A stretch of 64,000 bases of DNA from Geovibrio ferrireducens (GTDB taxonomy: Bacteria; Chrysiogenota; Deferribacteres; Deferribacterales; Geovibrionaceae): the NCBI RefSeq assembly GCF_026226615.1, contig NZ_JAJAPB010000008.1, forward strand, positions 1-64,000, given 5' to 3'. Each line of letters starts with the position of its first letter. The first letter of the stretch is position 1. A model generated the notes under the pieces. It was given only the letters and a program-made list of their open reading frames with translations, was not told the origin of the DNA and ran no database searches. The translations under genes were made by a program, and so were the position numbers. This document shows, in pieces, positions 1-64,000 of the stretch.

Positions 1-23
1 GCAAAGCGACGCGGCAGTCTCAG
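1..23. repeat. Partial copy of a dispersed intergenic repeat
   Basis: Bases 8-22 (GACGCGGCAGTCTCA) are identical to bases 49765-49779. The copy is cut by the window edge. It lies downstream of the nifJ terminator, outside any gene. It belongs to the family described at 9128-9240 and 49708-49780. Confidence 0.6.
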
Positions 24-37
24 TTTTATTGTCCCTG

Positions 38-67
38 ATAAAAAAAGCCCTCCGTTTCCGGAGGGCT
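38..67 (-). terminator. Rho-independent terminator of nifJ
   Basis: A perfect 9-bp stem (46-54 with 59-67, AGCCCTCCG / CGGAGGGCT) with a 4-nt loop. It is followed on the minus strand by a run of T (A-tract 38-45 on the plus strand). It starts 13 bases after the nifJ stop codon. Confidence 0.9.
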
Positions 68-80
68 CTGTAATCGGTTA

Positions 81-3000
81 TTATTTGCTGCAGTCCATCT
101 TATCAGCAAGCTGTTTGTAGATGGAGAATCTGCGTTTTACTTTCTCGTCCGCGATTTCTGCGAGTTCTTTCGCTTTTTCGGGGAACATTTTCTGAACAAC
201 TTTGAACCTGTTCTCTGTAGCCATGAATTCTTTCAGGCTCATTGAAGGATCTTTGCTGTCGAAAGTAAGGGGGTTTTCTCCCGCCGCGAACTTGTCGGGG
301 TGGAAGCGGAACAGAGGCCAGTAGCCGGAGTTTACAGCCCTTTTCTGAGCGTCAACGCCGCTGGTCATATCTATGCCGTGCGCAATGCAGTGTGAGTAAG
401 CAATGATGATAGAGGGACCGTTATACTGCTCGGCCTCAACAAATGCTTTGATACACTGTGCAGGGTTAGCGAGAGAAACTTTCGCTACGTATATGTGGCC
501 GTATGTCATGGCTATCATGCCGAGGTCTTTTTTCTCAGGCACTTTACCGGAGAAGGCGAACTTCGCGGCAGCGCCGATAGGCGTTGATTTTGAAGCCTGA
601 CCGCCTGTGTTTGAGTAAACCTCAGTATCAAGAACCAGAACGTTGATGTTCTCTGTTGCCGCAAGAACATGGTCAAGACCGCCGTAACCTATGTCATATG
701 CCCATCCGTCACCGCCGAGAATCCATACGGATTTCTTAACGAGGTAATCAGCAAGGGATATAAGGTTTTTGGATTCTTCCGTACCAATCTTCTCAGCCTG
801 AGCTTTAAGTTTTGCAACCCTTTCTCTCTGCTGTTCGATCTGGAGCTGGTCTTTCTGCTCTGCGTTCAGGATTTCAGCAATAAGAGCCTTGTCCAGCTTA
901 CCGCTGAGTTTTTCCATAAGCTCTTTCGCCTGAAGCTCAAACTGATCAACAGTAAGTCTCATGCCGTAACCGAACTCAGCGTTGTCCTCGAACAGGGAGT
1001 TTGACCATGCGGGTCCTCTGCCGTCGCACCTGACAGTGTAGGGTGTGGTGGGCAGGTTGCCTCCGTAAATGGATGAGCAGCCTGTGGCGTTGGCTATGAT
1101 AGCTCTGTCACCGAAAAGCTGTGCAAGCAGTTTTACATAAGGAGTTTCGCCGCAGCCTGCGCATGCGCCGGAGAACTCAAACATATGGGGAGAAAGCTGG
1201 CTGCCTTTGAGTGAGTTTTTGTTATATTTATCAACAGGAAGCTCAGGAATAGTGAGGAAGAATGCGAAATTTTCCGCTTCCTGCTCTCTGATTTCGTGCT
1301 GAGGTTTCATGTTGATAGCTTTTATTGAAGGATCGGTTTTGCTTTTCGCAGGGCAGTTGTGTACGCAAGCGCCGCAGCCTGTGCAGTCCTCAGGAGCAAG
1401 CTGTACAGTGAACTTCATTCCTGCGAACTCTTTTCCTCTTGCATCGCCGGATTTAAAAGTTTTGGGAGCTTTGTCAAGTATGGCAGGCTCGTAAACCATT
1501 GTCCTGATCGCAGCGTGGGGGCATACGAATGAGCAGATAGCACACTGGATGCAGAGCTCTTCTTCCCACACGGGAGCGTTGATTGCGATGTTGCGTTTTT
1601 CAAACTTAGCTGTTCCTGTGGGGAAAGTTCCGTCAATAGGAAGCTTGGAAACAGGAACCTCGTCCCCTCTGTTGGCGACAAGCACGCTTGTAACCTCTTT
1701 AACAAAAGGAGTCGCGTCTTTATCTGTCACACAGTTGTTGACGATGGGGAAAGGGATAACTTCGTTTTCTTTAACGCCGAGTTTGTCCTCTTTTGAGTAA
1801 TCAACTTCGAAAAGCTCCGTGGAACCGGCTTCAACAGACTTAAGGTTCATGTTGACGACTTTCTCGCCGTATCTGCCGTATGATTTTTTAATTGCATCGC
1901 TGATCGCTTCCACTGCCTTATCAAAGGGAAGAATGCCTGATTCCTTGAAGAATGCAGTCTGGAGGATAACATTGTATCTTGAGCCCAGACCTATTCTCTC
2001 AGCAGCATCAACAGCGTTGATTACAAAGAACTTAGCCTTTTTAGCGATTATCTGCTTTTTGACTACCTCAGGCAGATGGCTCCATACAGTGTCCTTGTCA
2101 AACTGGCTGTTGAGAAGGAATGTTCCGCCGGGTCTGAGGTATTTAAGCATCTCATATTTATCGAGGAATGAGAAGTTGTGGCATGCCACGAAATCAGCTT
2201 CCTGAACAAGATATGAGCTTTTTATATCCTTTTTGCCGAAACGCAGGTGTGATGTGGTCATTGAGCCTGCTTTCTTTGAGTCATAAACGAAATACGCCTG
2301 AACATTGTTGTCAGTGTATTCGCCGATGATTTTGGCTGAGTTTTTGTTAGCGCCCACAGTACCGTCTGAGCCGAGACCGAAGAACATAGCGTTGTAAACG
2401 CCGTCTCTGGGAGTAAGCCAGTTAGGATCGTAAGCAAGGCTTGTTTTGTTGAGGTCGTCCTCTATACCTACGGAGAAGCCGTTCATAGGCTCGTCTTTAT
2501 CGAGGTTGTCAAAAACAGCTTTAACCATGGAAGGCGTAAACTCTTTTGAACCGAGGCCGTATCTTCCGCCGACTATCACGGGGTAGCCGTCGAACTTGAA
2601 CATTTTCTTCTGCATAGCTTCGCCGATAGCAGTGCGGACATCAAGGTACATAGGCTCGCCTATTGAACCGGGTTCCTTCGTTCTGTCAAGAACTGCTATC
2701 TTTTTCACTGTTTTGGGAAGTGAGCTGATGAAATCAGCAAGGGGGAAAGGCCTGTACAGTCTGATTTTTACTATACCTACTTTCTCGCCGAGTGATGTCA
2801 TGTACTCAACTGTTTCCTCAGCGACATCAGCACCGGAACCCATGATGATGATTACTTTCTCAGCATCAGGAGCGCCGAAATAGTCAATGAGTTTATATTG
2901 TCTGCCCGTAAGGTCGGCAAATTTGTTCATCTGATTCTGCATAATGGCGGGGAAGTCGGTGTAGAATCTGTTTGCAGTTTCGCGGCTCTGGAAGAATACG

Positions 3001-3671
3001 TCAGGGTTCTGCGCAGTGCCTTTAATAGTGGGACAGTCAGGGGTAAGAGCTCTGGCTCTGTGGTTGCGCACAAGCTCATCACTGATCATTGATCTCATAT
3101 CTTCGAGAGTAAGCTCTTCGGTTGTGCGGATTTCGTGTGAAGTCCTGAAACCGTCGAAGTAATGGAGAACAGGAATTCTGCCCTCAAGTGTGGCAGCCTG
3201 AGATATGAGAGCGAAGTCCATAACCTCCTGAGGGTTATTGGAACAGAGCATTGCCCAGCCAGTCTGGCGGCAGCTCATAACGTCAGAGTGATCGCCGAAG
3301 ATGGAAAGAGCGTGTGAAGCTATGGCTCTGGCGCTTACATGGAAAACAGTGGGAGTAAGCTCACCGGCTATTTTCAGCATGTTGGGAATCATAAGAAGAA
3401 GGCCCTGCGAAGCAGTGAAGGTTGTAGTGAGTGCTCCGGTCGAAAGTGCTCCGTGAACAGTGCCTGAGGCTCCGCCTTCGGATTGAAGCTCAACAACTCT
3501 GGGAACAGTGCCCCATATGTTAACTTCGCCTACGGCGCTTTTCTCGTCTGCAATTTCGCCCATTACGGAAGACGGAGTTATGGGGTAAATCGCTATGACT
3601 TCATTGGTTGCATGGGCAACATGGGCGGCAGCGGTATTACCGTCGATGTTGACTTTTCTTCTGGTAGCCAT
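81..3671 (-). CDS. nifJ: Pyruvate:ferredoxin (flavodoxin) oxidoreductase
   Basis: Single-chain PFOR of 1196 residues, the usual length. It oxidatively decarboxylates pyruvate to acetyl-CoA and CO2 and reduces ferredoxin or flavodoxin in the cytoplasm. The order is PFOR domain I/II at the N-terminus, then two 4Fe-4S motifs (CIQCAICSFVCP and CTGCGACVHNCP), a CAGCGE cysteine pair for the third cluster, and the C-terminal thiamine-diphosphate domain (GDGWAYDIG, then SNTGGQASKSTP). I chose the ATG at 3671 because AAGGAGG lies 5 nt upstream. A TTG 30 nt further upstream stays in frame but has no such site. It is a monocistronic gene with its own promoter (3762-3790) and terminator. It probably supplies acetyl-CoA from the pyruvate made by the lactate oxidation genes at 39-48 kb (inference). 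Confidence 0.97.
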   Translation of the reverse strand: MATRRKVNIDGNTAAAHVAHATNEVIAIYPITPSSVMGEIADEKSAVGEVNIWGTVPRVVELQSEGGASGTVHGALSTGALTTTFTASQGLLLMIPNMLKIAGELTPTVFHVSARAIASHALSIFGDHSDVMSCRQTGWAMLCSNNPQEVMDFALISQAATLEGRIPVLHYFDGFRTSHEIRTTEELTLEDMRSMISDELVRNHRARALTPDCPTIKGTAQNPDVFFQSRETANRFYTDFPAIMQNQMNKFADLTGRQYKLIDYFGAPDAEKVIIIMGSGADVAEETVEYMTSLGEKVGIVKIRLYRPFPLADFISSLPKTVKKIAVLDRTKEPGSIGEPMYLDVRTAIGEAMQKKMFKFDGYPVIVGGRYGLGSKEFTPSMVKAVFDNLDKDEPMNGFSVGIEDDLNKTSLAYDPNWLTPRDGVYNAMFFGLGSDGTVGANKNSAKIIGEYTDNNVQAYFVYDSKKAGSMTTSHLRFGKKDIKSSYLVQEADFVACHNFSFLDKYEMLKYLRPGGTFLLNSQFDKDTVWSHLPEVVKKQIIAKKAKFFVINAVDAAERIGLGSRYNVILQTAFFKESGILPFDKAVEAISDAIKKSYGRYGEKVVNMNLKSVEAGSTELFEVDYSKEDKLGVKENEVIPFPIVNNCVTDKDATPFVKEVTSVLVANRGDEVPVSKLPIDGTFPTGTAKFEKRNIAINAPVWEEELCIQCAICSFVCPHAAIRTMVYEPAILDKAPKTFKSGDARGKEFAGMKFTVQLAPEDCTGCGACVHNCPAKSKTDPSIKAINMKPQHEIREQEAENFAFFLTIPELPVDKYNKNSLKGSQLSPHMFEFSGACAGCGETPYVKLLAQLFGDRAIIANATGCSSIYGGNLPTTPYTVRCDGRGPAWSNSLFEDNAEFGYGMRLTVDQFELQAKELMEKLSGKLDKALIAEILNAEQKDQLQIEQQRERVAKLKAQAEKIGTEESKNLISLADYLVKKSVWILGGDGWAYDIGYGGLDHVLAATENINVLVLDTEVYSNTGGQASKSTPIGAAAKFAFSGKVPEKKDLGMIAMTYGHIYVAKVSLANPAQCIKAFVEAEQYNGPSIIIAYSHCIAHGIDMTSGVDAQKRAVNSGYWPLFRFHPDKFAAGENPLTFDSKDPSMSLKEFMATENRFKVVQKMFPEKAKELAEIADEKVKRRFSIYKQLADKMDCSK

Positions 3672-3761
3672 TATTCCTCCTTGGTTTTGAGTATTAGACA
3701 AGATCCTTACGGTTGCAGAATATAGAACCTGAATAATAGACCTGATTTAAATCTTCTAAAG

Positions 3762-3790
3762 TTTATAACAATAATTCAAAAACGCGTCAA
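3762..3790 (-). promoter_or_regulatory. Sigma-70-type promoter of nifJ
   Basis: Minus strand -35 TTGACG (3785-3790), 17-bp spacer, -10 TATAAA (3762-3767). It lies about 90 bases upstream of the nifJ start, leaving a leader of roughly 85 nt. Seen directly; activity is inferred. Confidence 0.75.
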
Positions 3791-3867
3791 CCGTTTTATA
3801 ATCACGCTTCCAGTTGGTTTTTTATAAAAAAAATTAATGGTGAATTAAAACGTTTTGATGATATTGG

Positions 3868-3895
3868 TTGATTTTCGCAGCAGATTTTATATAAT
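3868..3895 (+). promoter_or_regulatory. Promoter of the mla operon, start site at the mlaE ATG
   Basis: -35 TTGATT (3868-3873), 16-bp spacer, perfect -10 TATAAT (3890-3895). A start site 6-8 nt after the -10 falls on 3901-3903, the mlaE initiation codon itself. No Shine-Dalgarno precedes that ATG. The mRNA is therefore probably leaderless. Confidence 0.6.
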
Positions 3896-3900
3896 TTTGT

Positions 3901-4689
3901 ATGGAAAGTTTTATAAGAAAATTAGGCCGTAATTTTATTGATCTTGCCGTTTTTTTTCACGGTTTCACAATCTTCTCAAACAAGGTTATAAAAACCTTTT
4001 TTAAGCTTAAGTTATTTAATCCTGCTGTAGCTTTGGTCTTTGTCAGGCAGATATATTTTACGGGCGTTCAAATCCTTCCTGTTTATATTGTATTATCGCT
4101 CATAATCGGCGTTGCCATGGTGGGTTCGCTGATGCAGGCTGCGGATCTTGTCGGCGGTATAGACCAACTAGGAAGAATAATGGTGGTAATATCCTTCAAT
4201 CAGATAGCCCCTCTTGTTACATCAATACTACTTGCCCTCAGGTCGGCTACTGCTGTCACTGCGGAAATATCATTAATGAAGATGAACAGAGAGATAGACA
4301 CCCTAAAGTCGCTCTCGATAGATCCTTTTGAATATCTCTACCTGCCCCGCATAGCCGCTGGAGTTATATGTATGATGGCGCTCTCCACTATATTTGTATG
4401 TGTGTCTCTGCTCGGCGGTTACTTCATTCTCAGCTTCCTCCAGGACATGTCGCTGGACTACATGCTTACCACTATATTTGATAATCTGGAACTTTTTGAT
4501 ATTATCGCCTTTCTTATAAAGGTATTCTTCCTCGGCTTCGCCCTGATGAGTATACCTATATACACCGCACTTGAAACCAAAGAGGCCGTCACGGAAATAC
4601 CCATCGCCCTCCTCAGAGGAATGATGAGGCTGTTTTACGCCTTCATAATCATACAGATATTCACCGTTATGCTGGGGATGTACATATGA
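3901..4689 (+). CDS. mlaE: MlaE-family lipid ABC transporter permease
   Basis: Inner-membrane permease (262 residues, normal family length) of the Mla system, which moves phospholipid between inner and outer membrane. The sequence has the MlaE pattern: an amphipathic N-terminus, a RQIYFTGVQILPVYIVLSLI segment near residue 50, and five or so hydrophobic segments ending at the C-terminus. The ATG at 3901 gives the family-like N-terminus (GRNFIDL) but has no Shine-Dalgarno, and a perfect -10 box ends five bases upstream. Its stop overlaps the next start as ATGA, so the genes are translationally coupled. The order mlaE, ATPase position, mlaD, lipoprotein follows the usual operon, except that the ATPase is degenerate. 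No mlaC or mlaB is present here. Confidence 0.9.
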   Translation: MESFIRKLGRNFIDLAVFFHGFTIFSNKVIKTFFKLKLFNPAVALVFVRQIYFTGVQILPVYIVLSLIIGVAMVGSLMQAADLVGGIDQLGRIMVVISFNQIAPLVTSILLALRSATAVTAEISLMKMNREIDTLKSLSIDPFEYLYLPRIAAGVICMMALSTIFVCVSLLGGYFILSFLQDMSLDYMLTTIFDNLELFDIIAFLIKVFFLGFALMSIPIYTALETKEAVTEIPIALLRGMMRLFYAFIIIQIFTVMLGMYI

Positions 4690-5213
4690 CAAGCACATTT
4701 ATATATTACACCAGCGAACAGCAGAAGGAACAATGGCTGGCGAAAATCCTTGAGTTCACCGAACACGAACGGATAGGCATAGTCACAGGCAGGCTCCCCG
4801 TAATAGGAAACCTTTCCGTTTTCGAAAACATCATGCTTCCTGCCAGCTACCACTTCAACCTCAGCCTCAGGGAAGGCAGAAAGATGATCGAAAACGACCT
4901 CAAGCGTCTGGGCATTTCCCATGTGATAGACACAAGGCCTGACTTTCTCACTGATTATGAAAGGCTTCTGGTAAAATATCTGCAAGTTACATACCTGCAG
5001 CCTAAGTGGATAATCATAGTCAGCCCTAGAAGAATGTACGCCGCAGAATACGAAGAGAAGTTCAAAGATTTTTTGCGTTGTGAAACAAGGGATAATTCGG
5101 TTATTATCGATCATATAAACCACAGATATCTGTTTCAGGATCTCGAAAACTACACGGAGCTGGATTTTGAATTATGGCTGGAAATAAATTTGCGAACCTC
5201 GAACTCAAAGTAG
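4686..5213 (+). CDS. Degenerate MlaF-like ABC ATPase (pseudo-ATPase)
   Basis: 175 residues where the MlaF ATPase is expected, between mlaE and mlaD. The stretch RIGIVTGRLPVIGNLSVFEN matches the part of an ABC ATPase just after the Q-loop, and RLGISHVIDTRPDFLTDYER followed by QPKWIIIVSPRR matches the helical domain, signature and Walker B region. The key residues are gone. There is no Walker A, and only about 30 residues precede the Q-loop region. The signature LSGGE is LTDYE, and the Walker B Asp-Glu is Val-Ser. The reading frame is intact, starts in an ATGA overlap with mlaE and overlaps mlaD by 40 nt, so it is a maintained gene rather than an obvious wreck. I infer a structural or regulatory partner of MlaE that cannot hydrolyse ATP alone. 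An active ATPase would have to be encoded elsewhere. Confidence 0.75.
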   Translation: MTSTFIYYTSEQQKEQWLAKILEFTEHERIGIVTGRLPVIGNLSVFENIMLPASYHFNLSLREGRKMIENDLKRLGISHVIDTRPDFLTDYERLLVKYLQVTYLQPKWIIIVSPRRMYAAEYEEKFKDFLRCETRDNSVIIDHINHRYLFQDLENYTELDFELWLEINLRTSNSK

Positions 5214-6157
5214 GGCTTTTTGTTATTATATCAATCGCCCTTATGGCAGCGATAATTTTAACCTTTGCCATAAAGAAAAAACTGTTCATGCCAAAGATAA
5301 ATGTCTCCATCCTTACGGATTCGGGTGACGGAATAACCAAAAGCATGCCTGTTAAATACGCCGGGTTCACTATTTCAAGGGTATACGAGGTGGAGCTTAT
5401 GGATGACGGCAACGTTGTGCTCCACACCAGAATCCCCAAGCAGTACACCAAATGGATCAGGCAGGACTCCGTTGCCAAGCTTACATCCCAGAACATCATC
5501 GGTTCCAGCTTCATAGTTTTCAGCGGCGGTTCCGCGAACTCACTGGAAATAACCGACGGAACATCCTTCAACCTCACCCGTGAAGGCGGGCTGGCCGCAC
5601 TGATGGAACAGGCTCAGCCTGTTATTGAGGATATTAAAGAGATCGTGAACAATGTTGCGAACATTACGCAGACAATTGAGGATCAAAGCGAAAATATAAA
5701 CAGATTTTTCGGCGGTCTGGGTGATGTCGGGGACGATCTGCATAATAAAACGGGCTCTGTAGGCTACCTCGTCCGCAGCGACTATATAAAGGATGAGGTT
5801 AAAAATATTGTCGGGCGCATAGAAGTTCTCCAGATGCAGCTGAACGAAATAGCGGACAATGTGAATCTAAAAGTTGAACGCACGGATGAATCCATAGACA
5901 AGCTCAACAGCGCCCTCCAAGCCTTTAAGGAAGGGGTGCAGTCGATTGAGAAAGCTGTGGAAAGCGCTCAGCCAACCATAGACAATGCCAATAAAATATC
6001 GGGCGATGTTGCGGAGGCGACAGACAACATAACCGAGATTAAAAATCAGGCGGATTCCATACTCAAAACCTCAGACAGAATCCTCTACAACCTTGAGCAG
6101 AGGTGGCCTTTTAATGACGGTTCAGTGATTACCGGGGAAAAGGTGAAACTGCCATGA
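5174..6157 (+). CDS. mlaD: MlaD-family MCE-domain substrate-binding protein
   Basis: 327-residue periplasmic protein anchored by one N-terminal membrane segment (about residues 12-32, KVGLFVIISIALMAAIIL). A single MCE domain follows (about 37-125; includes KYAGFTISRVYEVEL and SQNIIGSSFIVF). The C-terminal third is a long helical/coiled-coil region with repeated heptad-like patterns. MCE proteins form hexameric rings that pass lipids between the permease and the periplasm. The ATG at 5174 lies inside the preceding gene (40-nt overlap, different frame) and gives the typical start directly before the membrane segment. The stop overlaps the next gene as ATGA. The C-terminal extension is longer than in E. 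coli MlaD and resembles MCE proteins with needle-like tails (inference). Confidence 0.9.
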   Translation: MAGNKFANLELKVGLFVIISIALMAAIILTFAIKKKLFMPKINVSILTDSGDGITKSMPVKYAGFTISRVYEVELMDDGNVVLHTRIPKQYTKWIRQDSVAKLTSQNIIGSSFIVFSGGSANSLEITDGTSFNLTREGGLAALMEQAQPVIEDIKEIVNNVANITQTIEDQSENINRFFGGLGDVGDDLHNKTGSVGYLVRSDYIKDEVKNIVGRIEVLQMQLNEIADNVNLKVERTDESIDKLNSALQAFKEGVQSIEKAVESAQPTIDNANKISGDVAEATDNITEIKNQADSILKTSDRILYNLEQRWPFNDGSVITGEKVKLP

Positions 6158-6843
6158 GAAAGCTTGTAATCTTAACAGCCCTTTTCATAGCAGTGACAGC
6201 ATGCGGGCAAAAACAGAAAAGCTCCTCCGAATACATATATGCGGCCTCGCTGCATAAAAATTACTCGTCATATTACTACAAGGGGCAGCAGAAAATGGCT
6301 GACATCACCTTTTATAAAGCTCAGGATGCTTTTCAGCGCATGGATTCCGTGTGCAACGTATCACGCCTTTATATAACCAGATATGCGCTGGCGGAACAGG
6401 ATGCCCTGCCTGCTGACCTCGCCAAGGCATCGGCTTATGCCGAACTGGGTGACTGCCCTGATGAAAAGCTCATCACAGCCTTTCTCTCCGGGGATAACCT
6501 GACCGACACGGGCAGTCTGGAAAAGCCGTTTTCCCTGATCGCAGAGTTTAAAAGGACAGGCAAATATTCAGCCCTTATCTCATACGCAGAGGACGGGGAC
6601 ACCATGAGCGACTCAACGGTCAGACTTTACAGACTGGTGGCCGCTGCGATAACCGATACCGAACCGGAAAAAGCCTATGAACTTGCGGAAAAAGCAAGGG
6701 TCATTGACAGTACATACGGATGGACACTGGGGCTCTCCAGAGACCTTGACATAATGATTAAAGCTTACGGAAAACTTGGCAGGGACACTTCCGCTCTCAT
6801 TGAGAGAAAAAGGCTCATAGACGCAAAACTGACTAACAATTAA
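6154..6843 (+). CDS. Lipoprotein of the mla operon, helical repeat type
   Basis: 229 residues with a lipoprotein signal: basic start, hydrophobic stretch, lipobox VTAC with Cys17 as the acylated residue. The mature part is rich in Ala, Tyr, Asp and predicted helix, with segments such as EPEKAYELAEKARVIDS that resemble a TPR helix pair. I do not recognise a named family. It is not clearly the PF03886 auxiliary lipoprotein common in other MCE operons. The start is in an ATGA overlap with mlaD, so it is co-translated and probably works with MlaD at the envelope, for example as an outer-membrane partner (inference). Confidence 0.7.
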   Translation: MRKLVILTALFIAVTACGQKQKSSSEYIYAASLHKNYSSYYYKGQQKMADITFYKAQDAFQRMDSVCNVSRLYITRYALAEQDALPADLAKASAYAELGDCPDEKLITAFLSGDNLTDTGSLEKPFSLIAEFKRTGKYSALISYAEDGDTMSDSTVRLYRLVAAAITDTEPEKAYELAEKARVIDSTYGWTLGLSRDLDIMIKAYGKLGRDTSALIERKRLIDAKLTNN

Positions 6844-7019
6844 TCACTTCTTGGTCAGTTTTTAACCGCTTCTAACCTGTTCAGCAGCTTAAAAGTGCTT
6901 TTTTATGAGTGATTGAGGGAGATTTTCAAAAACACTCTTCCCTCGCAAACCGAGACCAGCAAGGCTCATTTTGTCTGAAACCTTACAAAAAGAAATAAAT
7001 GCAGGCGCTCTGCACCTTT

Positions 7020-7035
7020 TGGCACTGCAATTGCT
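7020..7035 (+). promoter_or_regulatory. Sigma-54 promoter of glnBA
   Basis: TGGCAC, 5 bases, TTGCT: a near-consensus -24/-12 element with the invariant GG and GC dinucleotides correctly spaced. The predicted start site near 7046 is about 15 bases before the glnB TTG. Nitrogen-regulated transcription through an NtrC-type activator is expected from this architecture. The activator is not identified in this window. Confidence 0.85.
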
Positions 7036-7039
7036 TTAA

Positions 7040-7399
<360 letters not shown>

Positions 7400-7435
7400 C
7401 CAAGGGATTCTCTTCCATAGAATTTAGGAGGCAAC

Positions 7436-8845
7436 ATGACAGCTAAGGAATTGCTTAAAGTAATTAAAGAGCAGGAGATCAGACTGATCGACATCAGATT
7501 CTGCGATTTCCTCGGAACGTGGCAGCACACTACCATCCCCAGCCACCAGTTCACAGAAGACTTCTTCGAAGAAGGTCTCGGATTTGACGGTTCAAGTATC
7601 AGAGGATGGCAGGCCATCAACAACAGTGATATGATTCTGCTTCCTGATGCCTCAACCGCTTTCATAGATCCGTTTATGGATATTCCCACTATGGTTGTAA
7701 CATGCAACGTTTTCGATCCCATCAGCAAAGAACGTTACACCAGAGACCCCAGAAACATCGCCATTAAGGCAATAAACTACCTTAAAGGCACAGGCATAGC
7801 CGACACTTCATACTTCGGACCCGAAGCTGAATTTTTCGTATTCGACAACATTCAGTATTCTTCCGGCAAAAATGAAGGCTTCTACTTCATCGACTCTGAT
7901 GAAGGCGACTGGAACTCAGGAAGAGACGAAGGCAATAACCTTGGCTACAAAGTTAGACCGAAAGAAGGCTACTTCCCCTGCCAGCCCACTGACACCCTTG
8001 CAAACCTCAGAGCCGAAATGGTTCTGAAAATGGAAGAACTCGGCCTCACTATCGAAAACAGCCACCACGAAGTTGCAACAGGCGGCCAGTGTGAAATCGA
8101 TATGAAGTTCTCTCCCATGGTTGAAATGGCTGACATGCTCATGAAATACAAATATGTAGTTAAAAACGTTGCCCGTCAGTACGGCAAAACAGCTACATTC
8201 ATGCCCAAACCCCTCTTCGGAGACAACGGTTCAGGCATGCACTGCCACCAGTCTCTCTGGAAAGACGGTAAACCCCTCTTCGCCGGCGATTCTTACGCAG
8301 GCCTCAGCGAAATGGGTCTGTACTACATAGGCGGTATCATTAAACACGCCAAAGCTATAGCTGCTTTCACCAACCCCGGAACAAACTCCTACAAACGTCT
8401 TGTTCCCGGATTTGAAGCTCCTGTAAGCCTTGCTTACTCTTCAAGAAACAGATCAGCTTCCATAAGAATACCCATGTACTCCGCTTCTCCCAAAGCAAAA
8501 AGGATCGAAGTACGCTTCCCCGACCCCACATGCAACCCCTACCTCGCATTCACAGTAATGCTTCTTGCAGGTCTGGACGGCATACAGAACAAAATTGATC
8601 CGGGCGAGCCCATGGATAAAAACCTTTATGATCTTGATCCTATCGAGCTTTCAGCTATTCCCCAGATGCCCGCATCTCTCGGCGAAGCGCTTGACGCACT
8701 TGAAAAAGATCACGAATTCCTTCTTAAAGGAGATGTTTTCACTGAAGACGTTATCTCCTCATGGATCGAATGGAAAAGGGAAGAAATCACTGCTGTTAAC
8801 AGCAGACCCCACCCCCACGAATTCTTCCTGTACTACGACGCGTAA
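7436..8845 (+). CDS. glnA: Glutamine synthetase, type I
   Basis: 469-residue cytoplasmic enzyme that makes glutamine from glutamate, ammonia and ATP, as a dodecamer. It shows the type I landmarks: FDGSSIRGW near residue 50, [33 protein letters not shown] and [13 protein letters not shown] at residues 396-400 contains Tyr398, the position adenylylated in GSI-beta enzymes, so control by GlnE plus P-II is likely though no glnE is in the window. An AGGAGG site lies just upstream of the ATG. Co-transcribed with glnB and closed by the terminator at 8874-8905. Confidence 0.98.
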
Positions 8846-8873
8846 AAAGTCAACTTCCGCAAGACTTTTCACG

Positions 8874-8905
8874 GGGCGCCCTGTTTTCGGGGCGCTCTTT
8901 TTTTA
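8874..8905 (+). terminator. Terminator of glnBA
   Basis: GGGCGCCC (8874-8881) pairs with GGGCGCTC (8890-8897) with one G-U pair and an 8-nt loop, followed by a T-run (8898-8904). It starts 28 nt after the glnA stop. Confidence 0.85.
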
Positions 8906-9078
8906 TAATAGTTCAGAAAAACCTGCATCCATGCAGTTTTTCTTCACTCGCAGCCTGTGCGGTGAAACCGCTTGCTGCTCTGGTTACGCTTGCGCTCCTC
9001 GCATTCGCTGCGGTACGCGCTCCACGGGCACATCCTTCTTACAATAGTTCGCAGAAACATACCTCCTGTAGTTTCTGC
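8905..9078. repeat. Two related hairpin units with an AATAGTTC leader
   Basis: Unit 1: ATAATAGTTC (8905-8914) followed by a hairpin at about 8914-8942 whose arms are GAAAAAC-CTGCAT and ATGCAG-TTTTTC. Unit 2: ACAATAGTTC (9041-9050) followed by a hairpin at 9051-9078 whose arms are GCAGAAAC-A-TAC and GTA-GTTTCTGC. The shared leader and the similar stem ends suggest duplicated copies of one small element. The DNA between them (8943-9040) is non-coding with no clear gene. Confidence 0.5.
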
Positions 9079-9127
9079 TTTATAGGCTCCGCTTCGCACG
9101 GCGCAGTTCCGTCCTTGGAACTGTTTG

Positions 9128-9240
9128 CGTCATTGCGAACTCCGCAGGAGTGAAGCAATCTCTCAGTATATCCAGGGACTGCTTCGTTGCAGTGACATAG
9201 CAATGCGTCATTCTGAGGCTTTAGCCGAAGAATCCCTTTC
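9128..9240. repeat. Palindromic intergenic repeat (GTCATTGCGA / GAAGCAATC family)
   Basis: One unit reads CGTCATTGCGA then GAAGCAATCTC (9128-9163). It is followed in inverted orientation by GACTGCTTCGTTGCAGTGAC (9178-9197), so the two halves can fold on each other. A further CGTCATTCTGAGGCTTTAGC follows to about 9228. Related units occur at 49708-49780 and at 1-23. The stretch 8906-9276 contains no gene I can support. Confidence 0.6.
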
Positions 9241-9276
9241 TCTTCTATCTTCTTCAAAAATCAGCTATAGTAAAAT

Positions 9277-10101
9277 ATGATAAAACTTACAGTGGTTGCC
9301 GACAACTATACAGATTCGCTCAGCCTGTGCGCCGAACACGGATTTTCCTGCGTGCTGGAAACAGAGAAGCTCAGCATTCTGCTGGACACAGGTCAGGGAA
9401 TGGCACTTAAAAACAATCTGTCAGCTCTGGGCTTCAATAACAGGTTTGACATAGCCGTCATAACCCACGGGCATTATGATCACACAGGAGGCCTCACCGA
9501 AGCCCTTAAAAACGGTGTTGCCCTTGCAGACAGGCTCTATGTCCATGAAAACATATTTGCCGGGCATATGAAGAAAAATCCCGACGGCACGTTCAGCTTC
9601 ATAGGTGTGGATGCGGACGAAAATAACCTCGGAAACCTCTACTCCCTTACAAAAGTTAAGGGTAAAACGGAGATAGCCGAAAACATATTCCTTTGCGGCG
9701 AAATTCCCCGGTACACCGATTTTTCAGCCGATGAGAACCTGTATATCCAGACTCCCGCTGGCTGTGTGAAAGATCCTTTTGATGATGAGATTTTCCTTGT
9801 AATAATAGATGATGAAAGCCTTGTTGTGGTCACAGGCTGCTCCCACTGCGGAATAATGAATATAATCGAACATACGGAAAAGCTGTTCCCTGACTATAAA
9901 ATACGCTCTCTTATAGGCGGATTTCACCTTTTCAGGGCTGATGAATCACAGACATCGCAGGTGGCGGATTATCTTCAGCGGAAAAACATATCCAACCTGC
10001 TGACAGGGCACTGCACCGGGATTGACGCATTCATGACAATTAAAAACACGCTGGGAAGCAGTGTGAATATGACCAAGGCAGGTCTGAAACGCCTTGTTTA
10101 G
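9277..10101 (+). CDS. MBL-fold metallo-hydrolase, COG1237-like
   Basis: 274-residue metallo-beta-lactamase-fold protein. The metal motif HGHYDHTGG is near residues 68-76, with further ligands plausible in CSHCGIMN (near 190) and GGFHLF (near 213). This pattern matches the COG1237 group, which includes archaeal RFA-P-synthase-like proteins (tetrahydromethanopterin pathway) but is mostly uncharacterised in bacteria. The substrate is unknown here. There is no Shine-Dalgarno before the ATG, and a TATAGT hexamer ends five bases upstream, so this may be another leaderless start. It converges with the next gene, with a 4-nt stop overlap. Confidence 0.8.
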   Translation: MIKLTVVADNYTDSLSLCAEHGFSCVLETEKLSILLDTGQGMALKNNLSALGFNNRFDIAVITHGHYDHTGGLTEALKNGVALADRLYVHENIFAGHMKKNPDGTFSFIGVDADENNLGNLYSLTKVKGKTEIAENIFLCGEIPRYTDFSADENLYIQTPAGCVKDPFDDEIFLVIIDDESLVVVTGCSHCGIMNIIEHTEKLFPDYKIRSLIGGFHLFRADESQTSQVADYLQRKNISNLLTGHCTGIDAFMTIKNTLGSSVNMTKAGLKRLV

Positions 10102-10370
10102 CTCCCCTTCACGCTTGATTTGATGTAGCCGACAACGTACTGAATATCGCTGGCAGATGCACCCAGCCTCTCACAGCAAGCTTCCGCATAGGTGTGATAA
10201 TCCAGCACCATCTCAGCAAGGTCGCCCACTATTTTTGCTTTTGAGGCGAAAAAAGTAGGTCTGGAGGCTATCTCCATAACAGAATCCGCAATGTGATCCG
10301 GCAGGTCAAGCTCGTTCTGAGCTTTTATAACGGCTGATTTCAATCTCTCAAAAACATCGTTCTGTTCCAT
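10098..10370 (-). CDS. Small uncharacterised helical protein
   Basis: 90 residues if started at the ATG at 10370, which has a GGTGAG site just upstream. An upstream in-frame GTG at 10439 lies on the -10 box of the promoter at 10440-10467, so it cannot be the start of that transcript. The protein is helical, with the segment ELDLPDHIADSVMEIASRPTFF and a C-terminal YVVGYIKSSVKGS, and has two adjacent cysteines. No family was recognised and no function is proposed. The gene stands alone between convergent and co-directional neighbours. Confidence 0.6.
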   Translation of the reverse strand: MEQNDVFERLKSAVIKAQNELDLPDHIADSVMEIASRPTFFASKAKIVGDLAEMVLDYHTYAEACCERLGASASDIQYVVGYIKSSVKGS

Positions 10371-10439
10371 ACTCTCACCGCAGCACTGCATAAAAACCCC
10401 GCACAAAACTAACGCATCAGAAAGGCGCTTATAGCTCAC

Positions 10440-10467
10440 ATTATAGCACAGTGTTCTCTTATTGCAA
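10440..10467 (-). promoter_or_regulatory. Promoter of the small gene at 10098-10370
   Basis: Minus strand -35 TTGCAA (10462-10467), 16-bp spacer, extended -10 TGC-TATAAT (-10 at 10440-10445). The predicted start site lies about 60 nt upstream of the chosen ATG. This supports the shorter gene model. Confidence 0.65.
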
Positions 10468-10498
10468 GAAGGCTGTTGTAAAGAAAGGCAAAGGGAGT

Positions 10499-12058
10499 CT
10501 AGATTGTAAAAATAACCTTAATCAAACCCGCTCCGAAGACTATACTGCCTATGAACGGGCTGTGCTCAAAGCCGAGGAATACTATAAAAAATCCCGTTAT
10601 CATTGTGAGAATGCCGTATGCGAGGGGACGGTAATATATCCGTGAGCGTTCCCTTATGTAGTCTATGCTCTCACGCGAAAGCTTTATTTCCAGAGAATCA
10701 TCGCTCATGCTGTTGATGATTTTCCTGATCTTCCTGTAGGTCATGGGGATTTCCATAACCTCGCCCTTGATCTGATCAAACATCCTTCCATCAAGCCCCA
10801 ACGCCCGCGGAAGGTTCTCTTTAAGAATGGGGAGAATATCCTTTATCCCGTTGAAATTGCTTATATACGTGGTTCCGAGCCCCTCTATTATGGAGCTTAC
10901 CCGCATAATATATATTGCCTCCTGCGGAAGCTTAAAGGGCATTGTCTTCACTGTGTTAAGCACCTCAAAAGCCAGAACCTGCATGCTTTTGGCATCGAGA
11001 GTTTCGTCAGAGAAAATATCAAACATCCTCTCCGCGGCTTCCTGAAGCAGGGCATCAGGGGCATCCGCTGCAACTATGCCCAGTTTCTTACAGGCACGGA
11101 CATATGTCTCAAAGTCTCTCTCGTTGGCTGATTTGATAAGCTCTATTATTGAGCGTCTAGTGTATTCGCTGATCCTTTTCACCATGCCGAAATCAAGGAG
11201 AATAAGCTCCCCTTCCGCGGTAACAAGCAGGTTGCCGGGGTGCGGATCAGCATGGAAAAAGCCCTTCACAAGCATCTGCTGGGTATAGAAATATATCAGC
11301 TTGCCCATAATATCCTTTATGCTGATATTCAGACGGGTGAGAACCTTTCTGTCATCAAACCTGTAGCCGTGCTCAAAGCTCATGACAAGGGCATCGGATG
11401 AGCAGTATTTTTCATATGGGGTCGGAAACCTTATGCCGCTGTCCGGATAAATGGCTATGAATTTCTTGAGGTTGAGAAGCTCAGTATAGAGATCCACCTC
11501 TTTGCGGATCATGTCTGTAAATTCAGCTATCACCGCTTCCACAGAGTTTTTTGTGTATTCAGAGAACAGCGGCTTGAAAAGTCCGTTGAAGAAACTCAGT
11601 ATTCGTATGTCCGCATTAACTACCTTCTCAATATTCAGCCTTCTCAGCTTAACGGCCACTTCCGTTCCGTCCATAAGCACAGCGTGGTGCACCTGCCCTA
11701 TGGAGGCGCTGGCGATCGGGGTTTCCAGAAAGGTGACAAAGTGCTTATTATCACCGAAAGCGCGCCTGTAAACAGCGTCAAAATCGCTCTTGCTCATTTT
11801 CGGAATGTCGTCATGCAGATCCTTAAGCTCTTCTAGGTAGTCCTCCGTGAAGAAATCCGCTCTGGTGGCCAGAACCTGAGCCAGCTTGATGAAACTGGCT
11901 CCGAGGGCATAGATATACTGCTTAAGCCTCACAGGGTTAAGAGGTTTCATCAGCAGAAAGCTTTTTCTGTCCTTAATGATCAGAAAAACGGTGAGAAGCA
12001 CCATGAAAACACGGTAAATTCTCACCGGGGAGTACAGGCTGAAAAAAGATGATCTCAC
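10499..12058 (-). CDS. ABC1/UbiB-family atypical kinase
   Basis: 519 residues, matching the AarF/UbiB/ADCK family of atypical protein-kinase-like ATPases that support quinone biosynthesis or lipid homeostasis. Visible motifs: the Ala-rich loop ASASIGQV (116-123), a catalytic lysine in VAVKLRR (Lys137), FFHADPHPGN, and LLDFGM for the metal-binding DFG. Two C-terminal hydrophobic segments (about 475-515) suggest membrane anchoring. The family KxGQ motif reads KLAQ (58-61), an Ala in place of Gly. The start is the GTG at 12058, directly abutting the stop of the phasin-like gene (TAAGTG), so the pair is coupled. No ubi or men genes adjoin it. Confidence 0.85.
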   Translation of the reverse strand: MRSSFFSLYSPVRIYRVFMVLLTVFLIIKDRKSFLLMKPLNPVRLKQYIYALGASFIKLAQVLATRADFFTEDYLEELKDLHDDIPKMSKSDFDAVYRRAFGDNKHFVTFLETPIASASIGQVHHAVLMDGTEVAVKLRRLNIEKVVNADIRILSFFNGLFKPLFSEYTKNSVEAVIAEFTDMIRKEVDLYTELLNLKKFIAIYPDSGIRFPTPYEKYCSSDALVMSFEHGYRFDDRKVLTRLNISIKDIMGKLIYFYTQQMLVKGFFHADPHPGNLLVTAEGELILLDFGMVKRISEYTRRSIIELIKSANERDFETYVRACKKLGIVAADAPDALLQEAAERMFDIFSDETLDAKSMQVLAFEVLNTVKTMPFKLPQEAIYIMRVSSIIEGLGTTYISNFNGIKDILPILKENLPRALGLDGRMFDQIKGEVMEIPMTYRKIRKIINSMSDDSLEIKLSRESIDYIRERSRIYYRPLAYGILTMITGFFIVFLGFEHSPFIGSIVFGAGLIKVIFTI

Positions 12059-12337
12059 TTATTTTTTCTCTTCAATAAGCTTTTTCAGCTCTTCCAGATC
12101 CTCTTTTGTGGCTACGCCAAGTTCGGAAAGTATTTTTTTTATCTTTTCTTTCAGCTTTTTATCAAACTCATCTTCAAAAGACTTGGCTTTTGCCTTCGCC
12201 TCTTCATATTTCTGCTTAAATTCTTCCTTTCCGCCCTTGCCTTTCTCTTTCAGTTCCTCAAGTTCCTTTTCCATCTTTTCCTTGGCGGTGAGTGCAGCCC
12301 CCAGACCTGCGTAAAAAAAGTCTTTGATTTCGTCCAT
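12059..12337 (-). CDS. Phasin-like coiled-coil protein
   Basis: 92 residues. The ATG at 12337 is preceded by AAGGAGG at 6 nt. The longer reading frame upstream has no such site. Residues 1-20 (MDEIKDFFYAGLGAALTAKE) form an amphipathic helix, then a highly charged Lys/Glu coiled coil with a glycine break, ending in ATKEDLEELKKLIEEKK. This pattern is seen in phasin or PhaF/PhaI-like granule or membrane-surface proteins. It directly precedes and is coupled to the UbiB-like kinase, a pairing I believe recurs in other phyla. Function is inferred only at the level of a scaffold or surface protein. Confidence 0.7.
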   Translation of the reverse strand: MDEIKDFFYAGLGAALTAKEKMEKELEELKEKGKGGKEEFKQKYEEAKAKAKSFEDEFDKKLKEKIKKILSELGVATKEDLEELKKLIEEKK

Positions 12338-12432
12338 GGAAAGCCTCCTTAAGTTAAAGCACACTGAATTGTCATATGATAACAAAATACACCCTGAGAG
12401 AGTAAATTGCCACGGATTGATTGATAAAGGAT

Positions 12433-12494
12433 AAAAAAAATCCCGGCTATATGCTTTAAGGGGGGAGGAGGGATAAAGCATAGAGATAGCCGGG
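12433..12494 (-). terminator. Large two-part terminator hairpin after cimA
   Basis: The outer stem CCCGGCTAT / ATAGCCGGG (12442-12450 with 12486-12494) continues into an inner stem ATGCTTTA / TAAAGCAT (12451-12458 with 12474-12481), with a 4-nt bulge on one side. The loop is 15 nt, purine-only on the plus strand. Eight A on the plus strand (12433-12440) give the minus-strand T-run. It lies 78 bases past the cimA stop. Confidence 0.85.
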
Positions 12495-12571
12495 CAAGAT
12501 TCTATTTAACTTTTACTTGTTACTAACTTAACAACCCTATTATACAGCAAAAAATTCAAGTTTCAAGTGTT

Positions 12572-14149
12572 TTACACATTCTCTCTGTCTTTCAGGAGTT
12601 TATACTCAATGGAGTCGATCAGCGCCTGATAGCTCGCCTCAATAATGTTGTGAGCCACGCCGACTGTACCCCATGTGTCACGCTCGTCCTTGGATTCGAT
12701 AAGAACCCTTGTCAGCGCCTGAGTGCCTGTTCCAGCTGTGAGGATGCGCACTTTGTAATCCACCAGAGTCATGCTGTTTAAGTTAGGATAAAATCTGGAG
12801 AGAGCCTTTCTTATGGCGTTGTCCAGCGCGTTCACGGGGCCGTTGCCTGATGCCGCGGTGTGTTCCGTTTCGCCCTGAACCTCGATCATAACAGTTGCTT
12901 CCGCCGCTGAGCTGTCATCATTGTCCTTCATTTCATCAATAACCCTGAAGCTCATTGAATCGAAGAAGGGCTCAAACCTGCCCATAGCCTTGCGCATAAG
13001 CAGTTCAAAGGAGGCTTCTGCCCCTTCGTACTGGAAGCCTTTGTTCTCAAGCTCTTTCAGTTTCTCCACCACTTCGGTTATGGCCGGATCATTGCTGTCA
13101 ATATCCAGACCGAAATCCTTTGCCTTGTAGATAAGGTTGCTCTTGCCCGAAAGGTCGGAAACCAGAACACGCTGGGTGTTGCCCACGAGTTCCGGTTCTA
13201 TGTGCTCATAAGTGCGTGAGTTTTTCATAATAGCGCTTACATGCACTCCGCCCTTGTGAGCGAAAGCTGAGCGCCCTACATAAGGCTGATGGATGTTGTG
13301 CTTAAGGTTGCCGAGTTCGTTTACCAGACGGGAAAGCACCCTGAGTTTTTTCAGGTTTGCCGCCGGAACGCACTCAAAACCGTATTTAAGCTGTAAGTTG
13401 GGGATCACGGATGCGAGGTTGGCGTTTCCGCATCTCTCTCCGTAACCGTTCATTGTTCCCTGAACCTGCGTAATGCCGTGCTTCACCGCAAGTGTGGAGT
13501 TGGCAACTGCGCAGTCACTGTCATTATGGCAGTGTATTCCCAGCGGATAAGCGCCTACGTGTTTTTTCACGTCCTCGATTATCTCAACCAGACTGTCCGG
13601 CAGTGTACCGCCGTTGGTATCACAGAGAACAAGGCAGTCAGCGCCCGCATCTTTCGCGGCGAGAAGGGTTTTAATGGCGTATTCACTGTTGGCCTTGTAG
13701 CCGTCAAAGAAATGCTCAGCATCATAAAAAACCCTGTCCACCTTGCTCTTGAGATAGCTCACGGAGCTGTGGATAAGGTCAAGGTTTTCCTCAAGGGAGA
13801 GCTTAAGGGCTTCCCTTACATGGAGATCCCATGTTTTGCCGAAAATAGTGAGGTTCGGAACCTCCGCTTCAAGGAGAGCCTGAAGGTTTTCATCGGTCTC
13901 GCAGCTTCTCTTCGCCCTTCTGGTGCTGCCGAATGCGGCAATATTGTCAATGGGCGCGGAAGAGCTTTTGATAGCCTTAAAAAACTCAATATCTCTGGGG
14001 TTGGAACCGGGCCAGCCCCCTTCTATGAAACGTATTCCGAAATCGCAGAAAGTCTCTGCGAGCCTTACCTTATCCTTTACCGTGAAATTGACATCCTCAG
14101 CCTGAGTTCCGTCCCTCAGGAGGGTGTCATATATATCGACTTTAGTCAT
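12572..14149 (-). CDS. cimA: (R)-citramalate synthase
   Basis: 525 residues, HMGL-like catalytic barrel plus C-terminal LeuA dimer/allosteric domain. It condenses pyruvate and acetyl-CoA to citramalate, the entry to the threonine-independent isoleucine route. Motifs: [10 protein letters not shown] near the N-terminus, [14 protein letters not shown] for metal binding, and [12 protein letters not shown]. The [12 protein letters not shown] form and overall length fit the CimA subfamily rather than LeuA/NifV. It is the last gene of the hom operon. Only one base separates it from the lysC stop, and an AGAGG site lies inside the lysC end. It overlaps in purpose with the threonine-derived route encoded upstream. 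Confidence 0.93.
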
Positions 14150-14150
14150 T

Positions 14151-15365
14151 CTAATCCTCTACAAAAGCCTCGTGGAGAACTCTAACCGCGAGTTCCGCAA
14201 ATTTTTCATCAACAACACATGATACCTTGATTTCGCTTGTGGTTATCATCTGAATGTTAATGCTGTTTGCGGCAAGGACTTCAAACATCTTCGCGGCAAC
14301 ACCGGCGTGGCTTCTCATGCCTACGCCCACTATTGAAACTTTTGCGATGTCTTCGTCCGCCAGAACCTCCTTCGCTCCTATCTCTTTTGCAGTTTCTTTG
14401 CAAACCGTGAGCGAACGGCTAAGGTCGGTTTTTGATACGGTGAAGGAAAGATCAGTGTTTCCTTCCGTGCTGACGTTCTGGATTATAACGTCAACATTGA
14501 TAGCCTCTTTTGCCAGCCTGCTGAAAATTGTGGCAGCAATGCCGGGTCTGTCGGGTACGCTTTTTATTGTAATTTTCGCCTGATTTTTATCGCTTGCTAC
14601 GCCTCTAACTACTACCTGCTCCATTTCGTCGTCCTCCTTAGTAACCAAAGTTCCGGGTTTGTCTTCAAGGGATGAAAGCACCATTATGTCAACATTATAG
14701 TTCATGCCGAACTCAACGCTTCTTGACTGAAGCACTTTTGCGCCGAGGGAGGCAAGTTCCAGCATTTCGTCATAGCTGATTTTGTCAAGTTTTTTGGCTT
14801 TTCTTACTATTCTGGGGTCGCCGGTGTATATGCCGTCAACATCCGTATATATTTCGCATACATCAGCCTTAATAGCTGCTGCGATCGCAACGGCGGAGGT
14901 GTCTGAACCGCCCCTGCCGAGGGTTGCTATGTCATTGGTAACAGGGTTGTAGCCCTGAAATCCGGCCACGATGCAGATCTTGCCTTCGGCAAGCTCTTTT
15001 TTGATTCTTGAGCCGTCAATCTTCATTATGCGGGCTTTGGAGTGAGCGTGATCCGTCTCCAGGCCTATCTGAATTCCGGAGAGAGAAACGGCCTTGTAAC
15101 CCATTGAGATAAGAGCCTGAGCAACAAGGGGGCAGCTTGCGGATTCACCCGTGGAAACAAGTGCGTCATATTCCCTCAGATCATAGTCCTTATCGATTTC
15201 CTTGAGAAGACCGATCAGTCTGTCCGTTTCGCCGGACATGGCGGAGGATGTAACTACGACATCATGCCCCTGATCCTTTTTCTTTGCGATAATTTTGGCA
15301 ACATTCTTAATCCGTTCGATGGAACCCACACTCGTTCCGCCGAATTTCATCACTACAAGGCTCAC
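14151..15365 (-). CDS. lysC: Aspartate kinase
   Basis: 404 residues. It phosphorylates aspartate, the first step to lysine, threonine and methionine. The amino-acid-kinase domain begins [11 protein letters not shown] (5-15) and includes [17 protein letters not shown] and [14 protein letters not shown]. Two C-terminal ACT domains (about 265-404) give feedback control. The motif usually written STGEQVS reads STGESAS here, a mild change near the substrate site. The GTG start at 15365 has AAAGGAGGG upstream. The gene lies 11 nt downstream of the PGAM-like gene and 1 nt upstream of cimA in the same operon. Confidence 0.96.
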
Positions 15366-15376
15366 TTTACCCTCCT

Positions 15377-16549
15377 TTAACCCTTTATAACGGCAGATTT
15401 CAGAAAATACTGCGCTATTTTGTAACCTTCTTCCATGAAGAAAGCGGGCTTGACAAACTCATTATACTCAATATTAGAGTCGGCTTCCACGCCGGAGCCG
15501 TATATAATCGCCGGAACGGGCTCATTGACGTGGGTACGGATTTTAACGGGCGTCGGATGATCGGGCGTAACCAGAATCCGGTAGTCGCCGAAGGAACGAA
15601 GTCCGTCCAGCAGGATGGGAAGCATTCTGCCGTTTATATTCTCCACTGCGCGCACTTTTTCCTCTATGCTGCCCATGTGTCCCGCCTCATCAGGGGCTTC
15701 AACATGGAGAAAAACATAGTCGCACTCGTTAAAGGCTTTAACGGCGTATTCCGCCTTGCCTTCAAAATTGGTGTCGATGAACCCTGTTGCGCCGGGAACG
15801 TTGATTATGTTCATGCCCGCAAATGTACCTATGCCCTTGATAAGGTCAACAGCGGCTATAACGGAGCCTTTCAGCCCGTACATATCCTTAAACAGCGGAA
15901 GCATCGGTCTGCCGCCCTCACCCCAGAGCCAGATGGCGTTGGCGCGGCCGTATGTATTCTTTTCAAATACTTCCGATGCCTTAGTGAGTATAGCATTGAT
16001 TTTATCAGAACCTTTGCCTGCGGGAAGATATTTTTTTATTTCCTGCCCCATAATATCATGGGGAGGGGTTGTTTTGAGTTCAAAGTCCGCATCACGGATA
16101 ACCATAATGTTGCGGTAGCCCACACCGGGGTAAAACTCCGCACCGTCATCCTTAAATAGTTCATTAAGAGCGGCAACGGCTGACTTTGCGGTATCGCCCG
16201 GAATATGGTGTGCGCTGAAATCATCCATAACAAGGTGATCGGGCGTGAGGGTGACAAGGTTGCAGCGGAAAGCCATATCCTTCTCACCGAGGGTGATTCC
16301 CATTGCTCCGGCCTCAAGGGGGCTTCTGCCTGTGTAATATTTAAAGGGGTCATACCCCATAACGGAGAGGTTGCATATATCGCTGCCGGGGTAAAGCCCG
16401 CCGTGTGCAGTGCGTATGAAGCCGCATGCACCGCCCTTTGCCATAAGGTCAAAGTTCGATGTATCGGCGTACTGCATCACGGTTTTATCACCGAGTTCTG
16501 CGATTTTATGGTCGCTCATTCCGTCGCATAACAGAACAAGATATTTCAT
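15377..16549 (-). CDS. PGAM/alkaline phosphatase-superfamily protein, probable homoserine kinase
   Basis: 390 residues of the cofactor-independent phosphoglycerate mutase (ApgM) branch. Metal-binding features are visible at VLLCDGMSD (5-13), [14 protein letters not shown] (55-68, with the catalytic-serine region), [12 protein letters not shown] and [14 protein letters not shown]. Simple annotation would be 2,3-bisphosphoglycerate-independent PGAM. However, the gene sits between hom and lysC. A subfamily of these proteins (TIGR02535) has been proposed as homoserine kinase in genomes lacking ThrB, on exactly this kind of clustering. I therefore favour homoserine phosphorylation, by inference from context. 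The start ATG has an AGGT site 7 nt upstream. Confidence 0.8.
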
Positions 16550-16641
16550 TTAAAACCTGCCTTATAAAACATTCATTTGGTCTGCAAACAGCGAAGCAGC
16601 CTCCTTCAAGCTCCTTCACCGGGTTCAGGCTGGCGAATATG

Positions 16642-17964
16642 TCAGTCTTCCAGACCTTCAACCCTGATGACCACGGTTTTGTCACGCACAACGCTGAGGT
16701 TGTTGATCTCATTGACCGCGTGCATAACCTTGCTTCCTTCCGTCAGATGAGTCATGAACACAAGCGGAACAGTTTCACCGCTGCTCTGTTTACTGCTCTG
16801 GATAGCCTGATAGATGCTTATGCCGTATTTTGCGAGCACACTGGCTATTCTGCTCAGTGAACCGGGCTCATCCACCGCAAGGAAACGGAGATAAAAGCTG
16901 GACTGTATTTCTTTAATATCCCTTACAGGATAGTAGTAAGTGAGCTCTTTGGTGAACCCCAGAACAGGAACCCTGCGCTCCGCACCGGACATAATGTCGC
17001 GCGCTATGCCGATTATGTCCCCCGCAACTGCACTTGAGGTGGCCTCACCGCCTGCGCCTCTGCCGTAGTGGAAGGTATCGCCCACTTTATTCCCTTTAAC
17101 GCTGATTGCGTTAAAAACTCCGTTAACCTGCGCCATAAGGTCGGTCACGGGGATCATTGTGGGATGAACCCTTACTTCTATATCATCGTCATGTCTTTTC
17201 GCTATGGCAAGGAGCTTTATGCGGCATCCGAGTTTTTTGGCGAAATCTATATCCACCTGCTTAATGCTTGTTATGCCTTCCACAAAAACCTTTTCAAAAG
17301 GAACAAGCGTGGCAAAGCCTATTGAGGCAAGAATCGCAATTTTATGCGCGCTGTCGTGCCCTTCCACATCAAATGTGGGGTCTGCCTCAGCATAACCGAG
17401 AGCCTGAGCCTCTTTCAGAACATCGCCGAACTCTTTGCCCTCCTCTTCCATTTTGGAGAGAATGTAGTTCGCAGTGCCGTTTATGATCGCTGTTATCTCA
17501 AGTATGCGGTTTGCGGCAAGGTCTTCCTTAAGCACATTCACTATGGGGATACCGCCGCCCACGCTGGCCTCGAAGCCGATGGTAACACCTTTGGCCTCTG
17601 CCGCCTTGAAGATCTCAGCCCCGTAAACAGCAAGAAGAGCCTTATTAGCAGTGACAACATGCTTGCCGTTTGCCACAGCAGCGAGAATGAAGCGTTTTGC
17701 CGTTTCATAACCGCCGATGAGCTCGACAACTATATCTATCTCAGGGTCATTGATAATTTCCATTGCGTCCGTCGTTCGTACCGGAACAGTCTGAAGAAGC
17801 GTATCGTTCGTGTAATCGTTAATGCGGAGATCGGCAACAGCCCTAACGTTAATGTCCAGCCCCGTTTTAACGGCTGTGCTTTTAACATTATGCTTTAAAG
17901 TTTCCAGAGTGCCTTTGCCCACGGTTCCGTAACCGATGATGCCCACATTAATTTTCTTTTCCAT
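16642..17964 (-). CDS. hom: Homoserine dehydrogenase
   Basis: 440 residues. It reduces aspartate semialdehyde to homoserine. The N-terminal Rossmann domain starts VGIIGYGTVGKGT, followed by the catalytic domain (ANKALLA, GGGIPIVNVL, NGTANYILSKM, GYAEADPTFDVEGHDSAHKIAIL). A C-terminal ACT domain (about 355-440) is typical of the threonine-inhibited enzyme. I chose the ATG at 17964 (GGAGG 6 nt upstream) over a TTG one codon before. First gene of the operon hom, PGAM-like kinase, lysC, cimA, behind the promoter at 18031-18059. 92 bases separate it from the next gene. Confidence 0.96.
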   Translation of the reverse strand: MEKKINVGIIGYGTVGKGTLETLKHNVKSTAVKTGLDINVRAVADLRINDYTNDTLLQTVPVRTTDAMEIINDPEIDIVVELIGGYETAKRFILAAVANGKHVVTANKALLAVYGAEIFKAAEAKGVTIGFEASVGGGIPIVNVLKEDLAANRILEITAIINGTANYILSKMEEEGKEFGDVLKEAQALGYAEADPTFDVEGHDSAHKIAILASIGFATLVPFEKVFVEGITSIKQVDIDFAKKLGCRIKLLAIAKRHDDDIEVRVHPTMIPVTDLMAQVNGVFNAISVKGNKVGDTFHYGRGAGGEATSSAVAGDIIGIARDIMSGAERRVPVLGFTKELTYYYPVRDIKEIQSSFYLRFLAVDEPGSLSRIASVLAKYGISIYQAIQSSKQSSGETVPLVFMTHLTEGSKVMHAVNEINNLSVVRDKTVVIRVEGLED

Positions 17965-18030
17965 CAAATACCTCCGAAAAGATTACCTAAAAACGAACGC
18001 TTCGCTTATTTATTTCAAAATAAGTCTGCA

Positions 18031-18059
18031 ATGATACTGTATTAAACATACCAAGTCAA
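18031..18059 (-). promoter_or_regulatory. Promoter of the hom-lysC-cimA operon
   Basis: Minus strand -35 TTGACT (18054-18059), 17-bp spacer, -10 TATCAT (18031-18036). The leader to hom is about 60 nt. I see no leader peptide or lysine riboswitch in it. Confidence 0.75.
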
Positions 18060-18124
18060 GACAGGGAAGGTCTTAAAATAAGGGTAAATTTACTAAAAAG
18101 TGATTATTGTTTTAAAAAGCGCGA

Positions 18125-20941
18125 TCACAGGTAGGATGCGAGTATCTCCTTCCATTTCACAGGGATGCGGATCAGGCTTCCGTCTTTTACAGGCGCGTGG
18201 ATAAAACCGTTGTTTACCCCGAAGAGGAAAAGATCCCTCGTCACCTCCACATCCTTTATGCAGTATTCCTCTATGAGGTCAAAGCGCCCCTCCTTAAACC
18301 ATTGAAGCGCCATGAGCCCGTCAGCGGATTTGCCTGTATTCAGCGTGGCGGTGGCAAGCTTTTCCAGTGAGAAGCGCTGCCCGGTCAGGCTGCGGATGTC
18401 CGCCAGCATATCAAACACGAAAGTTCCCCTGAATGCGGGCATTCCGTAACCGGAGAGCACCTTGTTGTCAAAGCCTATGTTGTTAAAGCCGACAATCATC
18501 CGTGCGGAGGCGAGTCTTTCGGTGAGCTCGGTTATCTTTTCTTCCCTGTAGGCGCTGAACTCGCCGCTGTTCATGGAATAAACCACAGCAACGGACACGC
18601 CCATCTTATGGCTGTTGTTCCATCCGCCGACCTCGTCAGCCGAATATTTTGTCTCTATGTCATAAACCAGCACTTCGCCGCTGTTTTCGCATTTTATCAC
18701 AGGCTTTTCCTCCTCATCCTTCAAATCCTCTTCCAGAAGGCGCTTTATCAGATAGACCGCCCCCTGTTTATCCAGCGGATAATTGCCGCTGCCGCATTTG
18801 GGCGAATATATACAGGCGGGGCATCCGTCCTCACACCCGCAGAATTTCACCTGATTCAGCGTGGTTTCCAGAAGCTCCCGTATTCTTCCGAAGGCTCTTT
18901 TCACTATCCCAACACCGCCCGGATAGCCGTCATAAACAAACACGGCGGAGCTTTCAAGCTGCGGATGGTAAGGGTACGATATGCCGCCCACATCATCCCT
19001 CGAACTCAGAACCACAGTGGGAAGCATGGCTATAACCGCATGCTCAAAGGCGTGGATAGCGCCCATGTAGTTCAGCCCCTGAGCTTCGATCTCCTGCCTG
19101 AAAGCTGGAGGGATGAGGAAATACATCCCCTTGGTCTCAAACATGACCGGGTCTTCCTCAAGGTCAACATCCTGAAGTTTTTCCCCTGTGCGGGCAGAGA
19201 TTTTGGAGTAACCGATAAGCCTTTCCGTAACCCGCAGGTCGCTGAAACACGCCCGCATGTTCCCTTCCGTTTTTCTGTCCCGCTCATGCAGAACAGATGT
19301 CTGCTTTTCGGTAAGGGGTACGGTAAAATAGTTGCCGTTAAACGGCTGGAGTTCTATCTCCCGTTTCTGCCTGTCAGTATCAGTCACTATGAACTGGCTG
19401 CCTCTGTGCAGGTAGACCGCTCCCTTGAAATTCTCGGTGTAAACACGTCTGCCGGAGTTGGTGGCTATCATTATTTTGGAGCAGTTCAGGGTGTAGCTGT
19501 CCCCCGCCATGCGGAGATCAATATCACCGTAAGGGTATCTGCCCAGAGCAAACAGTCTGCCGCCTCCCGCTTCCTCAAACAGCCTGCCTTCCGCCGCCAG
19601 TTTCTCTATCTGGACTGCGTTCTCTTTATAGTAAGCCTCATCCCTTGAAACGGGCTTTTCATAAGCGGCGCAGATGATGTGCCCCTCATTTATCTCGGTG
19701 TTCTCCCTGTCCACTGCCAGTTCCTCAAACCTGCCCTCAAACAGAAGCTCAGGCTTGCGCACATAGTACTGATCCAAAGCGTCATTCCCCGCTATGAGGA
19801 TTATGAGGCTGTCCTTAATGCCCCTTCCGCTGCGCCCTGCCCTCTGCCAGAGGCTCATCATTGAGCCCGGATAACCGACAAGAATCGTGGAGTCCACCCC
19901 GCCTATGTCAAGCCCAAGCTCAAAGGCGGATGTGGAAATAACGGCTTTCAGTTTACCGTCAGAGAACTTTTTCTCTATTTCCCGTCTCTCCTCCGGCAGA
20001 AAACCCGCCCTGTATGAACTGAGGGCAGAGGCATATGTCGGGTCGCCGGATATGGCTCTGGCGAATATTGTTTCCGTCTGCTTGCGGGACTTGGTGAAGC
20101 AGATTGTCTTGACTCCGGCCTCGATATTAACTTTCAGAAGATAGTTAGCAAGTGCCGCCGCAGGAATATCCGGGTTGAACATCAGAAAATGCTTTCTGCC
20201 GGACGGGGCTCCGCTTTTTGATACATGGGCAAACTCACGCCCGAAAAGCTGTGAAGCAAACTCCGCCGGGCTCCCTATAGTCGCCGAGCAGGAGATGATG
20301 CGCACATGCGGGTAAAGCCTCTGAAAACGGGCAAAGAGATTGTAGACATGGCTTCCGAAAACGCCTCTGTATGTGTGGAGCTCGTCCACCACAAGGTATT
20401 TCAGCCCGCTCAGGAAGCCGTCCCACTCCTCACGTTTTGCCAGCATAGAGTAATGCATTATGTCGGGGTTGCTGATTATTATATTCGGCTGATCTTTCAA
20501 TATCTTACGGCGGAGTTTCTTATCTGTGTCCCCGTCGATGACCGCTGTTTTTATTCCGCCGCCGAGGGGGATTTCACTGATGAAATTTTCCAGACTCTTC
20601 TGCTGGTCATGCCCCAGAGCCTTAAGAGGGAACAGATAAAGCGCCTTCACGCCTCTGTTATGATAAATATCTTCTATTACAGGGAGATTATAGCAAAGGG
20701 TCTTCCCGCTGGCGGTAGGCGTGGTGACTATAATGTCCCTTCCTGCCCGCACATGGCGGTAGCTTTCAGCCTGATGGGTGTATAATTTATCTATACCCAT
20801 ATCTCTGACGGCGTTTCGTATAATGTCCGACTCTATTATGTTCAGTTCTTCGAATTCCGCATCTCTGGGCGGGATAACCCTCTCATAGTTAAGGGATGCG
20901 GCGAACTGTCCCTTATGCAGGTGCTTTATGAGTTTTTCCAT
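18125..20941 (-). CDS. MrfA-like DEAD/H helicase fused to MrfB-like DEDD exonuclease
   Basis: 938 residues. Helicase part: Walker A TPTASGKT (74-81), DELH box (186-189), SAT motif (SCSATIG), and the C-terminal RecA domain with STSAFELGLDIGGVD and QRAGRSGR. Next comes the MrfA/YprA-type C-terminal (DUF1998) region with a four-cysteine cluster at 701-716 (CGCEDGCPACIYSPKC). Residues 757-938 form a separate RNase-H-fold exonuclease with DIET (761-764), FNNIGFD and YCIKD, the three DEDD motifs. In Bacillus, MrfA (YprA, helicase) and MrfB (YprB, exonuclease) are separate proteins acting in mitomycin-lesion repair. Here they appear as one chain. Repair of bulky DNA lesions is inferred from the families. 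Confidence 0.88.
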   Translation of the reverse strand: MEKLIKHLHKGQFAASLNYERVIPPRDAEFEELNIIESDIIRNAVRDMGIDKLYTHQAESYRHVRAGRDIIVTTPTASGKTLCYNLPVIEDIYHNRGVKALYLFPLKALGHDQQKSLENFISEIPLGGGIKTAVIDGDTDKKLRRKILKDQPNIIISNPDIMHYSMLAKREEWDGFLSGLKYLVVDELHTYRGVFGSHVYNLFARFQRLYPHVRIISCSATIGSPAEFASQLFGREFAHVSKSGAPSGRKHFLMFNPDIPAAALANYLLKVNIEAGVKTICFTKSRKQTETIFARAISGDPTYASALSSYRAGFLPEERREIEKKFSDGKLKAVISTSAFELGLDIGGVDSTILVGYPGSMMSLWQRAGRSGRGIKDSLIILIAGNDALDQYYVRKPELLFEGRFEELAVDRENTEINEGHIICAAYEKPVSRDEAYYKENAVQIEKLAAEGRLFEEAGGGRLFALGRYPYGDIDLRMAGDSYTLNCSKIMIATNSGRRVYTENFKGAVYLHRGSQFIVTDTDRQKREIELQPFNGNYFTVPLTEKQTSVLHERDRKTEGNMRACFSDLRVTERLIGYSKISARTGEKLQDVDLEEDPVMFETKGMYFLIPPAFRQEIEAQGLNYMGAIHAFEHAVIAMLPTVVLSSRDDVGGISYPYHPQLESSAVFVYDGYPGGVGIVKRAFGRIRELLETTLNQVKFCGCEDGCPACIYSPKCGSGNYPLDKQGAVYLIKRLLEEDLKDEEEKPVIKCENSGEVLVYDIETKYSADEVGGWNNSHKMGVSVAVVYSMNSGEFSAYREEKITELTERLASARMIVGFNNIGFDNKVLSGYGMPAFRGTFVFDMLADIRSLTGQRFSLEKLATATLNTGKSADGLMALQWFKEGRFDLIEEYCIKDVEVTRDLFLFGVNNGFIHAPVKDGSLIRIPVKWKEILASYL

Positions 20942-21051
20942 AGCCCTATCTATATCACATCCACCGTCCGGCGCAATATATCAATATCATTCATTATCAT
21001 CATTGATTATGACGGCATTTTAAAATATACTTTTATAAAGGATTATTAATA

Positions 21052-23511
21052 ATGAGAAATATTTTCACCAGCTTGACGAGCGTTATATTTACGTGCCTTC
21101 TGGCGGCAGGGCTTGCATCTGCCGTGCCTTTTGCGCTGGTATTTTTTAACGAATACATAAATACAGCAGAGAAACTGACCGAAGCGGAAAGAACCAAAGC
21201 TTCGGAGATAAAAAAAGCCGAACTCAAGCATGATACCGAGCTTTTCGCAGGTTATATCAGGTTTCTGAGAGAAAGCAGCGAAGCAAAACTCAGGCAGCGT
21301 CTTTCTGATGCGGCATCAAAAGCTTACCTCATCACGTCTGACATATATTCCGAACACGGAACAAAAGAATCAAGAGACAGAATTATCAGACTGGTGAGCA
21401 CTCCGCTTTTTCAGCTCCGTTTCCTGAACGGCAGCGGCTATATATTCGCCGTGGACAGAGAAGGGAAAACGCTGTTTTCGCCTTTTTCTGCCGATCTGCG
21501 TAAAAAGCTTGACCCGCAGAAACTGAAAGAAGCTGTCACAGATTCGGAAGGCTTTCTTAATATTCTCAGCAATAAAAACGGCCTGAGCGAAGCACCCCCG
21601 CTTTTTTCCAAGAGGATTCATGTCCGTTATTTCAGAGAACTGGATTTGTACATCTGCTCCGCCATATATTTTGACGACTTTGAGAAGGATCTGATGCGCA
21701 GTGCCGCCGATTTTGCGTCCTCTCTGGAAGCACCGGAAGGGGAAAAGCTTTTCATAGTGTCTGATGCCGGAGTACTGCTCACGGGGAAGAATGCCGGGAA
21801 TAATCTTATGGCAGTCAATGACCCGCAGGGCAGAGATGTGCTCAACAGTCATATGGAAACTGCCCGCAGAGGCGGCGGATTTGTGAAATACACCCTGAAC
21901 AGCTATGAAAACGGGGGAACACTCAGTAAAATATCCTATGTTATGCCTGTGGAGGGCTGGAACTGGGTGATAGGCAAGACAGCCGAGATCCCATCATTAA
22001 CAGACACGTCCACGCCTTTTACAGCAAACGTAAATACGGTTCCTGTGTACTCCGCCCTTTTTGCCGCCTGCGCAGGCCTGTTTCTGATCGCAGCTTACCT
22101 CAGATTTAAAATACACAGCGGCTTCAGAAAGATTGAGGAATATGTGAGTAAATCCTTCGAAACAAAAACAGCAGAGCCGGAACCACTCACGGATTTACCG
22201 GATGAATTCAGAAAACTGGCTGAAACTATCCGTCCTCTTCTGGCAGTTCTATTTGATGAAAGCAGACAAAAGAAAGAACAAAAGCTCTTCTACAGCAAAA
22301 TAACAGACAGCATCCCATTGGGCATCTATACAAAAAGCATAAAAAACAGCCACAGGTTCTCCATCTGGAACGAAGCCATGACTTCCATGTTCGGCGTACC
22401 ATCCTCCTCAGCAATCGGCAAAACAGAGGATGAACTCAGGGACGAGTTTCCCCTTCTCCCCGTTTTCCGCGCAACGGACAAAGATGCGGAACTGATGAAA
22501 AGCTTCATCATTACCAAGGAGACTGAGGTTCAGACCACTAAAGGGAAATTAATAGTCACCGTTACCGCCATTCCCGTTTTCAATGAAAAAGGCGATGTTG
22601 AAACCATTCTCGGCATTGTGGAAAACAAAACATCCGGCAGGAAGCTTGAGAAAGAGCTGACTGCCAAAACAGCCCAGCTTGAGGAGCTTAATCATAACCT
22701 TGAGGAAGCAATAAAGGCCGAGACGGAAAAACGCAGGAAAAACGAGCACCTTCTCTTTGAGCAGTCAAAATTCACTGCTATGGGGCAGATGATAAACGCA
22801 ATAGCCCACCAGTGGAGGCAGCCGATAAACGCTCTGGGGCTTTACATTCAGGACTTTGAAGACTCCTTTGAAAGCGGCGAAATGAATATGGAATATGTGA
22901 AAAGCATGACGGAAAGCTGCATGCACCTGATTGTTTATCTCTCTAAAACCATTGACGATTTCAGGAACTTCTACGCTGCAAATGAGGCGAAAGTGCGTTT
23001 CAACACCGCAGAGCTTGTATTTGAAAGCCTCGGAATGATCACAGCGAAGGCGGAATATGCCAACATCGAACTTTTTGTCGTTATGAACAGTTCCGAGCCG
23101 GTGCCTGTTTACGGACATATGAAAACGGAAGACTGTAAAAATACGGCATACGAGGCGGAAGGCTTCCCCACCGAATTCAAGCAGGTTCTGCTGAACATTT
23201 ATCACAATGCAGTGGAAGCCATATCAGAAAACAAAAAATCAGGCAAGGCACCGAGAACAGGAACAATTGTCACCCGCGTAATCGGCGGCAGCCGGGACGT
23301 GACCGTGGAAATAAAAGATAACGGCGGCGGCATACCTGAGGACATAATGCCTGATATATTTGACCCCTATTTCACCACCAAGGAGCAGGGAAAAGGCTCC
23401 GGCGTGGGTCTCTACATGTGCCGCACGGTAATTGAAACCAATATGGGCGGAAAAATATCTGCCCGGAATGAAGAGGACGGCGCAGTTTTCACCATCACCC
23501 TTCCCCGCTGA
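21052..23511 (+). CDS. Cache- and PAS-domain sensor histidine kinase
   Basis: 819 residues. A first membrane helix (about 7-29), a periplasmic Cache-type sensor (about 35-340, with FLNGSGYIFAVDREGKTLF and SYVMPVEGWNWVIG), a second membrane helix (about 343-362) and a cytoplasmic PAS domain (about 420-530) are visible. A coiled coil leads to the H-box AHQWRQPINALG, with the phospho-accepting His586. The HATPase ends the protein (VLLNIYHNAVEAI, DNGGGIP, GKGSGVGLYMC). The HQWRQP type is common in anaerobic sediment bacteria. The ligand is unknown; Cache sensors often bind small carboxylates or amino acids. No response regulator adjoins it, so its partner is not evident. Confidence 0.9.
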   Translation: MRNIFTSLTSVIFTCLLAAGLASAVPFALVFFNEYINTAEKLTEAERTKASEIKKAELKHDTELFAGYIRFLRESSEAKLRQRLSDAASKAYLITSDIYSEHGTKESRDRIIRLVSTPLFQLRFLNGSGYIFAVDREGKTLFSPFSADLRKKLDPQKLKEAVTDSEGFLNILSNKNGLSEAPPLFSKRIHVRYFRELDLYICSAIYFDDFEKDLMRSAADFASSLEAPEGEKLFIVSDAGVLLTGKNAGNNLMAVNDPQGRDVLNSHMETARRGGGFVKYTLNSYENGGTLSKISYVMPVEGWNWVIGKTAEIPSLTDTSTPFTANVNTVPVYSALFAACAGLFLIAAYLRFKIHSGFRKIEEYVSKSFETKTAEPEPLTDLPDEFRKLAETIRPLLAVLFDESRQKKEQKLFYSKITDSIPLGIYTKSIKNSHRFSIWNEAMTSMFGVPSSSAIGKTEDELRDEFPLLPVFRATDKDAELMKSFIITKETEVQTTKGKLIVTVTAIPVFNEKGDVETILGIVENKTSGRKLEKELTAKTAQLEELNHNLEEAIKAETEKRRKNEHLLFEQSKFTAMGQMINAIAHQWRQPINALGLYIQDFEDSFESGEMNMEYVKSMTESCMHLIVYLSKTIDDFRNFYAANEAKVRFNTAELVFESLGMITAKAEYANIELFVVMNSSEPVPVYGHMKTEDCKNTAYEAEGFPTEFKQVLLNIYHNAVEAISENKKSGKAPRTGTIVTRVIGGSRDVTVEIKDNGGGIPEDIMPDIFDPYFTTKEQGKGSGVGLYMCRTVIETNMGGKISARNEEDGAVFTITLPR

Positions 23512-23583
23512 ACAGAAACCCAGTTATTCAGAGCAGCCGGATTGCGGCAGAGGACTCTGTCAAGCCCCCTGCCCCGGTACTTT

Positions 23584-26500
23584 TTAGTTAACCGTCAGTG
23601 TGGCGGTCTCTGATATTCCTGCTTTATTAACAGTTATAGTAACTGTTCCGTCATTTACCGCATCTCCGGTGGCAAGCCCGGTTGCGTTTATGGTTGCCAC
23701 GCCCGTATTACTGCTTGACCATGTAGTACCCGCCGCGTTTGTTATGTCCTCTGTGGAACCGTTGGTGTATGTGGCAATAGCCGTGTACTGCTGAGTAGCC
23801 CCGTTGGCTATTGTCGCTGCCGGAGGGGTGAGTGATATTGATGTAATGGCATATCCTGTCACGGTAACGGCGGATGAACCTATAACCGCGCCGACAGTTG
23901 CCCTTATTGTTGTGGAGCCTGCAACAACACCTGTCACCAGTCCTTTGTCAACCCCCGCCGTATTACCGACTGTGGCGCGGGAAGTCATGAGAGATGTCCA
24001 GTTTGCAGTTTCCGTTATAATAGACGTGCTTCCGTTGGAGTAATGCCCTATTGCCGTAAGCTGAACGACCTCACCCACAACCACGGAGAACGGAGCCGGG
24101 GTAACGGTTATGTTTGTAAGTGTTGCCGGGTTAACCGTCAGTGTCACAGACGGAGAAGTCACGCTGCCGAGTGTGGCTGTGACAGTTGTTGAGCCCTGAG
24201 CCACAGAAACGGCAAACCCTCTGGAGCCTGCCGTGTTGCTTATGGAAGCTATGGAGTAGTCACTGAGTGTCCATGTCACCTGCTCTGTAATATCCGCCGT
24301 GAAGCCTGTGGAGTATGTTCCGGTCGCGGTGAACTGCTGGCTGTTGCCCAGAGCTACAGAAACGCCCGCAGGAGTTACTGCAATTGATGTCAGCGTAGCC
24401 GCATCCACCTTGAGTGTTGTTGAGCCCGCTGCGCCTGAAAGGTAAGCGATTATGGTAACAGGTGTCGCGTTATTGGCTATTGCGGTCGCAAGCCCCTTTG
24501 TTCCGGCAACGTTGCTGATTGAGGCAACGGCGGGGTTATCAGAAATCCATGTGACTGCCGAAGTTATATCCCCGCTTGTACCATCAGTATATACGCCTGT
24601 CGCAGTGAACTGAACAGTTGTGCCTTCATAGGCGGAAGGAACCACAGGGGTAATATTTATCGCAGTGAGGGTAGCAGGGGTTACCGTAACAGGCGCATTG
24701 GCAGATGTAACAGAGCCTATGGCGGCGGTAATGTTTGTCAAACCTGCTGATATTGCCGTCACAAGCCCTTTGCTGCCGGCGGCGTTGCTCACTGTTGCCC
24801 TTGCTGTTACGCTTGAGCTCCATGCGGCAATGGCAGTTACATCCATGGATGAACCGTCGGAATAGTAGCCAGTAGCAAGGAACTGCCTTGTGCTGCCCAC
24901 AGGGAGACTGTTCACCATAATGGGGTTAAGGACAATAGATGTAAGCGCCGCAGGGTTAACAGTCAGCGATGCTGTTCCCGTTACCCCGCTGTATGATGCC
25001 GTCAGAGTTGCAGTTCCTTCCGCAATTCCTGTCGCAAGCCCCTTAGTTCCCGCTGCATTGCTCACGGCAGCGACTGACGCGGCGGAGGAGCTCCATGTAA
25101 CAAGCTCAGTTATATCCTGAGTTGAATAATCGGAATATATGCCGATCGCCGTCATTTGTCTGGTGGCGCCGAGAGCCACGCTTGAAGAGGCAGGGGTTAC
25201 GGATATGTGGGTCAATGCAACAGCCGTGACTGTAACCGCTGAGGTTCCCGTCACGCCGCTGAGAGAGGCCGATATTGTCGCCGTTCCTGTGTTGACAGCC
25301 GTCACAAGCCCGTTTGTGCCCATGGCGTTGCTTACGGAGGCTGATGCCGCATTTGTGGATGCCCAAGTAACGGATGAGGTTATGTTAACATTCGTGTTGT
25401 CTGAGTATATGCCCGTTGCGGTGAACTGCTGAGTGCTCCCTTTGGACATGCTTGCGGTAAGGGGAGTAACCTGAACAGTATTCAGCACGGCGGGTGTTAC
25501 GGTAAAGTTAGTGGTATCGCTCAATCCGCCCAGAGTTGCGGTGATAACCGTTGAACCCTGCGCAAGAGTATAAGCCATGCCTCTGGTTCCCGCTGCGTTG
25601 CTTATAGAAGCAACGGGGCTCTCCACCGACCATGTCACAAGGGCGGTCACATCCATCGTGGTGTTATTGGAGTATGTGGCTGTAGCCGTAAACTGCTGGG
25701 TAAGTCCAAGCGGAACGGACGGTGCTTCGGGAGTTATCTGGATAGACTGCACAGTGGCAGGTGTCACAGTGAGGGTTGCTGCCCCGCTGCTTATCATACC
25801 CACTGAGGCGGTTACCTGTGTTGAACCCGCTGCGAGAGAGGAGGCAAGCCCTTTTGTGCCCGCCGCGTTGCTCACCGTGGCTGCTGCGCCGTTTGAGGAA
25901 TCCCACACTGCGGTTTCAGTTATGTCCGCCGTGCTGCCGTCTGTATATATCCCTGTTGCCGTGAACTGCTGATCAAAGCCGTTCGCTATTGAAGCCACAG
26001 GCGGGGTTATCTCTATTGATACAAGTGCGGCGGCAGTTACCGTAACAGTGACTGAGCGTGAAACAGCGCCTACTGTGGCTGTTATATTAGCCGTTCCGGC
26101 GGATACGCCGGTCACAAGACCGCCTGAAACAGTCGCCCTCGCGCCGTTTGATGTTGACCATGAAGCATAAGAAGTAACGTCCTGCGTGCTGCCGTCAGAA
26201 TATGTGCCTGTGGCGGTAAGCTGAACCGTTGTGCCGGAGGGGAGGCTCACCACTGCGGGAGTTATATCTATGGAAGTAACGCTGATAGGCTCAACGTGAA
26301 TTGTTGTGGTGTCCGTGATGGAGCCTACTGCAGCAACAATTACGGATGTTCCCACAGCAAGCGTGTTTACAAGCCCTTTGGAGCCTGATGCGTTGCTCAC
26401 TGTTGCCACATTCGTGCTTTGGGAAACCCAAGTGGCATCAGCAGTTACGTTTCTCGTAGTTCCGTCTGAGTAATACCCCACAAGGGTAAGCTGCCTTGTG

Positions 26501-27204
26501 GCGCCAGCGGCGTTCACAGGTTCATCCGGCTCGATCTCCACCCTTTGCAGTGTTGCGCTGCTCACGGTTATGACAGCCGTGCCTGTAAAACCGCCGAGAG
26601 AGGCTGTGACATTTGTTGTTCCGGCAGATGCGGAAAGCACAAAACCTTTGCTCCCGCTGTTATTGTTAACACCTGCAACTGCCGGGGCGGAGCTTTCCCA
26701 GACTGCGGTTGCTGTGACATCCTTGGTTACTTTGCCGAGGGCAGTGTTATGATAAACTCCGGTTGCGGTAAGCTGGTTTGATGAACCGAGTGAAAGAGTC
26801 GGTTTTGTGGGGGTGACTGCTACACCTATGAGTATTTCACCGTCCCCAACAAGGACAGTTGCTGATTTGGTAACATTTTTATATTCAACAGTAATCGTTG
26901 CTGTTCCGTTTGCATACCCTGTGACAAGCCCGGTCTGGCTTACTGTGGCTATGGCGTTGTCGGATGATCTCCAGTCGGCTTCCGGGTTGACTGTTATATC
27001 AACGCTAGTGTCATCCGAGTAAAGGGCAACAGCCTCAAGCTGAACCGTGCGCCCTATTATTATACTGGCGGAAGGAGGGCTTATTACGATATTCTCCAGC
27101 CGGACTTTTCCGTCATCCCCGCCGCCGCTGCTTCCTCCGCTGCAAGCAGCAAGCACAAGCATCAGGGCGGAAAGTATAAATAAAAGGGTTTTTCTGAGAC
27201 TCAC
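23584..27204 (-). CDS. Surface lipoprotein with 13 Ig-like (Big_2) repeats
   Basis: 1206 residues from the GTG at 27204, which has AGGAGG 5 nt upstream. Upstream in-frame codons do not. Lipoprotein signal with lipobox LAAC (Cys21), then a Gly/Ser linker. The rest is thirteen tandem repeats of about 85-92 residues. Each starts like SIxITPxxxSxxxGxxQQFTATGxYSDGST, then DVTxxVTWSS, then ATVSNAAGTKGLAT and a final VTVT strand. This is the bacterial Ig-like group 2 fold found in adhesins and envelope proteins. There is no catalytic, cell-wall-sorting or autotransporter domain. Repeat 1 is the most divergent; 4 to 13 are similar enough to suggest recent amplification. An extended stalk on the outer membrane is inferred. 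Confidence 0.88.
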   Translation of the reverse strand: MSLRKTLLFILSALMLVLAACSGGSSGGGDDGKVRLENIVISPPSASIIIGRTVQLEAVALYSDDTSVDITVNPEADWRSSDNAIATVSQTGLVTGYANGTATITVEYKNVTKSATVLVGDGEILIGVAVTPTKPTLSLGSSNQLTATGVYHNTALGKVTKDVTATAVWESSAPAVAGVNNNSGSKGFVLSASAGTTNVTASLGGFTGTAVITVSSATLQRVEIEPDEPVNAAGATRQLTLVGYYSDGTTRNVTADATWVSQSTNVATVSNASGSKGLVNTLAVGTSVIVAAVGSITDTTTIHVEPISVTSIDITPAVVSLPSGTTVQLTATGTYSDGSTQDVTSYASWSTSNGARATVSGGLVTGVSAGTANITATVGAVSRSVTVTVTAAALVSIEITPPVASIANGFDQQFTATGIYTDGSTADITETAVWDSSNGAAATVSNAAGTKGLASSLAAGSTQVTASVGMISSGAATLTVTPATVQSIQITPEAPSVPLGLTQQFTATATYSNNTTMDVTALVTWSVESPVASISNAAGTRGMAYTLAQGSTVITATLGGLSDTTNFTVTPAVLNTVQVTPLTASMSKGSTQQFTATGIYSDNTNVNITSSVTWASTNAASASVSNAMGTNGLVTAVNTGTATISASLSGVTGTSAVTVTAVALTHISVTPASSSVALGATRQMTAIGIYSDYSTQDITELVTWSSSAASVAAVSNAAGTKGLATGIAEGTATLTASYSGVTGTASLTVNPAALTSIVLNPIMVNSLPVGSTRQFLATGYYSDGSSMDVTAIAAWSSSVTARATVSNAAGSKGLVTAISAGLTNITAAIGSVTSANAPVTVTPATLTAINITPVVPSAYEGTTVQFTATGVYTDGTSGDITSAVTWISDNPAVASISNVAGTKGLATAIANNATPVTIIAYLSGAAGSTTLKVDAATLTSIAVTPAGVSVALGNSQQFTATGTYSTGFTADITEQVTWTLSDYSIASISNTAGSRGFAVSVAQGSTTVTATLGSVTSPSVTLTVNPATLTNITVTPAPFSVVVGEVVQLTAIGHYSNGSTSIITETANWTSLMTSRATVGNTAGVDKGLVTGVVAGSTTIRATVGAVIGSSAVTVTGYAITSISLTPPAATIANGATQQYTAIATYTNGSTEDITNAAGTTWSSSNTGVATINATGLATGDAVNDGTVTITVNKAGISETATLTVN

Positions 27205-27335
27205 GGCAACCTCCTGGAACCAAAGGAACATAAAACTAAAATAAGACTAATATTCAATCGTAATACAGCGATAATATCTTTAACATTAAACAATACCCTT
27301 TTCACCTAAAAATAACAACTGCCGCGGGCACAATT

Positions 27336-27761
27336 ATGAAAAATACAATAAAACTTTCTTTCAGGCCGGATATTTCCGTGATTGCCGATGAATGTGAGAA
27401 GCTTGAGTCTGTTTTGACAGAAACCGGAATAGAGGCTTCCCCTGCGCTCAAGGTGCGCTGCATAGCCCATGAGATTCTGGTAAATGTAGTCAGACACGGC
27501 AAGCTGCGCGGTGAAACAGGGAACATAACCCTTGATATAGATATTCAGGAAAACAAAATAGAAATGCTGTTCATAGATAACGGTGCAGAATGGATGCCTG
27601 ATAATGAAGTTATCAGACATCCTTTCCGCTACAGCTCCGAGGAAGAACTTTACGCCCCTTCGGGCAAAGGACTCAGGCTTATCGGAGCCATGTGCCGCAC
27701 TTACCGTATGGTCAGATATAACGGCAGGAATCACACGTCTGTTTCAGTTGAACTGAAATAG
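27336..27761 (+). CDS. RsbW-like serine-kinase/anti-sigma ATPase domain protein
   Basis: 141 residues forming a single GHKL ATPase domain. N-box HEILVNVVRHG (Glu46, Asn50), G1 DNGAEW (Asp81) and GKGLRLIG (110-117) are the ATP-binding boxes. This layout matches HATPase_c_2 proteins (anti-sigma factor kinases and phosphatase-linked switches) rather than a histidine kinase, as there is no H-box. No anti-sigma antagonist or sigma factor gene is adjacent; the neighbours are receiver proteins. The ATG has no good Shine-Dalgarno. Role: regulation of a partner protein by binding or serine phosphorylation (family knowledge). The partner is unknown. Confidence 0.75.
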   Translation: MKNTIKLSFRPDISVIADECEKLESVLTETGIEASPALKVRCIAHEILVNVVRHGKLRGETGNITLDIDIQENKIEMLFIDNGAEWMPDNEVIRHPFRYSSEEELYAPSGKGLRLIGAMCRTYRMVRYNGRNHTSVSVELK

Positions 27762-27890
27762 TCCTGCCTGTCAGATTTAAAGTGGGCAGGGCCTAAATAC
27801 CGCAGGCCAGCCGCGGCAGCCCTGCCCGTCAGATGTATATGATGAACGGGGTCTCAAACTGCCCGGAGGCAGCCCCATTCGTCAGATGTG
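27761..27890. repeat. Three tandem palindromic units ending in GTCAGAT
   Basis: CTGTCAGAT (27768-27776), CCGTCAGAT (27827-27835) and TCGTCAGAT (27879-27887) each follow a C-rich arm. The middle unit has perfect 9-bp arms GGGCAGGGC (27784-27792) and GCCCTGCCC (27819-27827). A fourth unit, CCGTCAGAT (44061-44069), follows the hairpin at 44034-44061. The block fills the gap between two convergent genes, so it may also stop transcription. Confidence 0.5.
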
Positions 27891-28262
27891 TCAGCAGAGC
27901 TCCACAAGCCGTTTCAACTGCTCAGGATTAACATCCCTGCTGACAACAAAATCCGCTTCGGTCAGATTATCTGCAAACTCGCTCGGCTTCGTCACGATTA
28001 TCACCGAGAGATCTTCTTTTTTGCTCTTCATCTTGATCAGAAATGCATTAAGCACTTCAGCCGGAATCCTGCCGGGGTTTATATCAAGAAGAAGAACATC
28101 CACATCTATGTTGTCCAGTATGGACGACATATCACTCAGGCTTCTTCCTATGGTGAGTCTTTTTATCCTGTTTTTTACTGAAAGGATAAATTCTTCTGAA
28201 ATATATTCACCTTCGCAGAAGTAAAGCAGACTTACGTTTTCGAATTTAGTTTCGGCGACCAT
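27891..28262 (-). CDS. Divergent stand-alone receiver-like protein
   Basis: 123 residues from the ATG at 28262 (GAGGTGG upstream). The fold pattern is that of a CheY-like receiver. LLLDINPGR carries the acceptor Asp60, VIIVTKPSE carries Thr91, and VVSRDVNPEQL ends the domain. The usual N-terminal acidic pair is not evident and the conserved lysine is replaced by Arg in SRD. Phosphorylation is therefore doubtful, and it could act as a non-canonical or competitor receiver (inference). No output domain is present. The gene is divergent from the sigma-54 activator gene at 28575. Confidence 0.65.
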   Translation of the reverse strand: MVAETKFENVSLLYFCEGEYISEEFILSVKNRIKRLTIGRSLSDMSSILDNIDVDVLLLDINPGRIPAEVLNAFLIKMKSKKEDLSVIIVTKPSEFADNLTEADFVVSRDVNPEQLKRLVELC

Positions 28263-28537
28263 AAACCACCTCGTAAAATAATGATGCACTTTTTGTGTCT
28301 GCCTAGGTATAGTGCAAGAGGTGTGCCAATTTGTGTTTTTTTCTTGTTAGGAATTTTTATTATTTTCATAAACTATTGTATATAAAGCCGTTTATTCTTT
28401 CATCTATAACAATTATGACACACGATTGCCAAAATAACAAATTAACATGCTAATAAAAAATGCCTTAAAACAATACAAAGCACATCTCTTTATAAAAAAT
28501 ATGTGACACATTTTGAAACAGCGCCAAACGGGTTTGC

Positions 28538-28566
28538 TTGCAATCACAGAAGAAACCCAATAAAAT
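28538..28566 (+). promoter_or_regulatory. Promoter immediately upstream of the sigma-54 activator gene
   Basis: -35 TTGCAA (28538-28543), 17-bp spacer, -10 TAAAAT (28561-28566). The predicted start site (28572-28575) coincides with the ATG at 28575, and no Shine-Dalgarno is present. The rest of the 285-bp AT-rich gap 28290-28537 shows nothing I can name. Confidence 0.5.
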
Positions 28567-28574
28567 AAAGCATT

Positions 28575-29969
28575 ATGGATACTTACAAAATAATGCTGGT
28601 CGATGATGACCTGTCACACCTTGAATATACAGCACGTATCATAGGCAAGAGCTTCACCCAGAAGCCTGTCTGCATTAATGACAGCCGTGAGGTTCTCACC
28701 ACTCTTGAGGAAGGCGGATTCTGCCTTATCCTGCTGGATATTAACATGCCTCATATCAACGGGCTTGAGCTTCTGACCGACATCAATTTCAGGTTCCCGG
28801 AAATCCCTGTGGTTATAGTGACCGCCGCGGAAGATTCCGAAACAGTTGTTTTCGCCGTGCGTCAGGGCGCTTTTGACTATGTTACGAAAGCATCCGGCAA
28901 AAACAGGCTGGTAGCCGCCGTTACCAAAGCTGTTAAACACTATTTCACCATGAAGGAACTGGATAAGCTTAAGGAAGATTTTTTTGATCCGGCTGACCAC
29001 AGCATGATTTCTCAAAAGTTTGTCTCAAACAGTCCAAGAATGGCGCGTGTTTTCGGCTACATGAAAAATATAGCCCCCACCCCTACCCCTGTTCTCATCA
29101 CCGGGGAAACAGGAGTCGGTAAGGAATTGATAGCAGAGCTTATTTATGATATGTCCGGTATGAAGGGGCGTATGGTAAAGGTTAATGTATCAGGCCTTGA
29201 TGACACTGTGTTTTCCGATACCCTTTTCGGCCACGTTAAGGGCGCTTTTACCGGAGCGGACGGAATGCGGGAAGGTTTGGTGAAATCCGCGGAAAACGGG
29301 GTGCTTTTTCTTGATGAAATAGGCGATCTGGAACAAAGCTCACAGGTTAAGCTTCTCCGGCTTCTTCAGGATAATTCATACTACCCTCTGGGCTCGGACA
29401 CTGTACGGCAGGTGAACACCAAAATTGTCGCCGCAACAAACAGAGACCTGAAAACAATGAGCGAAACAGGAGAGTTCCGCAAGGATCTCTACTACCGCCT
29501 CATGTTCCATAATATAACCATACCTCCGCTGAGAGAGCGCAAGGAGGATATTCTCCCTGTAACGGAGCACCTGCTTGCTGAAATTGCGGAAAAATACAAT
29601 ACGCGCAAGCCGGTTATAACTGCGCCGGCTCTTATACTGATGACCGGGTACGAGTACCCAGGCAACGTGCGGGAGCTTGAAGGCATACTCCATGACATGG
29701 TGGCGGAGTCACATCCTGAGATCATAGATGACAAGCTGGTTGCAGACTATTTCAGAAGAAAAGGGCTTAAGCTTGCAGTGCAGATCGAGATCCCCGGTCT
29801 CGCAGACAGGCTTGAGATTAGCTACAGGGGCGTTTTCCCAACCATAAAAGAGGTCAGTGATCACCTCATACAGATGGCGCTGGACGAAGCGGAAGGAAAT
29901 ATTTCAAAGGCGGCTCAGCTTCTGGGAATAAACAGGCAGACAATCTACAGACACCTTTCCGAACAGTAG
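28575..29969 (+). CDS. NtrC-family sigma-54-dependent response regulator
   Basis: 464 residues. Receiver domain 5-118 with acceptor Asp55, Thr83 and Lys105. The AAA+ domain has Walker A GETGVGKE (177-184), the sigma-54-contact loop GAFTGA (223-228) and Walker B LFLDEIGD. A Fis-type helix-turn-helix (AEGNISKAAQLLGINRQTIY) ends the chain. It activates transcription from sigma-54 promoters on phosphorylation. Whether it controls glnBA at 7020 cannot be told from sequence. No histidine kinase is adjacent, but orphan signalling genes flank it. Start at a leaderless-looking ATG. It converges with the PAS gene, with only two bases between the stops. Confidence 0.93.
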   Translation: MDTYKIMLVDDDLSHLEYTARIIGKSFTQKPVCINDSREVLTTLEEGGFCLILLDINMPHINGLELLTDINFRFPEIPVVIVTAAEDSETVVFAVRQGAFDYVTKASGKNRLVAAVTKAVKHYFTMKELDKLKEDFFDPADHSMISQKFVSNSPRMARVFGYMKNIAPTPTPVLITGETGVGKELIAELIYDMSGMKGRMVKVNVSGLDDTVFSDTLFGHVKGAFTGADGMREGLVKSAENGVLFLDEIGDLEQSSQVKLLRLLQDNSYYPLGSDTVRQVNTKIVAATNRDLKTMSETGEFRKDLYYRLMFHNITIPPLRERKEDILPVTEHLLAEIAEKYNTRKPVITAPALILMTGYEYPGNVRELEGILHDMVAESHPEIIDDKLVADYFRRKGLKLAVQIEIPGLADRLEISYRGVFPTIKEVSDHLIQMALDEAEGNISKAAQLLGINRQTIYRHLSEQ

Positions 29970-29971
29970 GC

Positions 29972-30397
29972 TCAGCCTGTCGCCCGGCCTGTGTCTGTAA
30001 TATCCTTGATTTCAGAAAGAAGATACCTCTTCCCGTCAAATAAATGAGTCTTTGAAATAACCTCCACATCCCTCACTCTGCCGTCAGCAAGTCTGTGGGG
30101 GAAAATAAAGTTGCTTCTGCTGTTTTTAGCAGCTTCCAGCCTCTTCTTCATCACCACAAAGTAAGGCAGTGTGTTTATCTCGGTTATCTTCATGGAAATG
30201 AGACGCTCAAAAGGATAACCGTAGAAATGGACGGCAGCGATGCTGGCATCAAGAATATGCCCGCTCAGGGAATCTATAACAAGAAGAATACGCTCTGAAA
30301 AACGCTGTTCATCATTCAGAATTTTTTTAGATAATGAAGGCTGCTCCGGAGAGAGCCTGAAACCGGCTTTGTCTGCATTGCCATTGCGGCTGTCCAT
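29972..30397 (-). CDS. Single PAS-domain protein
   Basis: 141 residues. One PAS domain (about 35-135) with the typical ILDASIAAVHFYGYPFERLI, RLADGRVRDVEVISK and LLSEIKDITD elements. No kinase, cyclase or DNA-binding part follows, so it can only signal by protein contact. The ATG has GAGGAA 8 nt upstream. It is tail-to-tail with the sigma-54 activator and downstream of the unknown gene at 30476. A role as a sensory partner of a neighbouring regulator is an inference from position. Confidence 0.7.
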   Translation of the reverse strand: MDSRNGNADKAGFRLSPEQPSLSKKILNDEQRFSERILLVIDSLSGHILDASIAAVHFYGYPFERLISMKITEINTLPYFVVMKKRLEAAKNSRSNFIFPHRLADGRVRDVEVISKTHLFDGKRYLLSEIKDITDTGRATG

Positions 30398-30475
30398 AAA
30401 TCATTCCTCAGGAATATTGTGTATATGTATTACTATATCCTGTGAAGGTAATATGCACAACCGTTTTACAAAAAT

Positions 30476-31489
30476 TTACGTTTGTGCCTCTTTTTCGGCC
30501 AGAATCGTTCTTGCGGCTGCAATTGCCCACATATCGAAGAAGGTGTTTTCAAGATACTCAAGCTGATGGCTGTCCAGCTTTTTGAGCCCCATTCCCTGAA
30601 TAACGGAAGACATAAGAGTGTTAAAGCGCATGTAAAGCGGATGACGCTCACCTATCACCCTGCGCATAACAGTATTCACATTTCTGCGGAACTCAATCAC
30701 ATCCTTATTTTCCAGAGCCAGAATGTGGTTAATGGGATATTCCTCCGGCTTTTTCTTATAACCGAACCAGAATATAAACCTGAACATCCAGACCAGATTG
30801 GCTGTTTCTATTATCCTGCCGCCTGAAGCGTGTATGTAGTCAGAATTGTACTCGCTGGCGAACTTCCGGTTATTATACTTTCTTCTCAGCGAGTAGCCCG
30901 TGCTGATTGCTTCCGCACAAACCCGGAGCAGACGCTCCACTCCGCGGTAAAGCTCCTGAAGAGCCTCCTTGCTCCCCTCAACAAGGTCTGAGTTAACTGT
31001 ATGTATATCATAGCAGTAGTTATATATGCCGCTGATAGTCTTTTTCAGGCCGGAGGCAGTGTTTATAAGATCATTAAGATACTTTCTGTCATCATCATCA
31101 AGAGTCACAAGCATTTCAGACTTGCAGAAAGTTACAAGGCTCTTAAGGTACGATATGCTTGCGTTGTAATATGTGAACACACCTTCGGAAGGTTTGTCAA
31201 AGGAAAGAGCCTTTCTAACCGGTTCATCCCACTGGGTGAGATCCCTGTTGCAGTCCGCAATCCAGCCGTAGAACTCTTTTTCAAGCTTTTCAGCCCATTC
31301 CACGCAGTTATCAGCTATGGATATAACATCAAGTTTAATATCCATTACCTGACTATGCTTCATATCAGCCCTGTGCCACTTGCTTTCAGGGCTGAAAACA
31401 TCACGCTGAACCCGTTTTGACAAAACAAGATCAATGTTTTTAACAAAACGCAGTGCCTGCTCGTCCACGCATCTTAGAGGAGAATACAC
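30476..31489 (-). CDS. Uncharacterised 337-residue helical protein
   Basis: No family recognised. The protein is mostly helical and charged, without signal peptide. A short aromatic hydrophobic patch (LVWMFRFIFWFGYKKKPEEY, about 232-251) is too short and isolated to argue for an integral membrane protein. The C-terminal half has NHILALENKDVIEFRRNVNT. The GTG at 31489 is the only start that keeps the full frame. AGGAGG lies 13 nt upstream, further than usual. A perfect palindrome at 31585-31600 sits about 95 bases upstream. Neighbours are signalling proteins and an arsenic-type cluster. No function is proposed. Confidence 0.65.
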   Translation of the reverse strand: MYSPLRCVDEQALRFVKNIDLVLSKRVQRDVFSPESKWHRADMKHSQVMDIKLDVISIADNCVEWAEKLEKEFYGWIADCNRDLTQWDEPVRKALSFDKPSEGVFTYYNASISYLKSLVTFCKSEMLVTLDDDDRKYLNDLINTASGLKKTISGIYNYCYDIHTVNSDLVEGSKEALQELYRGVERLLRVCAEAISTGYSLRRKYNNRKFASEYNSDYIHASGGRIIETANLVWMFRFIFWFGYKKKPEEYPINHILALENKDVIEFRRNVNTVMRRVIGERHPLYMRFNTLMSSVIQGMGLKKLDSHQLEYLENTFFDMWAIAAARTILAEKEAQT

Positions 31490-31584
31490 GTTCGGAACCC
31501 GACCTCCTGTTTATCAATAAATATCTGTCAACAATAAAACTCTGGAATATAAGATATAAAGAAAGAATCATAGCGCAACAAAAA

Positions 31585-31600
31585 ATGTGAAAATTCACAT
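31585..31600. promoter_or_regulatory. Perfect 16-bp palindrome, CRP/FNR-like operator candidate
   Basis: ATGTGAAAATTCACAT, that is TGTGA-N4-TCACA. It lies between arsR (3' end) and the divergent start region of the gene at 30476. The half-sites are CRP-like but the spacing is the 4 bases of FNR-type sites. A candidate -10 TATATC (31553-31558) for the leftward gene would place it near -46. Confidence 0.45.
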
Positions 31601-31640
31601 CAAAAACTGAACATTTGCATATCAGTGTGTGCCGGAAAGC

Positions 31641-31994
31641 CTATTCATAAAGCTTTTCAGCACACATAACGCGATCTGCCGAGGCAAGTTTTTTCTTTTC
31701 CTCAGAAAAGTCTATTCCCTCCGAGCAGATATTCAGCAGCCTTATGCAGTAAGGATCATCCGTGAGAGTGTAGGTTATCCACCTCCCCTCTTTTTTATCA
31801 AAAATAAGCCCTGCTTTTTTAAGCACTTTGAGATGAGCCGAAATAGTGGAAAGGGCTATATCCATCATATAATTTATCTCACACACGCACAGGGGGCGTA
31901 TATTAAGCAGCATCAATATTTTAAGCCTGCTTTCATCCGCAAACCCCTTAAGTATTCTTACTCTTGATTCAGTATTTTCCATTTTTATATCCAT
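31641..31994 (-). CDS. arsR: ArsR-family metalloregulatory repressor
   Basis: 117 residues, winged helix. IRPLCVCEINYMM carries the Cys36-x-Cys38 pair of the classical arsenite site (ELCVCDL motif). STISAHLKVLKKAGLIFDKKEGRWITYTL is the recognition helix and wing. It represses in the absence of As(III)/Sb(III) or a similar ligand. It is divergent from the permease-thioredoxin-arsC operon, with a 56-bp shared control region, the standard arrangement. Two in-frame ATGs (31994 and 31982) are possible. Neither has a clear Shine-Dalgarno. Confidence 0.9.
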   Translation of the reverse strand: MDIKMENTESRVRILKGFADESRLKILMLLNIRPLCVCEINYMMDIALSTISAHLKVLKKAGLIFDKKEGRWITYTLTDDPYCIRLLNICSEGIDFSEEKKKLASADRVMCAEKLYE

Positions 31995-32003
31995 AAAAAT
32001 ATA

Positions 32004-32032
32004 TTGACTCGCCTGTTAAAAAAATATACTAA
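32004..32032 (+). promoter_or_regulatory. Promoter of the permease-thioredoxin-arsC operon
   Basis: -35 TTGACT (32004-32009). The -10 is either TATACT (32025-32030, 15-bp spacer) or TACTAA (32027-32032, 17-bp spacer). It lies between arsR and the permease, flanked by TATATT / AATATA half-sites that could be the ArsR operator. The operator is a suggestion only. Confidence 0.55.
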
Positions 32033-32050
32033 TCCTTTCAGAGGTAAAAC

Positions 32051-33211
32051 ATGAAAGAACGAAATATATTCCTTATCTTAGCGGCCATGTTCGGGTTCAT
32101 TTATTTTGTGCCGTTTTCCTCTCCGAAAGTCTCCGGAGCCATACTGGAGGCCTTTTACCTTCTTCAGGACTATGTCAGGGAACACACCCTCACCTGCCTT
32201 ATCCCCGCTCTTTTCATAGCCGGAGCTATGAGTATTATGATCTCTCAGGCCTCTGTGGTCAAGTATTTCGGTGCTGAGGCAAAAAGAGTTACGGCGTATG
32301 GAGTTGCATCTGTTTCAGGAAGCATACTTGCTGTCTGCTCCTGCACCATTCTGCCTCTGTTTGCCGGAATATATTCCAGAGGTGCGGGCATAGGCCCTGC
32401 CATTGCTTTTGCTTATTCCGGTCCGGCAATAAATATACTCGCAATTGTACTCACCGCAAGAGTGCTCGGCGCTGAAATGGGTATTGCACGTGCGCTCGGT
32501 TCTGTGGTGTTCGCGGTGACAATCGGGCTGATAATGGCTCTTATCTTCAAAGATGAGGCAAAAACGCAGAGTGCCCCCAAACGGGCTCAGGCTGCCCGTT
32601 CATCACGCTCCGCAGGCATGACAGTTCTCTTTTTTGCGGTGATGAGCGCCGGGCTGGTATTTGCCACGTGGGCGAAACCTGACTTTGAAAGCGGCAGACT
32701 TTTTTCGCTTATTTATTCACTAAAATGGTATCTTGCTGCTGTTAGTCTGCTTTTAACGGTTTACCTGTCTTTCAGGTACATGAAAAGCGATGAACGCAGA
32801 ACATGGATGACAGAAACATGGTCATACTCTAAAATGATAATTCCGCTTTTGTTCATAGGAGTTTTTGCTGCGGGTTTCCTTCTGGGCAGACCGGGGCATG
32901 AGGGTATAATTCCCTCACTGTACATAGAAAACCTTGTTGGCGGAAACAGCCTGAGGGCAGTTCTCACTGCATCGGTGATAGGCGCTTTCATGTATTTTGC
33001 CACTCTTACGGAGATACCTATTCTTCAGGGACTCATAGGTGCAGGTATGGGCAAAGGCCCCGCTCTGGCTCTTCTGCTGGCTGGTCCGGCGCTGAGTCTG
33101 CCCAGCATGCTGGTTATCAGGAGTGTTATAGGAACCAAAAAAACTGCGGTGTATGTTCTGCTGGTGATAGTGATGTCCACAGCCGCAGGTATGATATACG
33201 GAAAATTCTAA
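32051..33211 (+). CDS. COG0701-type permease (ArsP/SO_0444-like)
   Basis: 386 residues with about ten hydrophobic segments split by a cytoplasmic loop (about 178-196). The first half contains VCSCTILPLFAGIYSRGAGI with the Cys96-Ser-Cys98 pair typical of this family. The second half repeats a related fold (FATLTEIPILQGLIGAGMGK). Family members export organoarsenicals (ArsP) or other metal species. It heads an operon with a thioredoxin-like protein and arsenate reductase under ArsR, so arsenic export is the best guess. It is not ArsB or ACR3. AGAGGT lies 5 nt upstream of the ATG. Confidence 0.85.
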   Translation: MKERNIFLILAAMFGFIYFVPFSSPKVSGAILEAFYLLQDYVREHTLTCLIPALFIAGAMSIMISQASVVKYFGAEAKRVTAYGVASVSGSILAVCSCTILPLFAGIYSRGAGIGPAIAFAYSGPAINILAIVLTARVLGAEMGIARALGSVVFAVTIGLIMALIFKDEAKTQSAPKRAQAARSSRSAGMTVLFFAVMSAGLVFATWAKPDFESGRLFSLIYSLKWYLAAVSLLLTVYLSFRYMKSDERRTWMTETWSYSKMIIPLLFIGVFAAGFLLGRPGHEGIIPSLYIENLVGGNSLRAVLTASVIGAFMYFATLTEIPILQGLIGAGMGKGPALALLLAGPALSLPSMLVIRSVIGTKKTAVYVLLVIVMSTAAGMIYGKF

Positions 33212-33221
33212 GAGGTGACAT

Positions 33222-33521
33222 ATGATTATAAAAGTTCTCGGACCCGGATGCCACAACTGCCAGATTGTTCACGAAAACGTGCTCAAAGCAGTGGAAGAGC
33301 TTGAACGCACTGATATTACAGTGGAATACGTGAAAGATACCGCGAAAATATCAAAATACGTCATGGCTACCCCCGGTGTAGTGATAGACGAAGTTGTGGT
33401 TCATGAAGGAAAGCCCCTCCCCACTGTGGATATAATCAAAGAGATGATAATAGACGAGGAATACGACTTCGGCGACGGCGAAAGCTCAGGCGGATGCGGT
33501 TGCGGCGGATGCGGATGCTGA
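33222..33521 (+). CDS. Small thioredoxin-fold protein with Cys-rich tail
   Basis: 99 residues. The N-terminal domain is a glutaredoxin/thioredoxin_3-like protein (MIIKVLGPGCHNCQIVHENV) with redox pair Cys10-x-x-Cys13 and the cis-proline region ATPGVVIDE. The last ten residues, GGCGCGGCGC, add four cysteines in a Gly-rich tail that looks like a soft-metal ligand. It lies between permease and arsC. It may deliver reductant or bind metalloid for the permease (inference). The stop is one base from the arsC ATG. Confidence 0.85.
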   Translation: MIIKVLGPGCHNCQIVHENVLKAVEELERTDITVEYVKDTAKISKYVMATPGVVIDEVVVHEGKPLPTVDIIKEMIIDEEYDFGDGESSGGCGCGGCGC

Positions 33522-33522
33522 T

Positions 33523-33945
33523 ATGAAAAAAAGTGTCCTTTTTGTATGCATTCACAACAGCGCCAGAAGCCAGATGGCCGAAGCCCTGCTGAACAGCATG
33601 GCTCCCGATAAATTCATTGCCGAAAGCGCAGGACTGGAACCGGGTAAGCTTAACCCTTTCGCAGTGCGTGCTATGGCGGAAATAGGCATAGATATTTCGA
33701 AAAACAGCACAAATGCAGTGGCAGACTACCTTAAGGAAGGCAGACAGTATGACTATGTGATTGCTGTCTGCGATAAGGAGGCTGCCGAGCAGTGCCCGAT
33801 ATTCCCCGGAACGGGTGAAAAACTCCACTGGGCGTTTGCAGATCCCTCATCATTTAAAGGAACGGATGAAGAAACACTGGCATTCGCAGCATTTGTAAGG
33901 GATGAAATTGAGAGCAGGATTAAGGAGTGGCTCAGCGGTTTCTAG
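33523..33945 (+). CDS. arsC: Arsenate reductase, thioredoxin-coupled type
   Basis: 140 residues of the low-molecular-weight phosphatase fold. The P-loop is CIHNSAR (Cys9 to Arg15), and Cys83 and Cys91 (VCDKEAAEQCPIFPG) form the relay of the Staphylococcus-type enzyme. It reduces As(V) to As(III) with electrons from thioredoxin. Third gene of the operon and only one base after the thioredoxin-like gene, which could serve it. The stop shares the CTAG at 33942-33945 with the converging kinase gene. Confidence 0.95.
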   Translation: MKKSVLFVCIHNSARSQMAEALLNSMAPDKFIAESAGLEPGKLNPFAVRAMAEIGIDISKNSTNAVADYLKEGRQYDYVIAVCDKEAAEQCPIFPGTGEKLHWAFADPSSFKGTDEETLAFAAFVRDEIESRIKEWLSGF

Positions 33946-36900
33946 CTGTGCTCACTCCTGAGTATTTTGAGAGCGTCATCAAACTCATAGCTGTTTATGG
34001 CCTTGTGCAGCCTTTTGAACTCCTGATCGCTGAAAAAAGCCGAGGCCTGTTCACGGACACTCATAAAATAGTCCACAGTCTCGCTGTCGTCATCTTCAAG
34101 CAGGCTGCACATCTTTTCCATAATGCGCTCAAAATCCTCTCTGGAAACAGTCTGAACCGGTTCAGGCTGTTTTGCAGGTGCTGATGATTTAAGAGCGGCA
34201 GTAATAGCAGAGGTAAGCCTGCTCGTTTCTGCGGCGAACTCTTCCGCAGCGGTCTGATAGTTCCCTTCATCAGCAATCAGTTTTTCAAGCGCTCCTGACA
34301 GTTCGTACAGTTTGTCCGCACCTATATTGCCGGCAACACCCTTGACAGTGTGTGCTGTGATTTCAGCAGTTTTAAGATCACCTTTTTCAAGTTCTGACAG
34401 AAGTTTTTTGCCCGTGTCCGTGTTTGATGCGGCAAATTTTTCAAGCATCCTAAGGTAAAGCCCTGTCTTGCCTGCCACAGTCCGCAGCCCCTTCTTAAAG
34501 TCAAGGCCTTCAACAGGCGGAATATCAGGTTCATTAAGCGCACTCCCCACGGAAACACTGCAAATTCCGCCGAACTCACCGGTTATGCAGAAGCTTTTCA
34601 TGCAGCTGTAAAGTTCTTCGGGCATCAGAGGTTTTGTTATATGTCCGTTCATGCCCGCCTCGCGTGTTTTCCTTCGCTCCTCATTGAGAGCATGGGCAGT
34701 CATGGCTATAACAGGAAGCTCAGCAAAATGCGTATCGGCTCTTATAATCTTTATGGCCTCGTATCCGTCCATTTCCGGCATCTGGAGATCCATGAAGACT
34801 ATATCGCACCTCTCTCCGGATTTCAGGAAAGAAACAGCCTCTTTACCGTTTTCGGCCTCAAACACCACCGCGCCGGTATCTTCGAGAAGCTCAACAGCTA
34901 TCTGACGGTTTATCTCATTGTCATCAACCACAAGCACACGCACACCGCTGAAATTCTCGGCTGTGACGGCTGCTTTTATATCAACCTCATATCCGGACTT
35001 GAAAACAACTGATGTGACACCGTCAATCAGAGAGGATGCTGTCACAGGTTTCAGGATAGAGCCATGCGCTCCGTGCAGTTCAACTGTCTTACGGTCAAGC
35101 TCCCTGCCGAATGCAGTAACAAGAATCACATAGGGCTTATTTTTTATTTTATGGTCGTTTGCGATAATGCCCGCAGCTTCCAGACCGTTCATATCCGGCA
35201 TCTTCCAGTCCATAAGCACTATTTTGTATGGTTCGCTGGCATCATGCTCTTTTATCATTATCAATGCATCCTCTGCGCTGCCTGCCTCATCGGGCTCAAA
35301 GTCCAGATTTTGAAGTATTTCCATTATGATCTGCCTGGCTGATGAATTATCATCCACAACAAGAAACTTCATATCTTTAAGATGCTCCTGACCGTATTTC
35401 AGCCACGGAGCCACAGCGGTTCCGGTCTCAAATACTGCACTGAAAGAGAATGTGCTCCCTTTGCCGTACTCACTCTCAACCTTTATTGAGCCGCCCATGA
35501 GCTCTGTCAGTTTTCTTGATATGCTTAAACCAAGTCCTGTTCCGCCGTATTTTCTGGTGGTTGTTCCGTCTGCCTGAGCAAATGCGGCGAACAGTCTGTT
35601 TTTCTGTTCCTCGAAGAGCCCCACCCCTGTGTCCCGCACAGCAAAAGCTATTTCGGCCTTATCGTCAATTTTTCTAATCAGCCTGACACTGAGCTCAACC
35701 TCTCCCTCTTCGGTAAACTTGATGGCGTTGTTCACAAGGTTAATAAGCACCTGTCCCAGCCTGAGAGGGTCGCCTTTTATCACGGCAGGCACATCCGAGG
35801 CGACATGAAGCAGAAACTCCAGCCCCTTCTCCTCTGCCTTCTGGAACACCACAGTAACAATGTTCTCCAGAACGGAATCAAGCTCGAACTCAATATTCTC
35901 AAGCTCAATCTTGCCCGCCTCAACTTTTGAGAAATCGAGTATGTCATTTACAATGGAAAGCAGCGATGCCCCTGCGTTTTTTACTTTCCTTATGTAGTCT
36001 GCCTGTTTCAGAGTAAGCTCTGTTTTCAGCGCCAAATCACTCAGACCTATAATGGCGTTGAGCGGTGTGCGTATCTCATGGCTCATGTTGGCAAGGAAGA
36101 TAGACTTCGCTTCTGTGGCGCTTTCCGCTGTCAGTCTGGCTGCTTCAAGCTCCTTCATCACCCGTTTTTTATCGGTTATATCCTCTTTGATTCCCACGAA
36201 GTTTGTAATTTCCCCTGCACTGTTTTTCACCGGGGATACTACAACTGATTCCCAGTAGGAGCCGCCGGATTTTTTCCTGTTCAGAAACTCACCGTGCCAC
36301 TCATTACCGGCAAGAATAGTATCCCACAGGGAGCGGTAAACAGCATCATCAGTGTTTCCTGATTTCAGTATGGAAGGCGTACTGCCCTTTGCCTCTTCAA
36401 AGCTGTATTCAGTAAGCTCGGTAAACTTGGGATTAACATACTCTATCCGACCTTCAGCATCGGTAATCATAATGGAAGCCGGGCTCTGCTCAACAGCTTT
36501 GAAAATTTTGCGGTTCTGCTCTTCCGCAGCCATTCTCATCTTTCTGTTGCCCAATGCCACATAAACCATACCCAGAACTATCAGAACCACAGAAAACACA
36601 ACCCAGAAAACAGAATACCTGACCACCGGAGGAAGAATATTTTCCATTTTGACAAGGTAAGCTATCCGCCATGTACCCTCAAGATCATGCCAGTCAACAG
36701 GGTGAGTTTTGACCAGATATTTCTCTCCTTTCAGTGTTATATCTTTTCCGTCCAGAACAGCACCCAGTTCCTCTGCATCCCGTTCAAAAGAAGCACCGAA
36801 CCTCCTGAGAGAGGACAGCATTTTTTTCTTCTCCTGATTCAGGCTGCCCGCTACCTTATAAAGATATTCCGGCCTGTTGGATGCGAAAATAACGCCATGG

Positions 36901-37529
36901 GGGGAAACCATAAAGACGGGATCCTCATATCTGCTCATGAAATCCTCAAGGTGTTTGATGGAATCCTTAACCACTATTACGCCTATGATCTGAGAATCTG
37001 ATCTTTTATCCGCATATACGGGTGTGGCGATGTAAAGACCTCGCGTTTTGGAAGAAATACCCTGCGCAGCAAAAACGTTCTGCACACCCTTTATAGCCTG
37101 AATAAAATAGGGACGGAAACTGAAGTTCTGACCTGTAAGAGTTATGGGGGATATGTCCGAATAGGAAACAACTATTCCCTGCTTATTCAGGATATAAACT
37201 GCCTCAGCGTCATTTTCTTTAAGAACCACCTCCTGAATATCAGTAACAAGAGGGTGATCATAAGGCAGGTCACCGAGAACTATAGATTTGATATATATAT
37301 TTATTATGCCGAGAATGTTTGCTGCGCCCATGCTTTTGCTGTAAATGGTTCGGGAGTGAATGTTGTCAACTATTTCGGAAGCCCTTATCTGTATTTCAGA
37401 GCGCTTTTTGAATATGAATATTTTTTCAGTGACCTCAACCGCAACGTAGGCCGTTGTGAGAGATACGAAAAAAAGAGCGGAAACAACTGCAAATAATTTT
37501 AAAAATCCAAGTGCTTTTTTGCGTTTCAT
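33942..37529 (-). CDS. Hybrid sensor histidine kinase (Cache-PAS-HisKA-HATPase-REC-REC-HPt)
   Basis: 1195 residues. Membrane helices at about 10-32 and 304-326 enclose a periplasmic double-Cache-like sensor. Next are PAS (about 340-455), HisKA with His484 (SHEIRTPLN), HATPase (NLVNNAIKF, DTGVG, GGTGLGLSI) and receiver 1 with Asp774 (LMDWKMPD). Receiver 2 has Asp914 (FMDLQMPEMDG), and an HPt-like domain around His1060 (AHTVKGVAGNIG) precedes the C-terminal helical tail. All phosphorelay residues are present. It lies 2 bases downstream of the HD-GYP gene, so the two likely form one pathway ending in c-di-GMP breakdown. The stop codon overlaps that of arsC. Confidence 0.95.
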   Translation of the reverse strand: MKRKKALGFLKLFAVVSALFFVSLTTAYVAVEVTEKIFIFKKRSEIQIRASEIVDNIHSRTIYSKSMGAANILGIINIYIKSIVLGDLPYDHPLVTDIQEVVLKENDAEAVYILNKQGIVVSYSDISPITLTGQNFSFRPYFIQAIKGVQNVFAAQGISSKTRGLYIATPVYADKRSDSQIIGVIVVKDSIKHLEDFMSRYEDPVFMVSPHGVIFASNRPEYLYKVAGSLNQEKKKMLSSLRRFGASFERDAEELGAVLDGKDITLKGEKYLVKTHPVDWHDLEGTWRIAYLVKMENILPPVVRYSVFWVVFSVVLIVLGMVYVALGNRKMRMAAEEQNRKIFKAVEQSPASIMITDAEGRIEYVNPKFTELTEYSFEEAKGSTPSILKSGNTDDAVYRSLWDTILAGNEWHGEFLNRKKSGGSYWESVVVSPVKNSAGEITNFVGIKEDITDKKRVMKELEAARLTAESATEAKSIFLANMSHEIRTPLNAIIGLSDLALKTELTLKQADYIRKVKNAGASLLSIVNDILDFSKVEAGKIELENIEFELDSVLENIVTVVFQKAEEKGLEFLLHVASDVPAVIKGDPLRLGQVLINLVNNAIKFTEEGEVELSVRLIRKIDDKAEIAFAVRDTGVGLFEEQKNRLFAAFAQADGTTTRKYGGTGLGLSISRKLTELMGGSIKVESEYGKGSTFSFSAVFETGTAVAPWLKYGQEHLKDMKFLVVDDNSSARQIIMEILQNLDFEPDEAGSAEDALIMIKEHDASEPYKIVLMDWKMPDMNGLEAAGIIANDHKIKNKPYVILVTAFGRELDRKTVELHGAHGSILKPVTASSLIDGVTSVVFKSGYEVDIKAAVTAENFSGVRVLVVDDNEINRQIAVELLEDTGAVVFEAENGKEAVSFLKSGERCDIVFMDLQMPEMDGYEAIKIIRADTHFAELPVIAMTAHALNEERRKTREAGMNGHITKPLMPEELYSCMKSFCITGEFGGICSVSVGSALNEPDIPPVEGLDFKKGLRTVAGKTGLYLRMLEKFAASNTDTGKKLLSELEKGDLKTAEITAHTVKGVAGNIGADKLYELSGALEKLIADEGNYQTAAEEFAAETSRLTSAITAALKSSAPAKQPEPVQTVSREDFERIMEKMCSLLEDDDSETVDYFMSVREQASAFFSDQEFKRLHKAINSYEFDDALKILRSEHS

Positions 37530-37531
37530 TT

Positions 37532-38557
37532 TCAGTCACCGAAGTTCTCTTTAATGTTCAGTACATCCGGCATGCATTTCAGAAAGGCTTCCGCCATTCT
37601 GGGGTCAAAGTGCCTGCCGCTTTCGCTGCGGATGTAATCCACAGCCTTTTCTATGCTCCATGCAGCTTTGTAAGGCCTCACACTGGTGAGCGCATCAAAA
37701 ACATCCGCAACAGCCGCTATACGCCCTATTATCGGAATCTCCTCCCCTTTTAACCCATCCGGATAACCGCTGCCGTCCCATTTTTCGTGGTGCGTAAGTG
37801 CAACAGTAGCCGCAGTTTTAAGAAGCTCGGAACCGTGACCGCCGATAATTTTAAACCCGATCTTAGAGTGCTCCTTCATCAGCCGCCACTCCTCCGCATC
37901 AAGAGGTCCGGGTTTCAGCAGTATATTATCAGGTATGCCTATTTTACCTACATCATGCATGGGGGCAGCGGTGAGTATAAGTTCCGCCTCAGAGTCCTTC
38001 ATGCCGATTTTCTTTGCAATAAGCTGGCAGTATCTGCTCATACGGATAACGTGCATTCCGGTTTCGTTGTCTTTATATTCAGCGGCAAAACCAAGGCGTC
38101 TGATTATCTCAAGTCTTGTTTCCTGCAGTTCCTTTGTGCGTTCGCGCACCATATTTTCAAGCATGCGTTTGTTATCATACATAGCAAGCTGCGTTTTGAC
38201 TCTGGCAAGAACAATGGGAGCACTCACAGGTTTTGTGATATAGTCCGCTCCTCCGGCACTGAAACCTTTAGACTCGTCTTCTACCTCACCTTTGGCGGTT
38301 ATGAAAATAACAGGAATTGAACGGGTGATTAAACTGGACTTGAGCGCACGGCATACTTCATAGCCGCTTATTTCGGGCATCATGACATCAAGCAGGATTA
38401 TATCAGGCAAATCCTTTTCTGCAATTTCAATTGCCTTGCGCCCGTTGATGGCTACCTTAACCTTGAATTCAGGTTTAAGTATATTACTGAGAATGTCTAT
38501 ATTCTCAGGGACATCGTCCACAACGAGAACAGTCTGTCTTCTGTCATGGTCATCCAT
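37532..38557 (-). CDS. RpfG-type response regulator with HD-GYP domain
   Basis: 341 residues. The receiver domain (8-125) has Asp57 (ILLDVMMPE), Thr88 and Lys109. A short coiled coil leads to an HD-GYP domain with catalytic HD at 201-202 (MHDVGKIGIPD) and HHEKWDGSGYP (256-266). HD-GYP proteins hydrolyse cyclic di-GMP, so this is a signal-controlled phosphodiesterase. First gene of a pair with the hybrid kinase, which probably passes phosphate to Asp57 through its HPt domain. Confidence 0.95.
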   Translation of the reverse strand: MDDHDRRQTVLVVDDVPENIDILSNILKPEFKVKVAINGRKAIEIAEKDLPDIILLDVMMPEISGYEVCRALKSSLITRSIPVIFITAKGEVEDESKGFSAGGADYITKPVSAPIVLARVKTQLAMYDNKRMLENMVRERTKELQETRLEIIRRLGFAAEYKDNETGMHVIRMSRYCQLIAKKIGMKDSEAELILTAAPMHDVGKIGIPDNILLKPGPLDAEEWRLMKEHSKIGFKIIGGHGSELLKTAATVALTHHEKWDGSGYPDGLKGEEIPIIGRIAAVADVFDALTSVRPYKAAWSIEKAVDYIRSESGRHFDPRMAEAFLKCMPDVLNIKENFGD

Positions 38558-38695
38558 AAGATACCCCGCATAAGCACAGTTATTTTGTCCGTATTAGATA
38601 ATAACACAGCTTGCAGGGATAATGACAAAAAATAGTATATAAAAATTACATTTTGTGCAGATTTCTAACTAAAGAAGTTGGTTTCAGGAATCAGA

Positions 38696-39409
38696 CTATT
38701 TATTAGTTCTGACTATTTCATTAACTTCATCAACAACATATTCCATATGTTCAAGCATAGCCTTGTACGCCTCCTCAGGATCACGGGCGTTTATACCTTC
38801 GTAGATCTTCTGATGCTGGAGATAAAGCCGCTCGAAACGTTCATTATCAGTGTAAAGACGTGAACGAACCTCATAGCTTACCTTTTCCACCCACTGGTAT
38901 ATTGTGTTCATGATGTGGATCAGCAGTATGTTGTTGGTGGCGTATGATATTGTGTTGTGAAAATTTGCATCGGGGATGTGTCCCACCTCTCCTTTGTCAA
39001 GAGCTGAGCGCATTTCATCCAGATACTCCTTCATATTGGCTATCTCTTCATCGCTGGCACGCATGGCGGCAGTTTTGGCAGCCCATGTTTCAAGGATTTT
39101 GCGCACTTCCATCAGGTCGACTATGGCATCCTCACGCTTGATGAACTCCTCCATAGCCTTATCGATGGTCTGGGAAGTGAGGGATTTTACATAGGTTCCG
39201 TCACCGTGGTTCTGGGTCAGAAACCCCTGCGCCTCCAGCTTGTGGAGAGCCTCTCTCAGTGACGGACGGCTTACGCCAAGCTGCGCGGCAAGCTCCCTTT
39301 CCGATGGAAGCCTTTCCGCCGGGGCAAGCTGCGCAGTGAGTATCATTTTCTTTATCTGTTCATAGATAATGTCACTTATCTTTTTCTGTCTAATCTTTTC
39401 AAACTTCAT
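38696..39409 (-). CDS. FadR-subfamily GntR regulator of lactate genes
   Basis: 237 residues. The N-terminal winged helix (RLPSERELAAQLGVSRPSLREALHKLEAQGFL, about 35-66) is followed by an all-helical FCD ligand domain with the metal/ligand residues Asp, His, His expected in NFHNTIS, HQKIYEGI and LEHMEYV. I chose the ATG at 39409 (AAAGG 8 nt upstream) over a GTG two codons earlier. It is the last gene downstream of glcF, on the same strand as the TRAP and oxidase genes. FadR-type regulators such as LldR bind TGGT-N3-ACCA, and that sequence occurs at the lut promoter (45471-45481). It is probably a lactate- or 2-hydroxyacid-responsive repressor. Confidence 0.85.
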   Translation of the reverse strand: MKFEKIRQKKISDIIYEQIKKMILTAQLAPAERLPSERELAAQLGVSRPSLREALHKLEAQGFLTQNHGDGTYVKSLTSQTIDKAMEEFIKREDAIVDLMEVRKILETWAAKTAAMRASDEEIANMKEYLDEMRSALDKGEVGHIPDANFHNTISYATNNILLIHIMNTIYQWVEKVSYEVRSRLYTDNERFERLYLQHQKIYEGINARDPEEAYKAMLEHMEYVVDEVNEIVRTNK

Positions 39410-39492
39410 TTCCACGGCCTTTAACAGTAAGTAGCATTGAAAGAGTATATATTAAAAATTACATTTTTCTAATATATTTTTTGCGTGGAACA

Positions 39493-40728
39493 CTATTTTA
39501 TTTCTTTTATAAAATTATAAAGTTCCGTCACAGGATGAGTGACTTCCGCATCAAGCCCCTCTCTCGCGGCAGCATCAGCAAGCTGCATGGCGCAGCCCGG
39601 ACAAGGGATGTATACCTTGTCTGTTTTTTTGTCCTTCATTTCCTCAATTTTTGAACGTGAGAAACCTTTTGAGCGCTCATAGTATTTTATGCTGAAAGTA
39701 CCGGCAAAACCGCAGCAGCTTTGGTTATCAAGCTTCATGTACTCAGTGTTTGTGCTGCTGCGCACAAAGTTTTCCACCAGACCTTTTTTGCTGTCCTGAT
39801 AGTGACAGGGAAAATGGATTGTGCTTCTGCCTTCTGCCCCGGTTTGCAGCCTCACGCTGAGGATCTCCTCAAGGAAAACCAGTATATCAACCACGGTCAG
39901 CGGGCACTCGGCTCCTGTCTGCTTGGGACCCATCTCATACAAGCCGTATCTGCATGTGGGGCAGCTTGTGATTATATAAGCAGCGTCTTTATACACTGCC
40001 AGAGCATCGTAGTTGGCTTTAACAGCGTTTCTGTACATTTCAAGCTCGCCCATGGAGGCGGCAGGTATTCCGCAGCAGATGTTTGTTTCCGGCACATAAA
40101 CAGATACGCCGAAGTGCCTGAGCACCTCCACCACAGCGGTTCCCCACTCGGTGTATATGAGGTTTACCGCACATCCGGGGTAAAATACAACACGCATAAT
40201 TTCATTGTCGGCTCTGTTAAGCCCGCCGTATTTTTTTACGAAGGCCTCACTTTTTATCTCGACAACGTTTCTTCCGCCCAGACCCGGAATCATGGGTCTG
40301 TAAATTCCGTCCTTAATCTTTTTGCTGCCGAACTTAAGTCCCATGTGCATAAGCGGAGCCATTCTCGCCATAAGTTCCGGCTTTTCCATAGCAGTTTTAA
40401 GTATAAGTTTCTGCCATTTGGGCAGTTTTTTTATCCTGCGCAGCACTTCCCTTCCGCGCAGGAAGATCTCATCGGTTTTTACGCCGCTGGGACACGCCTT
40501 AAGACACCTAGTGCAGAGAAGACACTGATCCAAATGTTTCAGTATTCTGCCTGCATTCTCTATGCGTCCTTCATATACAGACTGAAGCAGCGATATTTTA
40601 CCGCGCGCAACCGATGATTCCCTTCCGTCAGTGCGGTAAAGCGGGCAGTCCGACTGGCACGTGCCGCACTTCATGCACTGGAGCATCATTTCCTCAAGCT
40701 CATGGAGCTCTTTTAACAGCTCATCCAT
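39493..40728 (-). CDS. GlcF-like Fe-S subunit of a 2-hydroxyacid oxidase
   Basis: 411 residues. Two 4Fe-4S motifs near the N-terminus (CMKCGTCQSDCP and CLLCTRCLKACP) are followed by two CCG (cysteine-rich) domains (PGCAVN with CCGIPA; PCHYQD with CCGFAG). This is the glycolate oxidase GlcF / D-lactate dehydrogenase iron-sulfur type, passing electrons from the flavoprotein to quinone or another acceptor. Its ATG directly abuts the glcD stop. Substrate (glycolate or D-lactate) cannot be set from sequence. The operon context favours lactate. Confidence 0.9.
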   Translation of the reverse strand: MDELLKELHELEEMMLQCMKCGTCQSDCPLYRTDGRESSVARGKISLLQSVYEGRIENAGRILKHLDQCLLCTRCLKACPSGVKTDEIFLRGREVLRRIKKLPKWQKLILKTAMEKPELMARMAPLMHMGLKFGSKKIKDGIYRPMIPGLGGRNVVEIKSEAFVKKYGGLNRADNEIMRVVFYPGCAVNLIYTEWGTAVVEVLRHFGVSVYVPETNICCGIPAASMGELEMYRNAVKANYDALAVYKDAAYIITSCPTCRYGLYEMGPKQTGAECPLTVVDILVFLEEILSVRLQTGAEGRSTIHFPCHYQDSKKGLVENFVRSSTNTEYMKLDNQSCCGFAGTFSIKYYERSKGFSRSKIEEMKDKKTDKVYIPCPGCAMQLADAAAREGLDAEVTHPVTELYNFIKEIK

Positions 40729-42102
40729 CTACAGCCCCATTTTGTGAGGATTAAGAAGATTTTTCGGATCAAGGCCGTCTTTCAGCTTTTTCATAAAGCG
40801 GATTGTTCCGGCCCCGACCTCACTTTCAAGATACTTTGCCTTTGCCGAACCTATTCCGTGCTCGCCGCTAATTGTTCCTTCCAGCTTAAGGGCTGAGGCG
40901 AATATTTCGTCAATGGCTTTCTCCACCCTTACCATCTCATCCTTGTTCCTTTTATCGGTGAGGATTGTGGGGTGGAGGTTGCCGTCTCCGGCGTGACCGA
41001 AGGTTCCCACCGTAAGATCATACTTAACGGTGATGTCTTTGATGCACTGCATCATCTCCGGTATACGGCTTCTGGGGACAGTGGCATCCTCAAGGATCAG
41101 CGTGGGTTTAAGACGCGCAAGGCTGCTGAGAGCCTTTCTGCGCGCCTCCCAGAGTTTGTCTCTCTCTTCCAGAGTTTCAGCGATGTGCACTTTTCCGCCA
41201 AGTTTGTTACAGATCTCTTTGATCTTGGCGTATTCGTCCTCTACCGCTGCGGGGTGGCCGTCCACCTCTATGAGAAGAAGTCCGTCAGCATCGGTGGGCA
41301 ATCCGATTCTGGTTCCTTCCTCAACAGTCTTAATTGTAAACCTGTCCATAAGCTCCAGAGTCGCAGGAGTTATCTTCGCCCCGATTATTTCCGACACTGT
41401 CACGCTGGCCTTCATAAGGTCATCATAAATAACAAGCATCGAACGCGAAGCCTGCGGCTGAGGCACAAGCTTAAGTGTATGTTCCGTCATAACGCCGAGC
41501 AGACCTTCGGATGAAATCATCAGTCCGCTGAGATTAAAGCCGGTCACCATTTTAACGGTTTTACCACCGGCTATCACGGCGTTTCCTTCAATATCAAAAA
41601 ACTTAGTACCCATAACGTAGTCGCCGGTAACACCGTACTTGAGAGCGCGGAGCCCTCCGGCATTTTCGGCGACATTTCCGCCTATGGTGGACATTTTCAT
41701 GCTTCCCGGATCGGGCGGATAAAGAAGCCCTTTCGCACTGACAGCCATAGCCAGATCAGCAGTAATCACGCCGGACTGAACCACTGCGTACATATCCTCT
41801 GTGTTTATTTCCAGAATCTTATTAAGCCCTGACATCAGCAGCACACAGCCGCCCTTTATGGGCAGCGTTCCCCCGCTGAGGTTTGTTCCTGCTCCTCTCG
41901 TAACGAGAGGAATATTCTCTTCGCAGCATAGTCTGACTATTCTGCCCACCTGTTCGGCAGTTTCGGGTTTAACAACAATTTCGGGTACGCACATTTCGCC
42001 GAAGGAGGCATCATATGCGTAGCACATGAGATCCTCCTCTTCTGTCCAGACATTTTTACCCGCTATTTCGGCGAACTTAGCTATCAGGTTCTTGGAAAGC
42101 AT
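40729..42102 (-). CDS. GlcD-like FAD-linked 2-hydroxyacid dehydrogenase
   Basis: 457 residues. The FAD-binding PCMH domain (about 35-215) has PLVTRGAGTNLSGG, DPGSMKMSTIGGNVAENAGG and GVTGDYVMG. The FAD-oxidase C-terminal domain includes TFGHAGDGNLHP and GEHGIGSAK. This is the GlcD/D-lactate dehydrogenase family, oxidising glycolate or D-lactate to the 2-oxoacid. GAGGAC precedes the ATG. It sits between the TRAP transporter and glcF, forming an uptake-plus-oxidation operon. Confidence 0.92.
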   Translation of the reverse strand: MLSKNLIAKFAEIAGKNVWTEEEDLMCYAYDASFGEMCVPEIVVKPETAEQVGRIVRLCCEENIPLVTRGAGTNLSGGTLPIKGGCVLLMSGLNKILEINTEDMYAVVQSGVITADLAMAVSAKGLLYPPDPGSMKMSTIGGNVAENAGGLRALKYGVTGDYVMGTKFFDIEGNAVIAGGKTVKMVTGFNLSGLMISSEGLLGVMTEHTLKLVPQPQASRSMLVIYDDLMKASVTVSEIIGAKITPATLELMDRFTIKTVEEGTRIGLPTDADGLLLIEVDGHPAAVEDEYAKIKEICNKLGGKVHIAETLEERDKLWEARRKALSSLARLKPTLILEDATVPRSRIPEMMQCIKDITVKYDLTVGTFGHAGDGNLHPTILTDKRNKDEMVRVEKAIDEIFASALKLEGTISGEHGIGSAKAKYLESEVGAGTIRFMKKLKDGLDPKNLLNPHKMGL

Positions 42103-42115
42103 TTTGTCCTCACTC

Positions 42116-43441
42116 TTATTTAAACACTGCGTTAGGCAGCCATGTGATAATGTCGGGGAATACCACGCACAGTATCAGCGCTATAAGCTGGAGCAGCACG
42201 AAAGGCAATATCCCTTTGTATATATGGCTGAGTTCCATTCCTTCCGGTGCAACCCCTTTGAGATAGAAAAGTGCGTAGCCGAAGGGGGGCGTAAGGAACG
42301 ACATCTGGAGGTTTACGCAGACAAGTATCGCAAACCACAGCGGGTCAAAACCAAGCTGGTTTACAGCTATGGGAGTGAATATCGGCACGCAGAGAAGAAG
42401 AATTCCCAGCCAGTCCACAAACATTCCAAGAAGGAAGATGATGAACATCATAACCGCAAGTATCACATACCTGTTGTCACTCACTGCAAAGAGGATATTG
42501 GTGAACACCTCTCCGCCGCCCAGGCCCATGAAAATGGATGTATAAAAGTTTGCGCCGACAAAGATAAGCATAACCATGCAGGTTATTTTCAATGTGGCGT
42601 AGGAGGCATCCTTAAAGAGTTTTATATTCACCCTGCGGTTGAAAAACGCAAGAATAAGTGCGCCCACACAGCCGAGACCCGCCGCCTCAGTAGGTGTTGC
42701 GATACCTGCGGAAATACTTCCGAGTACAGCAAGTATGAGGAACAGAGGAGGGAAAAGAGACTTGCACATCATGACAAATTTCTGTCCCATAGTATGAGTT
42801 CTCTCAGCTTTGGGGATAGGAGGACCTGCGTTTGGTTTTACCTGACAATATATAAAGGCGTATACAAGATACAGAAACGCAAGGAAAAGACCGGGAACAA
42901 CAGCGGCCATGAAAAGCTTGCCGACGCTCATTCCTATCAGACCGCCGTACACAACAAGCATTATCGACGGCGGAATAAGTATTCCCAGTGTTCCGCCCGC
43001 AGTGATAACCCCCGCAGTGAGCGAAAGATCGTACCCCTTCTTAACCATTGAGGGTGCGGCAAGGAGACCCATTGCAACAACCGAGGCTCCCACTATTCCC
43101 GTTGTGGCGGCAAACACTGTGCACACAACTATAGTAGCAAGCGCCAGCCCGCCTTTGATCGAACCCATGACAACATACATTGTTTCATATAGTTCGTCCG
43201 CCACTCCGGATTTGTCCAGAAACTGCGCCATCAATATAAAAAGCGGAATAGCCACAAGAACATAGTTGGTCATCAGCCCGTAGCTTTTATTAGCAAGGAT
43301 AAAGAATGCCGTGGGGCCGTAACCGAGTATTCCGAAAACGATACCCAGCCCGCCGAGTGTTATTCCGAGGGGGTGACCAAGGAACACAGCAACGAGGAGG
43401 ATAACAAACATCGCTACAGATAAAAATTCAGGGTTCATCAT
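42116..43441 (-). CDS. dctM: TRAP transporter large permease
   Basis: 441 residues and about twelve membrane segments of the DctM family. Family pieces include PLGITLGGLGIVFG, VAIPLFILMAQFLDKSG, GGTLGILIPPSI and SAGIATPTEAAGLGCVGALI. It imports organic acids with Na+ or H+ in partnership with DctQ and DctP. Two consecutive ATG codons open the gene. The first overlaps the dctQ stop (ATGA). Confidence 0.95.
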   Translation of the reverse strand: MMNPEFLSVAMFVILLVAVFLGHPLGITLGGLGIVFGILGYGPTAFFILANKSYGLMTNYVLVAIPLFILMAQFLDKSGVADELYETMYVVMGSIKGGLALATIVVCTVFAATTGIVGASVVAMGLLAAPSMVKKGYDLSLTAGVITAGGTLGILIPPSIMLVVYGGLIGMSVGKLFMAAVVPGLFLAFLYLVYAFIYCQVKPNAGPPIPKAERTHTMGQKFVMMCKSLFPPLFLILAVLGSISAGIATPTEAAGLGCVGALILAFFNRRVNIKLFKDASYATLKITCMVMLIFVGANFYTSIFMGLGGGEVFTNILFAVSDNRYVILAVMMFIIFLLGMFVDWLGILLLCVPIFTPIAVNQLGFDPLWFAILVCVNLQMSFLTPPFGYALFYLKGVAPEGMELSHIYKGILPFVLLQLIALILCVVFPDIITWLPNAVFK

Positions 43442-43938
43442 ACTCTGACTCCTCTGATCTGCTGAATCGCCTTAAGAAACTCTGCTACCCCCTGAAGGAG
43501 CAGAAAGCCGAAACTGACGGGCAGAAATGTTTTGAAGTGATACACAGGAGCGCCCCATGGGGACTGAACGCGTTCAAGCCCCTGCCATGACTGCATGGCA
43601 AATACGCTTGAAGCCTTAATAGCTATTATCAAAAAAGGGAAGAAGAGCACGAGGTAGCTCACCGCAGCTATCCACCCTTGAACCTTCGGGTTAAGTTTTG
43701 CTGTTATAATATCTATACCTACATGCATTTTATGCTTCAGCGTGTAGCCGAAGCCCATGAGGAACATCACTCCGTAAAGCATGTTGCTCAGGTCGAATGC
43801 CCACACTGTGGGTTTTCCGAACAGTTTCCTGCTTATAACTTCGTAGACGACAACCACAAGCAGCAAATAAATGGAAAAAGAAAATGCCTTTCCCACCCAC
43901 TCTGTTACTGATTCTATCAGTTTGATTAACTTTTCCAT
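43438..43938 (-). CDS. dctQ: TRAP transporter small permease
   Basis: 166 residues from the ATG at 43938 (GGAG 7 nt upstream); the longer frame upstream lacks a site. Four membrane segments fit DctQ (YLLLVVVVYEVISRKLFGKP, FDLSNMLYGVMFLMGFGYTL). Partner of DctM, with overlapping stop and start. A strong hairpin lies in the 138-base gap before it, which may reduce expression of the permeases relative to DctP. Confidence 0.9.
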   Translation of the reverse strand: MEKLIKLIESVTEWVGKAFSFSIYLLLVVVVYEVISRKLFGKPTVWAFDLSNMLYGVMFLMGFGYTLKHKMHVGIDIITAKLNPKVQGWIAAVSYLVLFFPFLIIAIKASSVFAMQSWQGLERVQSPWGAPVYHFKTFLPVSFGFLLLQGVAEFLKAIQQIRGVRV

Positions 43939-44033
43939 AAATGCTCCGAAAAATGACTGCAACAATACTGTGCGGATTTTAACCGCCTGTTCCATATACG
44001 TAAGATGCTTACAGTCCGACCTAAAATAAAACA

Positions 44034-44061
44034 GCACAGGGCGGGCAGAGCCGCCCCATGC
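44034..44061 (-). terminator. Attenuator-like hairpin between dctP and dctQ
   Basis: Minus-strand arms GCATGGGGCGG and CCGCCCTGTGC pair over 11 bp with two G-U pairs, around a 6-base loop, followed by TGTTTTATTTT. It lies just past the dctP stop. The weak T-run suggests partial termination or mRNA 3'-end protection. The outer flank carries the GTCAGAT repeat tail (44063-44069). Confidence 0.55.
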
Positions 44062-44076
44062 CGTCAGATTGATATA

Positions 44077-45213
44077 TTATTCGTAGTGTTTGCCCGCAAG
44101 ATACTGATCTTTCGGGAAAGCAGCAACTCCGCCTCTGAGGTCTTTCCACACAGAGTATTCCTCTATGAAGCTGTTCTGAGAGCCGAGTATTTTATCAAGC
44201 AGAGGGTTTTTCGCCCTGATCTGCGTGAGGTAAGCGTCAGTGGTTTTCCTGAGTTCGTTAAGAGAAGCAGGGTCAAGCTTGTTGAACTTCACGCCTTCAG
44301 CCTGATATTTCAGGATAGCCTCAGCATTTTTCTTTTCGCTTCTTGCTATGTCCCACATCTGTGTTTCATAGGAAGCTATAACAAGAGCCTGCTGAAGGTA
44401 AGGGGGAAGAGCATCATATGCCTTCTTGTTTACAGTGAACATGTTCTGTACGCCTGTCTGGTGCCAGCCGGGAAGCATTACGTTTTTAGCAATTTCCTGG
44501 AAGCCCATGGGGTAAGTGATGAAAGGAGTTGAGAACTCTGCTGAGTCAAGAACGCCTCTTTCAAACGCGAGGTAGATTTCGCCGCCGGGAAGCGGAGTAA
44601 CGGAAACACCCATTTCTTTAAGGATGTCTGCCGCCCAGCCCACTGTTCTGATTTTCATGCCGGAAAGCTGTTTAACATCAGTAACGGGGTTTTTGGTGAA
44701 GAAGCCCATCTCCTGACCGGAGTTACCGCCCATGAGAGGTTTAAGACCGAAGTTGCCGTACAGCTCATCAGCAAGGGCTATACCGCCGCCTTCCATAAGC
44801 CATATGGAGTATTCGATGTTATTAAGACCGAAAGGAACAGAAGCGAAAGCAACGAAACCTTCATCTTTGCCTTTCCAATAGCCGGGCCAGTCGTGACCCA
44901 TTTCCACAACGCCGTTTCTCACAGCGTCAAACACCTCGAAAGCGGGCACAAGCGCGCCATCGGGGAAAACTTTGATTTTGAGCTGGCCGTTGGTGATTTT
45001 TTCAACGGTTTCAGCAAAGTGTACAGCCGTATCGTGCCAGGGAATACCTGTCGACCATGTTGTAGCCATTTTCCATTCATAGGTTTTGGCTGCCGCTGCT
45101 GCTTCCGGAGCGGCTGTTGTTTCAGCTTTTTTGTCCTGACCGCAGCCAACTACGGCGAAGATCATTGCTGTGAACATCACACATGAAATTAAAAGTTTGA
45201 CCAGTTTTTTCAT
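44077..45213 (-). CDS. dctP: TRAP transporter solute-binding lipoprotein
   Basis: 378 residues from the ATG at 45213 (AGGAGG upstream). The signal peptide has a lipobox VVGC (Cys24), so it is membrane-tethered in the periplasm. The mature protein has the DctP fold: WKMATTWSTGIPWHD, EVFDAVRNGVVEMGHDWPGYW, and MKIRTVGWAADILKEMGVSVTPLPGGEIYLAFERGVLDSAEF around the conserved binding arginine. This subgroup resembles TakP-like proteins and the Thermus calcium-lactate binder TTHA0766, consistent with the oxidases downstream. First gene of the leftward operon. Confidence 0.92.
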   Translation of the reverse strand: MKKLVKLLISCVMFTAMIFAVVGCGQDKKAETTAAPEAAAAAKTYEWKMATTWSTGIPWHDTAVHFAETVEKITNGQLKIKVFPDGALVPAFEVFDAVRNGVVEMGHDWPGYWKGKDEGFVAFASVPFGLNNIEYSIWLMEGGGIALADELYGNFGLKPLMGGNSGQEMGFFTKNPVTDVKQLSGMKIRTVGWAADILKEMGVSVTPLPGGEIYLAFERGVLDSAEFSTPFITYPMGFQEIAKNVMLPGWHQTGVQNMFTVNKKAYDALPPYLQQALVIASYETQMWDIARSEKKNAEAILKYQAEGVKFNKLDPASLNELRKTTDAYLTQIRAKNPLLDKILGSQNSFIEEYSVWKDLRGGVAAFPKDQYLAGKHYE

Positions 45214-45243
45214 ACTTCCTCCTGACTGAGAGAACACTAACCA

Positions 45244-45272
45244 GTAAGTGGTAAATTTTTCAAACCACTTAC
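45244..45272. promoter_or_regulatory. Operator-like inverted repeat over the dctP start site
   Basis: GTAAGTGGT (45244-45252) and ACCACTTAC (45264-45272) are perfect 9-base arms separated by 11 bases. They lie immediately downstream of the dctP -10 box, where a repressor would block initiation. TGGT/ACCA half-sites are those of FadR-family regulators. Confidence 0.65.
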
Positions 45273-45276
45273 AAGG

Positions 45277-45303
45277 AGTATACCATAGGAACGTCATTGT
45301 CAA
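45277..45303 (-). promoter_or_regulatory. Promoter of the dctPQM-glcDF operon
   Basis: Minus strand -35 TTGACA (45298-45303), 15-bp spacer, extended -10 TGG-TATACT (-10 at 45277-45282). The short spacer suggests a promoter that needs help or compensates through the extended -10. The start site falls on the operator at 45244-45272. Confidence 0.6.
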
Positions 45304-45439
45304 TCTTTTTTATCGCATATTTCATAAACATGTTATAATCAAATCAGACCTTTGAAACCCTTTATTAAAGCCATTATTCATAGGTTTAAACATGAGGTTA
45401 ATTTTTTAGATAATGCTAAATAATGCCCATAAAAAACTG

Positions 45440-45468
45440 TTGACTTAGATTTCATGGAAATATACGCT
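45440..45468 (+). promoter_or_regulatory. Promoter of the lutCB operon
   Basis: -35 TTGACT (45440-45445), 17-bp spacer, -10 TACGCT (45463-45468). The start site would be near 45475, inside the operator at 45469-45483. Confidence 0.55.
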
Positions 45469-45483
45469 ATTGGTAAGACCACT
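45469..45483. promoter_or_regulatory. FadR/LldR-type operator at lutC
   Basis: ATTGGTAAGACCACT contains TGGT-AAG-ACCA, the TGGT-N3-ACCA consensus of LldR/PdhR-like GntR regulators. It overlaps the predicted start site. The GTAAG core is shared with the dctP operator. Confidence 0.7.
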
Positions 45484-45500
45484 AAAAAGGTGACACTGAA

Positions 45501-45980
45501 ATGAACGTACTGACAGAAACCTTTATTAAATATTCCGAAAGTGTAAGCAATAAAAACCTGCTCCTCTCTTTCGAAGAGTTTTCAGAGGCACTCTGCAAAC
45601 ATAATTTTGACTATGTAAGCCTGAAAACGGACGCACTCCCCGAAAAAATTATCACTGCCGGAAATGAAGGCATAGGTGATGCCCTTGTTGAGGCTGATTT
45701 TGCCATTGCAGAAACCGGAAGCGTGGTAATTGAAAGCACTGATGAGAGACTGAGGAAGGCAACCTGTCTGGCGGAAAGGCTTCATGTGACCGTACCTGCG
45801 TCCAGAATAGTTCCCATGCTGGAGGACGTGGCTGATTTCCTTGAGGAAAAGTCATCTGACCCGGCATCCTTCACCGCTTTTATCACAGGCGCAAGCCGCA
45901 CGGCAGATATAGAAAGAGTGCTCACCATCGGCGTGCACGGCCCATGCGAAATGACAGTATATATAATAACGGACAGGTAG
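45501..45980 (+). CDS. lutC: LutC-family lactate utilisation protein, short form
   Basis: 159 residues, shorter than usual LutC (about 200-240). The conserved C-terminal part is present: DFAIAETGSVVIES, ERLHVTVPASRIVPMLEDV, FITGASRTADIE and GVHGPCEMTVYI. LutC is part of the LutABC L-lactate oxidation complex, of unclear catalytic role. AAAAAGGTGA precedes the ATG. It is 6 bases upstream of the lutB fusion in the same operon, under the operator at 45469. Confidence 0.88.
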   Translation: MNVLTETFIKYSESVSNKNLLLSFEEFSEALCKHNFDYVSLKTDALPEKIITAGNEGIGDALVEADFAIAETGSVVIESTDERLRKATCLAERLHVTVPASRIVPMLEDVADFLEEKSSDPASFTAFITGASRTADIERVLTIGVHGPCEMTVYIITDR

Positions 45981-45986
45981 GCAGAC

Positions 45987-48095
45987 ATGAGCGGAAAAAA
46001 CGGAATAAAACGCAGCCTGAACGACAAAATCCTCTACACCAACCTTAAAAACTTCGCCTCAGCATATAAAGCATCAAAGGCAAACGCTTATGCAGGGCTC
46101 GACTTCCCTGCTATGGCAAAAGAGATGAACTCCCTGAAAGCCCTCACCAGGGAAAGAGCGGAAAACCTCTTTGAGGAGTTCAAAGCAAACGCGGAAAAAA
46201 GCGGGGCAACCGTTTACAGAGCGGCAGACAGCCTTGATGCCTGTCGCTACATAGAAAAAATATGCCGTGAAAAGGGCGCAGGCTCCGTGGTCAAATCAAA
46301 ATCCATGACCAGTGAGGAGATCAAGCTCAACGCTTATCTTGAGAAAAACGGCATAAAACCTGTGGAAACAGACCTCGGCGAATGGATTCTCCAGCTTGCC
46401 GGGGAACACCCTTCCCACATGGTTATGCCCGCCATACATAAAAGCCGCGGTCAGGTGGCAGATTTGTTCAACGCCCTCCTCAGCGCAGGGCTTGACAGGG
46501 AAAACATAGCAGCTATGGTGAAAACCGCCCGTCACGCTCTGAGAAACTCCTACTTTGAGGCGGGAGCGGGGCTCACCGGAGCTAATGTTGCAGTGGCATC
46601 CACCGGAACCATAGGACTGGTGACTAACGAAGGCAACGCAAGGCTTTCCGCCACTGTTCCCCCTGTTCACTTTGTGCTTCTCGGCTATGAAAAGCTTGTG
46701 CCGGATTTCAGAACAGCGCTGAAAGTAATAAGAATGCTCCCGAAAAGCGCAACCGGACAGCGAATCAGCACATACACCACATGGATAAAAGGTCAGGTTC
46801 CCAGCGAAGCTTCCTCAACGGGTCATAAAGAGGTTCACTATATTTTCCTCGACAACGGAAGGCTCGCCTTCCTTGACCATCCTCTGTTCGCGGAAGCGCT
46901 GAAATGCATGCGCTGCGGAAGCTGCGCCAATGTCTGTCCCGCCTATGAAATGGTGGGCGGTCACGTTTTCGGCCATGTTTATCTGGGTGCAATCGGCCTC
47001 ATAATGACGGCTATGTTCCACGGTGAGGAAAAAGCCCGCGACATCCTTAAGATGTGCATCGGCTGCCGCGCCTGTTCAACAAACTGCCCGTCAGGGATTG
47101 ACCTCCAGAAGATAATAGCCGAGCTCAATGTGAATATGGGCAGTAAATTCGGCCTGAATCCGCTTAAAAAATTCCTTTACAGCAACATATTAAGCAGCGG
47201 TAAACGCTTCCGCGTGATAATGAAGGCGGGCTCCATCCTCGCAGCTCCGCTGACAGCGGGCGGCAGAATAAAGAAAATCCCCTTTGCGGGAAGAGAGATA
47301 AACTTCCGTGAGCTTCCCTCAATCAAGCAGAAAACATTTACAGATATTAACGGGCAGAGGGTAAACCCCTCCGCAGCAAAAGGAAGAGTATTCTTCTACC
47401 CCGGATGCGCTGTGGAATACTTCTACCCGCAGATGGGAACAGCACTGGTAAGCTTCCTTGAAAAACAGGGGTATCAGGTTGATACTCCTGACAAAGCCAC
47501 CTGCTGCGGCCTCCCCGCAATCCACGGTGGGGACGGGGAAGGCGGACGCAAGACCATCTCTGCCTGTCTCGCACAGATGAAAAACCCGGATGACTATAAG
47601 GCGTATCTAGTTCTCTGCCCAAGCTGCGGTTTTGCAGTGAAAGAGGACTTCAAACACTACACTGAAGATAAGCCGGAGGATTTCAAAAAAGCCGGACTGA
47701 TCTCAGACAAGGTTAAGTCCCTTGCAATGTTCATCAAAGAAGAAGGTCTGACCAATATCCCGTTTAATAAAGGGGCAAAAGTCACCTACCATACACCCTG
47801 CCACCAGAAACGTGGGCTTGGTTCCTCAGCAGAGGAGCTTCTCACCTCGCTTCTGGGTGAAAATTTCATCCCCATGACAGACAGCGACGTATGCTGCGGC
47901 TTCGGCGGCTCATGGTCGGTGGAATATCCGGGCATATCAGCGGGAATACTCGATAAAAAAACAGAAAATATAGATAAAACAGGCGCGGACACAGTTCTTA
48001 CCGACTGCCCCGGATGCGTTATCCAGATCGCGGGCGGACTGGGCAAAAAAGGGAAGAATATAAATGTTATGCACCTGTCGGAGTTTCTGAAATAG
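45987..48095 (+). CDS. lutB: LutB-LutA fusion, L-lactate dehydrogenase Fe-S protein
   Basis: 702 residues. The N-terminal LUD (DUF162) domain (about 60-295, with GANVAVASTGTIGLVTNEGN) is followed by two 4Fe-4S motifs: Cys307/310/313/317 (CMRCGSCANVCP) and Cys357/360/363/367 (CIGCRACSTNCP). Then come two CCG domains normally found on LutA/LldE: PGCAVEYFYP with CCGLP (506-510), and TPCHQKRG with CCGFGG. So LutB and LutA are joined in one chain. Oxidises L-lactate to pyruvate with electrons to the quinone pool (family knowledge). It could feed pyruvate to PFOR. Confidence 0.92.
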   Translation: MSGKNGIKRSLNDKILYTNLKNFASAYKASKANAYAGLDFPAMAKEMNSLKALTRERAENLFEEFKANAEKSGATVYRAADSLDACRYIEKICREKGAGSVVKSKSMTSEEIKLNAYLEKNGIKPVETDLGEWILQLAGEHPSHMVMPAIHKSRGQVADLFNALLSAGLDRENIAAMVKTARHALRNSYFEAGAGLTGANVAVASTGTIGLVTNEGNARLSATVPPVHFVLLGYEKLVPDFRTALKVIRMLPKSATGQRISTYTTWIKGQVPSEASSTGHKEVHYIFLDNGRLAFLDHPLFAEALKCMRCGSCANVCPAYEMVGGHVFGHVYLGAIGLIMTAMFHGEEKARDILKMCIGCRACSTNCPSGIDLQKIIAELNVNMGSKFGLNPLKKFLYSNILSSGKRFRVIMKAGSILAAPLTAGGRIKKIPFAGREINFRELPSIKQKTFTDINGQRVNPSAAKGRVFFYPGCAVEYFYPQMGTALVSFLEKQGYQVDTPDKATCCGLPAIHGGDGEGGRKTISACLAQMKNPDDYKAYLVLCPSCGFAVKEDFKHYTEDKPEDFKKAGLISDKVKSLAMFIKEEGLTNIPFNKGAKVTYHTPCHQKRGLGSSAEELLTSLLGENFIPMTDSDVCCGFGGSWSVEYPGISAGILDKKTENIDKTGADTVLTDCPGCVIQIAGGLGKKGKNINVMHLSEFLK

Positions 48096-48125
48096 GCTTT
48101 CTACCCCTCTCCTAACTTATCCTGT

Positions 48126-48161
48126 GTCCCCGCTTGATCTTCAGCGGGAAAAAGCGGGGAC
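48126..48161 (+). terminator. Hairpin after lutB
   Basis: GTCCCCGCTT (48126-48135) pairs perfectly with AAGCGGGGAC (48152-48161), 10 bp, 16-base loop. There is no T-run after it, so termination would be Rho-assisted or it may act as an mRNA end stabiliser. Confidence 0.5.
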
Positions 48162-48260
48162 GCAGAACACCTTAAACCGCCGTTACATTAATCCGCCCTT
48201 AACTGCACTGAAACCGATGCGGACTCCGCAGCACTCAGGCTCATAACGTAAAACAAATGT

Positions 48261-48289
48261 TTGAAAATAATGAAATTACATAGTATTAT
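48261..48289 (+). promoter_or_regulatory. Promoter of the amino-acid symporter gene
   Basis: -35 TTGAAA (48261-48266), 17-bp spacer, -10 TATTAT (48284-48289). It lies about 30 bases upstream of the GTG start. Confidence 0.65.
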
Positions 48290-48319
48290 CTCCACTTACA
48301 ACTTTATTGGGGGTAAACA

Positions 48320-49663
48320 GTGGAGCAATTTCAAAACCTTCTTAATGCGGTAGGCAATATAGTTTGGGGCCCGCCGCTTCTGGTCTTACTCGTGGGCACG
48401 GGAATCTGGCTCACAATCAATCTCAGGTTCCTTCAGTTCACAAAACTTTTTCACTCACTCTGGCTCGCTCTCATTAAAAAGAGAGAGAAAGACGACCATC
48501 CCGGAGACATCACACACTTTCAGGCGCTTATGACTGCTCTTTCCGCCACGGTGGGAACGGGTAACATAGCGGGTGTTGCAACAGCAATAGCCATAGGCGG
48601 CCCCGGTGCGATGTTCTGGATGTGGATGACCGGCCTTGTGGGCATGGCAACCAAATACGCGGAAGCCGTACTCGCAGTTAAGTACCGTGTTCAGAAAGCC
48701 GACGGCTCAATGAGCGGCGGACCTATGTACTATATCTCAAACGGTCTGGGCTGGAAAAAACTCGGTATTCTTTTCGCAGTCTTTGCTGTGGTGGCTTCAT
48801 TCGGTATCGGCAACATGGTTCAGTCAAACTCGGTTGCTGACGCTATGAGAAGCACCTTCGGCATACCTGCGCATTATACCGGCATCACGCTGATGTTCAT
48901 CACGGCGCTGGTTGTTCTCGGCGGGATTAAAAGCATAGGCAAAGTTACAAGCGTACTTGTACCTATCATGATTGTTTTCTATGTATTAAGCTCAATCGCT
49001 ATCCTTGTTATGTACGCAGGTCACATTCCCGGTGCTTTTGCTCTCATATTTGAGAAAGCCTTCTCCCCCACAGCCGCCACGGGCGGTTTCGCAGGAGCAG
49101 GTGTTATGCTCGCCATCAGGATGGGTGTCGCAAGAGGCGTTTTCTCCAACGAATCAGGCCTCGGAAGCTCACCCATAGCCGCTGCTGCTGCGCAGACGAA
49201 ACACCCCGTTACTCAGGCTCTTGTCTCCATGACGCAGACCTTCATCGACACTATTATAGTTTGTACGATGACTGGCCTTGTCCTCATAGTAACAGACACA
49301 TGGGCAAGCGGCAGAAACGGCGCTGACCTCACCACATTCGCTTTCTCCACCGGTTTTTCCGGCGGTGCGGTAGTTGTGGCGGTAAGCCTTGCACTTTTCG
49401 CTTACTCAACCATCCTCGGCTGGTGCTACTACGGCGAAAGATCAATGGAGTATCTCTTCGGGCTTAAGTCCATACCTGTTTACAGATACGTATTCATCGT
49501 ATTTGTCGGTGTGGGCGCAATCTCAAAGCTTGATATTGTTTGGCTGCTTTCAGATGTTTTCAACGGACTGATGGCAGTGCCCAACCTTATAGGTCTTCTG
49601 GGACTTACCCCTGTGGTGGTCAAGGAAACCAAAGACTACTTCGCTAAACTCGGCAACGAATAA
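48320..49663 (+). CDS. Alanine/glycine:cation symporter (AGCS family)
   Basis: 447 residues, about ten membrane segments. The family hallmarks are [25 protein letters not shown] near residue 80, [28 protein letters not shown], and [17 protein letters not shown] near 280. It imports alanine or glycine with Na+ or H+. The GTG start has GGGGG upstream and the frame fits the family start. Monocistronic, between its own promoter (48261) and terminator (49677). No glycine riboswitch is visible in the leader. Confidence 0.94.
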
Positions 49664-49676
49664 CAAAAATCAGACA

Positions 49677-49705
49677 GGCGTGCTCAGACTGGGCACGCCT
49701 TTTTT
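49677..49705 (+). terminator. Terminator of the symporter gene
   Basis: GGCGTGC (49677-49683) pairs with GCACGCC (49693-49699), followed by TTTTTT (49700-49705). It starts 14 bases after the stop. Confidence 0.9.
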
Positions 49706-49707
49706 AA

Positions 49708-49780
49708 GATTGCTTCACTTCATTCACAATGACAGTAAGTTACGTCACTGCGAGGAGCAACAGTGACGCGGCAGTCTCAC
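49708..49780. repeat. Palindromic intergenic repeat (GTCATTGCGA family)
   Basis: An inverted unit, GATTGCTTCACTTCATTCAC followed by AATGACA, faces a direct unit GTCACTGCGAGGAGC followed by GTGACGCGGCAGTCTCAC (to 49780). Its bases 49765-49779 are identical to 8-22. Same family as 9128-9240. Confidence 0.6.
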
Positions 49781-49833
49781 TTTTTTCCCAGACAGCAAGC
49801 TTGAGACAGACTCAACCCGGTACGTCTTTTCTT

Positions 49834-51186
49834 TTATATATACTCCTGCAAGCCTTCTTTTACCTCTTCATAGGCGGCAAGCCTGACGGGCATCACTCCG
49901 GTTCCGGCGAAGCATGCGGCCTCATCAGCCTCAAGGACAATGTCATCACCAGTGCGGTAACGCTCCACGGTTATCTTCTTGCTCTTTGTCACCTTCACTT
50001 CGGTAAACGGGTTATGGTAGCTCACGGAGCCGAGCTGGCGCGCTGCTGAGTAACGCACTGTCATTTGCAGGCCGGATAAATCAAGCCCTGCAAGGAGTGA
50101 GGGGTGTATAAAAAGCTCACTGCCGTTCAGCGTGAACTGTCTGCTGTCCGCCAGCGATGCGGCAATTCCCTCTGCCCTCTCCCCTTTGAGGCTGACAGTC
50201 CTTATATGCCCGCTTCCGGTGAGTGTTTCATAATCCTTCATGATGAATTCGGCGTTGCGCCTGCGGGCGCCCACTGCCTGAAAACGGTTTTTATAAACGA
50301 ATGAGCAGTAATTGACGGGCAGATTAATGTTATTCTCTTTGCCGTATTTGATAAGCTCCAGCGCAGTCAGTTCAGACTCCAGAACAGTTACCCTTTCGCC
50401 GTGTATGTACGTATAATTTTTCTTAATGAGCTTTTCAAAGTTGTATGGGGTAAGCCTAAGCTGATGCAGGTTAAGGTGCTTCACACCGCATTCCGCAAGC
50501 TCAGGCATAAGCTTCTGCAAAAGCTCCTTTTCCTCCGGGACAGCGGGAATCTCGACTGTGACCGTGGGGATAATTCCACAGGCACGTTTCAGATTGTCCA
50601 GTTTGTAGGATGTGGCTCCGATGTCAAAGCGGATCTCATCAAGTCCTGCATCTCTCAATTGAGCCAGTATCTCCGAATCAGCCAGTGTGCCGTTGGTGTA
50701 CATCCAAAGGTATATATTGCTCCCGAAGGCTTTTTTTATGGTGCGTATGAAGGCCAGAGTGAGCTTAGGCGTGAGCAGAGGCTCGCCCCCGCTGATGCTT
50801 GCGCCCTTGAAGCCGAACTTTTTGAGATAGGCGGCGTATTCCTCCGGTGCGGGAAAGGTAACTGTGTTAGTGGCGGGAACGCCCTTCTCATCCTGGGATG
50901 CCGGGCAGTAAAAACAGGCGCAGTTGCATTTGTTATTGATAAACAGGCATGACCACTCACCGCTTCCGCAGAGGCGGCAGCCGGGGGAAAGGTTTTCAGA
51001 GTCCGCCTTTGTTCCGGCATAGTCCCACTTGATTTTATCTTTCAGGCTCTCAAGAAGCTCTTCTCTTTTTAAAACGGCCGATACGGCCTCATCAGGTGTG
51101 AGAAAACGGAGGGAATCATACCGCTCCCCGTATTCTTTTTTTGCTGAATCTACAAAGCTGTTTAAATAATTGGCATCCACGCCCAT
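49834..51186 (-). CDS. Radical SAM protein, COG2108-like
   Basis: 450 residues. The radical SAM cluster motif is CNCACFYC, with Cys87, Cys91 and Cys94 as CxxxCxxC. GGEPLLTP follows (the SAM-binding GGE), then YLWMYTNGTL and EIRFDIGA. Three more cysteines just before it (70, 73, 80: CRLCGSGEWSC) suggest a second metal site. The best match is the uncharacterised group related to pyruvate formate-lyase activating enzymes. The C-terminal 120 residues form a separate domain ending in a strand-rich segment. GGGAGG lies 5 nt before the ATG. It stands alone with no obvious substrate protein beside it. Confidence 0.82.
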   Translation of the reverse strand: MGVDANYLNSFVDSAKKEYGERYDSLRFLTPDEAVSAVLKREELLESLKDKIKWDYAGTKADSENLSPGCRLCGSGEWSCLFINNKCNCACFYCPASQDEKGVPATNTVTFPAPEEYAAYLKKFGFKGASISGGEPLLTPKLTLAFIRTIKKAFGSNIYLWMYTNGTLADSEILAQLRDAGLDEIRFDIGATSYKLDNLKRACGIIPTVTVEIPAVPEEKELLQKLMPELAECGVKHLNLHQLRLTPYNFEKLIKKNYTYIHGERVTVLESELTALELIKYGKENNINLPVNYCSFVYKNRFQAVGARRRNAEFIMKDYETLTGSGHIRTVSLKGERAEGIAASLADSRQFTLNGSELFIHPSLLAGLDLSGLQMTVRYSAARQLGSVSYHNPFTEVKVTKSKKITVERYRTGDDIVLEADEAACFAGTGVMPVRLAAYEEVKEGLQEYI

Positions 51187-51266
51187 CTGCCCTCCCCTGA
51201 GGAAACACGGGGATAATAGCTTATACGGCGGAAGAAATATACAGGAATTTTTGACCTTTACTGAAC

Positions 51267-51413
51267 CTATCTCTTAAATGTGACAATGTTTTTGCAGCGT
51301 GGGCATTTGATCTGGACAAGGTTGACATCCCCTTTCATCAGAAGTTTGCTGCAGTTCGGGCATCTGTATTCCTTTTCATTGTCCGCAGGTTTTACAGTCT
51401 GTTCTTCCTTCAT
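51267..51413 (-). CDS. Com-like zinc-ribbon small protein
   Basis: 48 residues from the ATG at 51413. A TTG one codon earlier is also possible, with GGGAGGGG 8-11 nt upstream. Two CxxC pairs (YRCPNCSKLLMKGD and IKCPRCKNIVTF) match the Mu-phage Com-type zinc finger family, here as an isolated chromosomal gene without any prophage neighbour. In phage Mu, Com is a translational activator that binds mRNA. The role here is unknown. Confidence 0.75.
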   Translation of the reverse strand: MKEEQTVKPADNEKEYRCPNCSKLLMKGDVNLVQIKCPRCKNIVTFKR

Positions 51414-51546
51414 CAAATTTAACCCCTCCCAAAGCTGATTTCTGAAAAGCATACGAGTTTATTAGCAGTATCAATTAAAGTTTTAAACTTCTAACTCGCT
51501 TGCGGCGTGTTGTCAATCATTTTCGGATAAACTTCCGCAAATTAGT

Positions 51547-52308
51547 TCACTCGGAATAGCGGTTAAGCATCAGCACACCGCACAGAAAAGCGGCGACAGT
51601 AAGAACAATCAGGGTTATCAGAGACATAATGACAGAGGAGTCCATGTTTACGGCACGTATAATAATATTCGTATGAGTGAGCGGAAATATATAGACCAGC
51701 TTATTAAGCAGGGAAGGCAGATTATCGACAGGGTAGAACGTGCCTGAAAAGAAGTTCATGGGCATGATAAAGAAATTCATTATCATTGCATTTGCTTCCA
51801 TATCCTTGAGATACAGGCCTATCATAACCCCCAAGGAAGAGAAAAAAAGCAGATTGAAAAATATGGCAACTACGGAGTAAAAGCCGAACGGGAAAACATC
51901 AAACAGCAGAAACCCCGCAGACATAACCACAACGGAAGCCATAACCCCTCGCAGAATGCCCGACATCACAAGCCCGGTCATAACAGAAAGCGCTGAAACC
52001 GGGGATGTTATGATATTCTGAAAACTTTTAGTGTACAGTCTGCCGAAGCTGACCGAGGTCATTACCAGATTGTATGAGTTCATCATTGATGTCATGCAGA
52101 CTATCCCCTGCACAAGGAAATACTCATACCGCACCCCGTCAAAACTTATGCGTGAACCGAACCCGAACCCGAATGCCGTAAGAAATATAAGCGGCGATAC
52201 AAGGGAGTAAACAACGAAGCCGAACTTTTTAAGCTTATTTTTAAGGAGAAGCATTTCCCGAAGAAAAACAGCCCATGTTCCGTAAGCAAAGTCATACACC
52301 GTGTTCAT
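51547..52308 (-). CDS. ABC-2 type exporter permease
   Basis: 253 residues and six membrane segments in the DrrB/NodJ pattern (SPLIFLTAFGFGFGSRI, MNFFIMPMNFFSGTFYPVDNLP). ABC-2 permeases usually export hydrophobic or glycan substrates. It overlaps the upstream ATPase gene by 17 bases and has GGGGGAA before the ATG. Last gene of the leftward heme operon. The substrate is unknown. Export of a tetrapyrrole or heme-breakdown product is suggested by context only. Confidence 0.87.
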   Translation of the reverse strand: MNTVYDFAYGTWAVFLREMLLLKNKLKKFGFVVYSLVSPLIFLTAFGFGFGSRISFDGVRYEYFLVQGIVCMTSMMNSYNLVMTSVSFGRLYTKSFQNIITSPVSALSVMTGLVMSGILRGVMASVVVMSAGFLLFDVFPFGFYSVVAIFFNLLFFSSLGVMIGLYLKDMEANAMIMNFFIMPMNFFSGTFYPVDNLPSLLNKLVYIFPLTHTNIIIRAVNMDSSVIMSLITLIVLTVAAFLCGVLMLNRYSE

Positions 52309-53137
52309 TAATTCCCCCTTCGCTCACCACAACATCCTCAAGACGGGCATCCCTCACTGTGTAGCCCGCTGTTCCGTTTTCTCTTACGGCGGCATCAAGC
52401 TCATCTCTGCTGCGGACAATGCGGAAAATGCGGCAGCCGTCTGACCCGCTGGTTTCAAGAACATACCTGCCTGTCTCGCTTATCAGTTCCTCCGGTGTAC
52501 CCATGCGCTTTATCTTTCCTGCGGACATAATCGCCACCCTGTCGCACAGGTTTTCCGCTTCTTCCGTGTAGTGAGTGGTGAGGAGGATGGATTTGCCCCT
52601 GCTTTTTATCTGGGCTATCAGGTTCCATATTTCCCTGCGGATAGACGGATCAAGCCCAAGCGTGGGTTCGTCCAGAAGAATAAGCTCCGGATCAGCCAGC
52701 ATCACCCTTGCTATTATCACCCTTCTTTTCTGTCCGCCGGAGAGCTTGTCCACCGGCTCATTCTTTTTGGAAATTATGCCGAAATGCTCCATAACATCCG
52801 TAATTGCGCTTCGGGAACAGGGAACCCTGCGCAGAGCGGCATAAACACGCAGATTATCATAAACGGTGAGTTCACCCTCCAGATTGTTTTCCTGCGGCAC
52901 AACAGCAACAGACTGACGCACTCCGCGCCTGTCTCCCATTACATCACACCCGTTTACCTCAATGGAGCCCGAATCTGGTCTGGTCAGTGTGGAAATCATT
53001 TTGATAACGGTTGTCTTACCAGCTCCGTTGGGTCCGAGAAGGCCGAAGATCTCGCCTTTCCTGATGTGAAAGCTCACTCCGTCAACAGCCTTTACGTTCT
53101 TATAAGATTTATGAAGGTTTTCTATTTTAAGAATCAA
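52292..53137 (-). CDS. ABC-2 type exporter ATPase
   Basis: 281 residues. Walker A GPNGAGKTT (about 34-42), a Q-loop region VVPQENNLEGELTVYDNL, signature LSGGQKRR, Walker B LILLDEPTLGLDP and the H-loop TTHYTEEAENLCD identify a DrrA-like exporter ATPase. A divergent C-terminal tail of about 60 residues follows. It starts with TTG overlapping the importer ATPase stop (TTGA), with GGAG upstream. That is unusual coupling of an exporter to an importer. Confidence 0.9.
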   Translation of the reverse strand: MILKIENLHKSYKNVKAVDGVSFHIRKGEIFGLLGPNGAGKTTVIKMISTLTRPDSGSIEVNGCDVMGDRRGVRQSVAVVPQENNLEGELTVYDNLRVYAALRRVPCSRSAITDVMEHFGIISKKNEPVDKLSGGQKRRVIIARVMLADPELILLDEPTLGLDPSIRREIWNLIAQIKSRGKSILLTTHYTEEAENLCDRVAIMSAGKIKRMGTPEELISETGRYVLETSGSDGCRIFRIVRSRDELDAAVRENGTAGYTVRDARLEDVVVSEGGINEHGV

Positions 53138-53931
53138 TGTCTTACTCCGAGGGGGACGGCCACTGTCTTTTCTATTCCTTCCTCATTTATTCTGATAATT
53201 TTTGAGCGGATATTGAAAACACGGCTTATATTCTCCGCACACAATACATCTTCCGGTGCTCCGTCCGCAACTGTTATGCCGTCCTTAAGGGCAGTTATTC
53301 TGTGGCTGAACGCAGCGGCGAGATTCAGATCATGCAGAACCATGATTACTGTCAGCCCATGCTCATCATTAAGCCTGCTTAAAAGCTCCAGAACCTCAAA
53401 CTGGTGGTGAATATCCAGATAGGTTGTAGGTTCATCCAGAAGTAGAATCTCCGGTTTCTGAGCAAGGGACATGGCTATCCAAGCCCTCTGCCTTTCCCCG
53501 CCGGAAAGCTGACCTATGCGTTTAAAGCGCTTGTCAGCAAGCCCTGTGGCCTCTATAGCCCAGTTTACCGCATCCCTGTCCTCATCCGTGTAGCGGTTCA
53601 TAAAACCGTGATGCGGTGTGCGCCCGAACGCCACAAGACAGTGAACAGGCAGATCCATAGGCGCTGAAGGCGACTGCGGCAGTATGCCTATCTTTTTTGC
53701 TATGCTCCTGTCATCCATCTCAGAAATAGCTTTCCCATCAAGGAGAACCTGACCTGAAAAGGGTTTCAGCAGCCTGCCCGCCGTTTTCAGCAGAGTGGAT
53801 TTACCCGACCCGTTGGGGCCGATGACAGTTGTTATCCGCCCCTTTTCAAAACATAGGGACACGCCCCTGAGAACCTCTTTTTTTGCATATCCGGCACGCA
53901 GTTCGTTTACACTCAGGCATCCGGTCATCAT
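53134..53931 (-). CDS. hutD: Heme/iron-chelate importer ATPase (HmuV/HutD-like)
   Basis: 265 residues of the FecE/HmuV class. It has Walker A GPNGSGKSTL, LPQSPSAPMDLPVHCLVAFGR, signature LSGGERQRAWIAMSLAQ, Walker B ILLLDEPTTYLD and VLHDLNLAAAFSHRI. It powers the permease encoded just upstream; the start overlaps that gene's stop (ATGA). Assignment to heme rather than a siderophore rests on the hutW/hutX/receptor context. Confidence 0.88.
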   Translation of the reverse strand: MMTGCLSVNELRAGYAKKEVLRGVSLCFEKGRITTVIGPNGSGKSTLLKTAGRLLKPFSGQVLLDGKAISEMDDRSIAKKIGILPQSPSAPMDLPVHCLVAFGRTPHHGFMNRYTDEDRDAVNWAIEATGLADKRFKRIGQLSGGERQRAWIAMSLAQKPEILLLDEPTTYLDIHHQFEVLELLSRLNDEHGLTVIMVLHDLNLAAAFSHRITALKDGITVADGAPEDVLCAENISRVFNIRSKIIRINEEGIEKTVAVPLGVRH

Positions 53932-54935
53932 TTTATGCCTCTTGTGAGAAGATAAAGGAAGAACGGCGCACCCAGAAATGCCATCAGTATGCCCACAGGC
54001 AGTTCGTATGGAGAAAAGAGTGTTCTTGCAGCCGTGTCCGCAAATATTACGGTCACTGCGCCGAAAAGAGCGCTGAACGGAATGAGAAACCTGTTGTCTG
54101 AGCCGATTATAAGTCTTGTTATATGAGGAATAATCAGCCCCACAAACCCCAGAAGACCGACTGCCGAAACTGCTGATGCGGCAAGGAGAGCGGCCAGAAT
54201 GGTAAGCATAAATTTTGCTCTCTCCACATTAAGCCCCAGACCGCGGGCTATGTCATCGCCAAGAGCGAGAATATTAAGATATTTTGCCCCGAATACAGCA
54301 CCGAAAAGCCCCACCGCGGAATAAGGGAGAACCATGTAGAAATGGTTCCAGCTTTTTCCGTTCAGCGCTCCTGCCATCCAGTTTACCGTGCCCTGAACCC
54401 TGTCGCTGAAAAGCACTGTCAGGGCGGACATAAAAGCTCCGAGAAATGCTGAAAGCGCAACACCCGCTAGCACAAGGCGCAGTGTGTGCGCTCCGCCGTC
54501 ATAAGCAATAAAATAGATTATAAGAGCGGCGCCCACCGCCCCCAGAAAAGCCGCAGGAGGAACCACAGCCGACTGGGACGGAAACAGAATCATAACCGTC
54601 ATGGCGGCGAGCCCCGCTCCGGCGGAAATTCCTATTATGCCGGGATCAGCCAGCGGGTTTTTGAGTATTGACTGGAGTATGGCTCCGGAAAGAGCAAGGT
54701 TTATCCCAACAAGTCCGCCTACCAGAATGCGCGGCAGACGGATGTTCATTATCACCTGATATATGCCCTGATTCGCATCTGCGGAGGTGAATACCGCAAA
54801 AAAGTCTCCGGGGCTGATGCCCACAGAGCCTTTTGCGATACTGAGAATAAGCCCGCAAAGAAGGAGCCCAGCACCGAGAAAGGCGGTGAGAAAGCGTTTT
54901 CTGGTTTCGGGATCGGTTACAGCATCATATTTCAT
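53928..54935 (-). CDS. hutC: Heme/iron-chelate importer permease (HmuU/HutC-like)
   Basis: 335 residues of the FecCD family, about ten membrane segments. Typical pieces are RLPRILVGGLVGINLALSGAIL, NPLADPGIIGISAGAG, GLLGFVGLIIPHITRLIIG and ELPVGILMAFLGAPFFLYLL. It moves heme, or a heme-derived ligand, across the inner membrane. Start and stop overlap both neighbours as ATGA. Operon member. Confidence 0.9.
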   Translation of the reverse strand: MKYDAVTDPETRKRFLTAFLGAGLLLCGLILSIAKGSVGISPGDFFAVFTSADANQGIYQVIMNIRLPRILVGGLVGINLALSGAILQSILKNPLADPGIIGISAGAGLAAMTVMILFPSQSAVVPPAAFLGAVGAALIIYFIAYDGGAHTLRLVLAGVALSAFLGAFMSALTVLFSDRVQGTVNWMAGALNGKSWNHFYMVLPYSAVGLFGAVFGAKYLNILALGDDIARGLGLNVERAKFMLTILAALLAASAVSAVGLLGFVGLIIPHITRLIIGSDNRFLIPFSALFGAVTVIFADTAARTLFSPYELPVGILMAFLGAPFFLYLLTRGIK

Positions 54936-55846
54936 TTATATTTTTCCGGGTAAATCAATGCGGAAAGCTCAAGCACGGCCTCGCCCAGACGCACAGTGGG
55001 GTTTATTCCGTAGGTATCAAACGGGAGGCTGATCACTTTGCGGTTTTTGACAGCGCGCAGGGCGCTCCATGCCGGGTGCTTAGTGAGCTGACTGTCCTCT
55101 GAGGGCATTCCCATATTGGCGTGGGATATGATGAAGATCATATCGGGGTCGGCCATTGTCACATATTCCAGACTGACCGGAACAAACCCGCTGTACATGC
55201 CTGTACCGCCTTTCATATCCTTCCCGGCTATGTTTATGCCGCCTGCGAGCTCAGCTATCTCCCCTATGAAACTGGCGGGAAGCGCCATGCTGAAACTCTC
55301 CGGGGTTCCGTATACCATGAGTACCTTTTTCGATGGCTTACCGACGGTTTTTGCCGCTTTATCAATTTCCGAGCCTATTGACGCAACCTTTTTAAGAGCA
55401 GTGTCAGGTTTGCCCGTTATCTGTCCGAATACCGCCATTTTCTCAGTGAGATCCTTCCTGTCCTGCACTCCGAAAACCGCCAGAGGTATTCCTGCCTGTT
55501 TCAGGGAGCCTTTGAGGGAGATGTGGAACGGGAAATTCATCCCTATCACCAGATCAGGCTTCATCGCTACAATACGCTCAATGTCAGGGCTCTGAACCTT
55601 CCCGACCGAGGGGAGGCCTTTGATATACTCTTTGAGGTATGCAGGCATTGTACCGCTTTCCCCGTATGCTGCTGGTTTTCCACCGGCAGCGATGAAAAGC
55701 TCAAGGTTTGAACTGTTCAGCACCACGACCTTCTCCGGTGTTTTGTCAAAAGTGTAGCTGTCGCCGGCATCATCTTTGAAGGTGAAGGCAAATGCGGATG
55801 ACGCAAGCAGGCAGAGTGCTGTAATGGTCAAGAGAATACGCTTCAT
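54932..55846 (-). CDS. hutB: Periplasmic heme-binding protein (HutB/HmuT-like)
   Basis: 304 residues from the ATG at 55846, which overlaps the hutX stop. A Sec signal peptide ends after SSAFA (about residue 20). The class III periplasmic binding fold shows DDAGDSYTFDKTPEKVVVL and DIERIVAMKPDLVIGMN, and ends in a C-terminal helix. It collects the ligand from the TonB receptor for HutC/HutD. No lipobox is seen, so it is soluble. Confidence 0.85.
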   Translation of the reverse strand: MKRILLTITALCLLASSAFAFTFKDDAGDSYTFDKTPEKVVVLNSSNLELFIAAGGKPAAYGESGTMPAYLKEYIKGLPSVGKVQSPDIERIVAMKPDLVIGMNFPFHISLKGSLKQAGIPLAVFGVQDRKDLTEKMAVFGQITGKPDTALKKVASIGSEIDKAAKTVGKPSKKVLMVYGTPESFSMALPASFIGEIAELAGGINIAGKDMKGGTGMYSGFVPVSLEYVTMADPDMIFIISHANMGMPSEDSQLTKHPAWSALRAVKNRKVISLPFDTYGINPTVRLGEAVLELSALIYPEKYK

Positions 55847-56340
55847 GCCATGCACCTCTTTTTAAGTTTTATAAAATCCGCCTTCTGGCATTCGAGAACT
55901 TTTCCGCATGCATCGCGGCCGAGGTACACCTTGAAGGAGCATTTGCCGTTTTTATCAAAAAACTGAACAGAGTGGCTCTCCTTACCCATGAAAGGCCTGC
56001 TGACAAAAAATATACTCTCTATCTCCTCAAAGGAGATATGTCCGCCTAGGGGGCTTTCATCCGAATGCAGATTAAAAAAACCTCTGGCATACTGCCCCAC
56101 AGGGACGGAGGTTTTCATCTCAATAATTGCCGAGTCATTGGTTACAATAACAGTAACCGCTCCCCAACCCGCAATTTCTTTCATTGCGGAGTCAAAAAAG
56201 CTGCCGCTGACTTCGGTTATGCCGTCATCATCTATATTGCGCAGAATCTCTCTCTCGGATACGCCAAGCTCACGCGCGGCGAAAAGTGTGGGAACATTTT
56301 GATTTTTGGAAAGATAATCTGTGATTTTTTCCGTCTGCAT
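55843..56340 (-). CDS. hutX: HutX/ChuX-family cytosolic heme carrier
   Basis: 165 residues. FFNLHSDESPLGGHISF followed by IESIFFVSRPFMGKESHSVQFF and KVYLGRDA are the ChuX/HutX hallmarks. The family binds heme in the cytoplasm and hands it to the degrading enzyme HutW/ChuW. A short N-terminal winged-helix-like segment (VPTLFAARELGVSEREILRN) is also typical. It lies 9 bases downstream of the hutW stop and overlaps hutB. Confidence 0.93.
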   Translation of the reverse strand: MQTEKITDYLSKNQNVPTLFAARELGVSEREILRNIDDDGITEVSGSFFDSAMKEIAGWGAVTVIVTNDSAIIEMKTSVPVGQYARGFFNLHSDESPLGGHISFEEIESIFFVSRPFMGKESHSVQFFDKNGKCSFKVYLGRDACGKVLECQKADFIKLKKRCMA

Positions 56341-56349
56341 ATAATCCTC

Positions 56350-57747
56350 CTAGCCCTGAGCGGCTATTTTGTCCACAGAGGGCTCGTAAACCCCTTTGCT
56401 GTGCATTATTTCCAGAATATCAAGCAGTGCCTGAGTCATATTCACGTACCAGAACTGCCCCGCTGGAAGCAGTTTCATTGTTTTATCACCCACAGATGCA
56501 AGCCCGCGCTTCTCCCAGGAATCGGTGAGGGGTTTGAAAATTGATTTCAGTTCCAGCCCGAACAGCCTCTCTGCCGAGTCAAAACGGAGGATTCCCGTAT
56601 CCATCTGACCGTTAATAAATTCATAAAGTCCGCTCATAAGGTTTTTCTCTGAAAGCCCCATTACAGGCTTAACCCCTTTTGCTCTCATCATATTGTAAGG
56701 AGTCACGGCAGGGTGTATGAAGTAACCGTAATTTTCCGTTCTTCCGCCTGCTCCCGCACCGAAAGCGTGAAGGATGCAGCCTGATTTTGTGAAACGGTTG
56801 TAGATGCTTCTGTCCAGCGTTCCGTTTACCCAGTGGGACATAGAAAGCTGCGAATAGCCCATGTCAGTGAGCATTTCATATGCGGCAGTGTGGTATTCGT
56901 ACTGTCTGGCGGTTTCGGGCACAGCTTCGGTTTTTCCGCTTTTTATCCCCTCATCCATCTTCCCGCCCTCGAAGACATTAAGCTGGTAAAGCGCCATACC
57001 GTCGATGCCGAGGCAGTCGGCTGTCTGAATATCATTCAGGAATGTTTCCACAGGCTGGTGGGGCAGACCGAAGATAAAATCGAGGGAAACGCATGCCTCT
57101 TTCAGTTCAGTGAGCTTATGAACCATCTCCATAACCTTTTCGCCGGAATCAACCCTGCCTATAGCACGTCTCGCCTTGGTATCAAAAGACTGAACACCCA
57201 GAGAAAAACGGTTAACTCCGTTCTCAATGCAGGCTTTTATCTTATCATCACCGAACTGGTAAGTTCTCGTCTCAAAGGTTATTTCACAGTCGTTAGAAAG
57301 AGGCAGACTTTCGCCCACCGCTTTCAGCAGGCTCTCTATCTGCCTCGCAGAAAGTGTTCCCGGTGTTCCGCCGCCGATGTACACTGCTCTTACCTTTCCA
57401 TGGGAATACAAAGGTGAATCCTTTGCGCTTCTTATCTCCCCCGTGAGGGATTCGGTGTAGTCATCAATAAGCGCCGCATCTGACAGGTTCTTGAAGAAGC
57501 CGCAGTAGGTGCACTTGGTCTGGCAGAAGGGAATATTGATATAAACACATGCATCCTTAAAGGAAGGTCTGCGCCCGGTTTCTGTCTGCCATACGGACAT
57601 GGTTTTATCTGCGTCCACGCCTCTGCCTCTTATTCCGGCGTGAACAGTGCGTTTTTTGTCATAAGCCTTCGCAGGCTCGGCGGTGTTTTCATTGCCGAAT
57701 ATCAGCCTGCGTTTGTCATCGTCTATGTATCTGAGCCAGCTTTGCAT
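56350..57747 (-). CDS. hutW: HutW-type radical SAM heme-opening enzyme
   Basis: 465 residues from the ATG at 57747 (AAAAGGT upstream). Radical SAM cysteines are Cys75, Cys79 and Cys82 (CQTKCTYCGF), with GGGTPGTL as the SAM motif and a HemN-like core. The HemW/HutW-like C-terminus includes YSQLSMSHWVNG and HAFGAGAGGRTENYGYF. In ChuW/HutW enzymes heme is opened without oxygen to a linear tetrapyrrole (anaerobilin), releasing iron. Clustering with hutX, a TonB heme receptor and a heme ABC importer supports HutW over HemN or HemW. The flavodoxin gene ends 5 bases upstream. Confidence 0.9.
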   Translation of the reverse strand: MQSWLRYIDDDKRRLIFGNENTAEPAKAYDKKRTVHAGIRGRGVDADKTMSVWQTETGRRPSFKDACVYINIPFCQTKCTYCGFFKNLSDAALIDDYTESLTGEIRSAKDSPLYSHGKVRAVYIGGGTPGTLSARQIESLLKAVGESLPLSNDCEITFETRTYQFGDDKIKACIENGVNRFSLGVQSFDTKARRAIGRVDSGEKVMEMVHKLTELKEACVSLDFIFGLPHQPVETFLNDIQTADCLGIDGMALYQLNVFEGGKMDEGIKSGKTEAVPETARQYEYHTAAYEMLTDMGYSQLSMSHWVNGTLDRSIYNRFTKSGCILHAFGAGAGGRTENYGYFIHPAVTPYNMMRAKGVKPVMGLSEKNLMSGLYEFINGQMDTGILRFDSAERLFGLELKSIFKPLTDSWEKRGLASVGDKTMKLLPAGQFWYVNMTQALLDILEIMHSKGVYEPSVDKIAAQG

Positions 57748-57752
57748 ATTTA

Positions 57753-58301
57753 TTACCTTTTCATAAGCCGCTTGGCGAGGTTCTCGGCAAATGCCCATAC
57801 CTCCGCCTTGTTCATAAGACTGCGCGGCTTCTTTCTCTCAGCAATCTCAAGGTCGCTGAAACCTGCCATACGGTAGAAATAATCCATGCCCTTCCTGTCC
57901 GCTTCGGTCATTTTTGCATAGACCATCTCTCCGTGAAGCATTTCACCGTAGATGCATGACTGCGTCAGCGCCGCATACTTCTCGAAAATCTGCACACCGC
58001 CCATGGTTTTGCCCCTGACCAGCATGCTCTCGGTCTTCATGGCGACACCGAAAAATGCCGTCTTAACCTCGGTGAGTTCATCCTTACGCTGTTCGATGAA
58101 GCTCTCCATCTCCGGCAGGAAACCGTTTGCGTAAATACCCGATCCCATCAGGACGAGATCATAGCCGGAAAAAGAGGAGGGAGCCTCGCGGGCTTCTCCC
58201 TTTTTTGTCTCCCATCCCTCATACATAAGCCTTTCGGCTATCCAGTCCGCAATCACCGCCGTTGTTCCGTAGCGGCTTGCGTACATGATCAACACTTTCA
58301 T
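57753..58301 (-). CDS. Flavodoxin-domain protein
   Basis: 182 residues. The FMN phosphate loop is YASRYGTTAVIADWIAERL (residues 7-25), and LVLMGSGIYANGFLPEMESF is the second FMN contact. The C-terminal 35 residues are basic and helical. HemG (menaquinol-dependent protoporphyrinogen oxidase) has this shape, but no heme-biosynthesis gene is nearby. Lying between the heme receptor and hutW, it could reduce HutW or its tetrapyrrole product. Flavodoxin is the reductant used by ChuW-type enzymes. AAGG lies 6 nt before the ATG. Confidence 0.8.
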   Translation of the reverse strand: MKVLIMYASRYGTTAVIADWIAERLMYEGWETKKGEAREAPSSFSGYDLVLMGSGIYANGFLPEMESFIEQRKDELTEVKTAFFGVAMKTESMLVRGKTMGGVQIFEKYAALTQSCIYGEMLHGEMVYAKMTEADRKGMDYFYRMAGFSDLEIAERKKPRSLMNKAEVWAFAENLAKRLMKR

Positions 58302-58309
58302 GCCCGGCC

Positions 58310-60343
58310 TTAGAAATCTGCGGAAACTTTGAGAATGAAATGTCTCCCCGGTTCGGGAATCGGCGACATAGCAAGCTCATAGTCCTGATTATTGATGTTA
58401 AGTGCTTCCACTCCCAGCATTATCCTTCTTCCGTCCCTGTAGGTGTACGAGCCTGTGAGAGCAAGGTTAAGCGTGGTGTAGGATTCGGTGGTATCTATCT
58501 CGCCGCTGCCTGAGGTGGACTCGGATTCGGCTTTGGATGCGTAGCGGCCGTAAATATCAGTATTCAGCGTGAATTTCTTTCCGAATTTCGCATCATGACG
58601 CAGACCGAACCTTGAAGTAAGCTCCGGAGAACCGACCTTATATGTACTGAATGTTTCAAGCTCATATTTGCGCCTCATGTAAGCACCGTTAACATAAGGG
58701 GTGAAATCGCCCAGAAATACCTGTGCAGTGAGTTCCGCTCCTGTGGTTTTCGCCTTTTCAACATTGGTGAACATGCGGGCGGTGGAAGAACCGTAAGGTA
58801 TTGTTACTGTTGTTATATAATCTTCTGATCTCGTATGGAACACGGCAAGGTCTATATCTGCCGCTTTGTTGGCAAATCTTGCACCTATCTCAAAGTTGTC
58901 CGAGGTTTCAGGATCAAGATCCGGGTTTGAGAATGTTGGTGTGCTGCTGCCATGTGTTGTGCCCATATAAAGCTGCTGAAGGTTAGGAGTTCTGTAACCG
59001 CTGGAATACAGCGCGCGCAGAGCTGTGTCTTTTACCCCGGTATAAACCAGAGAAAGACTGCCGACTATATTATCATCGTCAGTGTCCTTATCGGGGATGC
59101 TTGCGTTGTTTGTTTTCTCAATTTCGTTATCCACCTTGGTGTAGCGGAGTCCGGCACTGAGGATGAAATCACCCAGAATCTGCTCATCCTGCACGAACGC
59201 CGATATTGTGGTCTGTTTCGCGTCGGTATCCGTCAGGGTCGCAACAGGAGCGCCAAAGGTCTGTATATTGTCCTTGGCATTCAGTTCATCCGTATTGTAT
59301 TCAAAACCCGCTATGAGAAGATTACTCTCTGAAAGCGAAAAATCGAACTGACCAAGAAAACCGGTGGTATCCAGAGTGTTTTTAGTAAGCCCTCTGTAAT
59401 ACATCGGCATGGTAATCGGCCCCATACTTACAACCATGTCCATGTTGTTTATGAATTTTTTGTAGGTTTCCTGTGTGAACACATCAAGTCTTGCTTTGTT
59501 AAGGAAACCGCCCGGATTGCGGTATTCAAACCATCCGGCGTATTTTTCCCTGTTCCACTCAGGAAGCTGCATGAACATATCCGTAAACGGCGGTTCTATC
59601 TCGCCGACATAAACATCACTCTCTGATTCGTACTTGGTATACTGAACGCCTGTATCAAACCTTTTGTTTTTGTACCCTGCAAGAAGGCTCATATTGGTGT
59701 TTTCATATTCCGTGCCGTCAAGCTCATCACCGTGGGAATCTTCGCGCTTACCGAAATCATTCTGCGAAACTTCCGCTCTGTAGTAGAAGTTTTTCACTCC
59801 GCCGTAAAGTGAAGCTGCCGCATTGAACGAATCGCTGTTTGTGTTGTATGTGTAGCTCAGCATGCCCTGCACGGGTCTGTCGCCGCCCTTTTTGGTGATT
59901 ATATTGATTGCGCCGCCTATGGCCTCCGAACCGTAAAGCACAGAGCCGGGCCCTTTGATTATCTCTATCCTTTCGATGCTGTTGACATCAATTAAGAGAG
60001 GCGTTCCGTCCATGGACTTCTGCTCTGTAATCTTCATTCCGTCCACCATGATCAGTGTTCTGGAACTGCTTTCTCCTCTGAGGCTCAGCCTCTGGACTCC
60101 TGCTGCTCCGGTACTTGTCATCTGAACGGAGGGGATGTCCCTTAAAAGCTCTGCAAGGCTTGTCGCGCCGGACTTGCGTATATCCTCTTCGGTGATTACG
60201 TTTACCGTGTAAGGAACTTCTTTCATCTCTTTTTCGACCCTAGTCGCCGTTACTTTTATCTTCTCCGTCTCTATCTCCGCAGCGGAAGCAGAAATCAGTG
60301 AAAATGCAAGCAAAGGAAGCACTAAAAACAGTTTTCTGTACAT
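58310..60343 (-). CDS. TonB-dependent outer-membrane heme receptor
   Basis: 677 residues. A signal peptide (1-21) precedes a TonB-box region (EKIKVTATRVEKE) and the plug domain (about 40-150, with RGESSSRTLIMVDG and GPGSVLYGSEAIGGAINIIT). The 22-strand barrel ends in Phe. Heme receptors carry FRAP and NPNL boxes flanking a histidine; here YRTP (450-453), His464 and NPDL (473-476) occupy those places. AAGGAGA precedes the ATG. Follows tonB in the same operon and leads into the flavodoxin and hutW. Confidence 0.92.
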   Translation of the reverse strand: MYRKLFLVLPLLAFSLISASAAEIETEKIKVTATRVEKEMKEVPYTVNVITEEDIRKSGATSLAELLRDIPSVQMTSTGAAGVQRLSLRGESSSRTLIMVDGMKITEQKSMDGTPLLIDVNSIERIEIIKGPGSVLYGSEAIGGAINIITKKGGDRPVQGMLSYTYNTNSDSFNAAASLYGGVKNFYYRAEVSQNDFGKREDSHGDELDGTEYENTNMSLLAGYKNKRFDTGVQYTKYESESDVYVGEIEPPFTDMFMQLPEWNREKYAGWFEYRNPGGFLNKARLDVFTQETYKKFINNMDMVVSMGPITMPMYYRGLTKNTLDTTGFLGQFDFSLSESNLLIAGFEYNTDELNAKDNIQTFGAPVATLTDTDAKQTTISAFVQDEQILGDFILSAGLRYTKVDNEIEKTNNASIPDKDTDDDNIVGSLSLVYTGVKDTALRALYSSGYRTPNLQQLYMGTTHGSSTPTFSNPDLDPETSDNFEIGARFANKAADIDLAVFHTRSEDYITTVTIPYGSSTARMFTNVEKAKTTGAELTAQVFLGDFTPYVNGAYMRRKYELETFSTYKVGSPELTSRFGLRHDAKFGKKFTLNTDIYGRYASKAESESTSGSGEIDTTESYTTLNLALTGSYTYRDGRRIMLGVEALNINNQDYELAMSPIPEPGRHFILKVSADF

Positions 60344-60402
60344 AGATTCTCCTTAACCTTATGAGTTTTATAAACAGGGGGATCCGCCCTTTAGTCCGTA
60401 TT

Positions 60403-61086
60403 TCAGTTGTGAAGGCTGTAATTAACCGGAATCAGGAGAGTCACAGGCTCCGGCAGCTTTTCCTGTATGGGAAAAACCGACGAGGCAAGAGAAAGCGCCT
60501 CTTTATCCAGAATGTCAAACCCGCTGGACTCCACCATTTTCAGCCCCTGAAGCCTGCCTTCACAGTCTATATGAAGCTTCAGAAGAACCGTTCCTTCGTA
60601 CCCTCTGCGCCTTGCTGCGTAAGGGTATTTCTTGTTTCGTCCCATTCCGTCCGTTAGCCGTGCCTTGAACCCTTCAAAGTCAAATTCAGGCTGAGGAGGC
60701 ATAGATGGTTTTTCCGCCGCAGGCTTCGGGACACTCACCGCCACAGTATGGATTACAGGTTCCGCTGGGGCGGTTTCTGCGGCTTTTGTCTCCGTGTGTA
60801 TCTCCTGTTCCGCCGGGGCTTTCACTGCGGAAGGCTTTTTGCTGACAGGCAAAGGTTTCTTTACGGGTTTCGGCTGTTTCACAACAGGCTGAGGCTCAGG
60901 AAGCGGTTCTGTGACTGGCGCAGGTTTTTCCGCCTGCACTGTCTGTCTCAGACTTACGGTGATTTTCTCCGGTTCTTTCTGTCCGGCGGGAGCTTTTTCC
61001 ACCTTAACCAGAAACAGAACAGCACCGTGCATCAGTAACGAGATAAGAAGGCTTCCGATGAAAACACGCCCGTTATTATTGCTCAC
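60403..61086 (-). CDS. tonB: TonB energy-transducing protein
   Basis: 227 residues from the GTG at 61086, with GGAG 7 nt upstream inside exbD; an earlier in-frame start lies deeper in exbD without a site. One N-terminal membrane helix (FIGSLLISLLMHGAVLFLV), then a long Pro/Lys/Glu-rich spacer (about 45-140), then the C-terminal TonB fold (KYPYAARRRGYEGTVLLKLH, VESSGFDILDKEALSLA). Overlaps exbD by 11 bases and precedes the receptor it most likely serves. Confidence 0.93.
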   Translation of the reverse strand: MSNNNGRVFIGSLLISLLMHGAVLFLVKVEKAPAGQKEPEKITVSLRQTVQAEKPAPVTEPLPEPQPVVKQPKPVKKPLPVSKKPSAVKAPAEQEIHTETKAAETAPAEPVIHTVAVSVPKPAAEKPSMPPQPEFDFEGFKARLTDGMGRNKKYPYAARRRGYEGTVLLKLHIDCEGRLQGLKMVESSGFDILDKEALSLASSVFPIQEKLPEPVTLLIPVNYSLHN

Positions 61087-61483
61087 TCTTGCTCTCCGTA
61101 AGAAATTCAACCGATACAGCTCCGGCTCTCACCGCGTTGTCCATGATCTTCACTATGGACTCAAAGTTGACCTCTCTGTCCGCAGCGAGGGTTATCACCT
61201 TATCGGCGCTTTCAGAAATAATGCCTGTCAGAGCTGCTTCAAGCTCATCCGGCGCTACTTCGGTTTCATTTACCAATACCCGCCCGTCCGCCTTGAGAGT
61301 GACAAGGCTTTCCAGCTTGTCGGTTTTCTGCTCTGTGCTGCTTGCCGGAAGGTCTGAGTTAATGGACGGAACAGCAAACACCGAGGTGAGCAGAAAGAAG
61401 ATCAGAAGAAGAAACACCATGTCTATCATTGGTGTCATATCCACCGACCTGCTTTTGCGGGCAAACATGCTGAGATTAATCAC
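61076..61483 (-). CDS. exbD: ExbD biopolymer transport protein
   Basis: 135 residues from the GTG at 61483 (GGAG 6 nt upstream). One membrane helix bears the functional aspartate in VDMTPMIDMVFLLLIFFLL, followed by a periplasmic domain. With ExbB it uses the proton-motive force to drive TonB. Overlaps exbB by 8 bases and tonB by 11. Confidence 0.93.
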   Translation of the reverse strand: MINLSMFARKSRSVDMTPMIDMVFLLLIFFLLTSVFAVPSINSDLPASSTEQKTDKLESLVTLKADGRVLVNETEVAPDELEAALTGIISESADKVITLAADREVNFESIVKIMDNAVRAGAVSVEFLTESKSEQ

Positions 61484-62087
61484 CGCTGACTCCGGCACGG
61501 CGGATCATTTCCTCGCTTTTCAGTTTTATCATCAGCGCTTTTTTGCCGAGTTCGTTTTCAAATATGTGAAAAATAATCAGAGCGGGTATGCCGACCATCA
61601 GCCCGAACACTGTAGTCAGAAGCGATTCCCATATCCCGCCCGCCAGAACGGAAGGATCAACAGCGCCTTTCTGCGCGGAGATAGACTGAAAAGCCTTCAC
61701 CATGCCCAGCACTGTGCCGGAAAGACCTATCATGGGGGATATTCTGCCTATAAGATCCATTATGTGGAGCCCGCGTGAAAACTTCTGGAGCTCGGAGATT
61801 GCTCTGTTTTCGGCTATGTGCTCAAGGTCATGTTTTGAGCAGCTAATGTGGGTTATTATCTCTGCGGCCACTTTTTCCATTGCGCCGCGGGAATTTTTAA
61901 GAGAGGAAAGTGCGGATTTGAAATCACCTTTGGAAAATAAATGCTCGGCGTTTTCAAGAATATTTTTCGAGCTTCTGTTAAAGATAAAGAATATCAGTCT
62001 TTCAATAAAAACAGCCGTAAGCACAACTGAAAAAAACAGCAGAGGGTACATCATCACCCCGCCCTTGCTGAAATATTCCTCAATCAT
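61476..62087 (-). CDS. exbB: ExbB proton-channel protein (MotA/TolQ/ExbB family)
   Basis: 203 residues from the ATG at 62087 (GCGGAGG upstream). Three membrane helices are visible. The conserved central part is GRISPMIGLSGTVLGMVKAFQSI, followed by GGIWESLLTTVFGLMVGIPALI. First gene of the heme operon, behind the promoter at 62117-62145. Confidence 0.94.
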   Translation of the reverse strand: MIEEYFSKGGVMMYPLLFFSVVLTAVFIERLIFFIFNRSSKNILENAEHLFSKGDFKSALSSLKNSRGAMEKVAAEIITHISCSKHDLEHIAENRAISELQKFSRGLHIMDLIGRISPMIGLSGTVLGMVKAFQSISAQKGAVDPSVLAGGIWESLLTTVFGLMVGIPALIIFHIFENELGKKALMIKLKSEEMIRRAGVSGD

Positions 62088-62116
62088 ACAAACCTCCGCC
62101 TGAGTAATCTCAGCCC

Positions 62117-62145
62117 TTATTATCAAGAGCACTAACAATTGTCAA
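62117..62145 (-). promoter_or_regulatory. Promoter of the heme uptake operon
   Basis: Minus strand -35 TTGACA (62140-62145), 17-bp spacer, -10 TAATAA (62117-62122). It is about 30 bases upstream of the exbB ATG. Confidence 0.8.
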
Positions 62146-62158
62146 GATCTTTAACATA

Positions 62159-62174
62159 ATTAGATCCATCTAAT
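62159..62174. promoter_or_regulatory. Perfect palindrome upstream of the exbB promoter
   Basis: ATTAGATCCATCTAAT, 7-base arms with 2 bases between, centred about 24 bases upstream of the -35. It does not match the Fur box. Candidate site for an unknown regulator of the heme operon. Confidence 0.4.
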
Positions 62175-62249
62175 ATAGTGGCTATACTTATAATATACTG
62201 AAACTTTTTTAGACATGTAAGATTTGTAAAGAAAAAAGAAAGGATGTAC

Positions 62250-62270
62250 AAAGGCAGGCTTGAGCCTGCC
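62250..62270 (-). terminator. Terminator-like hairpin after cobO
   Basis: GGCAGGCT (62253-62260) and AGCCTGCC (62263-62270) pair perfectly, leaving a very tight loop. A short TTTG follows on the minus strand. It begins two bases past the cobO stop. Confidence 0.6.
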
Positions 62271-62272
62271 CG

Positions 62273-62797
62273 TTATTTCTCTATACCTTTTCGGGCTGGG
62301 ATGCCCTGTGAATAGTAATGTTTAACCTCACGCATTTCGGTTACAAGATCAGCCGCCTCCATAACTTCTTCCGCTGCGTAGCGCCCGGTGAGCACAAGCT
62401 CCACCCCTTCGGGCAGGGTTTTCATCAGTTCCAGCACATCATCCGCACTGATAAGCCCCTTAAATACGGCGACATTTATTTCATCCGCCGCCACAAGCCT
62501 GTACTGCCCTGAGAAAACAGCTTCCTTCACCCTCCGGAAGCCCTCACGCGCCATGTTTATATCTTCCTCGGAAGGCTCCCCTTTTATGAAGCCTCCGCGG
62601 CCGAAGGTCTCATGCTTTATCCTGCCGCCGAACAGCCTCAGCGATTCCGTTTCGGAATAATCGCCGTCTTTCAGGAACTGGCCGAAATACACACTAAACC
62701 CTGCTCCGGCACAGCGGACGGCAAGCCCCAGAGCCGCCGTGGTTTTCCCCTTGCCGTTTCCGGTGTAGACATGCACGCATGATCTGTTATCCGGCAT
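62273..62797 (-). CDS. cobO: Cob(I)alamin adenosyltransferase, CobO/BtuR type
   Basis: 174 residues. The ATP loop GNGKGKTTAALG (14-25), the segment YFGQFLKDGDYSE, and LVAADEINVAVFKGL identify the CobA/CobO/BtuR family. It adds the adenosyl group to cobalt of corrinoids. The start overlaps the cobA stop by 11 bases; part of a cobalamin operon with btuF and cobA. Confidence 0.94.
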   Translation of the reverse strand: MPDNRSCVHVYTGNGKGKTTAALGLAVRCAGAGFSVYFGQFLKDGDYSETESLRLFGGRIKHETFGRGGFIKGEPSEEDINMAREGFRRVKEAVFSGQYRLVAADEINVAVFKGLISADDVLELMKTLPEGVELVLTGRYAAEEVMEAADLVTEMREVKHYYSQGIPARKGIEK

Positions 62798-63506
62798 GAT
62801 TAACTATCTCCCCTATGATGATTGTCGCAGGGTGTTTGACAGCATTTTCCTCAACGAACCTGCCCGCATCACCCAGAGAGGTGAACATTATCCGTTCCCC
62901 GGCGGTTTCGATATTTTCTCCTATGAGCACGGGAACAGAAGCCTCCATGCCGTTTTTAATGAGCCTGTCTGCTATTCCGCCGAGGTTTTTAACCCCCATG
63001 TACACGACTATGGTGAGCCCCAGCTTTGCAAGCGCCTCCCAGTTGTATGCATCATCAAGAGTGCCTTCCTTTGTGTGTCCGGTAATGAACACCACGCCGG
63101 GTATATTCCTGCGGTCAGTGAGGGCGCTTTTAAGCTTTGCGGAGAGAACGGAGGCGGAAGTTACCCCCGCTATTACCTCAACATCCGCTCCGGCGGCTCT
63201 TGCAGCCTCAACCTCTTCCGCGGTGCGCGCAAAGACAGAACTGTCGCCCCCTTTGAGGCGGACAACGGTTTTGCCTTCCGTGAGATGCGCTGTTATGATT
63301 TCGTTTATATCTTTCTGCAGTATGCAGTTTTTATCATAAGGATGCTTACCTACATCTATACATGTGCCGGAAGCATATTCAAGCAGGGTTTTATCAATCA
63401 GCCTGTCATACAGCACAACATCGGCCGTTCTGACAGCATCTGCACCTGCAAGGGTCATGGAGCCTCTGTTAAGCCCCGCGCCCACTATAATAAGCTTTTT
63501 ACTCAT
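62787..63506 (-). CDS. cobA: Uroporphyrinogen-III C-methyltransferase, divergent
   Basis: 239 residues with the SUMT fold: VGAGLNRGSMTL (usually VGAGPGDPELLTL), ADVVLYDRLI, VVRLKGGDSSVFARTAEEVEA (usually GGDPFVFGRGGEE), GVTSASVLSAK and FITGHTKEG. It makes precorrin-2, the branch point to cobalamin and siroheme. The substitutions in the first two SAM-binding motifs mark a divergent enzyme. Its partners here (btuF, cobO) point to corrinoid use. Overlaps both neighbours. Confidence 0.85.
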   Translation of the reverse strand: MSKKLIIVGAGLNRGSMTLAGADAVRTADVVLYDRLIDKTLLEYASGTCIDVGKHPYDKNCILQKDINEIITAHLTEGKTVVRLKGGDSSVFARTAEEVEAARAAGADVEVIAGVTSASVLSAKLKSALTDRRNIPGVVFITGHTKEGTLDDAYNWEALAKLGLTIVVYMGVKNLGGIADRLIKNGMEASVPVLIGENIETAGERIMFTSLGDAGRFVEENAVKHPATIIIGEIVNHAG

Positions 63507-64000
63507 ATAATTTCCTCAGCGCGGAATTAAGCTCAAGAACCGCATCAAAAGAACCTGTGTTGGCTCTTGAGTACTTCGTTTCATCCGCATGTATCCATTT
63601 TGTTTTCATTTTCGTGAATTCAGGCCGCTTCCACGGCTCAGCAGGGTTGCGGTTCATGGGGCCCGTCTGCCATATGTAAACATCCGGTCTGAGTGCAACC
63701 GCCTTTTCCAGAGACAGCTTCACAAGCTTGCCGTCCGCATCCGCCGCCATCTCCCCGCCTGCGGCGGTGATCACCGCTGTCACTATATTTCCTCTTCCCG
63801 CAACAGTGTAGGGAAGCTGGCTGACTTCATATATCACCTTCGGCTTTGACTTAAGCGGCTTAACGGAGGCCAGCCTCGCTTTCAGTTCCGCAGTAAGTGC
63901 AGCGGCTTCCGTCTGCCTTCCCGTAATCTCCCCTATCTCTGCCGCAGCAGTGAGAATCTCCTCAAGGCTCAGCGGGTCGTACTTATAAACCGAGGCTCCG
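63499..64000 (-). CDS. btuF: BtuF-like periplasmic binding protein (3' part)
   Basis: The frame stays open to the window edge, giving at least 166 residues of the C-terminal part. Visible: a long connecting helix (LEEILTAAAEIGEITGRQ onward), VIYEVSQLPYTVAGRGNIVTAVITAAGG, and LEKAVALRPDVYIWQTG. This is the class III binding-protein fold of vitamin B12 or iron-chelate receptors. With cobA and cobO next to it, a corrinoid ligand is likely. The start lies outside the window. Overlaps cobA by 8 bases. Confidence 0.8.
   Translation of the reverse strand, partial: GASVYKYDPLSLEEILTAAAEIGEITGRQTEAAALTAELKARLASVKPLKSKPKVIYEVSQLPYTVAGRGNIVTAVITAAGGEMAADADGKLVKLSLEKAVALRPDVYIWQTGPMNRNPAEPWKRPEFTKMKTKWIHADETKYSRANTGSFDAVLELNSALRKLYE

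Follow-up and report, generated by a model that had tools for sequence, protein, structure and literature searches.

A truncated ABC nucleotide-binding domain, predicted to be catalytically dead, in the mlaF position of a divergent Mla operon from Geovibrio ferrireducens

The gene found between mlaE and mlaD in a divergent Mla-like operon of Geovibrio ferrireducens encodes a protein, referred to as X, which structure prediction identifies as an ABC nucleotide-binding domain (NBD) devoid of the N-terminal beta subdomain and of the P-loop. Judging by its sequence and model, X would be incapable of binding or hydrolysing ATP; its pattern of substitution indicates that it is kept intact by selection and is not decaying. 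We consider it probable that X is a docking subunit without catalytic activity in a Mla-like MCE lipid conduit that operates independently of ATP. The DNA under study, hereafter the window, is a stretch of 64,000 nucleotides (assembly GCF_026226615.1, contig NZ_JAJAPB010000008.1, positions 1-64,000, forward strand) and the relevant features are listed below.

3901..4689, + strand: mlaE2, a divergent MlaE-type permease of 262 aa (Pfam MlaE, PF02405, E 2.3e-45).
4261..4350, + strand: residues 121-150 of MlaE2, AEISLMKMNREIDTLKSLSIDPFEYLYLPR, the coupling-helix region, which in MlaE is where the NBD docks (MlaE1/MlaE2 alignment and PMC7790496).
4686..5213, + strand: X, a truncated and apparently catalytically dead ABC NBD of 175 aa in the mlaF position.
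4692..4724, + strand: X residues 3-13, the strand that precedes the P-loop, followed by the short turn TSEQQ at the Walker A site (AlphaFold2 secondary structure, superposition and motif table).
4773..4853, + strand: X residues 30-56, IGIVTGRLPVIGNLSVFENIMLPASYH, comprising the former Q-loop strand and the docking segment, from which the Q is absent.
4947..4961, + strand: X residues 88-92, LTDYE, degenerate signature motif (motif table).
5007..5027, + strand: X residues 108-114, WIIIVSP, degenerate Walker B with both Asp and Glu lost (motif table).
5174..6157, + strand: mlaD2, 327 aa, a single MCE domain and a long helical region (Pfam MlaD, PF02470, E 1.1e-9).
6154..6843, + strand: lipoprotein gene at the end of the operon, 229 aa, signal ending in AVTACG (position conserved within the phylum).

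The initial annotation of this DNA, made from the letters alone, had described the X frame as intact and tightly coupled on both sides, and this description holds: the ATG of X overlaps the mlaE2 stop codon by 4 nt and its 3' end shares 40 nt with the start of mlaD2. The PF02405 and PF02470 matches place a MlaE-family permease gene and an MCE-domain gene beside X. A profile built on MlaE2 finds a solved MlaE structure (2.9e-32), and the Pfam MlaE score of MlaE2 is 155 bits versus 275 bits for the canonical paralogue of the same genome. The lipoprotein encoded at the end of the operon displays a faint resemblance to BamD (2.3e-4) and no other family match, a PqiC-like match being absent in Pfam and NCBIfam; it is a possible outer-membrane anchor.

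The Pfam search of X retrieved no ABC family, ABC_tran being absent even at an E-value of 10, and its resemblance to ABC families is faint in NCBIfam and PDB sequence searches, with phmmer against the PDB returning ModC (2onk, 7.5e-5). A profile of 25 X members matches MacB at 3.5e-10, all the matches listed being ABC ATPases. An AlphaFold2 model of X, obtained from an alignment of 25 relatives, reached a pLDDT of 90.2 and a pTM of 0.86. When this model was submitted to Foldseek, 423 PDB matches were found at E<=1e-3 and the 50 matches listed were all ABC ATPases; VIA-align superposed residues 1-163 on residues 34-223 of E. coli MlaF (6xbd_I) with a Z-score of 14.7, 159 aligned positions and 2.6 A. 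The structure prediction and structural search proposed at the outset thus returned ABC NBDs. A second AlphaFold2 model, made for a far relative of 157 aa from another phylum with an alignment of mostly other sequences that included the window protein, gave a pLDDT of 92.2 and a Z-score of 13.9 against MlaF 6xbd_I, the PDB matches listed again being all ABC ATPases. The RecA-like core and the helical subdomain are present in both predicted models. The N-terminal, adenine-binding beta subdomain is absent from X, the alignment with MlaF beginning at residue 34 of the latter. The strand preceding the P-loop is kept as residues 3-8 of X and the P-loop itself is reduced to a short turn. The first reading of X as an ABC ATPase from the Q-loop onwards was therefore correct as to the ABC similarity, supported by the fold, Foldseek and the MlaF superposition, and placed its beginning too late, since the match starts ahead of the Q-loop at the pre-P-loop strand.

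Walker A, the Q-loop Gln, the signature and Walker B are all lost or degenerate in X. The Walker A consensus GxxxxGK[ST] was reported missing, and indeed occurs nowhere in X; in all truncated X proteins of the motif table a short turn stands in its place. The Q-loop Gln is gone in the alignment with full-length relatives. LTDYE was found in place of the signature at residues 88-92 as announced, with LNDFE, LNEFE, CSNLE and others in relatives, and the substitution of VS for the Walker B DE was likewise verified (IIIVSP, residues 109-114). The Walker B Glu is missing in the truncated relatives and the Asp is kept in some of them (IDRP), while the switch-His position holds His in the window (VIIDH) and Tyr or other residues in many relatives. 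In ABC proteins each ATP site is shared between two NBDs, one contributing Walker A and the other the signature. Since X possesses neither, an X homodimer or an X-MlaF heterodimer would hold no complete ATP site. A frameshift hiding an upstream Walker A was considered and rejected, as mlaE2 fills the upstream DNA and Walker A is missing family-wide. The same Walker-A-less, degenerate form recurs in the relatives examined across the phylum and beyond, which disposes of a sequencing error.

The genome of the window also contains a canonical system, mlaE1-mlaF1-mlaD1, on a separate contig and with intact GPSGTGKS, LSGGM and DEP motifs. A canonical MlaF is encoded in every genome carrying X. The initial annotation had suggested a search for a stand-alone mlaF; the gene is present elsewhere in the genome, but sits in a second complete mlaEFD operon. 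At one such canonical locus (L033:3854-5404), MlaD1 is 516 aa long and its C-terminal region may form an outer-membrane barrel like that of Veillonella.

Within the phylum, X is present in 38 of 51 genomes, which are exactly the 38 that possess MlaE2, the other 13 being devoid of both. The order mlaE2-X-mlaD2-lipoprotein is constant in the phylum loci that were read, the named carriers belonging to the Deferribacterales (Seleniivibrio, Denitrovibrio, Calditerrivibrio). The dN/dS of X lies between 0.03 and 0.11 for close relatives, some pairs being close to saturation in dS. The X frame is open in all the phylum genomes read except one, a Denitrovibrio MAG (G007:C12:137377-137892; loci L012 and L066) in which a single in-frame TAG is found at codon 143; this frame can otherwise be aligned to its end. 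X was found only in this operon type among the loci examined, and none of the plasmid records contained it. The statement that the gene is maintained is thus upheld by the low dN/dS and the perfect co-occurrence with mlaE2; the accompanying term "remnant" undersells what is an ancient and conserved family of proteins. Within it, conservation is strongest in the former Q-loop and permease-facing segment, residues 30-56. Trp164, invariant in Deferribacterota, was discarded as a candidate functional residue, since the overlapping start of mlaD2 imposes it in the window (aTGG, codon 164 at 5175). In two class-level relatives with genomes of 1.3 Mb (L064 and L065, from G043 and G044), MlaE2 scores only 35-40 Pfam bits with X and MlaD2 in place.

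The helix between TM2 and TM3 of MlaE contacts MlaF (PMC7790496). The corresponding segment of MlaE2 generally keeps a pattern resembling E..M..E..L...ID...Y..PR, less so in L064 and L065, and that of the window still resembles the segment of MlaE1. Homology and conservation together suggest that X may dock on the coupling helix of MlaE2. One genome is informative in this respect (L245, G1126:C20): mlaE2 is directly followed by mlaD2 with a short gap between them, X was not found anywhere in the genome, and the coupling-helix segment of this single case no longer shows the pattern and is interrupted by a gap of 4 residues, a canonical MlaE being kept in the same genome. Decay of the coupling helix in the absence of X fits, in this one instance, docking of X and not energisation by MlaF in trans.

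The distribution of the operon beyond the phylum was established with a pattern scan of 84,980 genomes based on a 12-row X alignment and with permease-profile searches covering three other phylum-level groups. A truncated X occurs in the same operon in three phylum-level groups besides its own. In the group of MAG LacPavin (labelled Deltaproteobacteria), a true MlaE2 was found in 13 of 395 genomes, all with a truncated X. In that of MAG SulCav (labelled Helicobacter cetorum), 22 of 347 genomes match: the truncated X is present in 20 (L224-L243), at one locus (L244) the permease is partial and is accompanied by neither X nor mlaD2, and L245 has mlaE2 and mlaD2 with X missing. Matches in the Nitrospirae group amount to 60 of 346 genomes; among the 30 loci that were read, Walker A is intact in 20, the protein is full-length but degenerate in 8 and X is truncated in 2. 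Two irregular loci were also noted, one with about 2 kb between X and mlaD2 (L131, a MAG labelled Helicobacter cetorum SulCav), the other with mlaE2 in two frames and an X frame running on into mlaD sequence (L130:2877-4119, Deltaproteobacteria MAG USDV), a copy that looks broken or fused.

These loci form a graded series in one operon slot, from an intact Walker A through full-length degenerate forms and truncated X to no ATPase gene at all (L245, one genome). The relatives with an intact Walker A display GPSRSGKS and LNQGE, with a Walker B that is usually DD or DS and not DE. At the catalytic Glu, those members of L196-L222 (Nitrospirae group) in which Walker A is intact mostly read DDP or DSP and DEP only in L220; even these ATPases may hydrolyse ATP poorly. 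The full-length degenerate relatives have lost both the signature and the catalytic Glu, and their Walker A ranges from GGGGSGKT and APVASGKS to unrecognisable sequences (TRSEYENR, FHSDIEKN). A segment close to [LI][IL]SN[LM]xVxxNxxLPxxYH is common to all members of the series. In a tree built from permeases only, the mlaE2 family is separated from canonical mlaE (100/100), the truncated forms together make up a single clade (100/99), and a different branch contains the full-length degenerate forms (93/91); this tree contains a few long branches and its deepest joins are less sure, and a larger, quick tree was also made. With the truncated forms in a single clade, truncation seems to have happened once, long ago; two branches show the most advanced catalytic decay. 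MlaE2 permeases that accompany a truncated ATPase obtain the lowest Pfam MlaE scores. Searches with the X profile score best with MacB and LolD, and a tree built on the 121 columns in common does not discriminate between the possible origins of X (AU p 0.84 for X with LolD/FtsE/LptB-type ATPases). The operon position and the permease tree lead us to lean towards MlaF, as against a LolD/MacB-type ATPase, as candidate ancestor of X.

In two of the outside groups, 32 truncated-X loci (L164-L176 and L224-L243) have no ATG, GTG or TTG at the conserved start. An element composed of GAGGTG, five bases and ATT is nearly invariant in these loci and lies inside the end of mlaE2. The mlaE2 codons at these positions are GAG in 32/32 (52% overall in these genes), GTG in 31/32 (27%) and TTA or TTG in 32/32 (37%), in rows that are related, so that the codon counts are not independent. 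There seems to be a strong synonymous constraint on the mlaE2 codons overlapping the start of X. ATT is known as the start codon of infC, and the arrangement suggests that X is translated from an ATT start preceded by a ribosome-binding site.

The mechanism proposed for the window system can be summarized as follows. X would be a pseudo-MlaF that has lost nucleotide binding and hydrolysis and has kept the fold and the permease-docking surface, within a second, divergent Mla/MCE system composed of MlaE2, X, MlaD2 and the lipoprotein. A pair of X would sit under the MlaE2 dimer through the coupling helices and hold the permease fixed, folded and lipid-conducting, with a MlaD2 hexamer and its long helical part above the dimer. 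No ATP would be needed for lipids to pass between inner membrane and MlaD2 tunnel; they would move down a gradient of concentration or affinity, on a route towards an outer-membrane lipoprotein, and ATP-driven transport would be left to the canonical mlaEFD elsewhere in the genome. In the Mla system, lipid transfer from MlaD to MlaC is possible without ATP (review PMC10212509), and an ATPase is missing from the Pqi and Let systems, which are likewise of the MCE type (PMC12436622). Between the needs for an ATPase in trans and a passive function, both raised at the outset, passive function is favoured. The prediction of a P-loop-less ABC NBD fold for two far-apart X members, modelled mostly from different sequences, counts for the conduit, as do the lack of a complete composite site, the low dN/dS, the 38/38 co-occurrence, the multi-phylum operon, the single truncated clade and L245. 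On a broader scale, we lean, with more reserve, towards a branch of ABC-type MCE transporters in at least four phylum-level groups having abandoned ATP stepwise, the NBD remaining only as structural support of a passive lipid conduit. Catalytic residues would have been lost first, then Walker A, then the nucleotide subdomain and, in one case, the NBD itself, with the permease and the MCE tunnel remaining under selection.

The principal alternative is that canonical MlaF energises MlaE2 in trans, X being a placeholder, an assembly factor or a competitive regulator taking turns with MlaF at the coupling helix. Mycobacterial Mce systems employ a MceG encoded elsewhere and offer an analogy. The canonical MlaF found with X in every genome agrees with this explanation, as does the MlaE1-like coupling helix of the window lineage, which also counts against an ATP-free conduit, since canonical MlaF might still bind there. 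We nevertheless regard energisation in trans as less likely: the coupling-helix motif should have persisted in L245, the only genome with MlaE2 and MlaD2 but no X, where a canonical MlaE is retained, the MlaE2 permeases scoring lowest in Pfam are those with a truncated ATPase, and the full-length relatives display stepwise loss in the very same slot.

X might instead be a regulator or scaffold unrelated to transport energetics, binding for example another cytosolic protein or coupling the operon to another process. A long history as a separate, folded, non-catalytic protein would suit such a role, which is made rather improbable by the location of the most conserved stretch in the former Q-loop, facing the permease, and by the restriction of X to this operon. 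That X is a decaying pseudogene or an assembly error is hardly credible. The in-frame TAG of G007 speaks for it, against open frames elsewhere, dN/dS values of 0.03-0.11, several phyla and a confidently predicted fold; the pseudogene reading is ruled out by dN/dS and spread. The non-catalytic docking subunit of a passive conduit remains our preferred reading of X.

In the case of Mla, the role of ATP in MCE lipid transport, its necessity included, has been a matter of dispute, as has the direction of lipid movement. A natural MlaE-MlaD system whose sole NBD appears incapable of using ATP offers a direct test of what a permease and an MCE ring do alone, and its graded relatives show how an ABC transporter can turn into an ATP-free conduit. 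In a survey of Mla across bacteria, Grasekamp et al. considered MlaEFD with a long MlaD as ancestral; MlaF was detected via its ATPase family and synteny, and its annotation was called uncertain (PMC10665443). Since X escapes Pfam ABC_tran, X operons would be read as MlaDE without F in such surveys, a warning that those based on ABC_tran miss these operons. No description of a dead NBD in a Mla/MCE system was found among the open-licence papers.

The closest known counterpart of X is MlaF of E. coli MlaFEDB (6xbd, 7ch7), alike in fold and in gene position between mlaE and mlaD, with a similar pattern in the permease-facing segment (V-x-x-N-[IV]-x-[LF]-P). X differs from it by the absence of MlaF residues 1-33, Walker A, the Q-loop Gln, LSGGQ and the Walker B Asp and Glu, and is about 14% identical. 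The Veillonella parvula MlaEFD system (PMC10665443) shares with the window operon the mlaE-mlaF-mlaD order, a long MlaD and the lack of an adjoining MlaA, MlaB or MlaC gene, but its MlaF is described as close to that of model diderms, whereas X appears dead. Brucella Mpc (MpcEFDA, PMC12436622) similarly combines MlaE, MlaF and MlaD with a terminal lipoprotein; MpcF is however described as a conserved ABC ATPase, and the window lipoprotein is without a PqiC-like match. PqiAB and LetAB are MCE lipid conduits without ATPase, as proposed for the window system, but the PqiA and LetA permeases are not of the MlaE type, whereas the window system would be an ABC permease keeping a dead NBD. CFTR, TAP, MRP1 and CydDC, finally, have one degenerate nucleotide site and keep nucleotide binding and one working site. 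Like X, they have retained degenerate catalytic motifs through evolution; unlike them, the sole NBD gene of the window operon would appear to encode no site at all.
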